A stretch of DNA of 44,130 nt from a virus, in the IMG/VR virus record IMGVR_UViG_3300006854_000032, positions 1-44,130 of that record, one strand, 5' to 3'. The notes beneath the pieces were generated by a model. The model worked only from the letters and a program-made list of their open reading frames with translations. It searched no databases and was not told the DNA's origin. The position numbers and the translations under genes were made by a program. Positions within the stretch are counted from its first letter, which is position 1. Each line of letters opens with the position of its first letter. This document shows, in pieces, positions 1 through 44,130 of this stretch.

Positions 1-13
1 GAGGGCCTGATCA
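1..13. repeat. Terminal overlap, copy 1 (circular contig)
   Basis: These 13 bases are identical to the last 13 bases of the window (44118-44130). An intact endolysin reading frame runs across the joint, so the repeat is best read as the residual overlap of a circular assembly rather than a biological terminal repeat. The unique circle would be 44117 bp. Confidence 0.85.
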
Positions 14-21
14 AACGTCAT
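1..21 (-). CDS. Endolysin, first codons (continues at 44117)
   Basis: The ATG at 21-19 overlaps the TGA of the upstream gene (ATGA). Seven codons reading MTFDQAL lie here, and the frame continues from 44117 downward as AFVLEEEGG. The rest of the gene, with domain description, is given at 43659-44130. The fragment is split only because the circle was opened inside the gene. Confidence 0.85.
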
Positions 22-218
22 TTCGTGAACACACTCTTCACGTACAGCACAATCCCTGTCGTGATCACCGAGACTCCGCCCGCCGCGTACTTCCAGCCCT
101 GCTCGAGGCGCGAGATCCGCGTGTCGGTTTTCTCGATGTGTTTGTTTAAGGTGGCTTCCATGCGCGTGACCACTTCCTCGATCACACACACGCGTTCCCC
201 AACGGTTCGGTCGTTCAT
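18..218 (-). CDS. Small coiled-coil/TM protein of the lysis cassette (XhlA-like)
   Basis: This 66-aa protein has an amphipathic, probably coiled-coil first half (about residues 8-40, charged with regular hydrophobics). One membrane segment follows near residues 45-62 (AAGGVSVITTGIVLYV), then a short basic tail. The architecture matches XhlA/hemolysin-like or accessory holin proteins. Its stop overlaps the endolysin start by ATGA, and a two-TM holin-like gene follows the endolysin, so a role in lysis is inferred from context. Sequence similarity alone is too weak to name a family firmly. Confidence 0.65.
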   Translation of the reverse strand: MNDRTVGERVCVIEEVVTRMEATLNKHIEKTDTRISRLEQGWKYAAGGVSVITTGIVLYVKSVFTK

Positions 219-268
219 TGATTTACTGGCTGCGCCCTATCGGGCTTGCATTCGCTCCGCTCATGGCC

Positions 269-1003
269 TCAACTCTGCGGTAGCCGGTAATAGACCGGAC
301 CGCTTGAGGCCGGGCCGGGCGCATCGGAAGCGAGCTTGGGGGAGCCGCTGTTCAGGGATTGGATGGCCCGCGTGGCCTCCAGGCGCGATTGTTCCAGCTC
401 CGGTGAAATCGACACGCCGTAACCCGACGCCAGACGTTTGGCGAGATTCAAGGTCAATGCGTCTTCGTAGCCGTCGGGCAAATCGACGCCGGTGTCCAAC
501 GTGGCGAAGCTCGACAGGATCTGCCAGGTGAAGACTTCCAGTTTCTTTGCCAGTGCGACGGACGTGTTTTCCGGATACGGATAGGGCCAGATCGTGCCGT
601 TGGGGACGGAGGGCTGGTAGTAAATCGCCGTGGGTTCCTCCGCCGTGTCCAGATAATTGGGGATCTCGGAATAATCCGAGACTTCGATGACCGCGAGCGG
701 TATCCGGTCGTCGGGCGTGTTCTCCACACGGATCAGATTCGCGCGCTCGATCTTCGGGGGCCGCACGGTCATCGCGAAATTCCCGGTCGGGCCGATCGTG
801 TAACTCGATTGTGATGTCGTCCAGGCGAAGCTGTTGGCCACAATCGCCCACACGTACTGCCGTCGGGTGCGCCATACCGAGATCAGGCGATTCAAGACCA
901 GTAAGGCTTGCGCGAGATTGTTGCTGTCGGGCGTTTCCTCAGCCGAAATCAGGGCGAGTTCGGTGAGCGCAGCGGTGGTGATGGTTCTAGCGGATGTGGA
1001 CAT
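269..1003 (-). CDS. P22 gp4-like packaged-DNA stabilisation / head-to-tail adaptor
   Basis: This 244-aa protein starts with a helical region (TTAALTELALISAEETPDSN) and a LxxLNRLISVW segment. A central beta-rich region carries SSYTIGPTGNF and EVSDYSEIPNY, and the end reads VDLPDGYEDALTLNLAKRLA. This order, especially the LPxGYExAL-NLA-RLA block, is typical of podoviral gp4-type adaptors, which bind the portal ring and close the head after packaging. The gene lies between capsid genes and the lysis cassette in the late block, as expected. The C-terminal 40 residues are Ser/Pro/Gly-rich and probably disordered. The family assignment is from memory of the motif. Confidence 0.75.
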   Translation of the reverse strand: MSTSARTITTAALTELALISAEETPDSNNLAQALLVLNRLISVWRTRRQYVWAIVANSFAWTTSQSSYTIGPTGNFAMTVRPPKIERANLIRVENTPDDRIPLAVIEVSDYSEIPNYLDTAEEPTAIYYQPSVPNGTIWPYPYPENTSVALAKKLEVFTWQILSSFATLDTGVDLPDGYEDALTLNLAKRLASGYGVSISPELEQSRLEATRAIQSLNSGSPKLASDAPGPASSGPVYYRLPQS

Positions 1004-1016
1004 GGATGGTTAGAGC

Positions 1017-2531
1017 CTAGGGAAGGATCGCCGCGCCGTAGAGCGTGTCGAGTGCGACCGCGCCTACGAAAAAGTTGGTGCCCGTCGCATACGAGTTGGC
1101 ATTCCCAAAAAGCGCCATCTTGTCGGCGGTCCCCCCACCCGAGACTGCCGAATTCGAGGTGAGCGTCTCCAACTTTGTCGGATTGTTGCCGCAGCCGTTG
1201 TAAATTTCGATGGTGTGCAGACCGGCCTGCTTGTAGGTCATCCGGATGCCGTACTTGGTGTTCTGAGCCCACTGGGTCGTCGAGTAGACCGTGGCTCCCC
1301 CACCGAGATGTTCCAGTGCAAAATTGGTGGTGGCCCCATTGGAATTCATCTGAAGGTTGACATAATCGGGATTGTCGATTCCGTTATCGCCTCCCGATAT
1401 GGCTAAAACATCAATGGTCCCGTTATGGCTCACGGGCGTGTCGGTTGCCACGCAGGCCCACAAACTGGCGTTGGGTTGATTGCTCTGAAAGTAATAACCG
1501 CCTCCAGTCCCGGCTCCGGTGCTTGTGGCAAATTGCAACCCGCAATGCACACACGTCAGGCCCGACCCATCGGCCAGGCCGGAATAAAACGGGCACGTTC
1601 GGGAATTCGCCAGTGGACTATAGGCCAGCGAGTTTGTGGTGAACGTGATTCCCGACCCTGCCGCATTCCAACCCGGTGGATTGGCCACACCGTCGGCGTT
1701 CGCTTGGGCCGCCCCGCCATGGGTACTCGCGGCAAGATTGGTCGTGCTGACGGCGGTCGTGTTCACGGCACCCGACCAATCGAAGATCATCGTCTCCGAA
1801 CACGATCCCCCGGCATTCCGAGCGAATGCGGTCATCGCCACGGCGTTGTAGCTCGCGCTTACCGTGAACGGTCCATTCGTGGCCGTCGCCGTCGTCTGAA
1901 TCCAATACTCCGGCCACAGGCTTCCCGAGCCGTCGATTAACGTGAAATTGGTTCCCGCTGTTGGCGTGGCGGCTCGATAGAGACCGCTGAAGACAATTTC
2001 ATTATTCGAGGTCGGGGTGATCGTGGTGCCGGAGTTGGGATTGGCTCCCGATCCTGCCAGCGAGGCAATGACATTGGAATCGACGGTATAGGTCGCGCGC
2101 GTCCCCTTCACCTCCTCGCAGGCGATCTGCGAGTTGGAGGAGGTGAAGCCGCTGACCGTAACGGTGGTTGCGGAAGCCGCGACATTCTCCTTGTAGTAGC
2201 CCCCCAGGTAGACGTCGTGATTCGCGTCTCTGAGCCTCGACGGGAGCGGCTGATAATTACCGCTATTCACACTGTCGGACACCACGACCGCGTTGTTGAT
2301 CTGCGTGATGGCAACGCAATAGATGACACTTCCCGCCGACGGTGTACCCACAGCGACCCCACAGCTTGTCGTGGAAGCACACGTGGCGTTGTTGTGCACA
2401 CCGATGGTGATGGGGGCATATCCGGCACCGAATGCTCCAGCCCCCACACCCAGCAGAGGCAGTTGCATCGAATGCAACGGAGAGGTCATCACGCCGAACA
2501 GGATGAAGAGCAGGAAACGGCGAGCGATCAT
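1017..2531 (-). CDS. Secreted-type structural protein with LamG-like half
   Basis: This 504-aa protein opens with MIARRFLLFILFGVM, a Sec signal peptide pattern probably cleaved near residues 19-22. The rest is low-charge, Gly/Ser/Thr/Asn-rich beta-type sequence. The second half (from about residue 255) has the rhythm of a concanavalin/LamG jelly-roll, with several cysteines. Its ATG overlaps the stop of the preceding small secreted protein by ATGA, so the two are translationally coupled. Position between cement and tail-adaptor genes suggests a virion or tail-associated protein. A signal peptide on such a gene is unusual. The function is not known. Confidence 0.6.
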   Translation of the reverse strand: MIARRFLLFILFGVMTSPLHSMQLPLLGVGAGAFGAGYAPITIGVHNNATCASTTSCGVAVGTPSAGSVIYCVAITQINNAVVVSDSVNSGNYQPLPSRLRDANHDVYLGGYYKENVAASATTVTVSGFTSSNSQIACEEVKGTRATYTVDSNVIASLAGSGANPNSGTTITPTSNNEIVFSGLYRAATPTAGTNFTLIDGSGSLWPEYWIQTTATATNGPFTVSASYNAVAMTAFARNAGGSCSETMIFDWSGAVNTTAVSTTNLAASTHGGAAQANADGVANPPGWNAAGSGITFTTNSLAYSPLANSRTCPFYSGLADGSGLTCVHCGLQFATSTGAGTGGGYYFQSNQPNASLWACVATDTPVSHNGTIDVLAISGGDNGIDNPDYVNLQMNSNGATTNFALEHLGGGATVYSTTQWAQNTKYGIRMTYKQAGLHTIEIYNGCGNNPTKLETLTSNSAVSGGGTADKMALFGNANSYATGTNFFVGAVALDTLYGAAILP

Positions 2532-2956
2532 CGGTAGTACAGCGCGAGGAAGACGCCCGTCGCGGCGTTCGTGTTATCGGTGGAGGAACTGCCCCCGGTG
2601 AGGCAGAACCCAATTCCCGTCGTATAGGCAACCGGGATCGGGGGCACGGCGACAATGCCGCCGGCCTGACCGGCCGCCGGTGCGGGCGGAATCGGAATCG
2701 ATTCCACAAATCCGGTCGCCGAGGAACATGTCGGTGCGGTCGCGAGGTTATACATCCGCAGGTAATAGATCGTCGTGGTCGTGTTCAACGCACGGATGCC
2801 GAAGAAATTTCCACCCGAGGCTTTGCAGTTGGTGGCGTTGGTCGAGGCGGCGGATTGCAGATAGCAGCCGAGGGCCGAGCTGGATTGCGTCTGGGCGTGG
2901 GTCGAGACGGGAAGGAGCAGCGCGAGAAGCGCGAGCAACAGAAGAATGCGTTTCAT
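2528..2956 (-). CDS. Small secreted-type protein of the late operon
   Basis: This 142-aa protein has a textbook signal peptide: basic MKR, a Leu-rich core and a THAQ cleavage site near residue 22. The mature part is small, Ala/Thr/Ser-rich and contains four cysteines, which could form disulfides after export. Its stop overlaps the start of the next, larger secreted protein (ATGA). No family is recognised. Pairing with its neighbour suggests a shared exported or virion-surface role. Confidence 0.6.
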   Translation of the reverse strand: MKRILLLLALLALLLPVSTHAQTQSSSALGCYLQSAASTNATNCKASGGNFFGIRALNTTTTIYYLRMYNLATAPTCSSATGFVESIPIPPAPAAGQAGGIVAVPPIPVAYTTGIGFCLTGGSSSTDNTNAATGVFLALYYR

Positions 2957-2984
2957 GGTGAAGTGGGGTGTCCTTTGCGGGGAG

Positions 2985-3275
2985 TTAGCTCGGTCGGCGC
3001 GAGATCTTGATGTCTTCGGTCGCGCGTTTCAAGGCTTTGGGGGCGGAGGTGAGGATTTCCGGGGTCATCGGATCCACAGGCTCCATCCAGGTATCGGAAA
3101 ACTGCTCATCCACGGTCAACTCGCGTTGGCCGGTGACGCGCTGCGTGCGTACTTCGACGACGTTGATCGTTCGGGGAAAGAGCGTGAAGACATCGCCCGG
3201 ATAGCGGCGCAGCCAGTCCTCCCCGTAGGGCGTCGAGTTCGGATAAAGACCTTCCATTGTGGCGCGGACTTTCAT
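2985..3275 (-). CDS. Conserved-type hypothetical after capsid terminator
   Basis: This 96-aa soluble protein has no signal peptide. It is preceded by a good ribosome site (AAAGGAAATCTCTGAA before ATG). The sequence has a beta-rich first half (VFTLFPRTINVVEVRT) and a basic C-terminus. It is the first gene after the terminator at 3312-3348 and leads into the secreted-protein pair. Small head-completion proteins often sit here, but no family motif is visible. Confidence 0.6.
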   Translation of the reverse strand: MKVRATMEGLYPNSTPYGEDWLRRYPGDVFTLFPRTINVVEVRTQRVTGQRELTVDEQFSDTWMEPVDPMTPEILTSAPKALKRATEDIKISRRPS

Positions 3276-3311
3276 TTCAGAGATTTCCTTTTCGAGAAAA
3301 GATCGGAGAGA

Positions 3312-3348
3312 CCAAAAAAGAACGGGCCCGGTCAGAACCGGGCCCGTT
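3312..3348 (-). terminator. Intrinsic terminator after cement gene
   Basis: A perfect 12-bp stem (3321-3332 with 3337-3348, AACGGGCCCGGT and its complement) encloses a 4-nt loop. On the minus strand it is followed by CTTTTTTGG. It lies between the cement gene and the next leftward gene. It probably reduces expression of downstream tail genes relative to capsid. Confidence 0.85.
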
Positions 3349-3377
3349 GGGAGACAGAGAGAGAGTCGAAGAGCCGT

Positions 3378-3833
3378 CTACGCTACCGTGAATCCGGTCG
3401 CATAGCCGAAGTTCTTGTTGGCGTTCGCCATCGCGACCGGCTGGATCTCCGAGGTGACGGTGATCGAGGGGGTCGTGCCGCCCAGAACGTACTTCACGCC
3501 GATATAGCGTTTCGTGATCGCCCCGGACGGGATCGGCAGGTGGATGACCGTTCCGGCCGCGAGTGCCGAGGATGCGGCAGAAATAATTCGCGATTCCAGA
3601 TTGTCTTCCGAGGACAGGTCGGCATTCACGGACTGCACGAAACGAAACTCGTAGGTTTCATCCGTGGTCGTGTAATCGGCGCCCGTGTCGACGGTGATCG
3701 TGACTTCCATCGGTTCGCCGTTGCCGATATCGTTTTTCGGCGTGACGTTGCCGAGGTCGACCGTGTTGGTCGAAAACGCGGTGCCCGTGAGCGCCTGCGC
3801 ATCCGACAGGGTGAGTAATGCATCAATAATCAT
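3378..3833 (-). CDS. Bbp16-like capsid cement (decoration) protein
   Basis: This 151-aa protein begins MIIDALLTLSDAQALTGTAF followed by STNTVDLG. It goes on with the GNGEPMEVTITVD strand and ends in a second beta-rich half (YIGVKYVLGGTTP). This pattern is that of Bbp16 of Bordetella phage BPP-1, the jelly-roll cement protein that stabilises the shell. It directly follows the major capsid gene, as in BPP-1. A ribosome site (AAAGGAAAAACCC) precedes the ATG, and a strong terminator follows the stop. Confidence 0.82.
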   Translation of the reverse strand: MIIDALLTLSDAQALTGTAFSTNTVDLGNVTPKNDIGNGEPMEVTITVDTGADYTTTDETYEFRFVQSVNADLSSEDNLESRIISAASSALAAGTVIHLPIPSGAITKRYIGVKYVLGGTTPSITVTSEIQPVAMANANKNFGYATGFTVA

Positions 3834-3892
3834 GTTGGGTTTTTCCTTTGTTGAAGTGCGGCGCGCTCGCGTGGAGCGCGCCTTCAGGCGGG

Positions 3893-5116
3893 TTAGCTAA
3901 CGGTCGCTTCCGTGTTCGTCAGCTGATCGCAGATGCGGATCGGCACGCCGCGGAACTTCGGGACGCGCTTGCCGTCGACGTTCTCGTAGGTCAAGCCGCC
4001 GCCGGAGGTCACATCGTCGCGGCGCTGGATGTCGAGCATCTCGAGCACGGTGCGGTTGGCGTAGAAGACCGGTTTGCAGGCCTTGAGCGACGGGATGCGG
4101 TACATCGCCTTGATCATCAACTCGGTGAGATCGGCCGCGGAAGCCTTCGTGGTCAGGTTCGTTTTGTCGATGTTGCAGATTCGCACTGCAAATCTCCAAT
4201 CCGAAACCACCAGACCAGCCTGCCACTTCCAGCGCTCTTCATAAGCGCGCATCAGCTGTCCGCCGACGCCCGCTGTGACCGTGACGGTCGTTTCACCGAA
4301 ATCATCGTGAGAGATTCCGGCTTTGGAGCCCTTCGGGAAGACGCCGAAGATTTTGTTGTCGCCCCAGCCGATGAGGTAGATGGAGCAGTTGACCGAGCCC
4401 GAACCGCCGCCCGAAATCACGTTCTGGGAAATCGGATTGGAGGCCGAGAGGGTGGAGTAGCGCGGACCGAAGCCCGTGAACTCTTCCGGTGTGGTGCCGA
4501 CGTTGGCGTTGAAGATGGCGCCGGCCATCGCCTGGTTCATCGCTTCCAGGAAGGCCATGCCTTCGGAGGCGCGGAACGCTTTGATGTTGCCGTTCAGGCG
4601 GGCCAGATCACAGTCGACCATACTCCACGCTTCGAGATTGCCGGCGTGTTCGGTAATCTGCGCGGTTGTCGACTTCGAGGGGGTGACGCCCTGGTTCAAG
4701 AGTCTCCAGGTGACGGTGGGGAGGCCGGTCCTCACCGTGGTCAAGTGACCCGTCGGTAGATTTCCCTCTTTCCATAACATATCGTCCAAAATTTCATTCG
4801 ATTGTCCGAGCAGCTCGACGATGGCGGGGACTTTGCCGTTCGGATCCTTCAATGTTGTTACTACCGCATGGTTGCGGCGAGACGACCGCTTCGGATCGTC
4901 CTCTCGGCCTTCGTGGGGTTATGCGCCGAGTTCAGACTGTCGCATCCCCGAGAGATTTCGGGGCCTTCTCACTCAGTCGTTCACGGTGGCTTGCGCCTTC
5001 CGCCCTGTCACCCGCTGCCGGGCTTCCAAGTCGATCAGAGAAGGTTTGAGAAGCGCTCGGAGTTAACGCTTCGCCCAATCAATGAGCGTGAGTGCAGCTG
5101 TGCTTAAAGTAGCCAA
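3893..5116 (-). CDS. Major capsid protein (BPP-1 Bbp17-like), split by a group I intron
   Basis: The gene is two exons: 5116-5066 (17 codons, TTG start 10 nt after AAAGGA) and 4849-3893. Joining them gives a 335-aa protein whose N-terminus reads MATLSTAALTLIDWAKRKD, then PNGKVPAIVELLGQSNEIL. In this family LTLxDWAKRxDPxGK is normally continuous, so the interruption after AKR is clear. Exon 2 carries the conserved EGNLPTGH-TTVRTGLP block and an HK97-fold-type body. A TAA follows exon 1 immediately, so an unspliced message gives only a 17-residue peptide. The TTG at 4852 could start an N-terminally truncated protein but lacks a ribosome site. Downstream is the cement gene. Splicing is inferred from sequence. 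Confidence 0.88.
4850..5065 (-). ncRNA. Group I self-splicing intron, 216 nt, no ORF
   Basis: Read 5065 to 4850 on the minus strand. The 5' exon GAAGCGU (5072-5066) pairs with the internal guide GCGCUUC (5056-5050) over 7 bp and ends in the U-G wobble at the splice site (P1). P3 pairs CCUUCUC (5044-5038) with GAGAAGG (4970-4964). A GCAA-capped hairpin lies in the P4-P6 region. P7 pairs GACUG (4978-4974) with CAGUC (4939-4935). P8 is CCCCG/CGGGG and P9 is CUCGGC/GCCGAG (4930-4925, 4908-4903), with further 3' hairpins. The intron ends in the required G (4850). It is minimal in size and encodes no endonuclease. Confidence 0.9.
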
Positions 5117-5343
5117 GGTGGGTATTTCCTTTCAAAAAACTGTTGGTGTGTTGTTGTGTTGCGTGGACTTGGTGCGGGGGCCGACTCCGCTCTGCGGCTG
5201 TCGTCAGCGTTGCCGGTGGATGAGGCCGGCCATTCATCCGAGCGGGGACCTGTTCTGACGGGCAGGTGCGCTATAACTGAAGCAGCCCGATCGAGTGCGC
5301 GAACACTCAACCGGGCCTGACCACGAAGCATCACGATAGGAGC
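5117..5343. other. Non-coding stretch between capsid gene and HNH gene
   Basis: This 227-bp divergent interval serves as leader for both the capsid gene (minus; ribosome site near 5127-5131) and the HNH gene (plus). It has several stems on the plus strand. One is GGATGA/TCATCC near 5219-5240. Another, CCCG-GAGTG with CACTC-CGGG, lies near 5288-5318. There is also a short CCGCTCTGCGG palindrome. A TATAAC box at 5272-5277 could be a -10 for the HNH gene, but no good -35 is seen. No gene is apparent. Confidence 0.4.
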
Positions 5344-5352
5344 GTGACCTGC

Positions 5353-6063
5353 ATGGCTAAACCAATTCTAAGAATGTCTGTTGTCGGACACCAGTACGGT
5401 CGATGGACGGTGCTCGACGATGCGCCCGATCGCGTGCGAGGCGACGGTGGGCGTGTCCGATATGTCCTGTGCCGTTGCTACTGCGGCATCATCCGTGAAG
5501 TGCAACTCGGGCTCATGCGCTCGGGCTACTCGCTGTCGTGTGGCTGTGCGACCCGACAAGCGGTGTCGCGGCGTCAGCGCACCCATGGACAGAAAGGCAC
5601 GCCGGAATACCGGGCCTGGATCAATATGAATTACCGTTGCCACAGTGTGCCGCCCGGTGGAACGGGCTTCGATGACTACCGGGGACGCGGCATTTCAGTC
5701 TGTGAGCGCTGGCGGCATTCCTTTGAACACTTCCTTGCCGACATGGGCAAACGGCCGTCGCCCCAACACTCGCTCGATCGCATCGACGTGAACGGCCACT
5801 ATGAGCCGGCCAATTGTCGATGGGCCACGGTCGCGGAACAGAATCGCAACACGCGAGCCAATTGGAAGATCACCTATAACGGTGAAACGCGCTGTGTCTC
5901 GGAGTGGGCCGCGTTGTTCGGTCTCAACTTCTTCACGCTCGTGAAGCGACTTCAGAACGATTGGGACTTTGAGCGGGCCATCACCACGCCACCGCGAGCG
6001 ACGTGGAACATCGAGGCGCGAAAAGCAAATAGCGCCGGTCTTTCCGCCGGCCTGCTCTACTAG
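5353..6063 (+). CDS. Free-standing HNH homing-type endonuclease
   Basis: This 236-aa protein starts at ATG 5353, with AGGAG 11 nt upstream; the GTG at 5344 is too close to that site. The N-terminal 60 residues carry a GRWTVLDDAP motif and a CxC-C-C cluster (CRCYCG, SCGC), a likely zinc fold. The middle reads GTPEYRAWINMNYRC, GRGISVCERW and SLDRIDVNGHYEPANCRWAT, the HNH-like block common in phage homing endonucleases. The C-terminus (TYNGETRCVSEWAALFGL) resembles a DNA-binding NUMOD/HTH module. It lies opposite the late genes, between scaffold and the intron-bearing capsid gene, and its stop overlaps the scaffold stop. This is typical of an invading homing gene. Confidence 0.8.
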   Translation: MAKPILRMSVVGHQYGRWTVLDDAPDRVRGDGGRVRYVLCRCYCGIIREVQLGLMRSGYSLSCGCATRQAVSRRQRTHGQKGTPEYRAWINMNYRCHSVPPGGTGFDDYRGRGISVCERWRHSFEHFLADMGKRPSPQHSLDRIDVNGHYEPANCRWATVAEQNRNTRANWKITYNGETRCVSEWAALFGLNFFTLVKRLQNDWDFERAITTPPRATWNIEARKANSAGLSAGLLY

Positions 6064-6902
6064 CCGTAGAGAATGTCTTCCAGGGACTTCTCTTTCTTCG
6101 GCGCCGCGCCACCCGATACGTAGGCGGGGGCTTTCGGCGTTTTCTTCGGCTGGATGCCGGCAATCTGGGCCTGAAGCTTGTCTTCCAGACGCGTGAGGGC
6201 GCGCGTCACTTGAAAGGGCGACATCTCGCGCAGTTCCTCGGCTTCCTCGGGATGTTTCGCCAGATGGTCCAGAAGATCCGGGCCAATGGGCGAATCCGCA
6301 ATGAAACGGTCGCTCGTGTCGTTCGGTTTCACGGCGTCGATGGCTTTCGCGAAATCGAATTGCGGATTCCGTTTTGCGGTTTCCGTGACTTTCGTCTTCC
6401 ACGACTGCTGCGCTTCGGCGAGTTGCTGCTGTTGTTCCTCGCGCTGGCGGATTTCGGCTTGACGTCGTCGGTCTTCCACGATCGCTTTCTGCGTCGCGTA
6501 GTCCAGGCGTTTCTGCTCGTAGTCCGCTTTCGCGGTTTCGAACTCGGAATAGGATTTGAAATCCTCTTCCTTCGGCGCTTTGGGGGCTTCCCCGAGTTCG
6601 GGATCTTGAGCGGGACGCTCGTAGCGGTCCATGCGCTGTTTCAACTGCTTGTTTTGCGCGAGCAGTTGTTTGATCCGTTTCTCGGCCGGGGTTTCGGCTT
6701 TCGCTCGATCGGTGATCTGTTGTTCCGGTTCCGAGGCCGGCTCCCCGTCAGATTCGGGGGTTGTCGATTCGGGTTGGTCTTCGGAAGCTGGCGAGTCTTC
6801 CTCGTGCGCCGTGTCGGTCGTTTCGACTTCAGCAGTCTCGGCGTCGACCGTTTCCGTTACTTCGTCGGTTGTGGGTGACGATTCCACGTTGTCGTCAGAC
6901 AT
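6060..6902 (-). CDS. Capsid scaffolding protein
   Basis: This 280-aa protein is very acidic at the start (residues 1-75 rich in Glu, Asp and Thr). A long Gln/Glu/Arg coiled coil follows (about 90-175, including RQREEQQQQLAEAQQSW). The basic C-terminus ends LEDILYG and would bind the shell. Charge pattern, length and position between portal and major capsid genes fit the scaffold of P22- and BPP-1-type phages, which guides procapsid assembly and then exits. Sequence of scaffolds is poorly conserved, so the call rests on architecture and synteny. Confidence 0.82.
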   Translation of the reverse strand: MSDDNVESSPTTDEVTETVDAETAEVETTDTAHEEDSPASEDQPESTTPESDGEPASEPEQQITDRAKAETPAEKRIKQLLAQNKQLKQRMDRYERPAQDPELGEAPKAPKEEDFKSYSEFETAKADYEQKRLDYATQKAIVEDRRRQAEIRQREEQQQQLAEAQQSWKTKVTETAKRNPQFDFAKAIDAVKPNDTSDRFIADSPIGPDLLDHLAKHPEEAEELREMSPFQVTRALTRLEDKLQAQIAGIQPKKTPKAPAYVSGGAAPKKEKSLEDILYG

Positions 6903-6941
6903 GGTTAAACCTCATGAAGGTGAAAATCTAAAGAGAGCGGG

Positions 6942-7073
6942 TCAGTTGCTGATCGGTCGGAAGATTTCGAGAAAGCCCGCGTCCGATTGGGGCGCGATCT
7001 TCGCTTCGAGTTCTTCGATATCGCTTAAAAATGTAAGGGCCTCGCTTTCGAGAGGCCCGCTGTTGTGGGGCAT
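6942..7073 (-). CDS. Possible 43-aa ORF upstream of scaffold
   Basis: An ATG at 7073 opens a 43-codon frame beginning MPHNSGPLESEALTFLSDIE and ending FRPISN. The second half is an amphipathic helix followed by a short hydrophobic patch. No ribosome site is seen before the ATG. The frame contains the hairpin described at 7023-7058, so coding and terminator readings compete. No function is suggested. Confidence 0.35.
   Translation of the reverse strand: MPHNSGPLESEALTFLSDIEELEAKIAPQSDAGFLEIFRPISN
7023..7058 (-). terminator. Possible terminator upstream of scaffold gene
   Basis: A 7-bp perfect stem (GGGCCTC 7037-7043 with GAGGCCC 7052-7058) is followed on the minus strand by TTACATTTTTAAG. It would end portal transcripts that have passed the plus-strand gene island, before the scaffold-capsid unit. 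The imperfect T-run and the overlapping small ORF lower confidence. Confidence 0.4.
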
Positions 7074-7091
7074 GTGTTGTAAATTCGTTGT

Positions 7092-7334
7092 ATGACTGTT
7101 GCTGTTTTAAAAACGTTGCTCGCGGCGATGCCGCAAGACGCGGAAGTCGGCTACATCTACGACGGCGCGTTGCGCGGCGACATCCGGCATGTCTGGCTCA
7201 CCCGATCGGGCCGCGTGGCGCTGGCCGGTGAAGGTGAAGTCGTCTACAGCGATCAGGACCGCCCTGCGGATGCACCCCTGGCGAAAGATGAAAAGCACTG
7301 GCACACCCCGGAAGAGGAAGATCCTGAGTTATGA
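7092..7334 (+). CDS. Small acidic hypothetical protein, plus-strand island
   Basis: This 80-aa protein starts MTVAVLKTLLAAMPQDAEVG. The helix-then-DAEV-strand opening is common to small phage proteins of unknown function. The C-terminus is acidic and ends EEEDPEL. It is the first of three rightward genes inside the leftward late block, and its stop overlaps the next start (ATGA). No ribosome site is obvious. The function is not known. Confidence 0.55.
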   Translation: MTVAVLKTLLAAMPQDAEVGYIYDGALRGDIRHVWLTRSGRVALAGEGEVVYSDQDRPADAPLAKDEKHWHTPEEEDPEL

Positions 7335-7597
7335 ACCGGCTCAAACGTTTCTGGAAGCGGGCGCTCGGCCGATTGGCCTGGACGTTACTGAAAGCGGCCG
7401 AATTCGACACGATCGCGCATGAATTGATCGAGCGATCGGAAGTCGCCGTTCTGTTTGCCGGAGAAATCACGAAGCGCTTCGCCGAGCACGATGCCGCGAT
7501 CGCGCGGTTGGGTCAGCAAGGGCAAGACGTGGTTCGTCACGTTCGGGGGCTCCACGATCGAGTCAACGCGCTGGAGAAACACGAGAGGGCCGGATGA
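7331..7597 (+). CDS. Coiled-coil hypothetical protein, plus-strand island
   Basis: This 88-aa protein has a basic, possibly amphipathic N-terminus (MNRLKRFWKRALGRLAW). A helix follows, and a C-terminal heptad-like segment (about residues 50-85, with DVVRHVRGLHDRVNALEK) suggests an oligomer. ATGA overlaps link it to both neighbours, so the three genes form one operon. No family is recognised. Confidence 0.55.
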   Translation: MNRLKRFWKRALGRLAWTLLKAAEFDTIAHELIERSEVAVLFAGEITKRFAEHDAAIARLGQQGQDVVRHVRGLHDRVNALEKHERAG

Positions 7598-7968
7598 ACC
7601 GCCGTTTCTTCTTCACGTCGCTACTGGGTGGCGCGATTGCCGCGCATCAGCTCGATATCGAGAAGTTGCTCTGGGTGCCCGGCGAGAAAACGATTTTCAT
7701 TCCGCCTGCCAAACCCGCCGTGGTCTGGATTCAAGATCGGTGGATACGCCTGTCCGATGGCATTCACGTCGAGACGTTGAACGGTGACACCGGCGAAGTG
7801 CTCGAAGCCTTTCGCTGGCCTGGTGAGCGCATGCCGTTCTTACTCATGCCGAGCGGCCGGGAACCGGATGCCATCACGTTTGGCCCATATCCGGCCGACG
7901 ATTGGCGCGAGGATTCGGGGCGTCTTACTGCGGTGACGCTTCGGGCGCAGCGGCAGGCTGTGCGCTGA
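7594..7968 (+). CDS. Conserved-type phage protein with Tat-like N-terminus
   Basis: This 124-aa protein begins MNRRFFFTSLLGGAIAAH, a twin-arginine or membrane-anchor-like start. LDIEKLLWVPGEKTIFIPP follows; this LWVPGxKTI block recurs in phage proteins of unknown role. The rest is a beta-rich domain (VETLNGDTGEVLEAFRWPG). Its 3' end overlaps the 3' end of the convergent portal gene by 44 bp. Export is possible but unproven. Confidence 0.6.
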   Translation: MNRRFFFTSLLGGAIAAHQLDIEKLLWVPGEKTIFIPPAKPAVVWIQDRWIRLSDGIHVETLNGDTGEVLEAFRWPGERMPFLLMPSGREPDAITFGPYPADDWREDSGRLTAVTLRAQRQAVR

Positions 7969-10276
7969 GTTGCTGTTGCTGCAGATTCTGCTGCTGCGCG
8001 TGATCCTGCTGCTGCATCTGCTGCTGGCCGAGCTGATCGGTCTCCTGCTGTTGCTGCTCGTGCAGCTGCTGCATCCGTTGTTGCTGCGCGGCCATTACCG
8101 AGTCCGCATGTCCCATCGCCGCCTCGTGGGCGTGATCCTGTTGCTGCTGGATCATCTGCAGCGTGTGGTCCATCTTCAGCATGAACACGCTCAAATCCTC
8201 CGCGGCCATTTTCTGTTTCGCCGTCAGCTCCGCGATTCCCAACTTCACGTCGTCGGAGTACGCCTGCATGCGTTCGCGCGATTCCAGCTCCATCTGCTTC
8301 ATTTGCAGTTGCGCATCGATTTCGAATTTCTTCGATTTGAATTCATCGAGCTGCTGCATCGCGTCGTTCAACGCTTGCTCGTAATGCTGCATCTGCTGCT
8401 GCATCTGGGCGAGTTGCTGCTCGGGTGGTGGCCCTTGACCGTCGTTTTCCTGCAACTGCGGCGGGAGCATTTTCTTCAACCGCGCGACGATTTCATCCCC
8501 GACCGGTCCGAGGTCTTTTAACTTCACAACCAGGTCGCCGATGATCGGGAACACGTTCGGATTCTTGGCTAACGAGTCCGCAAACTCGGACGCTTCTTCG
8601 CGCTGGGATTGATACGCTTTGCCGGTCGCAATCCGGATGTCGTGATTTCTGGCATCTTCGCCGGTCCGGTACTGCCGCGTCCGGGGCTGGCCGTCTTTGC
8701 CTTCGTACTGTTCGCCGAGCGTGACCACTTCATGCGAGCCGTCCGCTTTCGCGAGACCGACCCGTTGATTGCGTTTTTCGAGTTTCGGTAACAGATCATC
8801 GAGCGAGCGGTAGGCATGGGCGAGCGTCACCTTGTAGTTGTCGATGAAATGGTAGGAGCCCATGTCGGACTGCCGGTCCAGTTCCTGCACGGCTTTGCCG
8901 GATTTCACATTCGTGTCGTCGAGTCGCGTGAAGCCATACGATCCCACAGCGGATTGAATCGAGCGCCGCGCGGATTCTTTGCCGATGTTCAGCGCTTGAA
9001 TCGGCGGTTCAAAGACCTGTCGCTGCGGAAGCGGCAAGACCGCTTGACCGGTGGCGTCGGCGACCGGATCGACCTGCACGAAGGCGCGCGGGACTTTGTT
9101 CAGCGTTTTCCACGCGTCCATGTCGGTTTCGAATTGCCCGACATAGCCCACATACGGGGTTTTGGGCGTCATGCCCACGACTTCCGCTTCTGAAGAGACG
9201 AGATAGTCGAAGAGCATCTGCCCGTCCCGGGCCATGCGGATGTAGCTTTCCAACACGCGTTTGTGCGTGTTGCCGTCGCGGATGAACTTTTCTTTTCCGA
9301 TGACCGGATAGACCGGGATCCACTTCCCCAGCCATTCCGTGCGGTCGAGAATTTCCACACCGTTGGTCAAACACTGCTTCACGACGGGCTCAAACGTCGT
9401 GCGATCGTCCAGAAGCGGCAGCTCCACACCGCCCGAGGTCGTCAACGTGTCGTCGGAGACTTTCCAGCCCTTGTTCAACTGATCGGCGAAGATTTTGATC
9501 TCTTCTCCGTCCTTGCCCTGGATCCAGAAGATGCGTTTCCGCGTTTTCTCGATGTACCAGTACTCCGCGATTTGCACGGTGTTGTCGTCAAACCAGTGCG
9601 GGGCCTGGGCGATCACTTCTTCCCCGAACGAGGTGATGGTCGCGTCCGGGAATTTCTCCGGAAACTCGTCTTTTAAGACCCGATCGAGGACGAAGGCGTC
9701 CTGCATGTCCGAGCAATCGAGTTCTTTACAGTCGGGGTCCCAGAGGACCGCGTCGGGATTGGGGAAGCGGCGGAATTTGGCGACCTGTTCGCGGGAGTCC
9801 CAGTCTTTGTAAACGACCTGTAAGCCAAACACGCCATAGCTGCGTGTCGCGGCATCTTCAAATGCGCGTAACGTCGCTTGCGGGCCATTCGATTCATACT
9901 CGATGCGGCGGATGCGGTTTTCCGTCAGCTCGGCCGTGTCGTCGTCGGTGCCGTCTTCTCCCGGCGAGGCTTTGATCCCGATGGGATTCAGCCGGACTTC
10001 ATTGACCAGGCCGTTGGTGTGCTGGCCCAACTGATCGAGATGGATGCAGGGGCGCTTGTTTTCTCTGCGCTCTTCGCGGTCGGTTTCCGTCCAGGGTCCA
10101 TCGACGGACTGGGCCTTCATGTCCAGCTCCGCTTGGTCGCGGATGTCTTTCCAGGCGTCGACCATGTACTTGAAGCGGCGGCGGATTTTGTCCAGCAGCT
10201 TCTGGTCGGGCGATTTCGCGGTCGGGGTGTTGTCGCTTTCGCCGCGCTCGGCGGCGTAGGTCGTGGGTCCTGGCAT
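7925..10276 (-). CDS. P22-like portal protein
   Basis: This 783-aa protein is of portal size for P22-type podoviruses. It opens with a helical region (KIRRRFKYMVDAWKDIRDQA) and the RENKRPCIHLDQLGQHTNGL block. VNEVRLNPIGIK and a clip/wing region with FPNPDAVLWDP follow. The C-terminal 200 residues are helical and end in a Gln-rich coil encoded by CAG/CTG-like runs. The portal ring forms the unique vertex, the DNA channel and the packaging motor dock. It follows terminase and head genes in the late block. The Gln-rich tail probably forms the barrel seen in P22. Confidence 0.88.
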   Translation of the reverse strand: MPGPTTYAAERGESDNTPTAKSPDQKLLDKIRRRFKYMVDAWKDIRDQAELDMKAQSVDGPWTETDREERRENKRPCIHLDQLGQHTNGLVNEVRLNPIGIKASPGEDGTDDDTAELTENRIRRIEYESNGPQATLRAFEDAATRSYGVFGLQVVYKDWDSREQVAKFRRFPNPDAVLWDPDCKELDCSDMQDAFVLDRVLKDEFPEKFPDATITSFGEEVIAQAPHWFDDNTVQIAEYWYIEKTRKRIFWIQGKDGEEIKIFADQLNKGWKVSDDTLTTSGGVELPLLDDRTTFEPVVKQCLTNGVEILDRTEWLGKWIPVYPVIGKEKFIRDGNTHKRVLESYIRMARDGQMLFDYLVSSEAEVVGMTPKTPYVGYVGQFETDMDAWKTLNKVPRAFVQVDPVADATGQAVLPLPQRQVFEPPIQALNIGKESARRSIQSAVGSYGFTRLDDTNVKSGKAVQELDRQSDMGSYHFIDNYKVTLAHAYRSLDDLLPKLEKRNQRVGLAKADGSHEVVTLGEQYEGKDGQPRTRQYRTGEDARNHDIRIATGKAYQSQREEASEFADSLAKNPNVFPIIGDLVVKLKDLGPVGDEIVARLKKMLPPQLQENDGQGPPPEQQLAQMQQQMQHYEQALNDAMQQLDEFKSKKFEIDAQLQMKQMELESRERMQAYSDDVKLGIAELTAKQKMAAEDLSVFMLKMDHTLQMIQQQQDHAHEAAMGHADSVMAAQQQRMQQLHEQQQQETDQLGQQQMQQQDHAQQQNLQQQQLSAQPAAAPEASPQ

Positions 10277-10308
10277 TTAAATCGTTAATCGAGAAACGTG
10301 ATGGGGTA

Positions 10309-10656
10309 TTAACAGATGTGCTTCAGGCATCGTGCGAACATGCCTTGAAAGTAGTAAGTGAAAGCTTCTTCGCTCGCGTCACTCAGCTCCAGACCGGAAC
10401 CCTGCAGGATCGCGAAGGTCAGATGCAGGATTTCGTGGCCCAGAACGGCGGTTTGCCACGGGCTTTTACCGTGCTTGGTGGACACCACGATGTAATGAAG
10501 CTCGCGGCCGGGAAAGCGCACGTACTTTCCGGAGGCATTGTTCCATTCAAAGTCGGGATGTTTCTTCCGGCCCCAGCGCTGGATCTCTTTGTCGCTGCCG
10601 ATGACCAGCACCACGTCGCGGAAGTAGGCATGATCGGGAATCCGGCGAATCTTCAT
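10309..10656 (-). CDS. HExxH-type putative metallopeptidase
   Basis: This 115-aa protein is read from the ATG at 10656 (MKIRRIPDHAYFRDVVLVIG). The key motif is GHEILHLTF near residues 75-83, an HExxH zinc site. A downstream acidic helix (SDASEEAFTYYFQGMF) could supply the third ligand, Glu. Small phage proteins of this shape occur beside head genes. It might process a virion protein or be a remnant of a regulatory protease. Upstream frame extension to 10752 overlaps the previous gene and is unlikely. Confidence 0.65.
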   Translation of the reverse strand: MKIRRIPDHAYFRDVVLVIGSDKEIQRWGRKKHPDFEWNNASGKYVRFPGRELHYIVVSTKHGKSPWQTAVLGHEILHLTFAILQGSGLELSDASEEAFTYYFQGMFARCLKHIC

Positions 10657-10666
10657 CCGTCCTAGA

Positions 10667-10942
10667 TCACTGCAGCACAATCCGCGCGTTCTTGCGTTCT
10701 TCGTAACTGAGGTGCGCGTGCGCGTGTTCAATCCGCCATTCCAGAGCCACATCGTCGCGGTCCAACAGTTCCTTCTTCGGTGCGACCCGTAAGAGATCGG
10801 CCGGGCATAGTGGATAGAGCTTCAAATGCGTGCGCTCGACATTCGCGAGCCACTGCCCGAGCTGGTCGACGGTGTTCAGCAATTTGCCGGGGAGTGTGCC
10901 GGTGTGGGCGTGGCTGCATTGCCACCAGAGGCGACGGTTCAT
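10667..10942 (-). CDS. Hypothetical protein upstream of HExxH gene
   Basis: This 91-aa protein begins MNRRLWWQCSHAHTG and is helical in the rest (LLNTVDQLGQWLANVERTHL). Its ATG overlaps the TGA of the 58-aa zinc-ribbon gene before it. The sequence is rich in His and Trp but has no clear metal motif. The function is not known. Confidence 0.6.
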   Translation of the reverse strand: MNRRLWWQCSHAHTGTLPGKLLNTVDQLGQWLANVERTHLKLYPLCPADLLRVAPKKELLDRDDVALEWRIEHAHAHLSYEERKNARIVLQ

Positions 10943-11115
10943 GCGTCGGCTTTACTCTCTTGGAGCGTGGTCGAGGTGACGGGGACCCGAAAGCCGCAGT
11001 TCCCACAGAACAGGACCGTGTCGAAGTAATGGACCGTGGCGCGGCCGTTGTCTATCCGTTCCATCACGTCTTTCGTGATCAGCGGCTCGAATTTGTGATT
11101 GTTCGGTTCACACAT
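10939..11115 (-). CDS. 58-aa putative zinc-binding protein
   Basis: The ATG at 11115 opens a frame beginning MCEPNNHKFEPLITKD. It contains LFCGNCGFRVPV (CxxC), ends LQESKADA, and its stop overlaps the next ATG (ATGA). The early Cys and His plus the CxxC could bind one zinc ion, as in small phage zinc ribbons. It lies just downstream of the hairpin-rich interval at 11116-11367. Confidence 0.6.
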   Translation of the reverse strand: MCEPNNHKFEPLITKDVMERIDNGRATVHYFDTVLFCGNCGFRVPVTSTTLQESKADA

Positions 11116-11367
11116 CGTTGTTAATTCCGGTGCGGGGCGGGATCGCCCTACGAGGATTCACGCAGGTACTGGATTTCCCCCACACCGCTCTGCGGTGCTC
11201 ATCCGTGAATCGATCGCGGCCCGTCGGCGCTCAGGCGCCCATTTCCCCGCAAGCTTTGGTTTCTATGGCGATGTCACGCGATCGCCCGCGCGTTCCTTCC
11301 TCGCATCTAGAGGCGAGAGGGCGCACCGTTGCCAATGCGCCCCTGGGGTGAAGGAGAGCTTTAAGAA
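11116..11367. other. Hairpin-dense intergenic region (candidate structured RNA)
   Basis: This 252-bp gene-free interval carries several perfect stems. An 8-bp stem GATTCACG/CGTGAATC (11155-11162 with 11204-11211) encloses GAT/ATC and a CACCGC-TCT-GCGGTG hairpin (11183-11197). Other hairpins are GGGCG/CGCCC near 11137-11150, GGCGC/GCGCC near 11226-11238 and GGGCGCA/TGCGCCC (11319-11325 with 11336-11342). None has a clean T-run. It could be a leader, processing site or ncRNA, and the strand cannot be decided. Confidence 0.4.
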
Positions 11368-11880
11368 TTACTGGAAGAGGCCGTACGCCTGGAGATCGTC
11401 GATGACCGAATTGACCAGCTGCTTCGTGTCGGCATGGTCGACGATGATCGCGTTGACCTGTGCCGCCAGGGACGCCACGGCATCGCGCAGCAAACTGAGC
11501 TGGGCGCGGTTGGCCGCCTGGGAGGTGGTCAATTCCTTGAAGTTGTTGTTGAGTGTGGTCTGGTTGAACGAACCGCCCACGTCATCGACGGTCGCGTCCG
11601 CGGTTCCTACCGCATGCGTCAACGCCGTCGGCAGGGTTTCTGCCGCGAGCGTGGCGCCCGCCGCTCCGCCCGAAGAATCGGTCAGCGCGGCCGCGGTCGG
11701 GTTCGCGTGTGTTTTGTCGGCCGTCGCATAGGTCTGGGTGTAGGCCGAGCGCTGTGCGATCGGGGCCGTGCCGAACCAGCCGCCTTTGGCGGTCTGGCCG
11801 GTGAACTGCGCGCCGTGCGCGATCTGGACGACCGTGAGTTTGTCGATTACTTTTTCGGAGCCGTCGTTCGTGAATGCCAT
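11368..11880 (-). CDS. Virion structural protein with GTAP/QR motif (head fibre-like)
   Basis: This 170-aa protein is read from ATG 11880, with AAAGGA upstream. The middle has the recurrent QTAKGGWFGTAPIAQRSAY motif. ALTDSSGGAAGATLA and a C-terminal helical part (DAVASLAAQVNAIIVDH) ending in LVNSVIDDLQAYGLFQ follow. The C-terminal block resembles short trimeric fibre or head-associated proteins seen next to terminase genes in many phages. The upstream extension overlaps terminase in another frame and is rejected. The exact position in the virion is unknown. Confidence 0.65.
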   Translation of the reverse strand: MAFTNDGSEKVIDKLTVVQIAHGAQFTGQTAKGGWFGTAPIAQRSAYTQTYATADKTHANPTAAALTDSSGGAAGATLAAETLPTALTHAVGTADATVDDVGGSFNQTTLNNNFKELTTSQAANRAQLSLLRDAVASLAAQVNAIIVDHADTKQLVNSVIDDLQAYGLFQ

Positions 11881-11920
11881 GTCTTTCGATGTTCCTTTGT
11901 CTTGAAAATAAATGTGTGGT

Positions 11921-13204
11921 TCAGGACCACGCGCTGCCGGCATAAGCCGGCTCTTTCGGTTTCGGCCGTGTGGCCACGACCGGAAATGCAAACGTCAGGG
12001 CTAAGGCGTCCGCGATATCCGGAGACATGCCCAGCCGTTCCCGGATGTCGTCTTTCGATTCCAGCTTCAAGCGATTGCTGGCGTTGTCGTTGGAGTACGT
12101 CGGGGCGCAGAGTTCCGCTACCAGTTCCGAGAGATTCGGAAGGGCGCCGCCCTCTTTCAGCCAGTCCGCCACGGCAAACCACATCTCCGCGCGCAAATTG
12201 GCGAAGCGTTCCTGTTTGGCTTTCCAGGAGAACACGACGCCCTGCACTTTCTTGTGGCCCATGTCCTTCAGGCGCGACACGACTTCACCGCCGTAGCCGC
12301 CCGTCGTATCGACGAACGTCATTGCGGGTTCCCACTCGAGGATCTTTTCCGCCACGATGCCGGCGAAGGTTTTCTCCGGTAGTCCCGGGATCACTTTCGG
12401 CTTGAAGGCCTGCAATCCCTGCCGCGGGAAGATCACATTGCGATCGCCGCCTTCCCAGGCCACGTCGACGCCGAGAATTTTTGGAGCAAACGCGTACAGG
12501 CGTTCCTCGAGCGTGCGTCGCGTCGCGGCCATCGCCGTCTCGATCGAGATCAGCGTGTTCGCACTCGAGGCCGTGAAGTCGCAGAGCATTTCCTGGCGGA
12601 ATTCCATGTCCGTCATTTCCAAACGCATCCGCTCGACTTCATCCGGTGACAGCGCGTCCGTGTCGTAGCAGGTGAAGATCTTCGCGAACCAGTCCGGATC
12701 GGCCAGGGCTTTGTAGAAAATCTGCGAGAGCAGATTGATGCCTTTGGGCGTGCCGATGAAGAGCGCCCAGCCCAATCGATCCGCCAACATCGGCCGGATG
12801 ACTTCGCCCCACAGTTCCGTCTTGATCTGCGCGACTTCGTCGATGACGACGCCGTCGAAGTAATCGCCGCGGATGGAGTCGGGCTGATCGGCTCCAAAAA
12901 TCTGGATGCGGGCGCCGTTCGGGAACTCGACCCAGAGCTCGCCCTGGTTGATGACGGTTCCCGGAACTTTCCTCGCGTAATGGGTGAGGTATTTCCAGGA
13001 GATCCGCTTGGCCTGCTTGAGGTGCGGGGCGATGTAGCCATAACGGCCCATCGGTCTCGAGCAGCGCAGGGCCGCATCAATCAGCCGAAGAATCGCGAGC
13101 ACCGTCTTGCCACCGCGGCGGTGGACGACGAGAACGGAGAAGCGCTTGAGCGCTCTAAAACAGTCGGTTTGCCAGGGACGGGGACGGAAGCCGAGATCGA
13201 TCAA
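11921..13204 (-). CDS. terL: Terminase large subunit
   Basis: This 427-aa protein has the packaging ATPase motifs: Walker A HRRGGKTVLA (about residues 32-41) and Walker B VVIDEVAQ (about 141-148). A coupling region (IGTPKGINLL) follows. The C-terminal RNase H-like nuclease has DVAWEGGDRN and DTTGGYGG with acidic metal ligands. It cuts concatemers and drives DNA into the prohead through the portal. The small subunit lies just upstream (9 bp gap). Length and motifs look intact. Confidence 0.92.
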   Translation of the reverse strand: MIDLGFRPRPWQTDCFRALKRFSVLVVHRRGGKTVLAILRLIDAALRCSRPMGRYGYIAPHLKQAKRISWKYLTHYARKVPGTVINQGELWVEFPNGARIQIFGADQPDSIRGDYFDGVVIDEVAQIKTELWGEVIRPMLADRLGWALFIGTPKGINLLSQIFYKALADPDWFAKIFTCYDTDALSPDEVERMRLEMTDMEFRQEMLCDFTASSANTLISIETAMAATRRTLEERLYAFAPKILGVDVAWEGGDRNVIFPRQGLQAFKPKVIPGLPEKTFAGIVAEKILEWEPAMTFVDTTGGYGGEVVSRLKDMGHKKVQGVVFSWKAKQERFANLRAEMWFAVADWLKEGGALPNLSELVAELCAPTYSNDNASNRLKLESKDDIRERLGMSPDIADALALTFAFPVVATRPKPKEPAYAGSAWS

Positions 13205-13212
13205 TCACAAAC

Positions 13213-13713
13213 TCATTCCGCCTGGGGGACGCCGGTCACGACTTCAATCTTCAATGCGCCGCCGCCCGGTCCGGTGATTTCCTGCTTGTCCCGGAATTCG
13301 GGGCACTTGCCTTTAGCCAGGAGCTCGAGGATGCGGTCAGAGCGTTTCAATACGGTGATCACTTCGTTGGTGTCGCGATCGCGGATGATCGTGCCTTGCC
13401 AGATGATCGGCTCGGGAACGCCATCGATCGCGCGCCGGCGGACCATGTCGCGGACCCGATCGCAGAATTGCGATTCCGAATCCTCGAAAGCCCGCTTGTA
13501 CTCCGAGTCCTCGTCCATCCACTTGTAATGCGTCGCCCGGTGAATGCCGGCGGCTTCCGCCGCTCGCGACACGTTGCCGCAAATGGCGTTCGCCTCGAGG
13601 AAGGCTTTTTGCCTCGCGCGTAGGGTGTCGCTTTCTGTCGCTGGGGCGGCGGCCGGCCGGGGCTTCTTTTGCGAGGCTGGTTTCTTCGGTTTCTTCAAAA
13701 AAGGAACAAACAA
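13213..13713 (-). CDS. terS: Terminase small subunit
   Basis: This protein is up to 166 aa. After a Lys/Pro/Ala-rich, probably disordered head, it has an HTH of the kind used to bind pac sites (GNVSRAAEAAGIHRATHYKW). DSEYKRAFEDSESQFCDRV and an oligomerisation helix follow, with a basic VLKRSDRILELLAKGK block. It sits directly before terL. The start is uncertain: the TTG at 13713 falls in the T-run of a terminator and lacks a ribosome site, so a start within the next 25 codons is possible. Confidence 0.85.
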   Translation of the reverse strand: MFVPFLKKPKKPASQKKPRPAAAPATESDTLRARQKAFLEANAICGNVSRAAEAAGIHRATHYKWMDEDSEYKRAFEDSESQFCDRVRDMVRRRAIDGVPEPIIWQGTIIRDRDTNEVITVLKRSDRILELLAKGKCPEFRDKQEITGPGGGALKIEVVTGVPQAE

Positions 13714-13742
13714 AAATGCCCGAAATCACATGATTTCAGGCA
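13712..13742 (-). terminator. Intrinsic terminator between serine recombinase and terS
   Basis: A 12-bp stem with one mismatch (TGCCTGAAATCA / TGATTTCGGGCA on the minus strand) has a 2-nt loop and is followed by TTTTTGTTTG. It ends transcription coming from the recombinase gene just before terS. The recombinase is thus a separate unit, and terminase may have its own promoter or need antitermination. Confidence 0.75.
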
Positions 13743-13776
13743 CATCGAACCGCGGGATGCGGGGTAAATGGTTGCG

Positions 13777-14436
13777 TCAGTTAGCGGGCGCCTGGAGAGG
13801 GGGTTTTTGGGACACCCAATTCACCGAATTGACGATCGCGGCGACCTTGTTTTTGCCCACGCCGGCGAGCTCGGAGACTTTCCGCAGAGAGCGATGCTCT
13901 CCGTATAACTGCAAAACGCGTTCTCGATCGACAATGCGCTTCGGCCGGCCCAATGTTTTGCCCTGCCGCTTTGCGCGATCCACACCCGCTTGCACGCGCT
14001 CGCGAATGAGGGAGCGCTCGAGTTCCGCAACAGCCCCCAGGATCGTAAAGACCATCTTTCCCATTGGCGTCGACGTATCAATGGATTCATTCAAGGAAAT
14101 GAAATCCACGCCCAGGGCGTGAAATTCCTCCAGGGCCGTGACCAGGTGCTTCACCGATCGCGCGAACCGATCGAATCGTGCCACGAGCACCGCATCGAAG
14201 CGCCGTTTCTTTGCGTCGTTCATCAGCCGATCGAGTTGTGGCCTCGAGGCTTTCGAGCCCGAGATCCCGACGTCGACGTACTCATCTATAAGGATGAAAC
14301 CTCGAGCCTGGGCAAAGTCTCTCAGCGGGAGCAGCTGCGTCTCCGGGTTCTGCCCGTGCTGTTTGGTGGACACGCGCGCATAGAGCGCCGCTCGCTTGAG
14401 CGTGGGGGAAGTCACGGATAAACTATCGTCAGCCAT
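13777..14436 (-). CDS. Small serine recombinase (resolvase/invertase family)
   Basis: This 219-aa protein has the catalytic Ser in ALYARVSTKQ (about residues 17-26). DVGISGSKASRPQLDRLM, VARFDRFARS and STPMGKMVFTILGAVAELER follow (the conserved resolvase core), then the RERVQAGVDRAKRQGK hinge. The C-terminal HTH is LRKVSELAGVGKNKVAAIVN. Such enzymes resolve multimers, invert segments or move small elements. No invertible repeat pair is evident around the fibre genes. It is flanked by a terminator and a tandem repeat, suggesting a moron-like insertion. The phage also has a separate tyrosine integrase. Confidence 0.88.
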   Translation of the reverse strand: MADDSLSVTSPTLKRAALYARVSTKQHGQNPETQLLPLRDFAQARGFILIDEYVDVGISGSKASRPQLDRLMNDAKKRRFDAVLVARFDRFARSVKHLVTALEEFHALGVDFISLNESIDTSTPMGKMVFTILGAVAELERSLIRERVQAGVDRAKRQGKTLGRPKRIVDRERVLQLYGEHRSLRKVSELAGVGKNKVAAIVNSVNWVSQKPPLQAPAN

Positions 14437-14472
14437 TCGGGGTCACGCCATCCTCGTGATCTCTGAAAGGTA

Positions 14473-14506
14473 GGGCTGCCGGGGAGTGTCACCTCGCCGG
14501 CGGCCC
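14473..14506. other. Stable hairpin upstream of serine recombinase
   Basis: GGGCTGCCGG (14473-14482) pairs with CCGGCGGCCC (14497-14506) over 10 bp with one G-U. On the minus strand it lies between the stop of the gene at 14600 and the recombinase start. Only a weak T-run follows, so it may be a poor terminator or part of a recombination site. Confidence 0.4.
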
Positions 14507-14571
14507 GAACAGAGAGTAAACGTTAAGGGTAGCGTGTTCCGATGGAGGGCCGGGTCAGGTCCTCTTTTGGC

Positions 14572-14617
14572 TCAATTCAGCGGACACCGTATCGTCAATT
14601 CAGCGGATGTTGTATCG
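14572..14617. repeat. Tandem 23-bp direct repeat at gene 3' end
   Basis: Two adjacent copies start TCAATTCAGCGGA and end TATCG (14572-14594 and 14595-14617), differing at a few central bases. The second copy covers the last codons and stop of the leftward gene at 14600. The first copy duplicates them outside the gene. This looks like a duplication of a gene end by insertion or by the nearby serine recombinase. Confidence 0.55.
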
Positions 14618-14770
14618 CCGCCAGGCTGCGGGATCGTGCTGATGCACGCATTTCACGGCCTCTTCGTAACCTTTGTCGCCACGGTGTTCTCCGGGTGTGT
14701 CTTTGTTGGTGCAGTCGTCTTTATCCATACCGCACAACCAGACGGGCTTAATTCCGTTATCGACGGGCAC
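14600..14770 (-). CDS. Small Cys-containing hypothetical protein
   Basis: This frame is read from a GTG at 14770, about 56 aa. It contains KPVWLCGMDKDDCTNKDTPG and ends WRRYNIR. The preceding zinc-finger gene ends at 14784, so this start gives tight spacing. No strong ribosome site is visible and the start is a guess. Two or three Cys/His residues could bind metal. The 3' end is part of the tandem repeat at 14572-14617. Confidence 0.45.
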   Translation of the reverse strand: MPVDNGIKPVWLCGMDKDDCTNKDTPGEHRGDKGYEEAVKCVHQHDPAAWRRYNIR

Positions 14771-14783
14771 GTCTTCGGGGTCT

Positions 14784-15011
14784 TTAGTTCTGCGCCTGCG
14801 GCAGCATGCCTGAGCAGTGTTGCTTGTGTTCGCGGAAGTCCCGCATGTCGATCTGTGCTTCGCGCTTCTTAAAAATGTAAGGACAGCCGTTGCAGTGGGT
14901 GAAGTCTTCCGGTGAGGCGGACAACTCGCGCTGGGCTTCACTGGGCTGGGCTCGCTCGCCGCGCAGTTTGAAGTAACTGCGGGAGCGGGCTCCGGAGACG
15001 CCGCCTCTCAT
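14784..15011 (-). CDS. Small zinc-finger protein
   Basis: This 75-aa protein starts at ATG 15011, which overlaps the upstream stop (ATGA). A basic Arg/Ser-rich N-terminus leads to HCNGCPYIFKKREAQ and then FREHKQHC. The C-x2-C ... H-x3-H-C arrangement could hold one zinc ion. It is probably a nucleic-acid or protein-binding accessory factor. It belongs to the same small operon as the next gene upstream. Confidence 0.6.
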   Translation of the reverse strand: MRGGVSGARSRSYFKLRGERAQPSEAQRELSASPEDFTHCNGCPYIFKKREAQIDMRDFREHKQHCSGMLPQAQN

Positions 15012-15280
15012 GATCGACATTCTCCAGGTCGGTGCATCGCCAGCGGATCTCCCGATCCATTCCAATAGATGATGCCCTTTCTATGTCGATCCAGCAGCGC
15101 CGCTTCTTTCTGTTCTTCACGTCGACGCACCACACTTTCCGCGGTGAAAAAGAACAACTGGCCCTCGTCGGTGAATTCGGCTTCGCCTCTGCGGATGAAA
15201 TGCAAAGCACGCTTCGCAGACGTGTACTGCTTTCCACCCTCAACGGGATTCGCGATTTTGATCGGTACGGTGTTCGACAA
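15008..15280 (-). CDS. Conserved-type small phage protein (VEGGKQYTS motif)
   Basis: The protein contains PIKIANPVEGGKQYTSAKRA, then LHFIRRGEAEFTDEGQLFF and an Arg/Glu-rich tail ending CRS. Short proteins with a NPxEGGKxYTS...RA start are common near phage packaging genes and of unknown function. The start is uncertain: TTG 15280 is used here, and GTG 15337 would add 19 residues without a ribosome site. Its stop overlaps the next ATG. Confidence 0.55.
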   Translation of the reverse strand: MSNTVPIKIANPVEGGKQYTSAKRALHFIRRGEAEFTDEGQLFFFTAESVVRRREEQKEAALLDRHRKGIIYWNGSGDPLAMHRPGECRS

Positions 15281-15458
15281 TAGAAAAAACGACGATGAGG
15301 CTACCGCCTCCGCACGATTGGCGCTCTTCCACGTCACCGGAAGAAAGAAGGACCCGAAATCTGTTTTGCTTCCTGTCGGCTACTTCAATCCAGACACACG
15401 TCGACCCGTGAAAGTGTTGGGCATTCGAACGATGGTTGGGAAAAGAAGGAATGCGTGA

Positions 15459-15554
15459 TCAAGCGGGCGAACGCTTGAACGCGAGCCAGAGGCGGAGTAA
15501 AAATCCGAAACGCAGAATTTCTTCGACATCGTGTCGACGTTTCTCCAGAGCCAT
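15459..15554 (-). CDS. Possible 31-aa peptide
   Basis: An ATG at 15554 opens MALEKRRHDVEEILRFGFLL and a further RLWLAFKRSPA before TGA. A purine-rich GGAAGG lies about 14 nt upstream and a promoter-like pair about 45 nt upstream. The sequence is a charged helix plus a short hydrophobic stretch. It could be a small membrane-active peptide or chance. Confidence 0.35.
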   Translation of the reverse strand: MALEKRRHDVEEILRFGFLLRLWLAFKRSPA

Positions 15555-15598
15555 CCTGGCCCAGTCGCCTTCCTACTCCAGTGCAGGAAGCCCGAGCA

Positions 15599-15626
15599 TT
15601 ATTAACGACCGACGGGATCGATTCAA
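15599..15626 (-). promoter_or_regulatory. Sigma70-like promoter, leftward
   Basis: TTGAAT (15626-15621) and TAATAA (15604-15599) are separated by 16 bp on the minus strand. The predicted start near 15592 would serve the 31-codon frame and the conserved small genes at 15280-14600. Confidence 0.45.
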
Positions 15627-15689
15627 GGGGTATTCCCACACGCCGGGCGTATCAGCCTCAGAGTGTGAATTTCAAAGCAGATGCGGGCG

Positions 15690-15872
15690 TCAGGCGGCTT
15701 TGGTTTTGCGATGTTTGCGCGGCGTCTTGCGGCGTTTCTCGTTGTTGTATTTGGTGCGGTGCTCGTCGTTCACAAATTCACCCACCGTTTTCGGTTCCAA
15801 GAACTGGCCACAGCCGCACTTGCAGGGCTTCAACTCAATCTCAATGTGTTGATCGGGACACGCAGGTGTCAT
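15690..15872 (-). CDS. Small zinc-binding basic protein
   Basis: This 60-aa protein contains ELKPCKCGCGQFLEPKT, then GEFVNDEHRTKYNNEKRR and a Lys/Arg-rich tail. The CxCxC cluster with a following His resembles tiny phage zinc fingers that look like broken HNH or recombination-associated proteins. AGAGGT directly precedes the ATG. DNA or RNA binding is likely from charge; nothing more can be said. Confidence 0.6.
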   Translation of the reverse strand: MTPACPDQHIEIELKPCKCGCGQFLEPKTVGEFVNDEHRTKYNNEKRRKTPRKHRKTKAA

Positions 15873-15913
15873 ACCTCTGATTAGACGGCCGGGACACCTG
15901 TAAAATCTCTTTC

Positions 15914-16156
15914 ATGATCACCCGTAAAGTCTTGCACGCCCGCTTCAAGGTTGGCGATCCGGTCCGCGTGATCCGCGTGGGACACCTCTCGCCCGACATC
16001 GCGACCGTCATCGCCGTCGACACGAAACCCATCGTCCCGCACTACATGCTCGATTTTGGAAATGGATCGTGGATGCGTGTGCCGGATTTCGACCTGGCTC
16101 CCGCGGCTGAGTTTGGAGGTGAGAACGAGAAGGGAGCCAGGTCTGCGGAAAGTTAG
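15914..16156 (+). CDS. Small KOW/SH3-like hypothetical protein
   Basis: This 80-aa protein reads FKVGDPVRVIRVGHLSPDIA, then TVIAVDTKPIVPHY and LDFGNGSWMRVPDFDL. This beta-barrel-like pattern resembles small KOW or DUF-type domains found in phages. It is rightward, divergent from the zinc protein, and overlaps the convergent gene at 16153 by 4 bp. No clear ribosome site is present. Confidence 0.5.
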   Translation: MITRKVLHARFKVGDPVRVIRVGHLSPDIATVIAVDTKPIVPHYMLDFGNGSWMRVPDFDLAPAAEFGGENEKGARSAES

Positions 16157-16551
16157 GAGCCGACCGCCTCTTTCAATCCCGACGTGTCCCGCTGCTTTCC
16201 CGTCGTGCGCGAGGTGGTCATCATCGACGCCAGCGTATACGCCGCATCTTCGATGGCCCGGTTGATCACCGTGTCGAGTACCGGCCCGGTGACTTCGGCG
16301 ACTTGCTGATTGCCGTTGAACAACCAGATCTTCGCATACCAGATCGGTGCGCCACCGTTGCCCGGTGCGACCAAAGAGCCGACCGCCGAGCAGAGTTGGC
16401 TGGAAGCGTTGTAGTGATTCCCGAGGGCGAGGATGCGTTCCTGCAACTGGTCGAAGGTGGAAATCTCTTTCGTCAGATTCGTCGGAATGTTGGGCATGCG
16501 CGTCTGGTGCGTGACCGACGTGCCGCCTTTCGGAGTTGTGTTGGTTGGCAT
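16153..16551 (-). CDS. Hypothetical protein
   Basis: This 132-aa protein starts MPTNTTPKGG after AAAGGAGAGAGG. A helical first part (STFDQLQERILALGNHYNAS) is followed by a beta segment (IWYAKIWLFNGNQQVAEV) and a helix with INRAIEDAAYTLASM. It looks like a soluble globular protein. No family is recognised. It is co-directional with the packaging genes. Confidence 0.6.
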   Translation of the reverse strand: MPTNTTPKGGTSVTHQTRMPNIPTNLTKEISTFDQLQERILALGNHYNASSQLCSAVGSLVAPGNGGAPIWYAKIWLFNGNQQVAEVTGPVLDTVINRAIEDAAYTLASMMTTSRTTGKQRDTSGLKEAVGS

Positions 16552-16617
16552 AGGGAGCCTCTCTCCTTTGTCGTGTAAAGTAGACGCGGGGATAAAGGCC
16601 CACGTCCTCTCTTCATT

Positions 16618-17571
16618 CTACGCGCCACTTCGCCATCGCACCCAATCCCACATCCCATTCCGGCGCCGCAGTTCCGGCCCGGGCATGCGTTCCCCGATCG
16701 AATACCGCCCATCCGACCAGGTCACATTCGCCGTCCGCAAATACAACCGCTCGTCGTTCGTGATCAAGAGGTACTCCGCAATCATGCGGTCAAAGACCGG
16801 AGCCGGGACGGTGAGCTGCAGGCAGGCACAGCCGACCAATCGGCCGTGGGGGCGATCGAAGATGGACGTCTGGCCGGAGGAGAGGATCAGGTAGTGCTTG
16901 CCGCTCGCGCCCTCGATGCTGAGGATGCCTTCCCGCTCGAATTCTTTACGGAGGGGTTTGGGTAAGAGGGAGATGAGTAACTGCTGGGCGCGGGCCTCGG
17001 CTTCAGGACGGATTCCACAATCGGCGGCTTCGACGAAGGCGGGATCGATGCCGACCATGAAGCGGGTTGGGTCGATTTCCGCCCATCGCTGCTCGTAGTC
17101 CCTTCGCGCGAGCTCGTACGCGGCGTGCCATTGCCGCTGGGCTTCGAGCTGGGCCAGTTCGACGCGTTGCTGGATTTCGGTGGCGGTGATGTGCCGACGT
17201 TGCGCCTGCTCGTCCGCTTGCCGTGCTGCCATGTACTGCTCGTATGTCGCGAAATCCCGCGCATCGACGAACATCTCCGCCGCTCGGCCGCCTATCCACC
17301 CCCAATAGTTCCCGATCTGATGCAGACACTCGGGACACGAACGCGCTTCACCCACAAAGAGCAGCCGCATCTCACGCGCATCCAAACCCCGGAGCTGCTC
17401 GGGCAGATAGCCGTGTGCCTGAACCGGGATCGCGTCATAGTCTCGGGATTGGCGCCGGTACTCGTCGAAGTCGTGCGGATGGTGAAAGACGACCACACTC
17501 CGCGGCCGCGGCGGTGCGACGCGATGTTCCCCCTGCCGTCGTGCGATGCGTTGATCGAAGGTCTCCGCCAT
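16618..17571 (-). CDS. Conserved-type phage protein of unknown function
   Basis: This 317-aa protein has a CPECLHQIGNYWGW motif near residues 78-91. A long helical middle (ARQADEQAQRRHITATEIQQ) comes next. The C-terminal domain holds AEARAQQLLISLLPKPLRKE, then GASGKHYLILSS and YLRTANVTWS. The last domain recurs in phage proteins usually encoded next to a small partner such as the 76-aa gene that precedes it. A role in replication or DNA handling is possible from position but unsupported by motifs. Confidence 0.65.
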   Translation of the reverse strand: MAETFDQRIARRQGEHRVAPPRPRSVVVFHHPHDFDEYRRQSRDYDAIPVQAHGYLPEQLRGLDAREMRLLFVGEARSCPECLHQIGNYWGWIGGRAAEMFVDARDFATYEQYMAARQADEQAQRRHITATEIQQRVELAQLEAQRQWHAAYELARRDYEQRWAEIDPTRFMVGIDPAFVEAADCGIRPEAEARAQQLLISLLPKPLRKEFEREGILSIEGASGKHYLILSSGQTSIFDRPHGRLVGCACLQLTVPAPVFDRMIAEYLLITNDERLYLRTANVTWSDGRYSIGERMPGPELRRRNGMWDWVRWRSGA

Positions 17572-17573
17572 CG

Positions 17574-17804
17574 CTATCCGCCCTGCACTCGAGGGATCAT
17601 CAGAAAATCCGCCAGCGGATTGAAGTCTTTCACGATCGTGTTCTTTCCGTCCGTCAGGTCCGCCGCGAAGTAGCCTTTATCCATCAGCGCGCGGAATTCC
17701 GTTTCGATCTCTTTCAACCGTTCCGGAGTCACGGTTTCCGTTTCCCACTCCGCGACGGGTTCATCGCCCTTGCCCGATAATTTGCGAATCGTACGCACTG
17801 CCAT
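17574..17804 (-). CDS. Small partner of the 317-aa protein
   Basis: This 76-aa protein reads TIRKLSGKGDEPVAEWE, a helix with LKEIETEFRALMDKGYFAAD, and ends FLMIPRVQGG. The RKLxxKGD-xAxW start and PRVxGG end are a pattern I associate with a conserved small phage protein adjacent to the above gene type. The two genes are 2 bp apart, so they are probably made together. The function is not known. Confidence 0.6.
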   Translation of the reverse strand: MAVRTIRKLSGKGDEPVAEWETETVTPERLKEIETEFRALMDKGYFAADLTDGKNTIVKDFNPLADFLMIPRVQGG

Positions 17805-17839
17805 TTCGTAAACCTCCCTCTTTCGAAAGTATCAGATTC

Positions 17840-18298
17840 TCAGTTCACCTTCGGTGGCGGTTTGAGCACCGTGATGGTTTTCGCGGATTTAAACTCCACG
17901 ACTTCCCCGTTCGCATGGGGTTGCGCTTCGATAACCTCCATCGGATTCTTCAGCATCTCCGCCGTTTCCTCTTCCGGCATAAACGTGAGCCGTTTCCCGT
18001 CACGGTGCAGGGTGTGAAAGTTGCCGTTCAAATCGAGCGCCGGATCCGCTTCCAGTTCCAGTCGACCCGGATCCAGATTCCGCACTGCCCGCACAAACTC
18101 CGGATCGAAGTACTTGCTCGTCACACTCAGGAACACGATCGCCGGAAAGCGCGCCGAGACGGGAGACTGGATCATGCCGACCAGCGTGCGATCGCGCCAG
18201 GTCACCAGACACCCGACCGAGGGTGGACGATGCAAGGGCCGCATCTTCCGTTCGATCTCCAGCATCCCCGCAGCGAGTTGTCGCCAGTTCGGTGTCAT
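17840..18298 (-). CDS. Hypothetical protein, 152 aa
   Basis: It is read from ATG 18298, which overlaps the stop of the zinc-ribbon gene (ATGA). The start is MTPNWRQLAAGMLEIERKMR. A beta-rich domain (VGCLVTWRDRTLVGMIQSPV) is followed by SKYFDPEFVRAVRNL and a C-terminal part with FKSAKTITVLKPPPKVN. It appears globular and soluble; no family is recognised. Confidence 0.6.
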   Translation of the reverse strand: MTPNWRQLAAGMLEIERKMRPLHRPPSVGCLVTWRDRTLVGMIQSPVSARFPAIVFLSVTSKYFDPEFVRAVRNLDPGRLELEADPALDLNGNFHTLHRDGKRLTFMPEEETAEMLKNPMEVIEAQPHANGEVVEFKSAKTITVLKPPPKVN

Positions 18299-18597
18299 GT
18301 CCGCTCCCTCCACTCTTTCGCGAGCCGTTTGCAGATCTGGTGCCGCTCGTATTTCTCGAGCAACGCTTGAAGATCCTCCGGCCGTTCCCATCCCACGACT
18401 TGTTTGCAGTCCGCACAGATCAGGGCGCAGTAGTCAAACGGCCGCATGCAGAGGATCGAACGTAACCCCTCGCGACACGTCCACCGCTTGCGCTGCACCT
18501 GACCGCGCATGAAGGGCGTGAAGGGCGAGGCGCCGCACAAGGGACACTGCTCGAGCGGAACGGCTTGCATCAGCAGGGCAATGGCTTCTAGTGGCAT
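18295..18597 (-). CDS. Zinc-ribbon protein
   Basis: This 100-aa protein has two Cys pairs, EQCPLCGASPF (about residues 17-27) and ICADCKQVVGWE (about 60-71), with further Cys between. A C-terminal basic helix (YERHQICKRLAKEWRE) follows. The fold is probably a zinc ribbon that binds nucleic acid or protein. Start and stop codons interlock with both neighbours, indicating tight operon packing. Confidence 0.65.
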   Translation of the reverse strand: MPLEAIALLMQAVPLEQCPLCGASPFTPFMRGQVQRKRWTCREGLRSILCMRPFDYCALICADCKQVVGWERPEDLQALLEKYERHQICKRLAKEWRERT

Positions 18598-18848
18598 CAG
18601 ATCGTCTCCAGCGTCCGATCAATGGCAAACCGGATCACCCGCAACTCCGCTTCACTGAGAGCCACGGGATTGCGCCGGCCCGGTCGCTCGTTATCCGCGT
18701 GGATGACGCTGACGATATCGAGCAGTTCCGGTGTCCCGATCGCGGCCGTGACCCGGTTGCGGAGATCCTGCAAAGCCGCGCGCACGTCGTTCGCGTTTTG
18801 GCCGGTTCCAAATTCCGGATCGTAGCTGTCACTGACGGGACCGGGCAT
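18597..18848 (-). CDS. Small hypothetical protein
   Basis: This 83-aa protein is read from ATG 18848 (MPGPVSDSYDPEFGTGQNAN). Helices with DVRAALQDLRNRVTAAIG and SEAELRVIRFAIDRTLETI follow. Its stop shares a base with the next start (TGATG). An upstream extension overlaps the preceding gene and is rejected. The function is not known. Confidence 0.55.
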   Translation of the reverse strand: MPGPVSDSYDPEFGTGQNANDVRAALQDLRNRVTAAIGTPELLDIVSVIHADNERPGRRNPVALSEAELRVIRFAIDRTLETI

Positions 18849-18859
18849 CGCTGCTCCTT

Positions 18860-19354
18860 TCACGACCAAGGCCGATCCATGAGCCAGCTCAGAAACTGGC
18901 AGTCCTCCAGGTTTAGCCATTCGTCGAGTTTTTGCTTCTGCATTTCCGCGAGGCGCTCGGGGGAGTTGGCATCCCCAGCGAGAAGGCACTTCGACAACGA
19001 CCCGATCCGGTTCAGCAGTGTCTCCACCTGCGGTTGCAGCCACCCGACCGCTTTCGCCAGTTGGGCGTCGGTCCCGCGAAATTGCCCCTTGTCGTCCGCG
19101 AGTAATGCCATACAGCACAGCGTCTCGAATGTGTCATGCCCCAACAAGAGTTTGCCGGCCCCCAATTTCGCCTGTCCCAGGATCGCCTGTTTCAGATTCC
19201 ACAAGCTCACATCGGCATCGACTTCGGTTCGGCCCAGGACCTCGTTGGCTTTGAAAATGGCGGTCTGCAGATTTCCGGGCACCACGGGCGGTTTATACAG
19301 CACCGGATTTGCCTCCTTCCGCTGTTGTCTTTTCCGTTTCGCTCGACTCGACAC
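18860..19354 (-). CDS. Hypothetical protein, 164 aa
   Basis: The start is GTG 19354, supported by AAAGGAAAAAACA just upstream; a TTG at 19396 lacks such a site. A basic head (SSRAKRKRQQRKEANP) leads to a mostly helical protein with NLKQAILGQAKLGAGKLLLG and a C-terminus ending FLSWLMDRPWS. It follows the replication initiator in the operon, so a replication accessory role is possible. No family is recognised. Confidence 0.6.
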   Translation of the reverse strand: MSSRAKRKRQQRKEANPVLYKPPVVPGNLQTAIFKANEVLGRTEVDADVSLWNLKQAILGQAKLGAGKLLLGHDTFETLCCMALLADDKGQFRGTDAQLAKAVGWLQPQVETLLNRIGSLSKCLLAGDANSPERLAEMQKQKLDEWLNLEDCQFLSWLMDRPWS

Positions 19355-19397
19355 TGTTTTTTCCTTTCGCGAATTTCGAAAGTTGCCAATTGTCAAC

Positions 19398-20279
19398 TCA
19401 ACCCGGGGAGGCCCGCGCCGCTTTGGCTTTCAGCTTCGGCGCCGCCGGCACGGCGTGCAACGACTCGACGGCTTTTGCGTAGGCCGGGTCGTGCTCCCGC
19501 AGATAGCGCAAGAATTCATCCCGCGCGAAACTGGCGTCCTGAGGTCGCACACGTGTGCCGCGAATACGGGTCCAGCCGCCCACGTGTGACAGCCCTGCCT
19601 CGATGAGAGCGGCAATTTCCGGGTCGCTGCTGATTTCGCGAAATTCCGCATCACCGTTCGCCGGCGCGCGTTCCTCTCGCACCACGGCCGACCACCATCG
19701 CGCGTGCTTGTCGATTACCCGTTGCGGGGGCGCCGGCTGCGCGGCCGGCCAGAGCTTCGGCGTCGGCGGTTTGCTGTTCCTTGGGGCACCGGTCCCCTTT
19801 GGAGCGGGGGCGGGGGGCGGACCCCCTCCCCCCCTTACAGGAACGGGATCATGTTCACTGGTGGTACTTACTTCTTTTGATTTGTGTTCATTTTGTGAAC
19901 TAGTTCGTTTTGTGAACTGGTTCATTTCGTGAACTAGTTCATTTTGTGAACTAGCATGACCCCCGACGATCCAGGTGTTTCTCTCGCCCTGAACATTCCC
20001 CGAATCCACCACGACAAATTTCTTCAACGTCCCCATGGCCTTCGACAAAAACCCGCGGCTCACACCGGCGGCCTCACACACGTCCGTCCAGGATGCGTCG
20101 ATCGCCCAACCGGGCCCGTAGGCATTTCGCTTAACGTTGAATTTCGTAACAAGTGCCAGCAAGACCCGATGCTGGCCGGGCGTGAGTTTGTCGAGAAGTC
20201 CAGTGACCCAGAGAATGACCTCTTCCCTGGGGCTCAAGCGGGAACTTGGCGATGATGGTGCCGGTTGCGCTTTAGCCAT
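19398..20279 (-). CDS. O-like replication initiator (winged-helix) with internal origin
   Basis: This 293-aa protein starts at ATG 20279, with GGAGAGGAG upstream. The N-terminal region reads LTPGQHRVLLALVTKFNVKR, then ASWTDVCEAAGVSRGFLSKA, a winged-helix typical of phage O/DnaA-replacement initiators. A low-complexity Pro/Gly linker follows (about residues 150-185). The C-terminal domain contains FREISSDPEIAALIEAG and ends KAARASPG. Four 17-bp iterons sit inside its coding sequence (19887-19954), as in lambda O, so it probably binds its own gene as origin. The C-terminus may recruit host helicase or loader. No phage helicase is seen nearby. Confidence 0.75.
   Translation of the reverse strand: MAKAQPAPSSPSSRLSPREEVILWVTGLLDKLTPGQHRVLLALVTKFNVKRNAYGPGWAIDASWTDVCEAAGVSRGFLSKAMGTLKKFVVVDSGNVQGERNTWIVGGHASSQNELVHEMNQFTKRTSSQNEHKSKEVSTTSEHDPVPVRGGGGPPPAPAPKGTGAPRNSKPPTPKLWPAAQPAPPQRVIDKHARWWSAVVREERAPANGDAEFREISSDPEIAALIEAGLSHVGGWTRIRGTRVRPQDASFARDEFLRYLREHDPAYAKAVESLHAVPAAPKLKAKAARASPG
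19887..19954. repeat. Four tandem 17-bp iterons, probable replication origin
   Basis: Four direct copies of TTCATTTTGTGAACTAG lie head to tail: 19887-19903, 19904-19920 (two changes), 19921-19937 (one change) and 19938-19954. Each holds an inverted GTTCA/TGAAC element with its neighbour. The period of 17 is not a multiple of three, so selection is on DNA, not protein. A stretch poor in G and C (19860-19886) flanks them, as in the lambda ori. Confidence 0.8.
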
Positions 20280-20296
20280 CGCGCTCGATTCTCCTC

Positions 20297-20312
20297 TCCG
20301 AAATTTTTCGGA
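20297..20312. promoter_or_regulatory. Palindrome upstream of the initiator gene
   Basis: TCCGAAA and TTTCGGA are separated by TT, giving a perfect 16-bp inverted repeat just upstream of the initiator ribosome site. It could be an operator or a small translational hairpin. No promoter boxes are obvious beside it. Confidence 0.3.
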
Positions 20313-20547
20313 TAGCGCGCCAGGCCGAAAGTCGGCGACAATGCCGATGCCTATCGGGCCCAGCGCCCAGCCATCGCGCTCCGCGCGCATGTTTCACCCC
20401 TCGTCGGGATCGAGCTCCCGCCGGGGGGTTTCCTTTTTTGGCGAAGACCGTTTTAAAAAACCGTGTCGCCTGAGATACCGTCCCCATAACTAACGATTCC
20501 CAAGCACTGGCCCGAGGGCAAAATGCGACCGACCGGTGGTCGAGGGC
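20313..20547. other. Stretch without a supported gene
   Basis: Small leftward frames exist here (for example from ATG 20487), but they lack ribosome sites and have Arg-rich, shadow-like composition. One long-arm hairpin (GGCGA...TCGCC near 20440-20470) encloses a run of T and A. I see no clear gene. Confidence 0.35.
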
Positions 20548-20823
20548 TCACCGATCGGCCCCCTCTTTGGCATCCAGTTGGTCCCTCCGCATTCTTCCGA
20601 TGCGGTAGAGGACGCGCCACCGTGCATCTCCGTGCACGGTCGCCGTCCGCGGGCGGGCGATCAACCCGCCCGCGGAAACTCGAAAAATGACGACGCCCGC
20701 CCCCAGGAGAAGGTCGATCCACACACGATACAAAAGAGCAATCCTTGCCCCTGACCGTGTTTGCATCCATGGATCGGTTGTGTTCTCCAGCCGCTGGATG
20801 TAGGGCGGCATCGGAACGGGCAT
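20548..20823 (-). CDS. Doubtful hypothetical protein
   Basis: This 91-codon frame begins MPVPMPPYIQRLENTTDPWM. It has a hydrophobic segment (YRVWIDLLLGAGVVIFRV) followed by an Arg-rich tail. No ribosome site precedes the ATG. It might encode a single-TM protein upstream of the replication gene, but could be chance. Confidence 0.35.
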   Translation of the reverse strand: MPVPMPPYIQRLENTTDPWMQTRSGARIALLYRVWIDLLLGAGVVIFRVSAGGLIARPRTATVHGDARWRVLYRIGRMRRDQLDAKEGADR

Positions 20824-20963
20824 CGTTCGGGGCGCTAAGTGTGGCCCCTGCAGAAATTCATAAGTGCTCCCTTTCGGAAACGGATTGAATTTTCGACGTT
20901 CCCGGGTTCATGCTTTTCTTACACCTTCGAAACACTCGAAAACACGAAACCGACCAGCTTTGG

Positions 20964-21006
20964 GGCCTCGTCGCTTTTAACGGAGGGCGCGAGGCCTTCT
21001 TTTTTG
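20964..21006 (+). terminator. Strong intrinsic terminator, rightward
   Basis: GGCCTCG-t-CGC pairs with GCG-CGAGGCC (20964-20974 with 20987-20996) and is followed by TTCTTTTTTG. It would stop rightward transcription about 200 bp before the attachment site. No rightward gene is evident upstream, so it may insulate the late operon start from readthrough. Confidence 0.75.
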
Positions 21007-21073
21007 TTCCAGGGCGAAGACCGAGATTTTCAAACAACACTGTTCGTCGTGGGGCGGAGGGCGGCAGGTGTCC

Positions 21074-21330
21074 AATCTGTGCAAGATCTGGACAAGTTTT
21101 GCAGAAATGAGACGATTGACGGCGACCTCTATGGTTTCCGTGTCTGCTACAACAACGAGTTACCAACCAGATCGCAAAATGAGTTTTTACTTCACACGCA
21201 GGAGGTCATCGGTTCGAGACCGGTCGGTCCCACTCCCCTTAACCCCTTGTCATATAAAGCGTTCATCTATACCTCAGTTCACCCAAGGCATCGCCAATTG
21301 CAGGTCATCTGTGCAAAATCTGGACAAGTT
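21074..21330. other. attP region: tRNA-Val-like core with flanking arm repeats
   Basis: At 21191-21232 (plus strand) lies the 3' half of a tRNA: an anticodon loop TTCACAC and the GCAGG stem strand. The T arm is ATCGG-TTCGAGA-CCGGT, and the acceptor strand is CGGTCCC plus A. The 5' half is absent. The loop fits tRNA-Val(CAC). Two direct copies of ATCTGTGCAA(G/A)ATCTGGACAAGTT lie at 21075-21098 and 21307-21330, one on each side, like integrase arm sites. The integrase gene ends at 21274, inside this region. Confidence 0.8.
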
Positions 21331-22437
21331 GTCCCCGAGCCGCGCCGCCGCCACCCGTTTCATCCCATCCGATGGTGCCTGGATGTAGATGAGCTGGGTG
21401 TCCACGTTCGCGTGGCCCATGATCGCGGCGATCGTCTTTGGAGGGATCCCTTTCTCATGAGCCATGGTTGAAAACGTTCGCCGGAGGGTCAGAAAGTTCA
21501 CCCGCGGCAACCCCAGCCGATCGCACGCCGGATACACGACGCGATGGAGGATGTTGGACGGGTTGTCGATCTTCCCCTTCCGGGTTCCAAATACAAAATC
21601 GTCGGCGCCGGTGCGCTTCGCCTGCCGGCGCCAGTCCTGTAAAAAACCGAGGGTCCAGCGATCGAGTTCGTTCACGCGCTTACCCGCTTCCGTTTTCGGC
21701 GGGCCCAGCCGTCCGTGATAGCTCGCTTCCCGAACTTCGATCGTCGCTTGAGCCTCATCGATCCGCCCCCACCGCAGCGCGAGCAATTCTCCCCTCCGTA
21801 AGGAGGTGACGATGGCGAGCACGATCATCGTTTTGACTTTGAGATTACGGATCGCTTTGATGAGCCGGCCGGCCTCTTCCGGAGAAAGCGCGAAGGTCTT
21901 CCGCTTCACTTCCAGTTTCGGCAGCCGCACCCCCAGGGCAGGATTTTTCTCGAGGCCGTACCAGGTCACCGCTTCGTTCATCACCACACGCAAGACTTCC
22001 TGGTAATGGTGGATCGAATGCGGTGCATAGTCTTTGTCGCGCAGCGCGGTGATCCAGGCCTGGACGTCTTTCGGTCCGACGAGTGAAACCAGCCACGTCC
22101 CGAATTGCGGAACGAGGTGGGTTTTCAAAATGCTCGCGTAGCTGATGCGGACCGAATACCGGTACATCGGCAGAATGTCGGTCTCCCAACGTTGGGCATG
22201 TTCTTTGAAGGTCGGCGGTTCCCCGTAATCGATCGCGGCATTCATTTTCTTTTTCGCATCGATCTTCGCGGCCAACGCTTCGCGGGCCTTGCGCCGGGAG
22301 ACGTCTCCTAAAAATTCGTACTTCATTTGGCGCCGACGCCGGCCGTCTTTCAGTAACACTGTCTCGGACCACCGGATCGCCAGTCCCCGTTTTTCGTTCA
22401 CGATGGAGCCGGAGCCCCAGTCGCGTTTTCGAGCCAT
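21274..22437 (-). CDS. int: Tyrosine integrase
   Basis: This 387-aa protein is read from ATG 22437 (MARKRDWGSGSI), preceded by GGAGGAAAGGA. An ATG at 22548 overlapping the upstream stop would add 37 residues. The N-terminal arm-binding domain is followed by a SAM-like core-binding domain (EHAQRWETDILPMYRYSVR). The catalytic domain has the first Arg in TSLRRGELLALRW, the second in LTLRRTFST, GH in IMGHANVDTQ and the nucleophile Tyr in LIYIQ. The His of the usual HxLRR box is replaced (NFLTLRR). It acts on the adjacent tRNA-type attP. Confidence 0.9.
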   Translation of the reverse strand: MARKRDWGSGSIVNEKRGLAIRWSETVLLKDGRRRRQMKYEFLGDVSRRKAREALAAKIDAKKKMNAAIDYGEPPTFKEHAQRWETDILPMYRYSVRISYASILKTHLVPQFGTWLVSLVGPKDVQAWITALRDKDYAPHSIHHYQEVLRVVMNEAVTWYGLEKNPALGVRLPKLEVKRKTFALSPEEAGRLIKAIRNLKVKTMIVLAIVTSLRRGELLALRWGRIDEAQATIEVREASYHGRLGPPKTEAGKRVNELDRWTLGFLQDWRRQAKRTGADDFVFGTRKGKIDNPSNILHRVVYPACDRLGLPRVNFLTLRRTFSTMAHEKGIPPKTIAAIMGHANVDTQLIYIQAPSDGMKRVAAARLGDNLSRFCTDDLQLAMPWVN

Positions 22438-22544
22438 AGAGGTCAGATCCTTTCCTCCGATTGGCCCTCGTTGTTGTAGCGGGGACAGTCTAATCGATTC
22501 CTTCAGGACGAATGGTTTCGCGCGAGGCTGGACGATTGTCTTGA

Positions 22545-23033
22545 TCATGCTTCACCTGCTGTGAAGCGATACCGTTCGATGGCCTCACGGATCTGATCGC
22601 GAGATATTTCGAAGATTTCGTACCGTATGCGAGAGGCGGTGAACAGGCGATGAAACCATGCTTCGACGCGTGCGGGTTTCGCGGCCGGCTGAACGGCAAC
22701 GAGTTGGAGGTCCTCCACATGGACGGCTTGAAGTGCGGCGATGCGCCGATGGATGTGCTGTGACGATCCAATCTTGATAAAGCCGTTCGGCAGCTGCAGG
22801 AAGTAAACTCCCGCAATTTTCTCTTGGGGGTGTCGCTGGCGCATTGGCGCCGGCTTTCCTGCTTCTTGGAATTGCCGCAAGTCTGAGGGTTGAATGCGGA
22901 TTCTGGACCCCAGCCGCAACGCCGCAAGCCTGCCGCTCTTGATCTGCCGTTTCACCCAGGGCAACGGTTTGCCGAGCAGGTCAGCGACGTCTTCTCGAGT
23001 GAGCAACCGTTCGAGTGGGGGCGCGTTTGTCAT
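22545..23033 (-). CDS. Excisionase-like HTH fused to a GIY-YIG/MUG113-type domain
   Basis: This 162-aa protein has two parts. Residues 9-58 read LLTREDVADLLGKPLPWVKR and RLGSRIRIQPSDLRQF, a MerR/excisionase-type winged helix. Residues 73-150 read AGVYFLQLPNGFIKIGSSQH, then IHRRIAALQAVHVEDLQLVA and VEAWFHRLF, matching the GIY-YIG-related T5orf172/MUG113 pattern, with catalytic-type Arg and Glu. It lies directly before integrase, with a 4-bp overlap to the alternative int start, as an excisionase would. Whether the nuclease-like half is active is unknown. Confidence 0.7.
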   Translation of the reverse strand: MTNAPPLERLLTREDVADLLGKPLPWVKRQIKSGRLAALRLGSRIRIQPSDLRQFQEAGKPAPMRQRHPQEKIAGVYFLQLPNGFIKIGSSQHIHRRIAALQAVHVEDLQLVAVQPAAKPARVEAWFHRLFTASRIRYEIFEISRDQIREAIERYRFTAGEA

Positions 23034-23086
23034 CGGTGGTCCCTGATTTGTCCGCCGAGGCAGGTTAAGATGGGAGTGGTCACCAT

Positions 23087-23160
23087 CGTTGGTTTCTGCC
23101 CAACGGTATTCCCTTTCGAAGGGGCGGATGTTTGTCCGGATGTCCGCCCCTTTTGTTTTT
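23087..23160 (+). terminator. Rightward terminator with upstream hairpin
   Basis: A 10-bp perfect stem (AAGGGGCGGA 23119-23128 with TCCGCCCCTT 23143-23152) is followed by TTTTGTTTTT on the plus strand. A second hairpin CGTTGG/CCAACG (23087-23092 with 23100-23105) precedes it. No rightward gene lies upstream, so this may be the 3' end of a small RNA. On the minus strand the T-run is short, giving at most weak attenuation before the xis gene. Confidence 0.6.
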
Positions 23161-23175
23161 CACATCACACGCGAT

Positions 23176-23400
23176 TCAGGCGCCGCGCCGAGCTCCTCCA
23201 TGATTGCGGACCGTCACGTACTTCTGCGCCGAGGCCTTTTGCGGCGAACTGCCCCACGAGAAATTCGCGCCCGATAATTCATCGCTCGACTTCCGTCCGT
23301 TCGTGCGGCACTCGGGACAGCGCCAGCCGGAATCCTTCGACCGCCGCGCAAAGATGCGTCCGCAGATTTCACACTTGCGCGAGACGTAGTCGTAACTCAT
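23176..23400 (-). CDS. Zinc-ribbon protein
   Basis: This 74-aa protein starts at ATG 23400, overlapping the upstream stop. It reads VSRKCEICGRIFARRSKD, then GWRCPECRTNGRKSS. The two CxxC pairs 17-18 residues apart form a classic zinc ribbon. The C-terminus is Ser/Lys-rich. It is part of the leftward early operon between the repressor and integrase genes. Nucleic-acid binding is likely; the role is unknown. Confidence 0.65.
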   Translation of the reverse strand: MSYDYVSRKCEICGRIFARRSKDSGWRCPECRTNGRKSSDELSGANFSWGSSPQKASAQKYVTVRNHGGARRGA

Positions 23401-23666
23401 ACCCCCAACCTTTCCAGCTTCGCCGATTGTGAAGTCTCCACAGCCCGCTCGCTCGGCCCCAGACACATCTCCCCGTTCCGATCGAAGACCACATCCAGCA
23501 GATCCTGCCGAACGGATTCCAAGAGGGCCGTGTAGTACTCGATTTGATACTCGACGTCTTCAAAGAAGGCCATCGCTTCCCGTAACTGTTCCGGGGTGAC
23601 TTTGCCCCGACGTCCCCGATGGACCGCTCTGAAGACGGCATTGCAGTCGTCTTTGGAGAGGCTCAT
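23397..23666 (-). CDS. Hypothetical protein, leftward early operon
   Basis: This 89-aa, mostly helical acidic protein contains TPEQLREAMAFFEDVEYQIE and a C-terminal ERAVETSQSAKLERLGV. Start and stop overlap both neighbours by ATGA, so it is translationally coupled. No family is recognised. Confidence 0.6.
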   Translation of the reverse strand: MSLSKDDCNAVFRAVHRGRRGKVTPEQLREAMAFFEDVEYQIEYYTALLESVRQDLLDVVFDRNGEMCLGPSERAVETSQSAKLERLGV

Positions 23667-23971
23667 TGCGTACGCCTCGCGCGGGCCTGCGCTTCCACCT
23701 GCTGCTGATCGCGCCGCAGGTATTCGATCATCTCGGCATCCATGACGCCCTTCGCCAGGGCCGCCTGCTCAATGCGCAGACAGACTTCTTCGACGAAACG
23801 CCGCGTGGACCCCGTCGTTTGGGGATGCCGGAGGGCGAGCTGCAGATAACCGTGCAGCGTGATCCAGTCCACCATGCGCGCGTGAAGAATGACGTCTTCT
23901 TGAAGCTCCCTCTCGTGCGTTTTAAACAGGTGCAGCATTTTCTGCTGCATCGCTTCGGGATGATCCTTCAT
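23663..23971 (-). CDS. Helical hypothetical protein, leftward early operon
   Basis: This 102-aa protein is almost all helix and rich in His, Glu and Gln (EAMQQKMLHLFKTHERELQE, then RFVEEVCLRIEQAALAKG and a Gln/Arg C-terminus). ATGA overlaps both neighbours. It may be a small regulator or an anti-host protein, but this is only from position. Confidence 0.6.
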   Translation of the reverse strand: MKDHPEAMQQKMLHLFKTHERELQEDVILHARMVDWITLHGYLQLALRHPQTTGSTRRFVEEVCLRIEQAALAKGVMDAEMIEYLRRDQQQVEAQARARRTQ

Positions 23972-24288
23972 TTCTGGTGCGTCCCTTCGACCTGTCGCGC
24001 TTCCCGATCGCGCGTGCGTTTATCGAGCCACATCAAGGCTTCTTCGATTTTGGTAATAGCGATCGCATTCTCACGGCATTTGAATTTCCCGTCCTGATAG
24101 GACTGGATGCGCTGCAAGGCCGCCGCGAGCACGGTTTCCACAAACGCCCCGTTGGGTTCTTTCCGATCCGCGCCACGACCGAGCGGTCCGTTTTGCCAGG
24201 TGATTGAAAGACCAACTCCGGAAACGGAACCCCCGGCGGGATTGCCGTCCGCGTCCAAATGGTTCACGGCGGTGAAGTCTTGCTTCAT
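23968..24288 (-). CDS. Probable Acb2/Tad1-hairpin protein (cyclic-nucleotide sponge)
   Basis: This 106-aa protein reads SITWQNGPLGRGADRKEPNG, AFVETVLAAALQRIQSYQ, then KFKCRENAIAITKIEEAL, MWLDKRTRDREARQVEGTH. The last part, a RENAxAITKxEEAxMWLDKRT helix, is the pattern of the Acb2/Tad1 hairpin family. Known members sequester CBASS or Thoeris cyclic nucleotide signals. The WQNGPLGRG-EPNGAF N-terminal block is common in phage homologues. It is the first gene after the XRE regulator, so it would be made early. The assignment rests on remembered motifs; binding activity is not shown. Confidence 0.65.
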   Translation of the reverse strand: MKQDFTAVNHLDADGNPAGGSVSGVGLSITWQNGPLGRGADRKEPNGAFVETVLAAALQRIQSYQDGKFKCRENAIAITKIEEALMWLDKRTRDREARQVEGTHQK

Positions 24289-24545
24289 CGTTTCTTCCCT
24301 CCCACCAGTTCCCGTTTGTCGCCTTTACGCCCATTGCCCTCGTGCAACAAATCCGGAACACTGACACCGAGCACGGAGGCGACGGCGTCCAATCGATCCA
24401 GCGGAAGATTGCCTCCGCCGTTCTCCATGAGATACCAATACTGTCGGCCCACGCCGAGCCGCTCGGCCGCCTGAACGACGGAAAGACGTTTCTCCTCTCG
24501 AAATTTTTTAATGTTGGCGGCGACGATCCTTCGCGTTCGAGTCAT
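24285..24545 (-). CDS. XRE-type regulator, leftward (Cro/CI-like)
   Basis: This 86-aa protein is read from ATG 24545. The HTH reads KKFREEKRLSVVQAAERLGV, then GRQYWYLMENGGGNLPLDRL. A short basic tail follows. A sigma70-type promoter places the start about 4 nt before the ATG, so the message is practically leaderless. Its recognition helix (LGVGRQYWYL) almost matches that of the divergent regulator (VGVGRQYIYL), so the two probably bind the same operators. It heads the leftward operon leading to integrase. Confidence 0.75.
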   Translation of the reverse strand: MTRTRRIVAANIKKFREEKRLSVVQAAERLGVGRQYWYLMENGGGNLPLDRLDAVASVLGVSVPDLLHEGNGRKGDKRELVGGKKR

Positions 24546-24555
24546 GTTGCATACC

Positions 24556-24584
24556 AATGTACGCAGTCGTATCCCATGCGTCAA
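24556..24584 (-). promoter_or_regulatory. Leftward early promoter with operator element
   Basis: TTGACG (24584-24579) and TACATT (24561-24556) are 17 bp apart on the minus strand. The spacer holds ATACGAC (24572-24566), also found twice in the rightward early promoter near 25.6 kb. The two promoters share TTGACGCATG followed by ATACGAC, suggesting joint control by the XRE proteins. Confidence 0.7.
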
Positions 24585-24632
24585 CGGAATTTTTTCGGTT
24601 GAGCCCGAAATTCACAACCGTAGAGTTGTCTT

Positions 24633-25100
24633 GTGCCAGTAGACAGCGACGTCCAGGCGGCTCTGCAATCGCTCGGCCCGCAATTAAAACGATATCGGGA
24701 GGGGGCGCAGTTGACGGTCGCGGCGGTCGCCAAAGCCGTGGGCGTCGGCCGACAGTACATCTATCTCGTCGAGGCGGGCACCGCCAATTTCACCATCGAA
24801 ACGCTGGTTAAATATCTTCGCGCCTGCGGCGTCCCGTTTGAGGAATTTCTACGGGGCATGCGGGCGGGCGACATTTCGCCGGCCGAACAACGGCACCGTC
24901 AAATGCTCAACATCATCCATAAATCCGACATCGCCGACCTGGTCAAAGGGATCGAGGTCAACCTCGAAGCCATTTCCGAAAAAGCGCTGCGACTCGTTAA
25001 AGCCAGGGCCTCTCCACGCCCGGAGTCCGGGGTGGGCGCAGGAAGCACGGAGGGGCCGACACGGGAAGGACACCACCGAAAAAAGCGACGCGCCGGCTAA
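24633..25100 (+). CDS. XRE-type repressor, rightward (CI-like)
   Basis: This 155-aa protein starts at a GTG (24633). It has an N-terminal HTH (KRYREGAQLTVAAVAKAVGV, then GRQYIYLVEAGTANFTIETL) and a helical middle (KSDIADLVKGIEVNLEAISE) that may dimerise. A basic Gly/Arg/Lys tail ends it. There is no LexA/CI-type peptidase domain, so induction would not be by RecA self-cleavage. A TTGAGC-16-TAGAGT pair just upstream would give a nearly leaderless message. It is divergent from the shorter XRE gene, forming the lysis-lysogeny switch. Confidence 0.75.
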   Translation: MPVDSDVQAALQSLGPQLKRYREGAQLTVAAVAKAVGVGRQYIYLVEAGTANFTIETLVKYLRACGVPFEEFLRGMRAGDISPAEQRHRQMLNIIHKSDIADLVKGIEVNLEAISEKALRLVKARASPRPESGVGAGSTEGPTREGHHRKKRRAG

Positions 25101-25105
25101 CACAC

Positions 25106-25228
25106 ATTCACGTTCTCGAATTCTTCAACCGATTCAAGCGGTCCCATACCGAGCGCGAAGCGATGTACGGCCACTTGAATCGATGCGACCAGTGCCGGTG
25201 GAAACTGATCGAGGCGATCCGGGAGTAG
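25106..25228 (+). other. Coding-like frame without a standard start
   Basis: After the repressor stop an open frame reads HVLEFFNRFKRSHTEREAMY then GHLNRCDQCRWKLIEAIRE before TAG. The H-x3-C-x2-C pattern resembles a tiny anti-sigma-type zinc finger. The only upstream candidate is ATT at 25106; the internal ATG (25166) would give 21 residues. It may be a remnant or use a rare start. Confidence 0.35.
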
Positions 25229-25232
25229 GAAA

Positions 25233-25526
25233 TTATTTGTTTCCGACTTTAAGTCGTCCGCCAATCGGATAGGCGCGCCGGACACGTAGCCGCTGCAGTT
25301 CCCACAGTGCAAAGATCGGCCACACAAGGAAACCGGTCAAGGCTCCCAATTGGGCGGCGCTCGCCCCGAGTACACCCAGCACCACAATAAGAGCGACACA
25401 GAGCGCGATAGCCAGATAGAAGCACTGTTTTTCTGTCGATGTCGGCCGGCGCCCTCCAGCCTTCTTGTATCCCCGATCCAGGACCGCTCCAGTAATCGCG
25501 AGAAGTGCGAGTACGAAATTCAGCAT
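25233..25526 (-). CDS. Small membrane protein in the immunity region
   Basis: This 97-aa protein is read from ATG 25526 after GGAGGGAGCT. It has three hydrophobic segments: LNFVLALLAITGAVL, a long FYLAIALCVALIVVLGVL stretch, and LTGFLVWPIFALWEL. A basic C-terminus follows. It is leftward, alone, between repressor and early promoter. Lone membrane proteins here are often lysogenic-conversion or superinfection-exclusion factors, but no family motif confirms that. Confidence 0.6.
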   Translation of the reverse strand: MLNFVLALLAITGAVLDRGYKKAGGRRPTSTEKQCFYLAIALCVALIVVLGVLGASAAQLGALTGFLVWPIFALWELQRLRVRRAYPIGGRLKVGNK

Positions 25527-25603
25527 AGCTCCCTCCTCCACGGCGCCGCAGCCTAGCACATCCGGCCCGCCTCCGGCCCAGTGCTTTTTTCTAGAAAAAG
25601 GGC

Positions 25604-25641
25604 TTGACGCATGATATACGACATGTATACTGACATACGAC
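25604..25641 (+). promoter_or_regulatory. Rightward early promoter with two operator elements
   Basis: TTGACG (25604-25609) and TATACT (25626-25631) are 16 bp apart. ATACGAC occurs at 25616-25622 and 25635-25641, 19 bp apart, one between the boxes and one over the start site. An AT-rich CTTTTTTCTAGAAAAAG palindrome lies upstream. A ribosome site GGGAGG follows at 25651-25656. Confidence 0.75.
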
Positions 25642-25662
25642 AGATAAAGAGGGAGGTTGCTT

Positions 25663-25896
25663 ATGGGCGTGATCTGGACCGAAGGGAAAGACAGGGAAGT
25701 AAAGGGAACCGAGGGGATTGCACCGCACACGCACTGCTGTAAGAACTGCGGGGAGGTTTTCACGGCGACCTGCGGGCATCGGTTCTACAGCCACAAACCG
25801 AATGGCAGCGTGACGCATCGGGAAGCGGTACCGAGCGAGTTTCCGTATTACGTCAATTCCTGCCCGAAGCCGGAATGCACCTGGAAGGGGTTTTAA
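25663..25896 (+). CDS. Zinc-ribbon protein, first gene of the rightward operon
   Basis: This 77-aa protein starts at ATG 25663 with GGGAGG 6 nt upstream; a TTG at 25657 would overlap that site. It reads HTHCCKNCGEVFTATCGHRF and ends NSCPKPECTWKGF. The CxxC, the C-H and the final CxxxxC suggest one or two zinc sites. As the first early gene it may regulate host or phage transcription, but that is inference. Confidence 0.6.
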   Translation: MGVIWTEGKDREVKGTEGIAPHTHCCKNCGEVFTATCGHRFYSHKPNGSVTHREAVPSEFPYYVNSCPKPECTWKGF

Positions 25897-25898
25897 CA

Positions 25899-26111
25899 AT
25901 GAAGACAAAAAAAGGCACGAACGCCGCAACCTGGTTTTACAGCCAGTCGTTCAACGGACGCACCGACGCCCGACGAGACGACATCAAAAAGGAAGTGGAA
26001 CGAGTCGCGGACTTCTACGCGGGCAATGTCGAAGAGGTGTTCAAAGACTTCTGCCCCCACTGCGGGAGGCGCCTGACGGAATGCCCGTGCACGAAACGGG
26101 AGGGACGATGA
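25899..26111 (+). CDS. Small Cys-rich hypothetical protein
   Basis: This 70-aa protein starts at ATG 25899 after GGAAGGGG. A Lys/Arg-rich helical body (RRDDIKKEVERVADFYAGNV) ends in FCPHCGRRLTECPCTKREGR, a compact zinc knuckle. Its stop overlaps the start of the ATPase gene (ATGA), so it is coupled to the recombination genes. Confidence 0.6.
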   Translation: MKTKKGTNAATWFYSQSFNGRTDARRDDIKKEVERVADFYAGNVEEVFKDFCPHCGRRLTECPCTKREGR

Positions 26112-27226
26112 ACCAGCAGGAAATCATCACCGCCCTGGAGCGCTCGCTCGTGACGCTTCAGGAGCGCAAGAAATGTGAAGCGATAGGACGAGCCGTCTTA
26201 GAAAAACAGGAAACCCCCGACATTGCCGTGTCGAGGGCTTCTTTAAACCAACAACTGTTGAACCAACAAATAGGAGTCCAGCATACCATGAGTTTGAGAA
26301 TCATCGAACCGACCGAAACGATTAACGTCGAACATCCCATCTTTCTTTTATTCGGACAGCCCGGTGTCGGGAAGTCCTCGCTCGGCTTCTCGGCCGAGAA
26401 CGCCATTCTTCTGAACTTCGATACCGAAGCCGCGATCGCACGCACGGTCAATCGCGGACGCTCGATCAACGTGCTGGGCCTGGAGGAGCTGCGCGAATTC
26501 GAAAGCGGCTCGCCCTTGCTCGATCCGTTTTCCACGATCGTGATTGATCCGGTCGGGAGCTGCGTCAACCTGATGGCCCTGGACATCGTCGAGAAGAATC
26601 CGAAATACGGACGTGATGGCAGCTTAACGTTGCAGGGCTATGGCGTGTTGAAGTCGCGCTTCCGGACCTGGATGACGCGCCTCCGGGCGATGCAGAAAAA
26701 CATCCTGCTCGTGGCCCATCACAAGGAAGACAAGAACGGGGACAACGTCTTCGTCCGGCCGGATATCACCGGATCGAGTTGTGATGAAGTGATGCGGCTC
26801 TCCGATTTCGTCGGCTTCCTGTACATGTCGGGCAAGCAACGCATGCTCGACTTCAATCCGACCGAATCCTGGTTCGGCAAAAATCCCGCGCAGTGGCCGG
26901 CGTGGAAAGTTCCGGCTCCCGAACATGCTCGGACCTTCATGGCGCAGTTGTTCCAGAAAGGCCGCGAGTCGCTCTCGAAAGCGAGCGAGGCCTCGGCGTC
27001 GGTCGCGCAGCAGGTCATGGACTGGCAGTCCGCAATTGAAAGCTACACGCGGATCGAGGAATTCAATCGCGCGGTGCCTGACATTCGTGGATTGAATGCG
27101 ACCCTTCAGCCGCAGGTCGCCAAATTGATCCGAACGCGGGCTAAAGCGTGCGGCTTCGAGTATGACGTGGACCGGAAAGTGTTCTACGTCGTGGAACCGG
27201 TGAAAGAAACGGTGATGGCGTTATGA
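26108..27226 (+). CDS. RecA-like phage ATPase (Sak4-type, AAA_24)
   Basis: This 372-aa protein has a 60-residue helical N-terminal extension before MSLRIIEPTETI. The ATPase core has Walker A FGQPGVGKSSLGF, Walker B FSTIVIDPVGSC and NILLVAHHKEDKNGD, a sensor-like strand with His. The C-terminal third is helical (ESYTRIEEFNRAVPDIRGLN). Proteins like this replace RecA or act as single-strand annealing partners in phages (Sak4 type). A second ATG at 26288 with AGGAG upstream could give a core-only form. The next gene is a nuclease, forming a recombination pair. Confidence 0.75.
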   Translation: MNQQEIITALERSLVTLQERKKCEAIGRAVLEKQETPDIAVSRASLNQQLLNQQIGVQHTMSLRIIEPTETINVEHPIFLLFGQPGVGKSSLGFSAENAILLNFDTEAAIARTVNRGRSINVLGLEELREFESGSPLLDPFSTIVIDPVGSCVNLMALDIVEKNPKYGRDGSLTLQGYGVLKSRFRTWMTRLRAMQKNILLVAHHKEDKNGDNVFVRPDITGSSCDEVMRLSDFVGFLYMSGKQRMLDFNPTESWFGKNPAQWPAWKVPAPEHARTFMAQLFQKGRESLSKASEASASVAQQVMDWQSAIESYTRIEEFNRAVPDIRGLNATLQPQVAKLIRTRAKACGFEYDVDRKVFYVVEPVKETVMAL

Positions 27227-27855
27227 GGATCTCCGCGACGCTTTTGGAATCCTTCCGACTGATGATGACGACGGACTGGTATCCGGAAGCGGATCTCATT
27301 GCGCACATCCGGGGCGAATACGTGGAGCGGCCCGAAATGAAATTGGGCCGTTCCTACCACGCCTTGCTCGAGAGACCGCAGCGCTCGCTATCCGGACTCT
27401 ACGAACACGACGGACTGATCTTCGAAGACGCGGCGATCGAGACCATGCTGGAGCGGATCGCGCCGGGACTGTTCGAAGTGAAGACGACCAAAGAACTGCT
27501 CGTGCCGGGCGCCGGCATTGTCACGTTAGTAGCGAAGTGCGACCACATCTCCGGAGCGCACATCTCCGAATTCAAAACCACCCTCGACAGCTTTGATGCG
27601 GAGAAGTACTTGGCGTCGGCGCAATGGAAGGTCATGTCCTTACTTTTCGAAGCGCAGCGGATCAGCTATCACGTCGCGCTCCTGAAAGACGAAGGCGAAC
27701 GCATTGCCCTGCGTTCGATTGAATCGTTGAATGTATTCAACTATCCCGACCTGGAGCGCGAAGTCCGCGAGCTGCTGAAAGAATTCTGTTCTTACGTGAA
27801 GCGGCGGGGACTGACCGAGTATCTGTTGCCGAAAGTGAAGGCGGAGGCACGATGA
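27223..27855 (+). CDS. PD-(D/E)XK exonuclease of the recombination pair
   Basis: This 210-aa protein has RSYHALLERPQRSL (early alpha region) and the catalytic core AKCDHISGAHISEFKTTLDS, which supplies D, E-x-K. A following helix SAQWKVMSLLFEAQRISYHV fits the QxxxY motif of Cas4/RecB-like nucleases. It overlaps the ATPase gene by ATGA. It would resect double-strand ends for ATPase-promoted recombination, like lambda Exo with Beta. Confidence 0.75.
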   Translation: MRISATLLESFRLMMTTDWYPEADLIAHIRGEYVERPEMKLGRSYHALLERPQRSLSGLYEHDGLIFEDAAIETMLERIAPGLFEVKTTKELLVPGAGIVTLVAKCDHISGAHISEFKTTLDSFDAEKYLASAQWKVMSLLFEAQRISYHVALLKDEGERIALRSIESLNVFNYPDLEREVRELLKEFCSYVKRRGLTEYLLPKVKAEAR

Positions 27856-28097
27856 GCCAACACACACCAATCTTGATTAAGGTGGACGAACCGGATAGCC
27901 CGCGCCTGTGGATCATTCAGCGCTGTCTGGAATGCGACGTCGAAATCACGCGACACGAAATCCATGTGCCCGATGTGCCAGCCGGGGCCAGCGAGGACGT
28001 ACTGAACAAGGTCGCGGATGAGTTGGTCCATAACTTCGGCCATGACGACGCGCACGCCTTTCTAGAGCACATTGCGAAAGCCGAAGGTGCGCCATGA
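27852..28097 (+). CDS. Small hypothetical protein, paralogue A
   Basis: This 81-aa protein starts MSQHTPILIKVDEPDSPRLW. It has RCLECDVEITRHEIHV and an acidic helix (LNKVADELVHNFGHDDAHAF). It shares the HTPILI-x3-D-P-D-P start and CLEC-x2-EI block with the gene at 31117, so the two arose by duplication. The CxxC of CLEC could bind metal together with His. The function is not known. Confidence 0.6.
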   Translation: MSQHTPILIKVDEPDSPRLWIIQRCLECDVEITRHEIHVPDVPAGASEDVLNKVADELVHNFGHDDAHAFLEHIAKAEGAP

Positions 28098-28327
28098 AGG
28101 AACTCACTCCCGATCAAGCCAAGTTCCTCGACCTCTGCCGGCAAGCCATCGTGAAATTCCGCGAGCGTGCCGCCGAAGCGGATCAATTAAACCTGCCCGT
28201 CCTGGCTCGGGAATGGGACTACTTCGCCACAGAACTCGAACAGCGGATTGAATTGCAGTTGAGAGCCTTCCGGGAAGACACGCTGCTCGATCCGCAACAG
28301 AAGGTGATTGTGGGAGGCGGCGCATGA
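28094..28327 (+). CDS. Small helical hypothetical protein
   Basis: This 77-aa, almost fully helical acidic protein contains PDQAKFLDLCRQAIVKFRER and WDYFATELEQRIELQLRAFR. ATGA overlaps both neighbours. No family is recognised. Confidence 0.6.
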   Translation: MKELTPDQAKFLDLCRQAIVKFRERAAEADQLNLPVLAREWDYFATELEQRIELQLRAFREDTLLDPQQKVIVGGGA

Positions 28328-28626
28328 AAGACGTGCTCGCTTTTCCAAAACCCGTAAGGCTCCAGGACCGCGGCTACCTGCGCTGGATTCGACAACAGCC
28401 CTGTCTCGTGGATCACGTCCAGGCCGACGCGCACCATGTCGATGTGGGAGGCGTGGGCACCAAAGGCAGCGATTACAGGAGCGTCCCGCTTTGTAGGAAG
28501 CATCATCGAGAATGCCACTCCGGACGGGAGCGGTTTGAAGACCGGTATCGATTGAGTCTGGAGCTGGAGATTATCCGGCTGCTTGAAATGTACTTGTCTG
28601 CTTTGAGAAGTGGAGACATCGAATGA
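28324..28626 (+). CDS. HNH-type recombination nuclease (DUF968/Rap-like)
   Basis: This 100-aa protein has RGYLRWIRQQPCLVDHVQ, then ADAHHVDVGGVGTKGSDY and SVPLCRKHHRECHSGRERFE. The AHHV...VPLCxxHHxExH pattern is the HNH/treble-clef block of small phage nucleases such as those near NinB/NinG or DUF968. It would cut recombination or replication intermediates. It lies four genes after the RecA-like ATPase within one coupled operon. Confidence 0.7.
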   Translation: MKDVLAFPKPVRLQDRGYLRWIRQQPCLVDHVQADAHHVDVGGVGTKGSDYRSVPLCRKHHRECHSGRERFEDRYRLSLELEIIRLLEMYLSALRSGDIE

Positions 28627-29006
28627 GCGACCGTCCGAAATTCGCGCAATGCCTCTGCCCGAAGCGTCACGCCATTCTGGCGCTGATGTTCCCGGCCTCG
28701 TTGAGCGATGAAGAGGCGCTGAACCTCTTGAAGCAAGCCGTGCTGATTGCGATCCATCCCGAGCGGTATGGGCCGCTCGTCGTGGAAGAGTTGAAAGCGA
28801 AAGGCGTGCCCGTGCCCTTCAATCCGTGGTGCGGCTTGTGCGGCGCGAAACCGGATTCGTGGGCGTATGAAGTCGGGTTCATGAAAGCGCAGGACTGGGA
28901 CGACGCGTTGAAACAAGCCAAGCAGAGCGAAGCCGATCAGCGCGTGACGGCGGAACTCATGAAGCTCCTGGGGATTGCCTACGACTCGAAAGGAAAGTGG
29001 AACTAA
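28623..29006 (+). CDS. Hypothetical protein with CxxC motif
   Basis: This 127-aa protein has a helical first half (LSDEEALNLLKQAVLIAIHP). FNPWCGLCGAKPDSWAYEVG follows, where CxxC may bind zinc, and then a C-terminal helical stretch with LKQAKQSEADQRVTAELMKL. The stop interlocks with the next ATG (TAATG). The function is not known. Confidence 0.6.
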   Translation: MSDRPKFAQCLCPKRHAILALMFPASLSDEEALNLLKQAVLIAIHPERYGPLVVEELKAKGVPVPFNPWCGLCGAKPDSWAYEVGFMKAQDWDDALKQAKQSEADQRVTAELMKLLGIAYDSKGKWN

Positions 29007-29305
29007 TGATCTGCAAAAACTGCCTCGCCAAATTGTCTCCGGACGGAAGCGTCGATTACGTGGAACTCTGCCCCCAGCACGATCCCGTGAACTCGGAACT
29101 GGGCACAGTATTGGCGATCGAAGAAGAAGAACGCGCCGAACGGCGGCGGTATGCCCTGCTGCAGGCGGCAGCCACCATTCAAGTGGGTTACATGCTGCGA
29201 TGCGCCACCGATCCGCGTTTCGATTACACCCTCCAGGACTGCCTCCGGGATGCCGAGAACCATTTGAAGCAGATCGAGAGGCGCGAGAAGGAGCCCAAGG
29301 CATGA
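29006..29305 (+). CDS. Small Cys-containing helical protein
   Basis: This 100-aa protein is read from ATG 29006 (MICKNCLAKLSPDGSVDYVE). LCPQHDPVNSELG and an acidic to basic helix (EEEERAERRRYALLQAAA) follow. The CxxC and CxxH could form a zinc knuckle. It ends in a REKEPKA coil similar to the two following genes, which also end in EIEKREKxx-type tails, hinting at shared origin of the C-termini. Confidence 0.6.
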   Translation: MICKNCLAKLSPDGSVDYVELCPQHDPVNSELGTVLAIEEEERAERRRYALLQAAATIQVGYMLRCATDPRFDYTLQDCLRDAENHLKQIERREKEPKA

Positions 29306-29481
29306 AACGCTATGACGTCGAAATCGTCGTGTCGATGGGTGAAATCGAGGCGGTGAACGAAGACGATGCGGCCTACCAAGCCGCGCAACTGTTCGCGACA
29401 ACAGACTCTCGCGAGTTGCTGCTCGACGTTGAGATCAACGTGAAGGAAATCGAGAAGCGCGAGAAGGAGCAACGGTGTTGA
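29302..29481 (+). CDS. Small 59-aa protein
   Basis: The ATG at 29302 overlaps the previous stop. The protein starts MKRYDVEIVVSMGEIEAVNE, has an Ala-rich helix (DDAAYQAAQLFATTDSRELL) and ends EIEKREKEQRC. A beta-alpha-beta ferredoxin-like mini-fold is possible. The function is not known. Confidence 0.6.
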   Translation: MKRYDVEIVVSMGEIEAVNEDDAAYQAAQLFATTDSRELLLDVEINVKEIEKREKEQRC

Positions 29482-29714
29482 GACCGAAACCAATGGATTG
29501 CTACGACTATGTGCGCCGTTACTACAACGTACCCGCCTACATTGGAGTCCGGGTCCGGGTCGGCGGCAAAGAAGGCGTCATCGTGGATGCAAAGGGCTCT
29601 CAGCAATACGTCCACATTCGGCTCGATGGACAGAAGCACGCCAATCCGTATCACCCGACGGACGGCATCGAATATCTAATCGAGAAGCGCGAGAAAGCGG
29701 AGCCCCAATCATGA
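29475..29714 (+). CDS. Conserved-type small phage protein (KOW-like)
   Basis: This 79-aa protein starts at GTG 29475, with AAGGAG 7 nt upstream. It reads DYVRRYYNVPAYIGVRVRVG, then GKEGVIVDAKGSQQYVHIRL and HANPYHPTDGIEYLIEKREK. The VG-x-EGVIV-x4-QYVHIRLDG core is an SH3/KOW-like barrel, and the NPYHPTDGIEYL tail recurs in phages. Probably it binds nucleic acid or protein; the role is unknown. Confidence 0.65.
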   Translation: MLRPKPMDCYDYVRRYYNVPAYIGVRVRVGGKEGVIVDAKGSQQYVHIRLDGQKHANPYHPTDGIEYLIEKREKAEPQS

Positions 29715-29974
29715 GCCCCACTGTGAAGCTCTACCGTGGTGGCGCCCGGCGCACGGCCTTGTTACTCGCGGCTTTTGAACAGGGCCGCAAAGATGCCCGA
29801 GGCGCGAAGTCCGCCAATGATCCGCCTTACAAAGATGGGGAGCGGGCGAAAGCCTGGGAGTGGGGATGGCGGTTTCAGCGAGAGGTGATCGATCCGTCGG
29901 AACCGAAGTCCAGGAGGGCGTGGTCGGAATTGCGGCGACAGGTGAAGCGGGAGAAGAGGGAGGCCGGATCGTGA
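29711..29974 (+). CDS. Rmf-like small protein (possible ribosome modulation factor)
   Basis: This 87-aa protein starts at ATG 29711 (ATGA overlap). It contains LAAFEQGRKDARGAKSANDP then PYKDGERAKAWEWGWRFQRE. The QGRxDA-x-G...PYKDGERAKAWEWGW pattern resembles ribosome modulation factor and phage Rmf-like proteins. A basic C-terminus follows. Binding to ribosomes would be a way to control host translation, but this is inference. Confidence 0.55.
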   Translation: MSPTVKLYRGGARRTALLLAAFEQGRKDARGAKSANDPPYKDGERAKAWEWGWRFQREVIDPSEPKSRRAWSELRRQVKREKREAGS

Positions 29975-30720
29975 ACGGAAGGGAATGGACAGCCGCCGAG
30001 AAGAAGAAATTGCGTCAGCTCTACCCCGATCAGCCCACGAACAAAATCGCGGCGACGCTCGGCCGATCGCTATCGAGCGTTTATCGGGAAGCGCGAATCC
30101 TCGGCCTGAAAAAAAGCGAAGCCTATCTCGCGAGCCCCGAGGCCTGCCGACTGCGCCGTGGGGACAACGTCGGCGCCGCTTTCCGATTCCCGCCCGGTCA
30201 TGTTCCCGCCAACAAAGGCCTGCGACGACCCGGCTGGTCAAAAGGCCGCATGCGCGAGACGCAATTTCCAAAAGGGAACCGCCCTGCGAACTGGCTGCCC
30301 GTGGGAAGCGTGAAAGCCAATGCGGACGGCTATCTCCGCATCAAGATCAGCGATACGCCCGAAGGTCCCGACGAAAAGGGAGCGAACAGTCCCAATTGGG
30401 AGTTTGTCCACAAGCGGGTCTGGGAAGCCGCGCACGGCCCGATTCCGAAAGGCCACCGTATTTGGTGGAAAGACGGCAACCACTCGAACTGTGCATTGGA
30501 GAACCTGGAACTGCTCACCGACAAAGAGCACATGAGGCGCACGACGATTCACAATCTACCGCCCGAGCTGAAGGAAACGATCCAGCTTGCGGGCCGACTG
30601 AAGCGAGCGATTCGACGAAAGGCTAAAGCCGATGCCGAAAAACAAACTGGAAGACCTGCGGAATCATCTGTTCGAAACGCTGGAGCGCCTGAAGGACGAC
30701 GAGAAGCCGATCGACGTTGA
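29971..30720 (+). CDS. HTH-HNH endonuclease
   Basis: This 249-aa protein starts at GTG 29971 (GTGA overlap). The N-terminus is an HTH of Myb/SANT or GcrA style (REWTAAEKKKLRQLYPDQPT, then LGRSLSSVYREARILGL). A Gly/Arg-rich linker with FRFPPGHVPANKGLRRPGW precedes an HNH domain: WEFVHKRVWEAAHGPIPKGH, then RIWWKDGNHSNCALENLELL. It is either a homing endonuclease or a recombination/packaging-linked HNH enzyme. Its last 89 bp overlap the next gene in another frame, so the C-terminal tail may be dispensable. Confidence 0.72.
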   Translation: MNGREWTAAEKKKLRQLYPDQPTNKIAATLGRSLSSVYREARILGLKKSEAYLASPEACRLRRGDNVGAAFRFPPGHVPANKGLRRPGWSKGRMRETQFPKGNRPANWLPVGSVKANADGYLRIKISDTPEGPDEKGANSPNWEFVHKRVWEAAHGPIPKGHRIWWKDGNHSNCALENLELLTDKEHMRRTTIHNLPPELKETIQLAGRLKRAIRRKAKADAEKQTGRPAESSVRNAGAPEGRREADRR

Positions 30721-30880
30721 GCGCGCCCGGGCTGTGGCGGAAGTGGCGCAGACGATCCTCAATTCCGCGAAGCTCGAATTGCACTTTTGGGAAGTAACCG
30801 GACAGGAAGCCGAAAGCGAGTTTCTCGGACCGGTGAAGCGCCCGGAGTTGCCGCCAGCGAATGGCAACGGGAAGAAGTAA
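30632..30880 (+). CDS. Small helical protein
   Basis: This 82-aa protein begins MPKNKLEDLRNHLFETLERL. RARAVAEVAQTILNSAKLEL and a Pro-rich end follow. The KNxLExLRNHLFETLExL start is a pattern shared by phage proteins of unknown function. It overlaps the HNH gene 3' end by 89 bp in another frame. The function is not known. Confidence 0.6.
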   Translation: MPKNKLEDLRNHLFETLERLKDDEKPIDVERARAVAEVAQTILNSAKLELHFWEVTGQEAESEFLGPVKRPELPPANGNGKK

Positions 30881-31120
30881 ATGACTGATCTTTCCAAATC
30901 GTTAACCCGTCGACTGAACGCCACTGTCCGGGATGACGGCAAATCTCGACGTCTCGTCATTACGTTGTATCCCGGAGGCGTGATTGGGTTGCGTCCTGAA
31001 AAAACACGACGTGAAGAATTACTTCCTGTCGCGGCGGCGTATTCCATGGCGGTGAAGATGCGTGTGGCTCAGGAAACGGCAGTACGACAGAAGGTGAAGG
31101 GGGCGGGGAGGAAGCGGTGA
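30881..31120 (+). CDS. Small basic hypothetical protein
   Basis: This 79-aa basic protein starts directly after the previous stop. It reads LTRRLNATVRDDGKSRRLVI, then LYPGGVIGLRPEKTRREELL and ends KGAGRKR. The LYPGGVIGLRPxKTRREE part is a pattern seen in small phage proteins. DNA or RNA binding is plausible from charge. Confidence 0.6.
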   Translation: MTDLSKSLTRRLNATVRDDGKSRRLVITLYPGGVIGLRPEKTRREELLPVAAAYSMAVKMRVAQETAVRQKVKGAGRKR

Positions 31121-31332
31121 GCCACACGCCGATCCTCATCGTTGAAGATCAGCCGGATACGCCATACATGTCGCTGGTGACCTATTGCCTGGAATGCCAA
31201 ATGGAAATCGCGCGCACCGATGTGGATGCGTCCCAACACGGAAGGGATCCGGAAACGGCCGATTGGGCGGCGACGCGCGGCAATGCCGATGGCGACGCCT
31301 GGTTGAATCACGTGGCGGAAGGACGGGCATGA
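31117..31332 (+). CDS. Small hypothetical protein, paralogue B
   Basis: This 71-aa protein starts at GTG 31117 (GTGA overlap). It begins SHTPILIVEDQPDTPYMS and has TYCLECQMEIARTDVDAS. It is a diverged copy of the protein at 27852 (same HTPILI start and CLEC-x-MEI block) with a shorter C-terminus. Retention of both suggests different partners or dosage. Confidence 0.6.
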   Translation: MSHTPILIVEDQPDTPYMSLVTYCLECQMEIARTDVDASQHGRDPETADWAATRGNADGDAWLNHVAEGRA

Positions 31333-31439
31333 AGAAGTCGAGTTTATCCATTTTGCAGTTGTGGACTGCGGAATTGGATAGAAGCGCGTGGGCAACGCTC
31401 AACCCCACAGTGGGTGGTAGCGGCGGCGGTTTTCACTAG
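31329..31439 (+). CDS. 36-aa peptide ending the early operon
   Basis: The ATG at 31329 overlaps the previous stop (ATGA). The peptide starts MKKSSLSILQLWTAELDRSA and ends PTVGGSGGGFH. Its last codons form the 5' arm of the operon terminator. Coupled position supports translation; the function is unknown. Confidence 0.5.
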   Translation: MKKSSLSILQLWTAELDRSAWATLNPTVGGSGGGFH

Positions 31440-31472
31440 GCGACGTTTCACACGCCGCCGTTGCCGTTTTTC
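31416..31472 (+). terminator. Intrinsic terminator of the rightward operon
   Basis: GGTAGCGGCGGCG (31416-31428) pairs with CGCCGCCGTTGCC (31453-31465) over 13 bp with two wobbles, followed by GTTTTTCG. It overlaps the 3' end of the last small gene. It ends the main early transcript. Confidence 0.75.
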
Positions 31473-31485
31473 GATGTGTGTGCAA

Positions 31486-31586
31486 CACAGCAGCGTGAGG
31501 GGCTCCGAAAGGGCCTCTCACGTGGAGAGGGAAATCGTGCTCGAGAGGCCGGACTCCGCAGGTCGCAACAATGCGACTACGCTGTG
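31486..31586 (+). ncRNA. Candidate multi-branched structured RNA
   Basis: CACAG (31486-31490) pairs with CTGTG (31582-31586) and closes about 100 nt. Inside are a 9-bp hairpin GTGAGGGGC/GCCTCTCAC (31495-31503 with 31513-31521), a GGAG/CTCC pair (near 31524-31557) and a 6-bp hairpin GTCGCA-ACAA-TGCGAC (31562-31577). No reading frame with good composition covers it. The orientation is assumed rightward. It matches no RNA family I recognise. Confidence 0.45.
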
Positions 31587-31599
31587 GCGTAAATCTTAG

Positions 31600-31812
31600 A
31601 TGTGCTTGGAACCCGAATCGAACTTAGGAGGGGAATCGGAAGACGGAGGGAGTGATGCGTCCATTCGCAATGAACTGCAACTGTCCATTTCCGGAGTGCA
31701 GGCGACGTTGGAGTTCACCAATGAAGACGACACCCGGATTCGGATGAGAGCTGTTTTGAAATCGCTGCAGCGGCTGCAGCATCACTTTGAAGCGCGACGG
31801 AAGGCCGGATGA
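31600..31812 (+). CDS. Small acidic hypothetical protein
   Basis: The frame opens at ATG 31600; no ribosome site is seen and an internal start is possible. It begins MCLEPESNLGGESEDGGSDA, then NELQLSISGVQATLEFTNED and a helix RMRAVLKSLQRLQHHFEARR. The second half looks like real protein, the first is acidic and low-complexity. The function is not known. Confidence 0.5.
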   Translation: MCLEPESNLGGESEDGGSDASIRNELQLSISGVQATLEFTNEDDTRIRMRAVLKSLQRLQHHFEARRKAG

Positions 31813-31815
31813 GGG

Positions 31816-31914
31816 ATGGATCTGCTCTGGGGCGGCATCGCCATCTTTCTGCTGGCCTGGCTCGCGATCGCGGTTACCGACTGGATCCGGCGGAGGCGGG
31901 GCGGGAAGCGATGA
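31816..31914 (+). CDS. 32-aa single-TM protein
   Basis: The ATG at 31816 follows GATGAGGG. The protein is MDLLWGGIAIFLLAWLAIAV then TDWIRRRRGGKR: one membrane helix with a strongly basic cytoplasmic end, N-out by the positive-inside rule. It is the last rightward gene before the convergent fibre operon. Small TM proteins at such sites may aid lysis or exclusion; this is open. Confidence 0.5.
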   Translation: MDLLWGGIAIFLLAWLAIAVTDWIRRRRGGKR

Positions 31915-31934
31915 TTATCGCAAAATTGCGATAA
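31915..31934. terminator. Palindrome between convergent genes
   Basis: TTATCGCAA and TTGCGATAA flank AA as a perfect 9-bp inverted repeat between the rightward 32-aa gene and the leftward gene at 31937. T/A-rich ends could make it a weak bidirectional terminator or a protein site. Confidence 0.4.
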
Positions 31935-31936
31935 CG

Positions 31937-32278
31937 CTACTTCGCGGCTTCGGCTTTCGGCTCGATCTTCTCGAACCGCATCGCCTGAAGGTTGAGGGAG
32001 TACTCCTCGGGTGTCACGCCGTGTGATTTATAAATCACATCGATCAAGGTCTTCGCATCGGCTTGCTGCAAGCGCGTTTTCCGTTCCTGAAGCAGCTGGA
32101 TCTGCGCATCGAGTTTGTCGATTTCCAAAGCGAGATTCTTGACGCGGAGCTGCTCCACTTCGCTCAACGGAATGGGGGGCGCGGCTGCCGAAGGCGCAGA
32201 CTTGGATTCTTGAGCCCAAAGTATAGATGTATAGAGCAGGCATGCAAGGAAGCAAACAACGCGACGTGTCATTCTCAT
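31937..32278 (-). CDS. Small exported coiled-coil protein of the fibre operon
   Basis: This 113-aa protein is read from ATG 32278 (overlapping the upstream stop). The signal peptide is MTRRVVCFLACLLYTSILWA with cleavage at WAQ. A Pro/Ala linker leads to a coiled coil (VKNLALEIDKLDAQIQLLQE) and a C-terminal HGVTPEEYSLNLQAMRFEKI. The coil may trimerise. Position after fibre genes suggests a fibre-associated or assembly role. The presence of a signal peptide is unusual for this class. Confidence 0.6.
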   Translation of the reverse strand: MRMTRRVVCFLACLLYTSILWAQESKSAPSAAAPPIPLSEVEQLRVKNLALEIDKLDAQIQLLQERKTRLQQADAKTLIDVIYKSHGVTPEEYSLNLQAMRFEKIEPKAEAAK

Positions 32279-32763
32279 CCAATCCGGAACCATTTGTTGG
32301 AGGCCGCGTTGTAGATCCACTGCGCAAACCCGTTCGCGGAAAGCGTGGTCACTGTTCCCAGGATCGTGCCGTTCCCCAACGTCAAGGACGTAATCGTCTG
32401 CGAGGTGGAGATCGTGGCAATGTCCCCATCGGAGGGCGTATTCGGGAAATTGACGGTCAAGCTCGCGAGCGTTCCGGCAGGATCGATCAAGAGCACGATG
32501 TTGCCGTTGCGGTTGCCGGCCGAGAGTGTCGCTCCTGTCGCCGGAGTGACGCGGATGACCTTGTTGCGGTTCCGGACCCAGGCCGAGCCGTCATACCAGA
32601 AGATTTCCCCGTTTGTGGTGTTGAACCACAAATGGCCCAACTGCACACCGACGGAGGGTTGCGTGTCGCCCGAATAGACGACGGTCCATTGGTGGGCAAT
32701 GGCCTGGCCGAAGAGGGGGAGGATCAAGAGGAGCAGCAGAATGAAACCGAAGGTATATTTCAT
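32275..32763 (-). CDS. Exported-type fibre-associated protein
   Basis: This 162-aa protein is read from ATG 32763. The signal peptide is MKYTFGFILLLLLILPLFGQ. The mature part is beta-rich: HLWFNTTNGEIFWYDGSAW (a fibre-tip-like WYDG motif), then GNGTILGTVTTLSANGFAQW and IYNAASNKWFRIG at the end. Such repeats resemble tail-fibre tips and carbohydrate-facing beta structures. It lies between the main fibre and the coiled-coil gene. Trimeric tip or chaperone roles are both possible. Confidence 0.65.
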   Translation of the reverse strand: MKYTFGFILLLLLILPLFGQAIAHQWTVVYSGDTQPSVGVQLGHLWFNTTNGEIFWYDGSAWVRNRNKVIRVTPATGATLSAGNRNGNIVLLIDPAGTLASLTVNFPNTPSDGDIATISTSQTITSLTLGNGTILGTVTTLSANGFAQWIYNAASNKWFRIG

Positions 32764-32767
32764 AAAT

Positions 32768-34057
32768 CTATTTCCACACCGGCACCCAGAAGGCCGCACC
32801 GGTTGAATCGATGACTCGAAGCCAACTGTTTTGCCCCGCGGTTGCGGGACCCGAGCCGCCGATCGTTCCCAAAGTCGGCGCCGCGCCGCCTCCGAGGGCA
32901 ACCAGCGCTTTAGCCCATTTCACGTCGAGCGTGCCATCGCCCAGCGTGATGGTGGAGGAATCGACGGTCAATCGGGTTGCCGATACGCCGGCGTTCATCG
33001 TCGCGACGATCAATTTGCCGGTATTGTCCGCCCCGTTGCGTGCGCCCTGGACGGAAACAATGGCGTTGTAGGTTCCGCCATTCTTGTGGACGAAATCGAG
33101 TTCGCCGATGGTGCCCGAGGCCGAGGAGTTGCCGACCAGTTCCAGGATGCCCAATCGGTTGGGCGACAAGGTGCCGACGGTCAGGATGCCGTTGTCGGTC
33201 AGGTTCCCTTGCACGTTCGCTGTGGCGAGATTCCCTAATGCGTTCAATCCGGCATTGAGGAAGGTGCCTGCGGCTCCATAGAAGCTGTAATTGGTCGAGG
33301 CTCCCGATACCGTCGCGTAGTAGCCGTAATTCGTGGTGGCCGCTCCGGTGACCGAGGAGTAGCCGCCGTAGTTGGTGCCCGAGGCGGAAGTGATGGCGAG
33401 GTTGATGCCCCGCGTATTCGCGGTCCCGTCGGCGATGTTCAGCGGATAGACGGCATCCGCCGCGACGCCGATGCCTTCCCGGGTGAGCTGGGGCGTGGCC
33501 GACCAGGTCGGGACACCGCCCGAGACGGTGAGCACGGAATTGGACGAAGGCGCGGAGGTGAAGCTGAGGGCATTGGAGGCCCCGCCGTAGAGCACGCCGT
33601 TTTGCGTGATGGCATTGACCTGCCACGTTCCAGCGTTGATCGAAGGCACGCCGTTGGAGGCGGAGGTGTTCAGTCCGGTTCCGCCCAGGGCCGCACCCAG
33701 GAGCGAGTTGAAGACCTGCACGTTGTCTTGAGTCCACACGGTCACATCGGCGGACGTCTTCAAGACGAATTTGTACGCGGAGGTGGAGAGGTAGACCGTG
33801 GCCCAGCCTCCGGAATCCAAAATGACCGGGTTGGCGTTCGAGGTTCCCGAGGAGTCCGAGTACGTCGCTAAGGGTGTGCCGGGGCAGCTCGAGCCGGCCG
33901 TGCAGGTGTACAGTTTCCCTCCGGATAAGGGGTTCCCGGAGGAGTCGAAGAACTGCTGATGGGCGACGGGCGATAAGTTGTAGGTTTGGGCCGCGACGGG
34001 TAAGGTGCCGACGAGGAGCAGGCACACCGCCGCAAGAAGGCGAAATCGTTTACGCAT
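32768..34057 (-). CDS. Tail fibre/spike protein with signal peptide
   Basis: This 429-aa protein has a signal peptide (MRKRFRLLAAVCLLLVGTLP, cleaved near VAAQ). A head-binding-like domain follows: VAHQQFFDSSGNPLSGGKLY, TPLATYSDSSGTSNANPVIL, then DSGGWATVYLSTSAYKFVLK. This is typical of podoviral fibres and P22-type tailspikes. The middle consists of Gly/Asn/Thr beta repeats (TNYGGYSSV, TNYGYYATV, TNYSFYGAA). The end reads QNSWLRVIDSTGAAFWVPVW. It probably binds the receptor. A Sec signal on a fibre is unexpected, since virions assemble in the cytoplasm. Confidence 0.8.
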   Translation of the reverse strand: MRKRFRLLAAVCLLLVGTLPVAAQTYNLSPVAHQQFFDSSGNPLSGGKLYTCTAGSSCPGTPLATYSDSSGTSNANPVILDSGGWATVYLSTSAYKFVLKTSADVTVWTQDNVQVFNSLLGAALGGTGLNTSASNGVPSINAGTWQVNAITQNGVLYGGASNALSFTSAPSSNSVLTVSGGVPTWSATPQLTREGIGVAADAVYPLNIADGTANTRGINLAITSASGTNYGGYSSVTGAATTNYGYYATVSGASTNYSFYGAAGTFLNAGLNALGNLATANVQGNLTDNGILTVGTLSPNRLGILELVGNSSASGTIGELDFVHKNGGTYNAIVSVQGARNGADNTGKLIVATMNAGVSATRLTVDSSTITLGDGTLDVKWAKALVALGGGAAPTLGTIGGSGPATAGQNSWLRVIDSTGAAFWVPVWK

Positions 34058-34106
34058 AGACCTGATGGGGTGAGTGGTGAATTTAAGTTAGTCGCGAGGT
34101 GATCGG

Positions 34107-34220
34107 ATGAACCAAGGGGATGTGTCCCAAATTCTTGACGAGCTGCGGAAGCTGCGCAACCGCGTGGGCAAACTGGAAAATGACGTGAAGACGCTCCCAG
34201 CACGAGGTCCGGAATCTTAA
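34107..34220 (+). CDS. 37-aa coiled-coil peptide
   Basis: An ATG at 34107 follows GAGGTGATCGG. The peptide is MNQGDVSQILDELRKLRNRV then GKLENDVKTLPARGPES, a heptad coil (I-L-L-V-L-V pattern). It is divergent from the fibre gene and overlaps the convergent gene by 4 bp. It may be a small oligomeric accessory protein. Confidence 0.5.
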   Translation: MNQGDVSQILDELRKLRNRVGKLENDVKTLPARGPES

Positions 34221-34417
34221 AGCAGCGGCGATTCGGAATCCTCCGAAACCAAAGAGCCGCGTAACAGAAGATTGACGGCCTGCATCAGCCGTGTGGCGTC
34301 GTAGAGGATTTGCGAACTTTCCTCCACCGACAAGTGCAGGTCATCCAGGCAAAACTGGATCACCCGGCGCGGCGGGGTGTCCGGGATCAAGGCCAGGATG
34401 TCGGGAAGTTCGCTCAT
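34217..34417 (-). CDS. Small hypothetical protein, 66 aa
   Basis: It is read from ATG 34417 (MSELPDILALIPDTPPRRVI). A helix (DDLHLSVEESSQILYDATRL) and an acidic end (SLVSEDSESPLL) follow. An inverted repeat TTGTAG/CTACAA (34425-34430 with 34444-34449) lies in the interval shared with the divergent gene at 34475 and may be an operator. The function is not known. Confidence 0.5.
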   Translation of the reverse strand: MSELPDILALIPDTPPRRVIQFCLDDLHLSVEESSQILYDATRLMQAVNLLLRGSLVSEDSESPLL

Positions 34418-34474
34418 ACAACGATTGTAGACTTTGTTGTTCCCTACAAACATCGGTGTGGTAAAAGGGGGCCT

Positions 34475-34672
34475 ATGATCAAACGCGCGTGGATCGTGGT
34501 TTGTGTGATCTGGACGGCGTTCTGGGTGTTTCTCTATATTCTCTCGGCCGAGGGAGTCTCCGCCGCCGAGCAAGCCTCGCTGCGCGCAAATGCGACGTTT
34601 CTGATGGCCTTGCCCTGGATTGCCGGCGGATTGATCTTCTGGATTGTCGCCGGACGCCGGAAGTCTCAGTAA
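34475..34672 (+). CDS. Two-TM membrane protein (possible holin or exclusion factor)
   Basis: This 65-aa protein starts at ATG 34475 after AAAAGGGGGCCT. It has membrane helices near residues 5-24 (AWIVVCVIWTAFWVFLYI) and 42-60 (FLMALPWIAGGLIFWIVA), and a basic tail RRKSQ. Both ends would be cytoplasmic, a class II holin-like shape. It is divergent from the 66-aa gene and stands apart from the lysis cassette, so an exclusion role is equally possible. Confidence 0.55.
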   Translation: MIKRAWIVVCVIWTAFWVFLYILSAEGVSAAEQASLRANATFLMALPWIAGGLIFWIVAGRRKSQ

Positions 34673-36882
34673 GCCGGTACGGGCTGCGGTTGGTTCACCC
34701 GTTCGCCCTGATCTCCGGCGAGCTTCAGCAGATAGGCCATGTTCGCCGTCTTCGCCGCCCCCGTCGCTTGAATGGGGAGCTTCAATCCCTCCGCTAACGC
34801 TTTCGCCGCTCGAGGATTAAACAGAGCGCGCGCCAGAACATTCGAGCCCAGGACATAGGACACTCCCGTCACCGGATGCGTGATCAATAGTCCGATGCCG
34901 GTGGCGGCCGCCAGTGTCGATGCGGTTCCCGAAGGATTGGGATTTTCGGAAATCTTTTTCGCGATGCGGAAGAAGTTGTCGAGGTCTTTGATCTGGGCCT
35001 CACTGCCAAACATCAACCGTTTGGCTTCCGGACCGAGGGCGTCCCATTTGTTCGCAATCGTGCCGGTCTTGCCGAATCCGCCTTCCTGTGTGGCCGTTTC
35101 AAAGAGTCCCTCCAGATAGGCCCGGCCGAGTTTCGGCATTTCCGCCGGCGCCTGCCGCTTCACGTCCCGCAAGAGGTTCAGTTGCGTATCCCGACGCGCG
35201 GTGAGCTGGTCAAACACCTGGACGGGTTCTTTCCGAAGGGTGTCCAGCAGATCCAGAGCGCCGTATTTCTCTTTCGTGAGCGCGCGCCCGCGTTCCAGTG
35301 CCGCAATCGCCTCCGGTCCCGCCTTCGTTACCGCGCCGCGCACCGCGAGATCCAACTCGCGCACCGCTTTGGTGGTGAGTCCGAGATTGCGCGCATCCTT
35401 GGCCTCGCGTTGGAGCTTTTTAATCGCGCTCAGGTTCGCATCCGCCTCCGAGGCCGAGAGGAAGTCTTCACCATTGAGGATGTTCTCCAAGGCTTTTAAC
35501 CCTTGCGAGGATTGTTGCTGCGCAATCGGCCACTGCTTCTGCAGCTCGTTATAGAGAGGCTGCAGGGACTCTTTGACCGGCCGCATATCGACGGGAAGCC
35601 GGACATTCTGCGATTGGACGGGAAGATCCATATCCCGGAGTGCGGTCCGGATATCGCCGGATTCATGTTCGAGCACGGCATCGCGTACCGCTTTCTGAAC
35701 TTCGTCAAAGAGCCTGCCTTTGCCCCGCTCGATCGCCTTGGCGATGTCGCCCGGTTGCGCTTCCACGCGGGCGAGCTCGGAAAAGGATTTCTTGAATCCT
35801 CCAGCGAACCGGCCCGTAACGGGACCGACATCAAACGGATCGTCGGGATTCACGAACTCGCGTTTCGTACGGCCCGTCATTTCGGTCGATCCGGCGCGCA
35901 CATCCGCGCGGATTTGCTCCAGGCGTGCCGTGACCGATTGATCCACCATCTGGTTGAAGGCTTCGGTCGCGCGCTTTTGTTTGGCGGTGAACGTATCGGA
36001 GACGTCGATCAGGTTCTCCGGCTTCGATTCGATATCCCGGAGTTGCGTATAGGCCTCGTTGGCGCCTTGACGGTAATGCTCCGCTTGCGCCTGGACGGCA
36101 TCGCGCACGCTTTGCCCTGCGGTTTCGGCGGTGTAGTCCCCCAGGCCCGGCCCGACTTTGTTTTTCAGATTCTCGGCCGTGCGCGCCAGAGCTGCGGTTT
36201 GTGCCCCTCGTGCATCCGCCGCCACACCTGCGCCCCCGAGCTGCTTCGAGGCGACGTTCTGGACGGCTCGCGCGGTTTCGTTTCCGGTGCGTGTCGCGGC
36301 ATCCAACGGAATGCCTTCCCGATCGGCAAAGGCGACGGCTTCTTTCTGGAGCGGATTCAATTTCGAGGCAATAGCCACTTTGCCCGCAGACAGGATTTTA
36401 CCCACGCCGGCACTGACGAGCGGCTGAGACGCGAGACCGAGCGTGTCGCCCATGCCTGCCGCATAGTGGCCGGCGCCCATTTCATCGCCAGCTTGACTGA
36501 TTGCTGGACCGAGAAGCGGGATCAGCCCTTCGACGGTTTTTCGCGTCGCTGTCAGATAGTCGCCGCGATCATAGGCGCCCTTGGCTTGCCGGAACAAATC
36601 GTTCTGAGCACCGGCGATGTTGTACGCGGTGTCGAGACCGAAGTTCTTGCTGTCGTAAATGGACTTCAGTAGAGCCACCGGCACCGGATTCGCGGAGGAG
36701 AGATAGTGCTTTGCGAGCGTGATCGCCGAGCCGTACCAGTCGGGCTGCTCTTGCGGCTTGTCCAGTTCAAAACCCGCCGGCAGATTCTGGCCGTTGCCGT
36801 AGTCGAGCTTGACGGTGACTTCCGGCGTTGGTTCATCCAACTGGAAGCCGGCCGGGAGTTTTACTTCTGGAGCTTGTGCCAC
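34666..36882 (-). CDS. Large internal virion (ejection) protein
   Basis: This 738-aa protein has two repeats at the start, LPAGFQLDEP and LPAGFELDKP. An amphipathic alanine-rich region (HYAAGMGDTLGLASQPLVSA) follows. A long helical middle contains many Glu/Arg/Gln coiled-coil stretches (RQREAKDARNLGLTT-type). Near the end are hydrophobic STLAAATGIGLLITHPVTGV and GSNVLARALFNPRAAKALAE. Such composition is usual for podoviral ejection proteins that form the trans-envelope DNA channel. It is the last of four internal-virion genes; the assignment is by size, composition and position. Confidence 0.7.
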   Translation of the reverse strand: MAQAPEVKLPAGFQLDEPTPEVTVKLDYGNGQNLPAGFELDKPQEQPDWYGSAITLAKHYLSSANPVPVALLKSIYDSKNFGLDTAYNIAGAQNDLFRQAKGAYDRGDYLTATRKTVEGLIPLLGPAISQAGDEMGAGHYAAGMGDTLGLASQPLVSAGVGKILSAGKVAIASKLNPLQKEAVAFADREGIPLDAATRTGNETARAVQNVASKQLGGAGVAADARGAQTAALARTAENLKNKVGPGLGDYTAETAGQSVRDAVQAQAEHYRQGANEAYTQLRDIESKPENLIDVSDTFTAKQKRATEAFNQMVDQSVTARLEQIRADVRAGSTEMTGRTKREFVNPDDPFDVGPVTGRFAGGFKKSFSELARVEAQPGDIAKAIERGKGRLFDEVQKAVRDAVLEHESGDIRTALRDMDLPVQSQNVRLPVDMRPVKESLQPLYNELQKQWPIAQQQSSQGLKALENILNGEDFLSASEADANLSAIKKLQREAKDARNLGLTTKAVRELDLAVRGAVTKAGPEAIAALERGRALTKEKYGALDLLDTLRKEPVQVFDQLTARRDTQLNLLRDVKRQAPAEMPKLGRAYLEGLFETATQEGGFGKTGTIANKWDALGPEAKRLMFGSEAQIKDLDNFFRIAKKISENPNPSGTASTLAAATGIGLLITHPVTGVSYVLGSNVLARALFNPRAAKALAEGLKLPIQATGAAKTANMAYLLKLAGDQGERVNQPQPVPAY

Positions 36883-38486
36883 GTTTGTCCGCCGTCGGTG
36901 GATTCGATCTGTTCGCCGGTTTTCTTATTCGTTGCCGTCAGGCGCGTCGACGTCGTGCTGGAGGAGGATGGCCCCGCTTCCGGATTCATGCCGGGCTGCC
37001 CATACACGCCCATCGGTTTCAACAAGGATTCCTTTTTGCGCTGGATGAACGGCACGACCACGGTTTCGATTTGCGATCGGAAGGCATCGGGCGAGAGATC
37101 GGGCTGCGTCATGTCGATACCCATCTGCCGCGACATATCCGTAGCGGAGCCAAAGCCCAGCGCTCCGGACAATTCATCGGCAAACGCCGTGCGCGCGGTG
37201 GCGAGATTGGAATATTTCTTCCCGCTCAACTGGATGCCGCCCTGGATGATCAGATCGTTGAGCTTCTTGATCCCTGTGCGTGTGGCATTGTCGGAAAGCT
37301 GCAGGAGATCCGGTACTGCGGCCAGGACGTTATCCATCGAGGCGAGCTGCTGCTGGACTTTCGGATTCGACGCGAACTTGTAGCCCATTTCGAAGGCGGC
37401 CGGATTGAAGTTCGGATTCAACTCCCGAGCCTTGTCGTAGATCGCCGGTTTGATCTGCATGCTGCCCGCGCGTGTGGGATAGAGCGAGCGGAATGCGTTG
37501 TACGTCAATTTGCCGTAGGCGAGATCCTGCGCGATGCGGAATTCTTTCGAGTCGGGCGCGATCTCCACGGGTTTGTTCATCAGATCTTGCCGCGCCGCCG
37601 CGCCGGCTGCGGCCGTTTGCACGCGCTGATCTTGTTTGTACTTGTCGTAATCGGTCAGCGTTTTGCCGGGATTGTCTTTCAGCCACTGCTGCGCCGTTTG
37701 CTCGTTGAGCGGCCGTTGGGGCGCCGCTTGTTGGCCGAGCACGCGCATTTCGTTTTTGTATGTGCCGTCGGCTTGACGCACGCGGAAGATGGCCGCGCGT
37801 TCCTGCTTCTCGTTCGTGAATTCCGTTCCCGGCATCATCGTGCCGGAGGCTTCCTGGGCCTGCTTGTTGTTGAACTCGGTCGTCTTCTGCGTCGCTTCCG
37901 TCGCGGCCCGCGTTTCGGCCGCGTTCTTCCGCGTTTCCTCGGCCGCACTCACGATGTGCTCGTGAATCGATTTCGAGAGAGCCGTGCCGACGAGAAAGTC
38001 TTGAAGCTTTCCCTCCTGCTGCAGTTGTTGGGGGTCGGGCCATTCCGGATGTCGCGACCATACCTGAGTCAGGACACCGGCCTGATTCTCCGCCGGAGCG
38101 CCCAGGATCTTCATCACATCCTCAGAGGCGATGGCGCGTGTTTTCTCATCCGCGGCACTTTCCAGCGCCTGGCGTCGGAGCTTTTCATCACCCAGATTCG
38201 CGATGTGCTGGGTGAGCGTCGTGATGGTGTTCATCATTGCCGGTGAGACTTGTCCGGATTTCTGAAGAAGGTCGCGGACTTTCGTCGGATCGCCGCCGGC
38301 CTGGCGGAACGCCTCGCGGACGATCTGCGCTTCCTGGAACGCCTGCTGGCCTTGCTGGAGCTGGAGCTGGTGGGCCTTCGACTCGGTCACGAGGTCCTTG
38401 AGCTGCAGCATCTGCGTAAAGTCATCGGCGAGACTCGGTCGCTGGACCGGTCGGATCTGGGAATAGATGGACGGATCAATCGCCAT
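36861..38486 (-). CDS. Internal virion (ejection) protein
   Basis: This 541-aa protein starts MAIDPSIYSQIRPVQRPSLA. A Gln-rich coiled coil follows (KAHQLQLQQGQQAFQEAQIV). The helical middle has VRDLLQKSGQVSPAMMNTIT, and the C-terminal part IKPAIYDKARELNPNFNPAA. The end reads TNKKTGEQIESTDGGQTWHK. Structure-prone Gln/Ala helices, with neighbours of the same kind, fit an ejection-type protein. The gene overlaps the next by 22 bp. Confidence 0.65.
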   Translation of the reverse strand: MAIDPSIYSQIRPVQRPSLADDFTQMLQLKDLVTESKAHQLQLQQGQQAFQEAQIVREAFRQAGGDPTKVRDLLQKSGQVSPAMMNTITTLTQHIANLGDEKLRRQALESAADEKTRAIASEDVMKILGAPAENQAGVLTQVWSRHPEWPDPQQLQQEGKLQDFLVGTALSKSIHEHIVSAAEETRKNAAETRAATEATQKTTEFNNKQAQEASGTMMPGTEFTNEKQERAAIFRVRQADGTYKNEMRVLGQQAAPQRPLNEQTAQQWLKDNPGKTLTDYDKYKQDQRVQTAAAGAAARQDLMNKPVEIAPDSKEFRIAQDLAYGKLTYNAFRSLYPTRAGSMQIKPAIYDKARELNPNFNPAAFEMGYKFASNPKVQQQLASMDNVLAAVPDLLQLSDNATRTGIKKLNDLIIQGGIQLSGKKYSNLATARTAFADELSGALGFGSATDMSRQMGIDMTQPDLSPDAFRSQIETVVVPFIQRKKESLLKPMGVYGQPGMNPEAGPSSSSTTSTRLTATNKKTGEQIESTDGGQTWHKLQK

Positions 38487-38488
38487 GA

Positions 38489-40102
38489 CTAATAGCCTCC
38501 GATCTGGCGCAGCGTGAGGAACTGTCCGGGAAGCCGGCCGATGTTGGAGTAGACATTGTTGTTGTTATTTCCGCGTGCGAGTGTCGCGGAAGCATTCGCG
38601 TTGGCTTGATTGGTCGTGATGTCCCCGATCGTCCGTGCGGTCGACAGTCCGATGTTGCCGGTGCTGTTCGCAAAATCCGCGCCGTAGGCTCCGGTCTGTC
38701 CTGCGGCGGTCTGTCCCAATCCCGCAAGGGTCGCGTAGCGGTTGAAGAGATCGTTGCCATTCGTGCGGAACGTGTCGCGGCGTTGCGCATACTCGGACAT
38801 GGCCCGCGTCCAGGCGTCGCCCTCGGCGCCGTAGCGCTGCGCTTCATTGGTGCGGAAGTTTCCGGCCTCCAGGTCGTATTTGTCTCGTGCTCGCGAGTAC
38901 GCGTTCTGGAATTCCGTCGACGCATAGTCCTGGTTGTAGCGGTCGAGCGCTTTCGCCGTTCCTCCGTTTTGGAGTACTCCTCGTGCCGCGGCATTGCGTT
39001 CCATGCCGAGCTCGCCCTGATCGCGCCGAAATTCATAACTCGGATCGGACAGCAGATCCGCGCTCGTGAAGGAAAACGGTTTCGTGAAGGGCTGGGGCGC
39101 GGTGACCTGGGGCGATTGGAAGCGTTCGTCAAAGGGTTGAGCGAGGGCGCCGAATGATGAGAAATCCGTTCCCGAACCGATGTCGTGCGTCTGAAGGTCG
39201 CCCTGGAAATCCGGTCCCGGATAGGTTTGATCAAACCACTGGTCGAAGGAGCCGCCCGAGGCCGGGGAGCCCGGCTGGATCTGGGGCGGTTGGTAATTCG
39301 CGCCCGTGTAGCCCTGATAATTCGAATTGCCGGTGTACTGCCGGACGATGTTCAGCGCGTCGTTGGGATCGGAAACGGGAACGTAATCGCTTTCCCCCTT
39401 CTGGCGCATGTAGGCTTCCAAATCCGCCTGCGAATTGAAATGCTGCGGATCGCTGCCATCCGGAAGTCCCGTCTCAAACTGGCCAGTCTGGGGATTTTGC
39501 CAGACGATGCGCGTTGCCGGCCGTCCCGGGTTCTGCTGGGCGCTGCCGGAGGTGACGGAGGAGCGCTGGGCGGGGTTATCCGTTGGCGTGATGGTCTGGG
39601 CGGGAATGGAGGTCTGCGCACTCACCTGGGCCAGCGTGGGTGTGCCCGTGGATGTCATACCCACCAGTTGAGCCAGCGATACGCCCTGGCCCTGATTGTT
39701 CACCCAGACGTTGCCGCCGTTGACCATCGGCCCCTTTTGGAGCGGTGCTCCGGTCTTCGGATCGATCGGCAAACCGCCCGAGGCCAGGATCTGCTGCAAG
39801 TGCGGCGAGGCGTGCCCGGTCAGCTCGGCGGGTTCGGCAAAATACGGGGCTGTCGAGCCGTCGGGCATCAGGAAATTGATCTGGAGGCGTCCGGGAGCCT
39901 GGCTGCCGGGCGGGACCTGGGAATTCACCGCAGGTGTCCCGGTCGCGTCGTAAAACGCGCCGGTGGCCTGGGCGGCTTGCAGGCGCTGGGCCTGGAGGGC
40001 GGCTGGATCCGTTCCCGGATCATCCATCATCATCGAGAGCCGGGCGACTTGATTGTTGCGTTCTTCGGCCGCGCGGCCGATGGCGTCGTTCGTGTAAGCC
40101 AT
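38489..40102 (-). CDS. Internal virion protein, Gln/Pro-rich
   Basis: This 537-aa protein has an N-terminal helix (AIGRAAEERNNQVARLSMMM) and a long low-complexity region rich in Pro, Gln, Gly, Ser and Thr (residues 90-330). A helical C-terminal region follows with YEFRRDQGELGMERNAAARG and DKYDLEAGNFRTNEAQRYG. The end carries an Asn-rich patch (ARGNNNNNVYSNIG). The C-terminal helical region resembles internal virion proteins that line podoviral ejection channels. The function is assigned by position. Confidence 0.6.
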   Translation of the reverse strand: MAYTNDAIGRAAEERNNQVARLSMMMDDPGTDPAALQAQRLQAAQATGAFYDATGTPAVNSQVPPGSQAPGRLQINFLMPDGSTAPYFAEPAELTGHASPHLQQILASGGLPIDPKTGAPLQKGPMVNGGNVWVNNQGQGVSLAQLVGMTSTGTPTLAQVSAQTSIPAQTITPTDNPAQRSSVTSGSAQQNPGRPATRIVWQNPQTGQFETGLPDGSDPQHFNSQADLEAYMRQKGESDYVPVSDPNDALNIVRQYTGNSNYQGYTGANYQPPQIQPGSPASGGSFDQWFDQTYPGPDFQGDLQTHDIGSGTDFSSFGALAQPFDERFQSPQVTAPQPFTKPFSFTSADLLSDPSYEFRRDQGELGMERNAAARGVLQNGGTAKALDRYNQDYASTEFQNAYSRARDKYDLEAGNFRTNEAQRYGAEGDAWTRAMSEYAQRRDTFRTNGNDLFNRYATLAGLGQTAAGQTGAYGADFANSTGNIGLSTARTIGDITTNQANANASATLARGNNNNNVYSNIGRLPGQFLTLRQIGGY

Positions 40103-40109
40103 GTGTTTT

Positions 40110-41267
40110 TTACAGGGGGGCCGGTGAAGAAATGGGGATCCGCCGGAAGGGCACGCGGCGCATCAATCCCGGAAGTGGGGCGTTGGGGGGTAAAACCTGG
40201 GGATTCGCCGGTGTGCCGATCTGTTGCAGTCCCGGCGTCCCTGGCGTCGTCGGTGTCATCGTCTGGGCCGTCGGTTGGGCGTTGGCCGTGCGGGGCAGGC
40301 CCATCAGATCGCTGAGTCGATAGACGGCATTCGAGCCCACATTCAACCAGGGAAGCGTGTCATTGCGCGACTGACTGTACATGTCCCGCTGCAGTCCGAG
40401 GGCATCGCTAGCGGCTTTGGATTGCGCGTCGATCGCGTATTTCGAAGCATCCGACTGGATCTGGGCGGCTTTGGAAATCGCGTCGTTGGAGGATTTCAGT
40501 CCGAAGAGATCGCCCGCCAGTGAGGTTCCCGTGAAGATGTAGGGAAGCAGGGAGTCGAGCAGGCTTTTGCCGGTCGCGGGATTTTTCTTGTTCAGATCGA
40601 AAGGGAGAGGCGGTCCTTGCCAGTCTCCATTTGGATTGGTTTTGGTGTTGGGATCGCTGGGATTCGTGCTGTTCGGATCGCCATTCGAACCCGGATCGCC
40701 ATTCGAACCCGGCGTTGTCGTGCCAGGCGCCGTCCCGGTCGTTCCCTGCGGTACGCCTCCGGAACTGGGCTTCAAGATCAATCCGGCCAGCGAGCCGATG
40801 CCTGGTAATAGTCTCAACAGAAGATCCAGACCGAGTCCGGTCGTGCCGGTTGGCGACGTCGTCGGGCTATAGGAGGATCCCAGGGTCTGGTTGAGCCCTT
40901 GAAGGCCGCCAAAACCGAATTGTTTCGCCAGGCCGTCCAGGGTCTGGGTGAACGCGGGGGTCCTGGTGAGCGCCTGGGTGATCGTCTGCTGGGCCTGAGG
41001 CTTCAAAAACGCCGGGGCCTGACGGTAGAACTCTTGAGCGCCATTCAAATACTCGGACCACCAGCTGAGGAGATCCTGCGGGCTTTGGAGCGATCCGAGT
41101 TTGCCGACCATGCGATCGTGAAAACTTTGATTCCAGAGGTCGGATGTCTTGCGGCCGGAACCGAATCCGGAAAACATCACCGGAAGCGCGGCCGCGGCGG
41201 AGGCGCCAACGCTGGCGGCACCGGCTCCGGCGCCAACGGTCGAGAGTGTGGGTCCTGAACTGATCAT
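40110..41267 (-). CDS. Internal virion protein with Ala/Gly-rich N-terminus
   Basis: This 385-aa protein opens with a hydrophobic Ala/Gly run (STVGAGAGAASVGASAAAAL). A helical domain (LLSWWSEYLNGAQEFYRQAP) and a hydrophobic LGLDLLLRLLPGIGSLAGLI segment follow. A Gly/Thr/Asn/Pro linker contains the GSNGDP repeat. The C-terminal helices include KAAQIQSDASKYAIDAQSKA. The membrane-seeking segments would suit a channel-forming ejection protein. No firm family match is claimed. Confidence 0.6.
   Translation of the reverse strand: MISSGPTLSTVGAGAGAASVGASAAAALPVMFSGFGSGRKTSDLWNQSFHDRMVGKLGSLQSPQDLLSWWSEYLNGAQEFYRQAPAFLKPQAQQTITQALTRTPAFTQTLDGLAKQFGFGGLQGLNQTLGSSYSPTTSPTGTTGLGLDLLLRLLPGIGSLAGLILKPSSGGVPQGTTGTAPGTTTPGSNGDPGSNGDPNSTNPSDPNTKTNPNGDWQGPPLPFDLNKKNPATGKSLLDSLLPYIFTGTSLAGDLFGLKSSNDAISKAAQIQSDASKYAIDAQSKAASDALGLQRDMYSQSRNDTLPWLNVGSNAVYRLSDLMGLPRTANAQPTAQTMTPTTPGTPGLQQIGTPANPQVLPPNAPLPGLMRRVPFRRIPISSPAPL
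40675..40710. repeat. Two 18-bp tandem repeats inside a virion gene
   Basis: GGATCGCCATTCGAACCC occurs twice in a row (40675-40692 and 40693-40710). It encodes the repeated GSNGDP of the flexible linker in the minus-strand gene. The length is a multiple of three, so the frame is kept and copy number could vary. Confidence 0.8.
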
Positions 41268-41288
41268 GAGTGTGTTATTTCGGTGGGG

Positions 41289-41612
41289 TTATCGTGCCCG
41301 CATCCAATCGACGGTTGCGGTCGAGTTAGTTTTGGAAGAATTCAGCGTGAAGCCGGTCTTGGCTTTGTTCGTGACCCAGACGGTTTCGTTCGCATTCACG
41401 GATATCGTGACCCGATAGTCCGTGTCGGGTTCTTGCTTGTCGAAGGTGACGGTTAACGTATTCGAGGATGCAAACGTCGCCGAGCCATTGAGCGGAGAAG
41501 CATCATTGACGGCACGCACCAATGCGCCGAGCCAGAGAAACCAGGGCTTCGAGCGGATGATGCCCAGCTCCGGTGCCAGCGCTGTATCAATCGGCGCTTT
41601 CGAGAGCTTCAT
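41289..41612 (-). CDS. Small beta-sandwich virion protein (H-type-lectin-like motif)
   Basis: This 107-aa protein has NTLTVTFDKQEPDTDYRVTI, then SVNANETVWVTNKAKTGFTL and NSSKTNSTATVDWMRAR. The F-x3-E/QPDTxYxVxxS...W.TNK...GFT.N pattern recurs in short tail-fibre tips and H-type-lectin-like modules of phages. It lies between the gp10-like and internal virion genes. It may be a fibre tip or a tail-machine decoration. Confidence 0.62.
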   Translation of the reverse strand: MKLSKAPIDTALAPELGIIRSKPWFLWLGALVRAVNDASPLNGSATFASSNTLTVTFDKQEPDTDYRVTISVNANETVWVTNKAKTGFTLNSSKTNSTATVDWMRAR

Positions 41613-43037
41613 CTAATTATCGAGCGCGCGAGCGGCAATCGATGCCCCGCAGATGCGCCAGGGAATCGGATCCGTAAAGACGGCCCGAAAGACACGATCC
41701 CGTGCCGAGCCCAGGCGTGTCGTTTTCGCGCGCACTTTGTATTCGCCCAGCTTTCCCGCACCAATCGATCGCTCGAAGGGAAACGTTTTGCCGCCGTCAT
41801 TGGACCACTGCAAGGCGAATGTGGGATCGGAGCCCTGTCCGGAGACGAGTCCCTTTCCCGGCTCCAGATCCAGTTGAAACCCGTCGTAGATATAGCCGTT
41901 CGTGTTCTTCCCCAAATGTGGGGCCTGGCGCATGCGGCGGATCGTCGAGCCTTCATCGGTGTAGGTCGTCGCGGACAGTTGATAAATTTTCGCCGACGAT
42001 CGCGAGCCCGTGAGGTGCTTGCCAAACGCAAACGCGTAGTGCAAACCGAGGTCGGCGTCGTAAGAGGCGCCGTTCCAGTACAACTGTTCGTGCCAGTCGT
42101 CCGTGGCTACGTCATAGACCCACGTGGCATTCGCTGAAGGGAACGTCAGGTGATAGAAGGAATGCCCGAGCCACTGGTAGGCAAAGGCCACGGCGTCATC
42201 GATGCGCGCATAATTTTGAATCGCGTATTCGATGGCGTGATTCGATACGCGTTTGGGGGAGTAGCCTTGTGCTCTCCAGACCACGCCCTGTCCGTGTTCG
42301 TCCGCACCCAGCCAGAAAAACGAATTGTCCAAACGTGCCGGAGAGAAGCGTGCCGCGCAGCCGACCTGGATGATGCCGGCCGGTGAGGGTTCAAAGGGAA
42401 ACTCCGCGCCGGTGTCATCGAACAACTGCGTGATCTTGTCGCCGAAGATCGCCACTTCGCGGTGGTCAATCAACATCGTGACCTGGGTGTTCGCTGAGGA
42501 TTCCACCGTCCCCCGGTCCAGTGCGGACCAGGACGTGATGTCTCTCAGTGCGGAGATGTAAAAGTAGCCGTCCGCGGCGAGCACGATGAAATAGCCATCG
42601 GAGTAGCCGATCTTCAACGCATTGGGAGGAAAGCCCGCGCTCGTGATCTGGGTCAGGACACCGCCTCTGACGTAGTAGCCCAGGCCCGCGGAAATGATGC
42701 CGATGTCGGTAGCCGATGCCGCAAAGGACACGGGCCGGTTGTCGTTGCCGACCGAGCCCAATGATGTCGCGGTCCCGGCCGCATTCACCCGGTAGAGATT
42801 CGAGCCTCCGACCGCATAGAGAAACCCATCGGGTGCGGTGAACTGTCCGCGCACAGGCCCGGCGCCGAGTGTCGAAAAGAGAATCTTGCCGGGTGTCCAG
42901 ATCAGTGCCGCGGGCGAACGTCCGCTTCCGGATTCAATTTGCTCGAGGTAGAAATTGACGGTCCTCGAGGAATCAAGAAAGACGGATTGTGCGGGATAGG
43001 ACGGAGAAAGGAATCCCGGAAACGGGGCGAGCTTCAT
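41613..43037 (-). CDS. P22 gp10-like packaged DNA stabilisation protein
   Basis: This 474-aa protein starts MKLAPFPGFLSPSYPAQSVF. It has the repeating beta-propeller-like pattern of gp10/Phage_stabilise proteins: YAVGGSNLYRVNAAGTATSL, FAASATDIGIISAGLGYYV, and FIVLAADGYFYISALRDITS. Further on are EVAIFGDKITQLFDDTG and EHGQGVVWRAQGYSPKRVSN. gp10 hexamers plug the tail after gp4 and before the needle. Together with the gp4-like and portal genes this indicates a P22-type tail machine. Length and fold pattern agree. Confidence 0.8.
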   Translation of the reverse strand: MKLAPFPGFLSPSYPAQSVFLDSSRTVNFYLEQIESGSGRSPAALIWTPGKILFSTLGAGPVRGQFTAPDGFLYAVGGSNLYRVNAAGTATSLGSVGNDNRPVSFAASATDIGIISAGLGYYVRGGVLTQITSAGFPPNALKIGYSDGYFIVLAADGYFYISALRDITSWSALDRGTVESSANTQVTMLIDHREVAIFGDKITQLFDDTGAEFPFEPSPAGIIQVGCAARFSPARLDNSFFWLGADEHGQGVVWRAQGYSPKRVSNHAIEYAIQNYARIDDAVAFAYQWLGHSFYHLTFPSANATWVYDVATDDWHEQLYWNGASYDADLGLHYAFAFGKHLTGSRSSAKIYQLSATTYTDEGSTIRRMRQAPHLGKNTNGYIYDGFQLDLEPGKGLVSGQGSDPTFALQWSNDGGKTFPFERSIGAGKLGEYKVRAKTTRLGSARDRVFRAVFTDPIPWRICGASIAARALDN

Positions 43038-43052
43038 GAATTGTGAAGGGGA

Positions 43053-43436
43053 CTACGCGGTGAAGAGGATGACTTTCGGGCGCGACTCGAGCGAGCCGGC
43101 GAAGTCTTTGTTGATCACGACGTGCAGGGCGGGGCTTTCTTTTTTCTCCCAGCTTTGGTCGACGCGTTCCAGTTCCGCTGCGGCTTTGGCTTCCGGGTCC
43201 TTCGATCGGGCGTAGAGCCGGAGAAGTAACGCGAGCGCGTAACCTTTCCAGTCCGGCTGCTTTTTCGATTGCGGCTGATTCACTAGGAGGAAGGGCAGCT
43301 CTGTCGAGGATGTTGCGCCGTCAACGATCTGCGGCAGGAGTTCCGCTTTCAGTTCCTTCATCCGCTTTTCACATCGCGCATGTTGGGCGTGCAGGCGGAT
43401 GAATTCTTCGGTCTTTTGGCGATCCAGTTCCGGCAT
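43053..43436 (-). CDS. Hypothetical protein, late operon
   Basis: This 127-aa protein has a charged N-terminal helix (FIRLHAQHARCEKRMKELKA). A middle hydrophobic helix (WKGYALALLLRLYARSKDPE) and a beta end (SPALHVVINKDFAGSLESRP) follow. It lies between the holin-like and gp10-like genes. No family is recognised. Confidence 0.55.
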   Translation of the reverse strand: MPELDRQKTEEFIRLHAQHARCEKRMKELKAELLPQIVDGATSSTELPFLLVNQPQSKKQPDWKGYALALLLRLYARSKDPEAKAAAELERVDQSWEKKESPALHVVINKDFAGSLESRPKVILFTA

Positions 43437-43437
43437 G

Positions 43438-43662
43438 TTATTTCGAGTTGTCTTCTTTCGGTCCCACGCCGAAGATCAATCCCAGTCCGGCGACAACCGC
43501 GAGACCCGCGGCGACTTTCGGATGCGCGGCGGCCACTTCCTGGACGATGCCGCCGATGGGCGTATTCGGATTGAGCAGAGCGAGCAGTGCGCCCAGGCCT
43601 GCCAGGGCGCCCCCGGCCAGAGACGAGGGAACATGGGTGATGTTGCTAAGCAGTTTGTTCAT
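43438..43662 (-). CDS. Holin-like two-TM protein
   Basis: This 74-aa protein starts at ATG 43662, overlapping the endolysin stop (ATGA). Hydrophobic helices are SSLAGGALAGLGALLALLN and KVAAGLAVVAGLGLIFGVG, with a charged C-terminus (PKEDNSK). Size, topology and position next to the endolysin are those of a phage holin, which would let endolysin reach the wall. Sequence is too low-complexity to name a family. Confidence 0.72.
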   Translation of the reverse strand: MNKLLSNITHVPSSLAGGALAGLGALLALLNPNTPIGGIVQEVAAAHPKVAAGLAVVAGLGLIFGVGPKEDNSK

Positions 43663-44130
43663 GCGAATCCTTTCTCGATTTCGGAGTGGAGACGAAACAG
43701 GCGCCGCATCCAGCCGCGGCCGAAGTGGAGGAAACCGCCGCAGCCGGCATACCAGAAGGCGCGGGCGGACAGCAGATCTTCCAGAGCGGCGAGGGATGTC
43801 GCCCAGGCCGCACGTGTGGTGATATCGCCGATGATCCCGTCGGCCTTCACATTGAGGGCCTGCTGCAGCCATCGCGAGGCGTTGGTCGAACCGTGTTGCA
43901 CGGCCGTGTCGAATAAGACGAGCGCTACGGGCCAGGGCAGGTTGTCGCATTTCAGGCGGTCCCAGAAGTCCCGTTTGTAAATCGCGATCGCCTGTTCTCG
44001 AGAGAATGTCGAGAGGCGGACTTCGGGATATTCTCTCGAGGAGATCCCGAATTTCGTCAGCCCGCCCGCGTCCGCGGCATCGTTCGCGACTCCGCCTTCT
44101 TCCTCGAGGACGAAGGCGAGGGCCTGATCA
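43659..44130 (-). CDS. Endolysin, GH108-type muramidase (main part)
   Basis: Joined to positions 21-1, the gene encodes 159 aa. The GH108 (N-acetylmuramidase-type) motif DQALAFVLEEEGGVAND has the catalytic-type Glu in EEEGG. ADAGGLTKFGISSREYPEV and KRDFWDRLKCDNLPWPVALV follow. A C-terminal region (WLQQALNVKADGIIGDITTR) resembles PG-binding. It degrades the peptidoglycan. It is flanked by an XhlA-like and a holin-like gene, each joined by ATGA. No signal peptide is present, so holin-dependent export is expected. Confidence 0.85.
   Translation of the reverse strand, partial: DQALAFVLEEEGGVANDAADAGGLTKFGISSREYPEVRLSTFSREQAIAIYKRDFWDRLKCDNLPWPVALVLFDTAVQHGSTNASRWLQQALNVKADGIIGDITTRAAWATSLAALEDLLSARAFWYAGCGGFLHFGRGWMRRLFRLHSEIEKGFA
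44118..44130. repeat. Terminal overlap, copy 2 (circular contig)
   Basis: These 13 bases are the same as positions 1-13. See the first copy: the endolysin frame runs through the joint, so this is the overlap of a circular map. Confidence 0.85.

Follow-up and report, generated by a model that had tools for sequence, protein, structure and literature searches.

A Tad1-family homologue encoded beside the regulator and integrase genes of a temperate phage

Tad1-family proteins soak up the chemical alarm signals used by bacteria to trigger anti-phage defence. Does a 106-aa ORF in a 44,130-base IMG/VR virus record (IMGVR_UViG_3300006854_000032; positions 1 to 44,130, hereafter the window) encode such a protein, and does it belong with Tad1 or with Acb2? 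The ORF is present on the minus strand, starts with ATG and carries both motifs named in the original prediction, RENAIAITKxEEALMWLDKRT and WQNGPLGRG-EPNGAF. Relatives are encoded at 67 distinct loci on viral contigs and at 7 on genome contigs, with identity of up to 79%, and six positions (Q32, G34, G47, R60, R91 and R95) were invariant in an alignment of 63 sequences; the ORF is thus far beyond what chance would produce.

We compared the protein with known families. On its own, it scored 28.7 bits against the Pfam model PF24729 (Acb2_Tad1_hairpin), narrowly above the cut-off of 27, and 40 of the 63 relatives matched this model at an E value of 0.01 or lower. PF24729 covers the helical hairpin common to Acb2 and Tad1, and this match would also suit a sponge of the Acb2 type that takes up only the cyclic nucleotides of CBASS. 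However, no Acb2 chain was among the PDB sequence, profile or fold matches listed. The best PDB sequence matches were solved Tad1 chains (8kbb, E 1.6e-16; 7uav, E 2.4e-12), and a profile built from the 63 relatives retrieved Tad1 8kbb with an E value of 3.5e-27, in an alignment that is loose over about the first 20 positions. Since this profile match spans positions 6 to 105 of 106, the N-terminal half is Tad1-related as well. Among isolate phages, 44 records matched the protein, including a gene named Tad1 in SBSphiJ7; other Tad1 homologues in isolate phages are named "ABC transporter ATPase", "putative structural protein" or "HNH endonuclease". The Tad1 profile also matched gp184 (PDB 8y6v chain I; E 3.3e-13), a phage protein of 230 aa that is part of a solved structure. 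The best PHROG was phrog_2428 (E 1.5e-25), yet this group is listed as of unknown function, and the protein had no match in PADLOC or NCBIfam.

The predicted fold was then used to tell the two families apart. The AlphaFold monomer model (mean pLDDT 94.7, pTM 0.82) contains three strands (residues 5 to 11, 17 to 24 and 27 to 31) followed by two long helices (50 to 65 and 72 to 97). Tad1 consists of an N-terminal antiparallel sheet, described with four strands, and two long helices, whereas Acb2 has a short N-terminal helix without a beta sheet in front of its two long helices (PMC12043709). The model shows the Tad1 arrangement, with three strands versus the four described, and these strands stand where Acb2 has its short helix, which is absent. 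The N-terminal strands thus fit Tad1 and not Acb2, and Acb2 membership was rejected on the fold; we regard it as very improbable. In the PDB fold search, all 20 chains with an E value below 1e-3 were Tad1 (TM-score by query length, 0.56 to 0.70), the best being 8kbb (E 8.8e-7), and the first match beyond these 20 had an E value of 0.38. The structural match that the original prediction had asked for was found with Tad1, and the proposed hairpin family was borne out by Pfam, PDB and fold; the Acb2 half of the proposed name did not survive. The same prediction took the WQNGPLGRG-EPNGAF block for a phage extension, but this block is the conserved beta-sheet/loop core of Tad1. Judged from sequence and from the predicted model, the gene (referred to here as tad1) encodes a homologue of Tad1 (Thoeris anti-defence 1) rather than of Acb2, and it extends an already known family instead of revealing a new kind of system.

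Among the characterized relatives, the founding anti-Thoeris protein is SBSphiJ7 Tad1 (PMC12043709). This protein has 142 aa versus 106 in the window and is 51% identical to it over window residues 28 to 106, the last 79. SBSphiJ7 Tad1, CmTad1 (8kbb) and the window protein all have an FQxGP...NG core, a helical hairpin and a RENAxAITK...KRT...RE...EGT tail; the window protein differs from the other two in a shorter N-terminal sheet, an RKEP insertion and a W for F in the core. The Tad1 of a Clostridium botulinum prophage, cbTad1 (7uav, 7uaw, 8smd and 8kbe to 8kbh), was also recovered by fold (7uaw, E 1.9e-6), has a longer N-terminal part and is 26 to 34% identical in structural alignments. The aligned arginines and asparagine are conserved; R91, R95, N74 and Y64 of the window protein align with cbTad1 R109, R113, N92 and F82, which we take to be ligand contacts in the Tad1 structure. 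This correspondence, read from the alignment, is a lead to a putative binding site. Among viral models, Vibrio phage VP-1 supplied the closest (TM 0.92, rmsd 1.3), a hypothetical protein labelled "Acb2/Tad1 hairpin", which has a similar GGS...GxG-like N-terminal part. It is 44% identical to the window protein, lacks the RKEP insertion and carries F in the motif where the window protein has W.

When aligned with isolate-phage Tad1 proteins, the window protein falls into a large, mostly metagenomic group of short proteins. This subclade is marked by a GGS/GxG N-terminal part, by an FQxGP motif in which W replaces F, and by a shorter N-terminal sheet. Moreover, its members carry an insertion of four residues, typically RKEP, in the segment that leads from the FQxGP motif to NG. 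None of the other isolate-phage proteins examined, SBSphiJ7 and CmTad1 among them, has the insertion; at this point, cbTad1 is longer by a single residue, and VP-1 and Vibrio phage 1.244.A combine a subclade-like N-terminal part with the absence of the insertion. VP-1 sits inside the large clade of the window protein in a quick FastTree reconstruction (84 columns, midpoint rooting), whose branching order carries little weight. In one relative from an Amesbacteria bin (L070, 3112-3480), the GGAVHGVGLEIKWQEGP segment is repeated internally. The Omnitrophota Bin_62 contains two contigs whose phage regions resemble each other; both encode a Tad1 relative, and in each relative the C-terminal tail is longer.

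The pocket of Tad1 is ringed by four conserved loops (PMC12043709), and the RKEP insertion and the shortened sheet may lie near it. Because of these two changes, the subclade may not capture the same range of ligands as the Tad1 proteins that have been tested. A sponge derived from Tad1 could hence have come to capture other signals, or fewer of them, as the W for F replacement and the ring of loops around the pocket would also allow; the core motif and the arginines are nevertheless kept, and we consider such a change possible but unlikely. Slightly more doubtful still is the idea that the subclade forms a separate functional branch of Tad1, in which the altered loop would shift the captured signals, possibly to one so far not known as a Tad1 ligand. 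The reading that we prefer is a sponge with the established Tad1 function.

We next considered the position of tad1 in the window (Table 1). It had been predicted to be the first leftward gene but is in fact the second, since the 85-aa HTH gene lies ahead of it and shares 4 bases with its start. At its other end, tad1 overlaps the 102-aa ORF, again by 4 bases. The leftward run continues from there through an 89-aa ORF, a 96-aa ORF weakly matching zinc ribbons and the excisionase-like/T5orf172 gene to the tyrosine integrase, its ORFs being tightly packed or overlapping. Given this integrase, the uncultured phage is temperate. The 102-aa ORF had no family match above the cut-offs of Pfam, PHROG, PADLOC or NCBIfam. 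In the gene immediately upstream of the integrase, an HTH_17 excisionase-like domain is fused to T5orf172/MUG113. As to the early expression presumed in the original prediction, the one sigma-70-like match upstream of tad1 (24584-24556, minus strand), near the divergent HTH genes, was at chance level only. The repeats found there were either short with two copies per family or imperfect pairs lying far apart. No tRNA genes were found in the window. Two further ORFs were classified by eye: one at 13777-14436 (minus strand) resembles a serine resolvase/invertase, alongside the tyrosine integrase in the same phage, and one at 5344-6063 (plus strand) resembles an HNH/AP2-type homing endonuclease, with the structural genes on the other strand.

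Table 1. Features of the window around tad1
Feature	Position	Strand	Basis
tad1 (Tad1-family signal sponge by homology/fold), 106 aa	23968..24288	-	ORF, ATG start; PF24729, PDB, AlphaFold
85-aa HTH (Cro/CI-type) regulator	24285..24542	-	HTH_31/HTH_3 above cut-off; phrog_8 transcriptional regulator
155-aa HTH regulator, divergent to the 85-aa HTH gene	24633..25100	+	HTH_31/HTH_3 above cut-off
102-aa ORF, no assigned function	23663..23971	-	ORF only
HTH_17 (excisionase-like) + T5orf172/MUG113 protein	22545..23033	-	Pfam; NCBIfam excisionase domain
Tyrosine integrase	21274..22548	-	PF00589, E 1.2e-15; phrog_1 integrase, 7.5e-61

This location also bears on whether the protein might have another role in the phage, structural or otherwise, and simply borrow the hairpin fold, as the annotation of some homologues as structural and the presence of gp184 in a solved structure could suggest. 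We find this highly improbable: tad1 adjoins the regulator/integrase region, away from the structural genes, and phiKZ Tad1, for its part, is described as a counter-defence protein that the phage injects (PMC13282480).

The flanks of the relatives' loci (5 to 8 kb, and thus local context only) were compared with the window. A single relative, 75% identical in Tad1, matched the divergent HTH pair of the window, with tad1 in the same place. The remaining loci matched the 17 tested window genes only in tad1, apart from a weak terminase match in two of them, and no neighbour gene was common to most loci. The recurrence of tad1 in many phages with non-matching neighbours fits an accessory counter-defence gene that is passed between phages. 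As DNA, the 21.2-25.3 kb region had no match in isolate phages, and the terminase of the window reached at most a 49% match there. Relatives in metagenome bins came from Amesbacteria, Phycisphaerales, Actinomycetes, Omnitrophota and Alphaproteobacteria. A ThsB_TIR match was present in one of the six genome bins with relatives and a SMODS match in none of the six, counts that are uninformative.

Tad1 binds gcADPR, CDNs and CTNs (reviewed in PMC12043709). The best explanation for the window protein, to which we assign a probability of roughly 85%, is a Tad1-family sponge, most likely a hexamer built of three dimers, as is known for Tad1. By analogy, this hexamer would bind but not degrade the cyclic ADP-ribose isomers that TIR proteins make (gcADPR) and, probably, also cyclic di- and trinucleotides. 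Such sequestration would keep the effectors of Thoeris, and possibly of CBASS, inactive; we infer that this protection would act during infection or induction.

With the window protein, a known counter-defence family gains a large subclade drawn mostly from metagenomes, and phrog_2428 gains a functional lead. The occurrence of relatives across varied bin lineages suggests that counter-measures against signal-based anti-phage defence exist in many uncultured groups. Should the changed loop indeed shift the choice of ligand, the subclade would offer a natural set on which to study sponge specificity.
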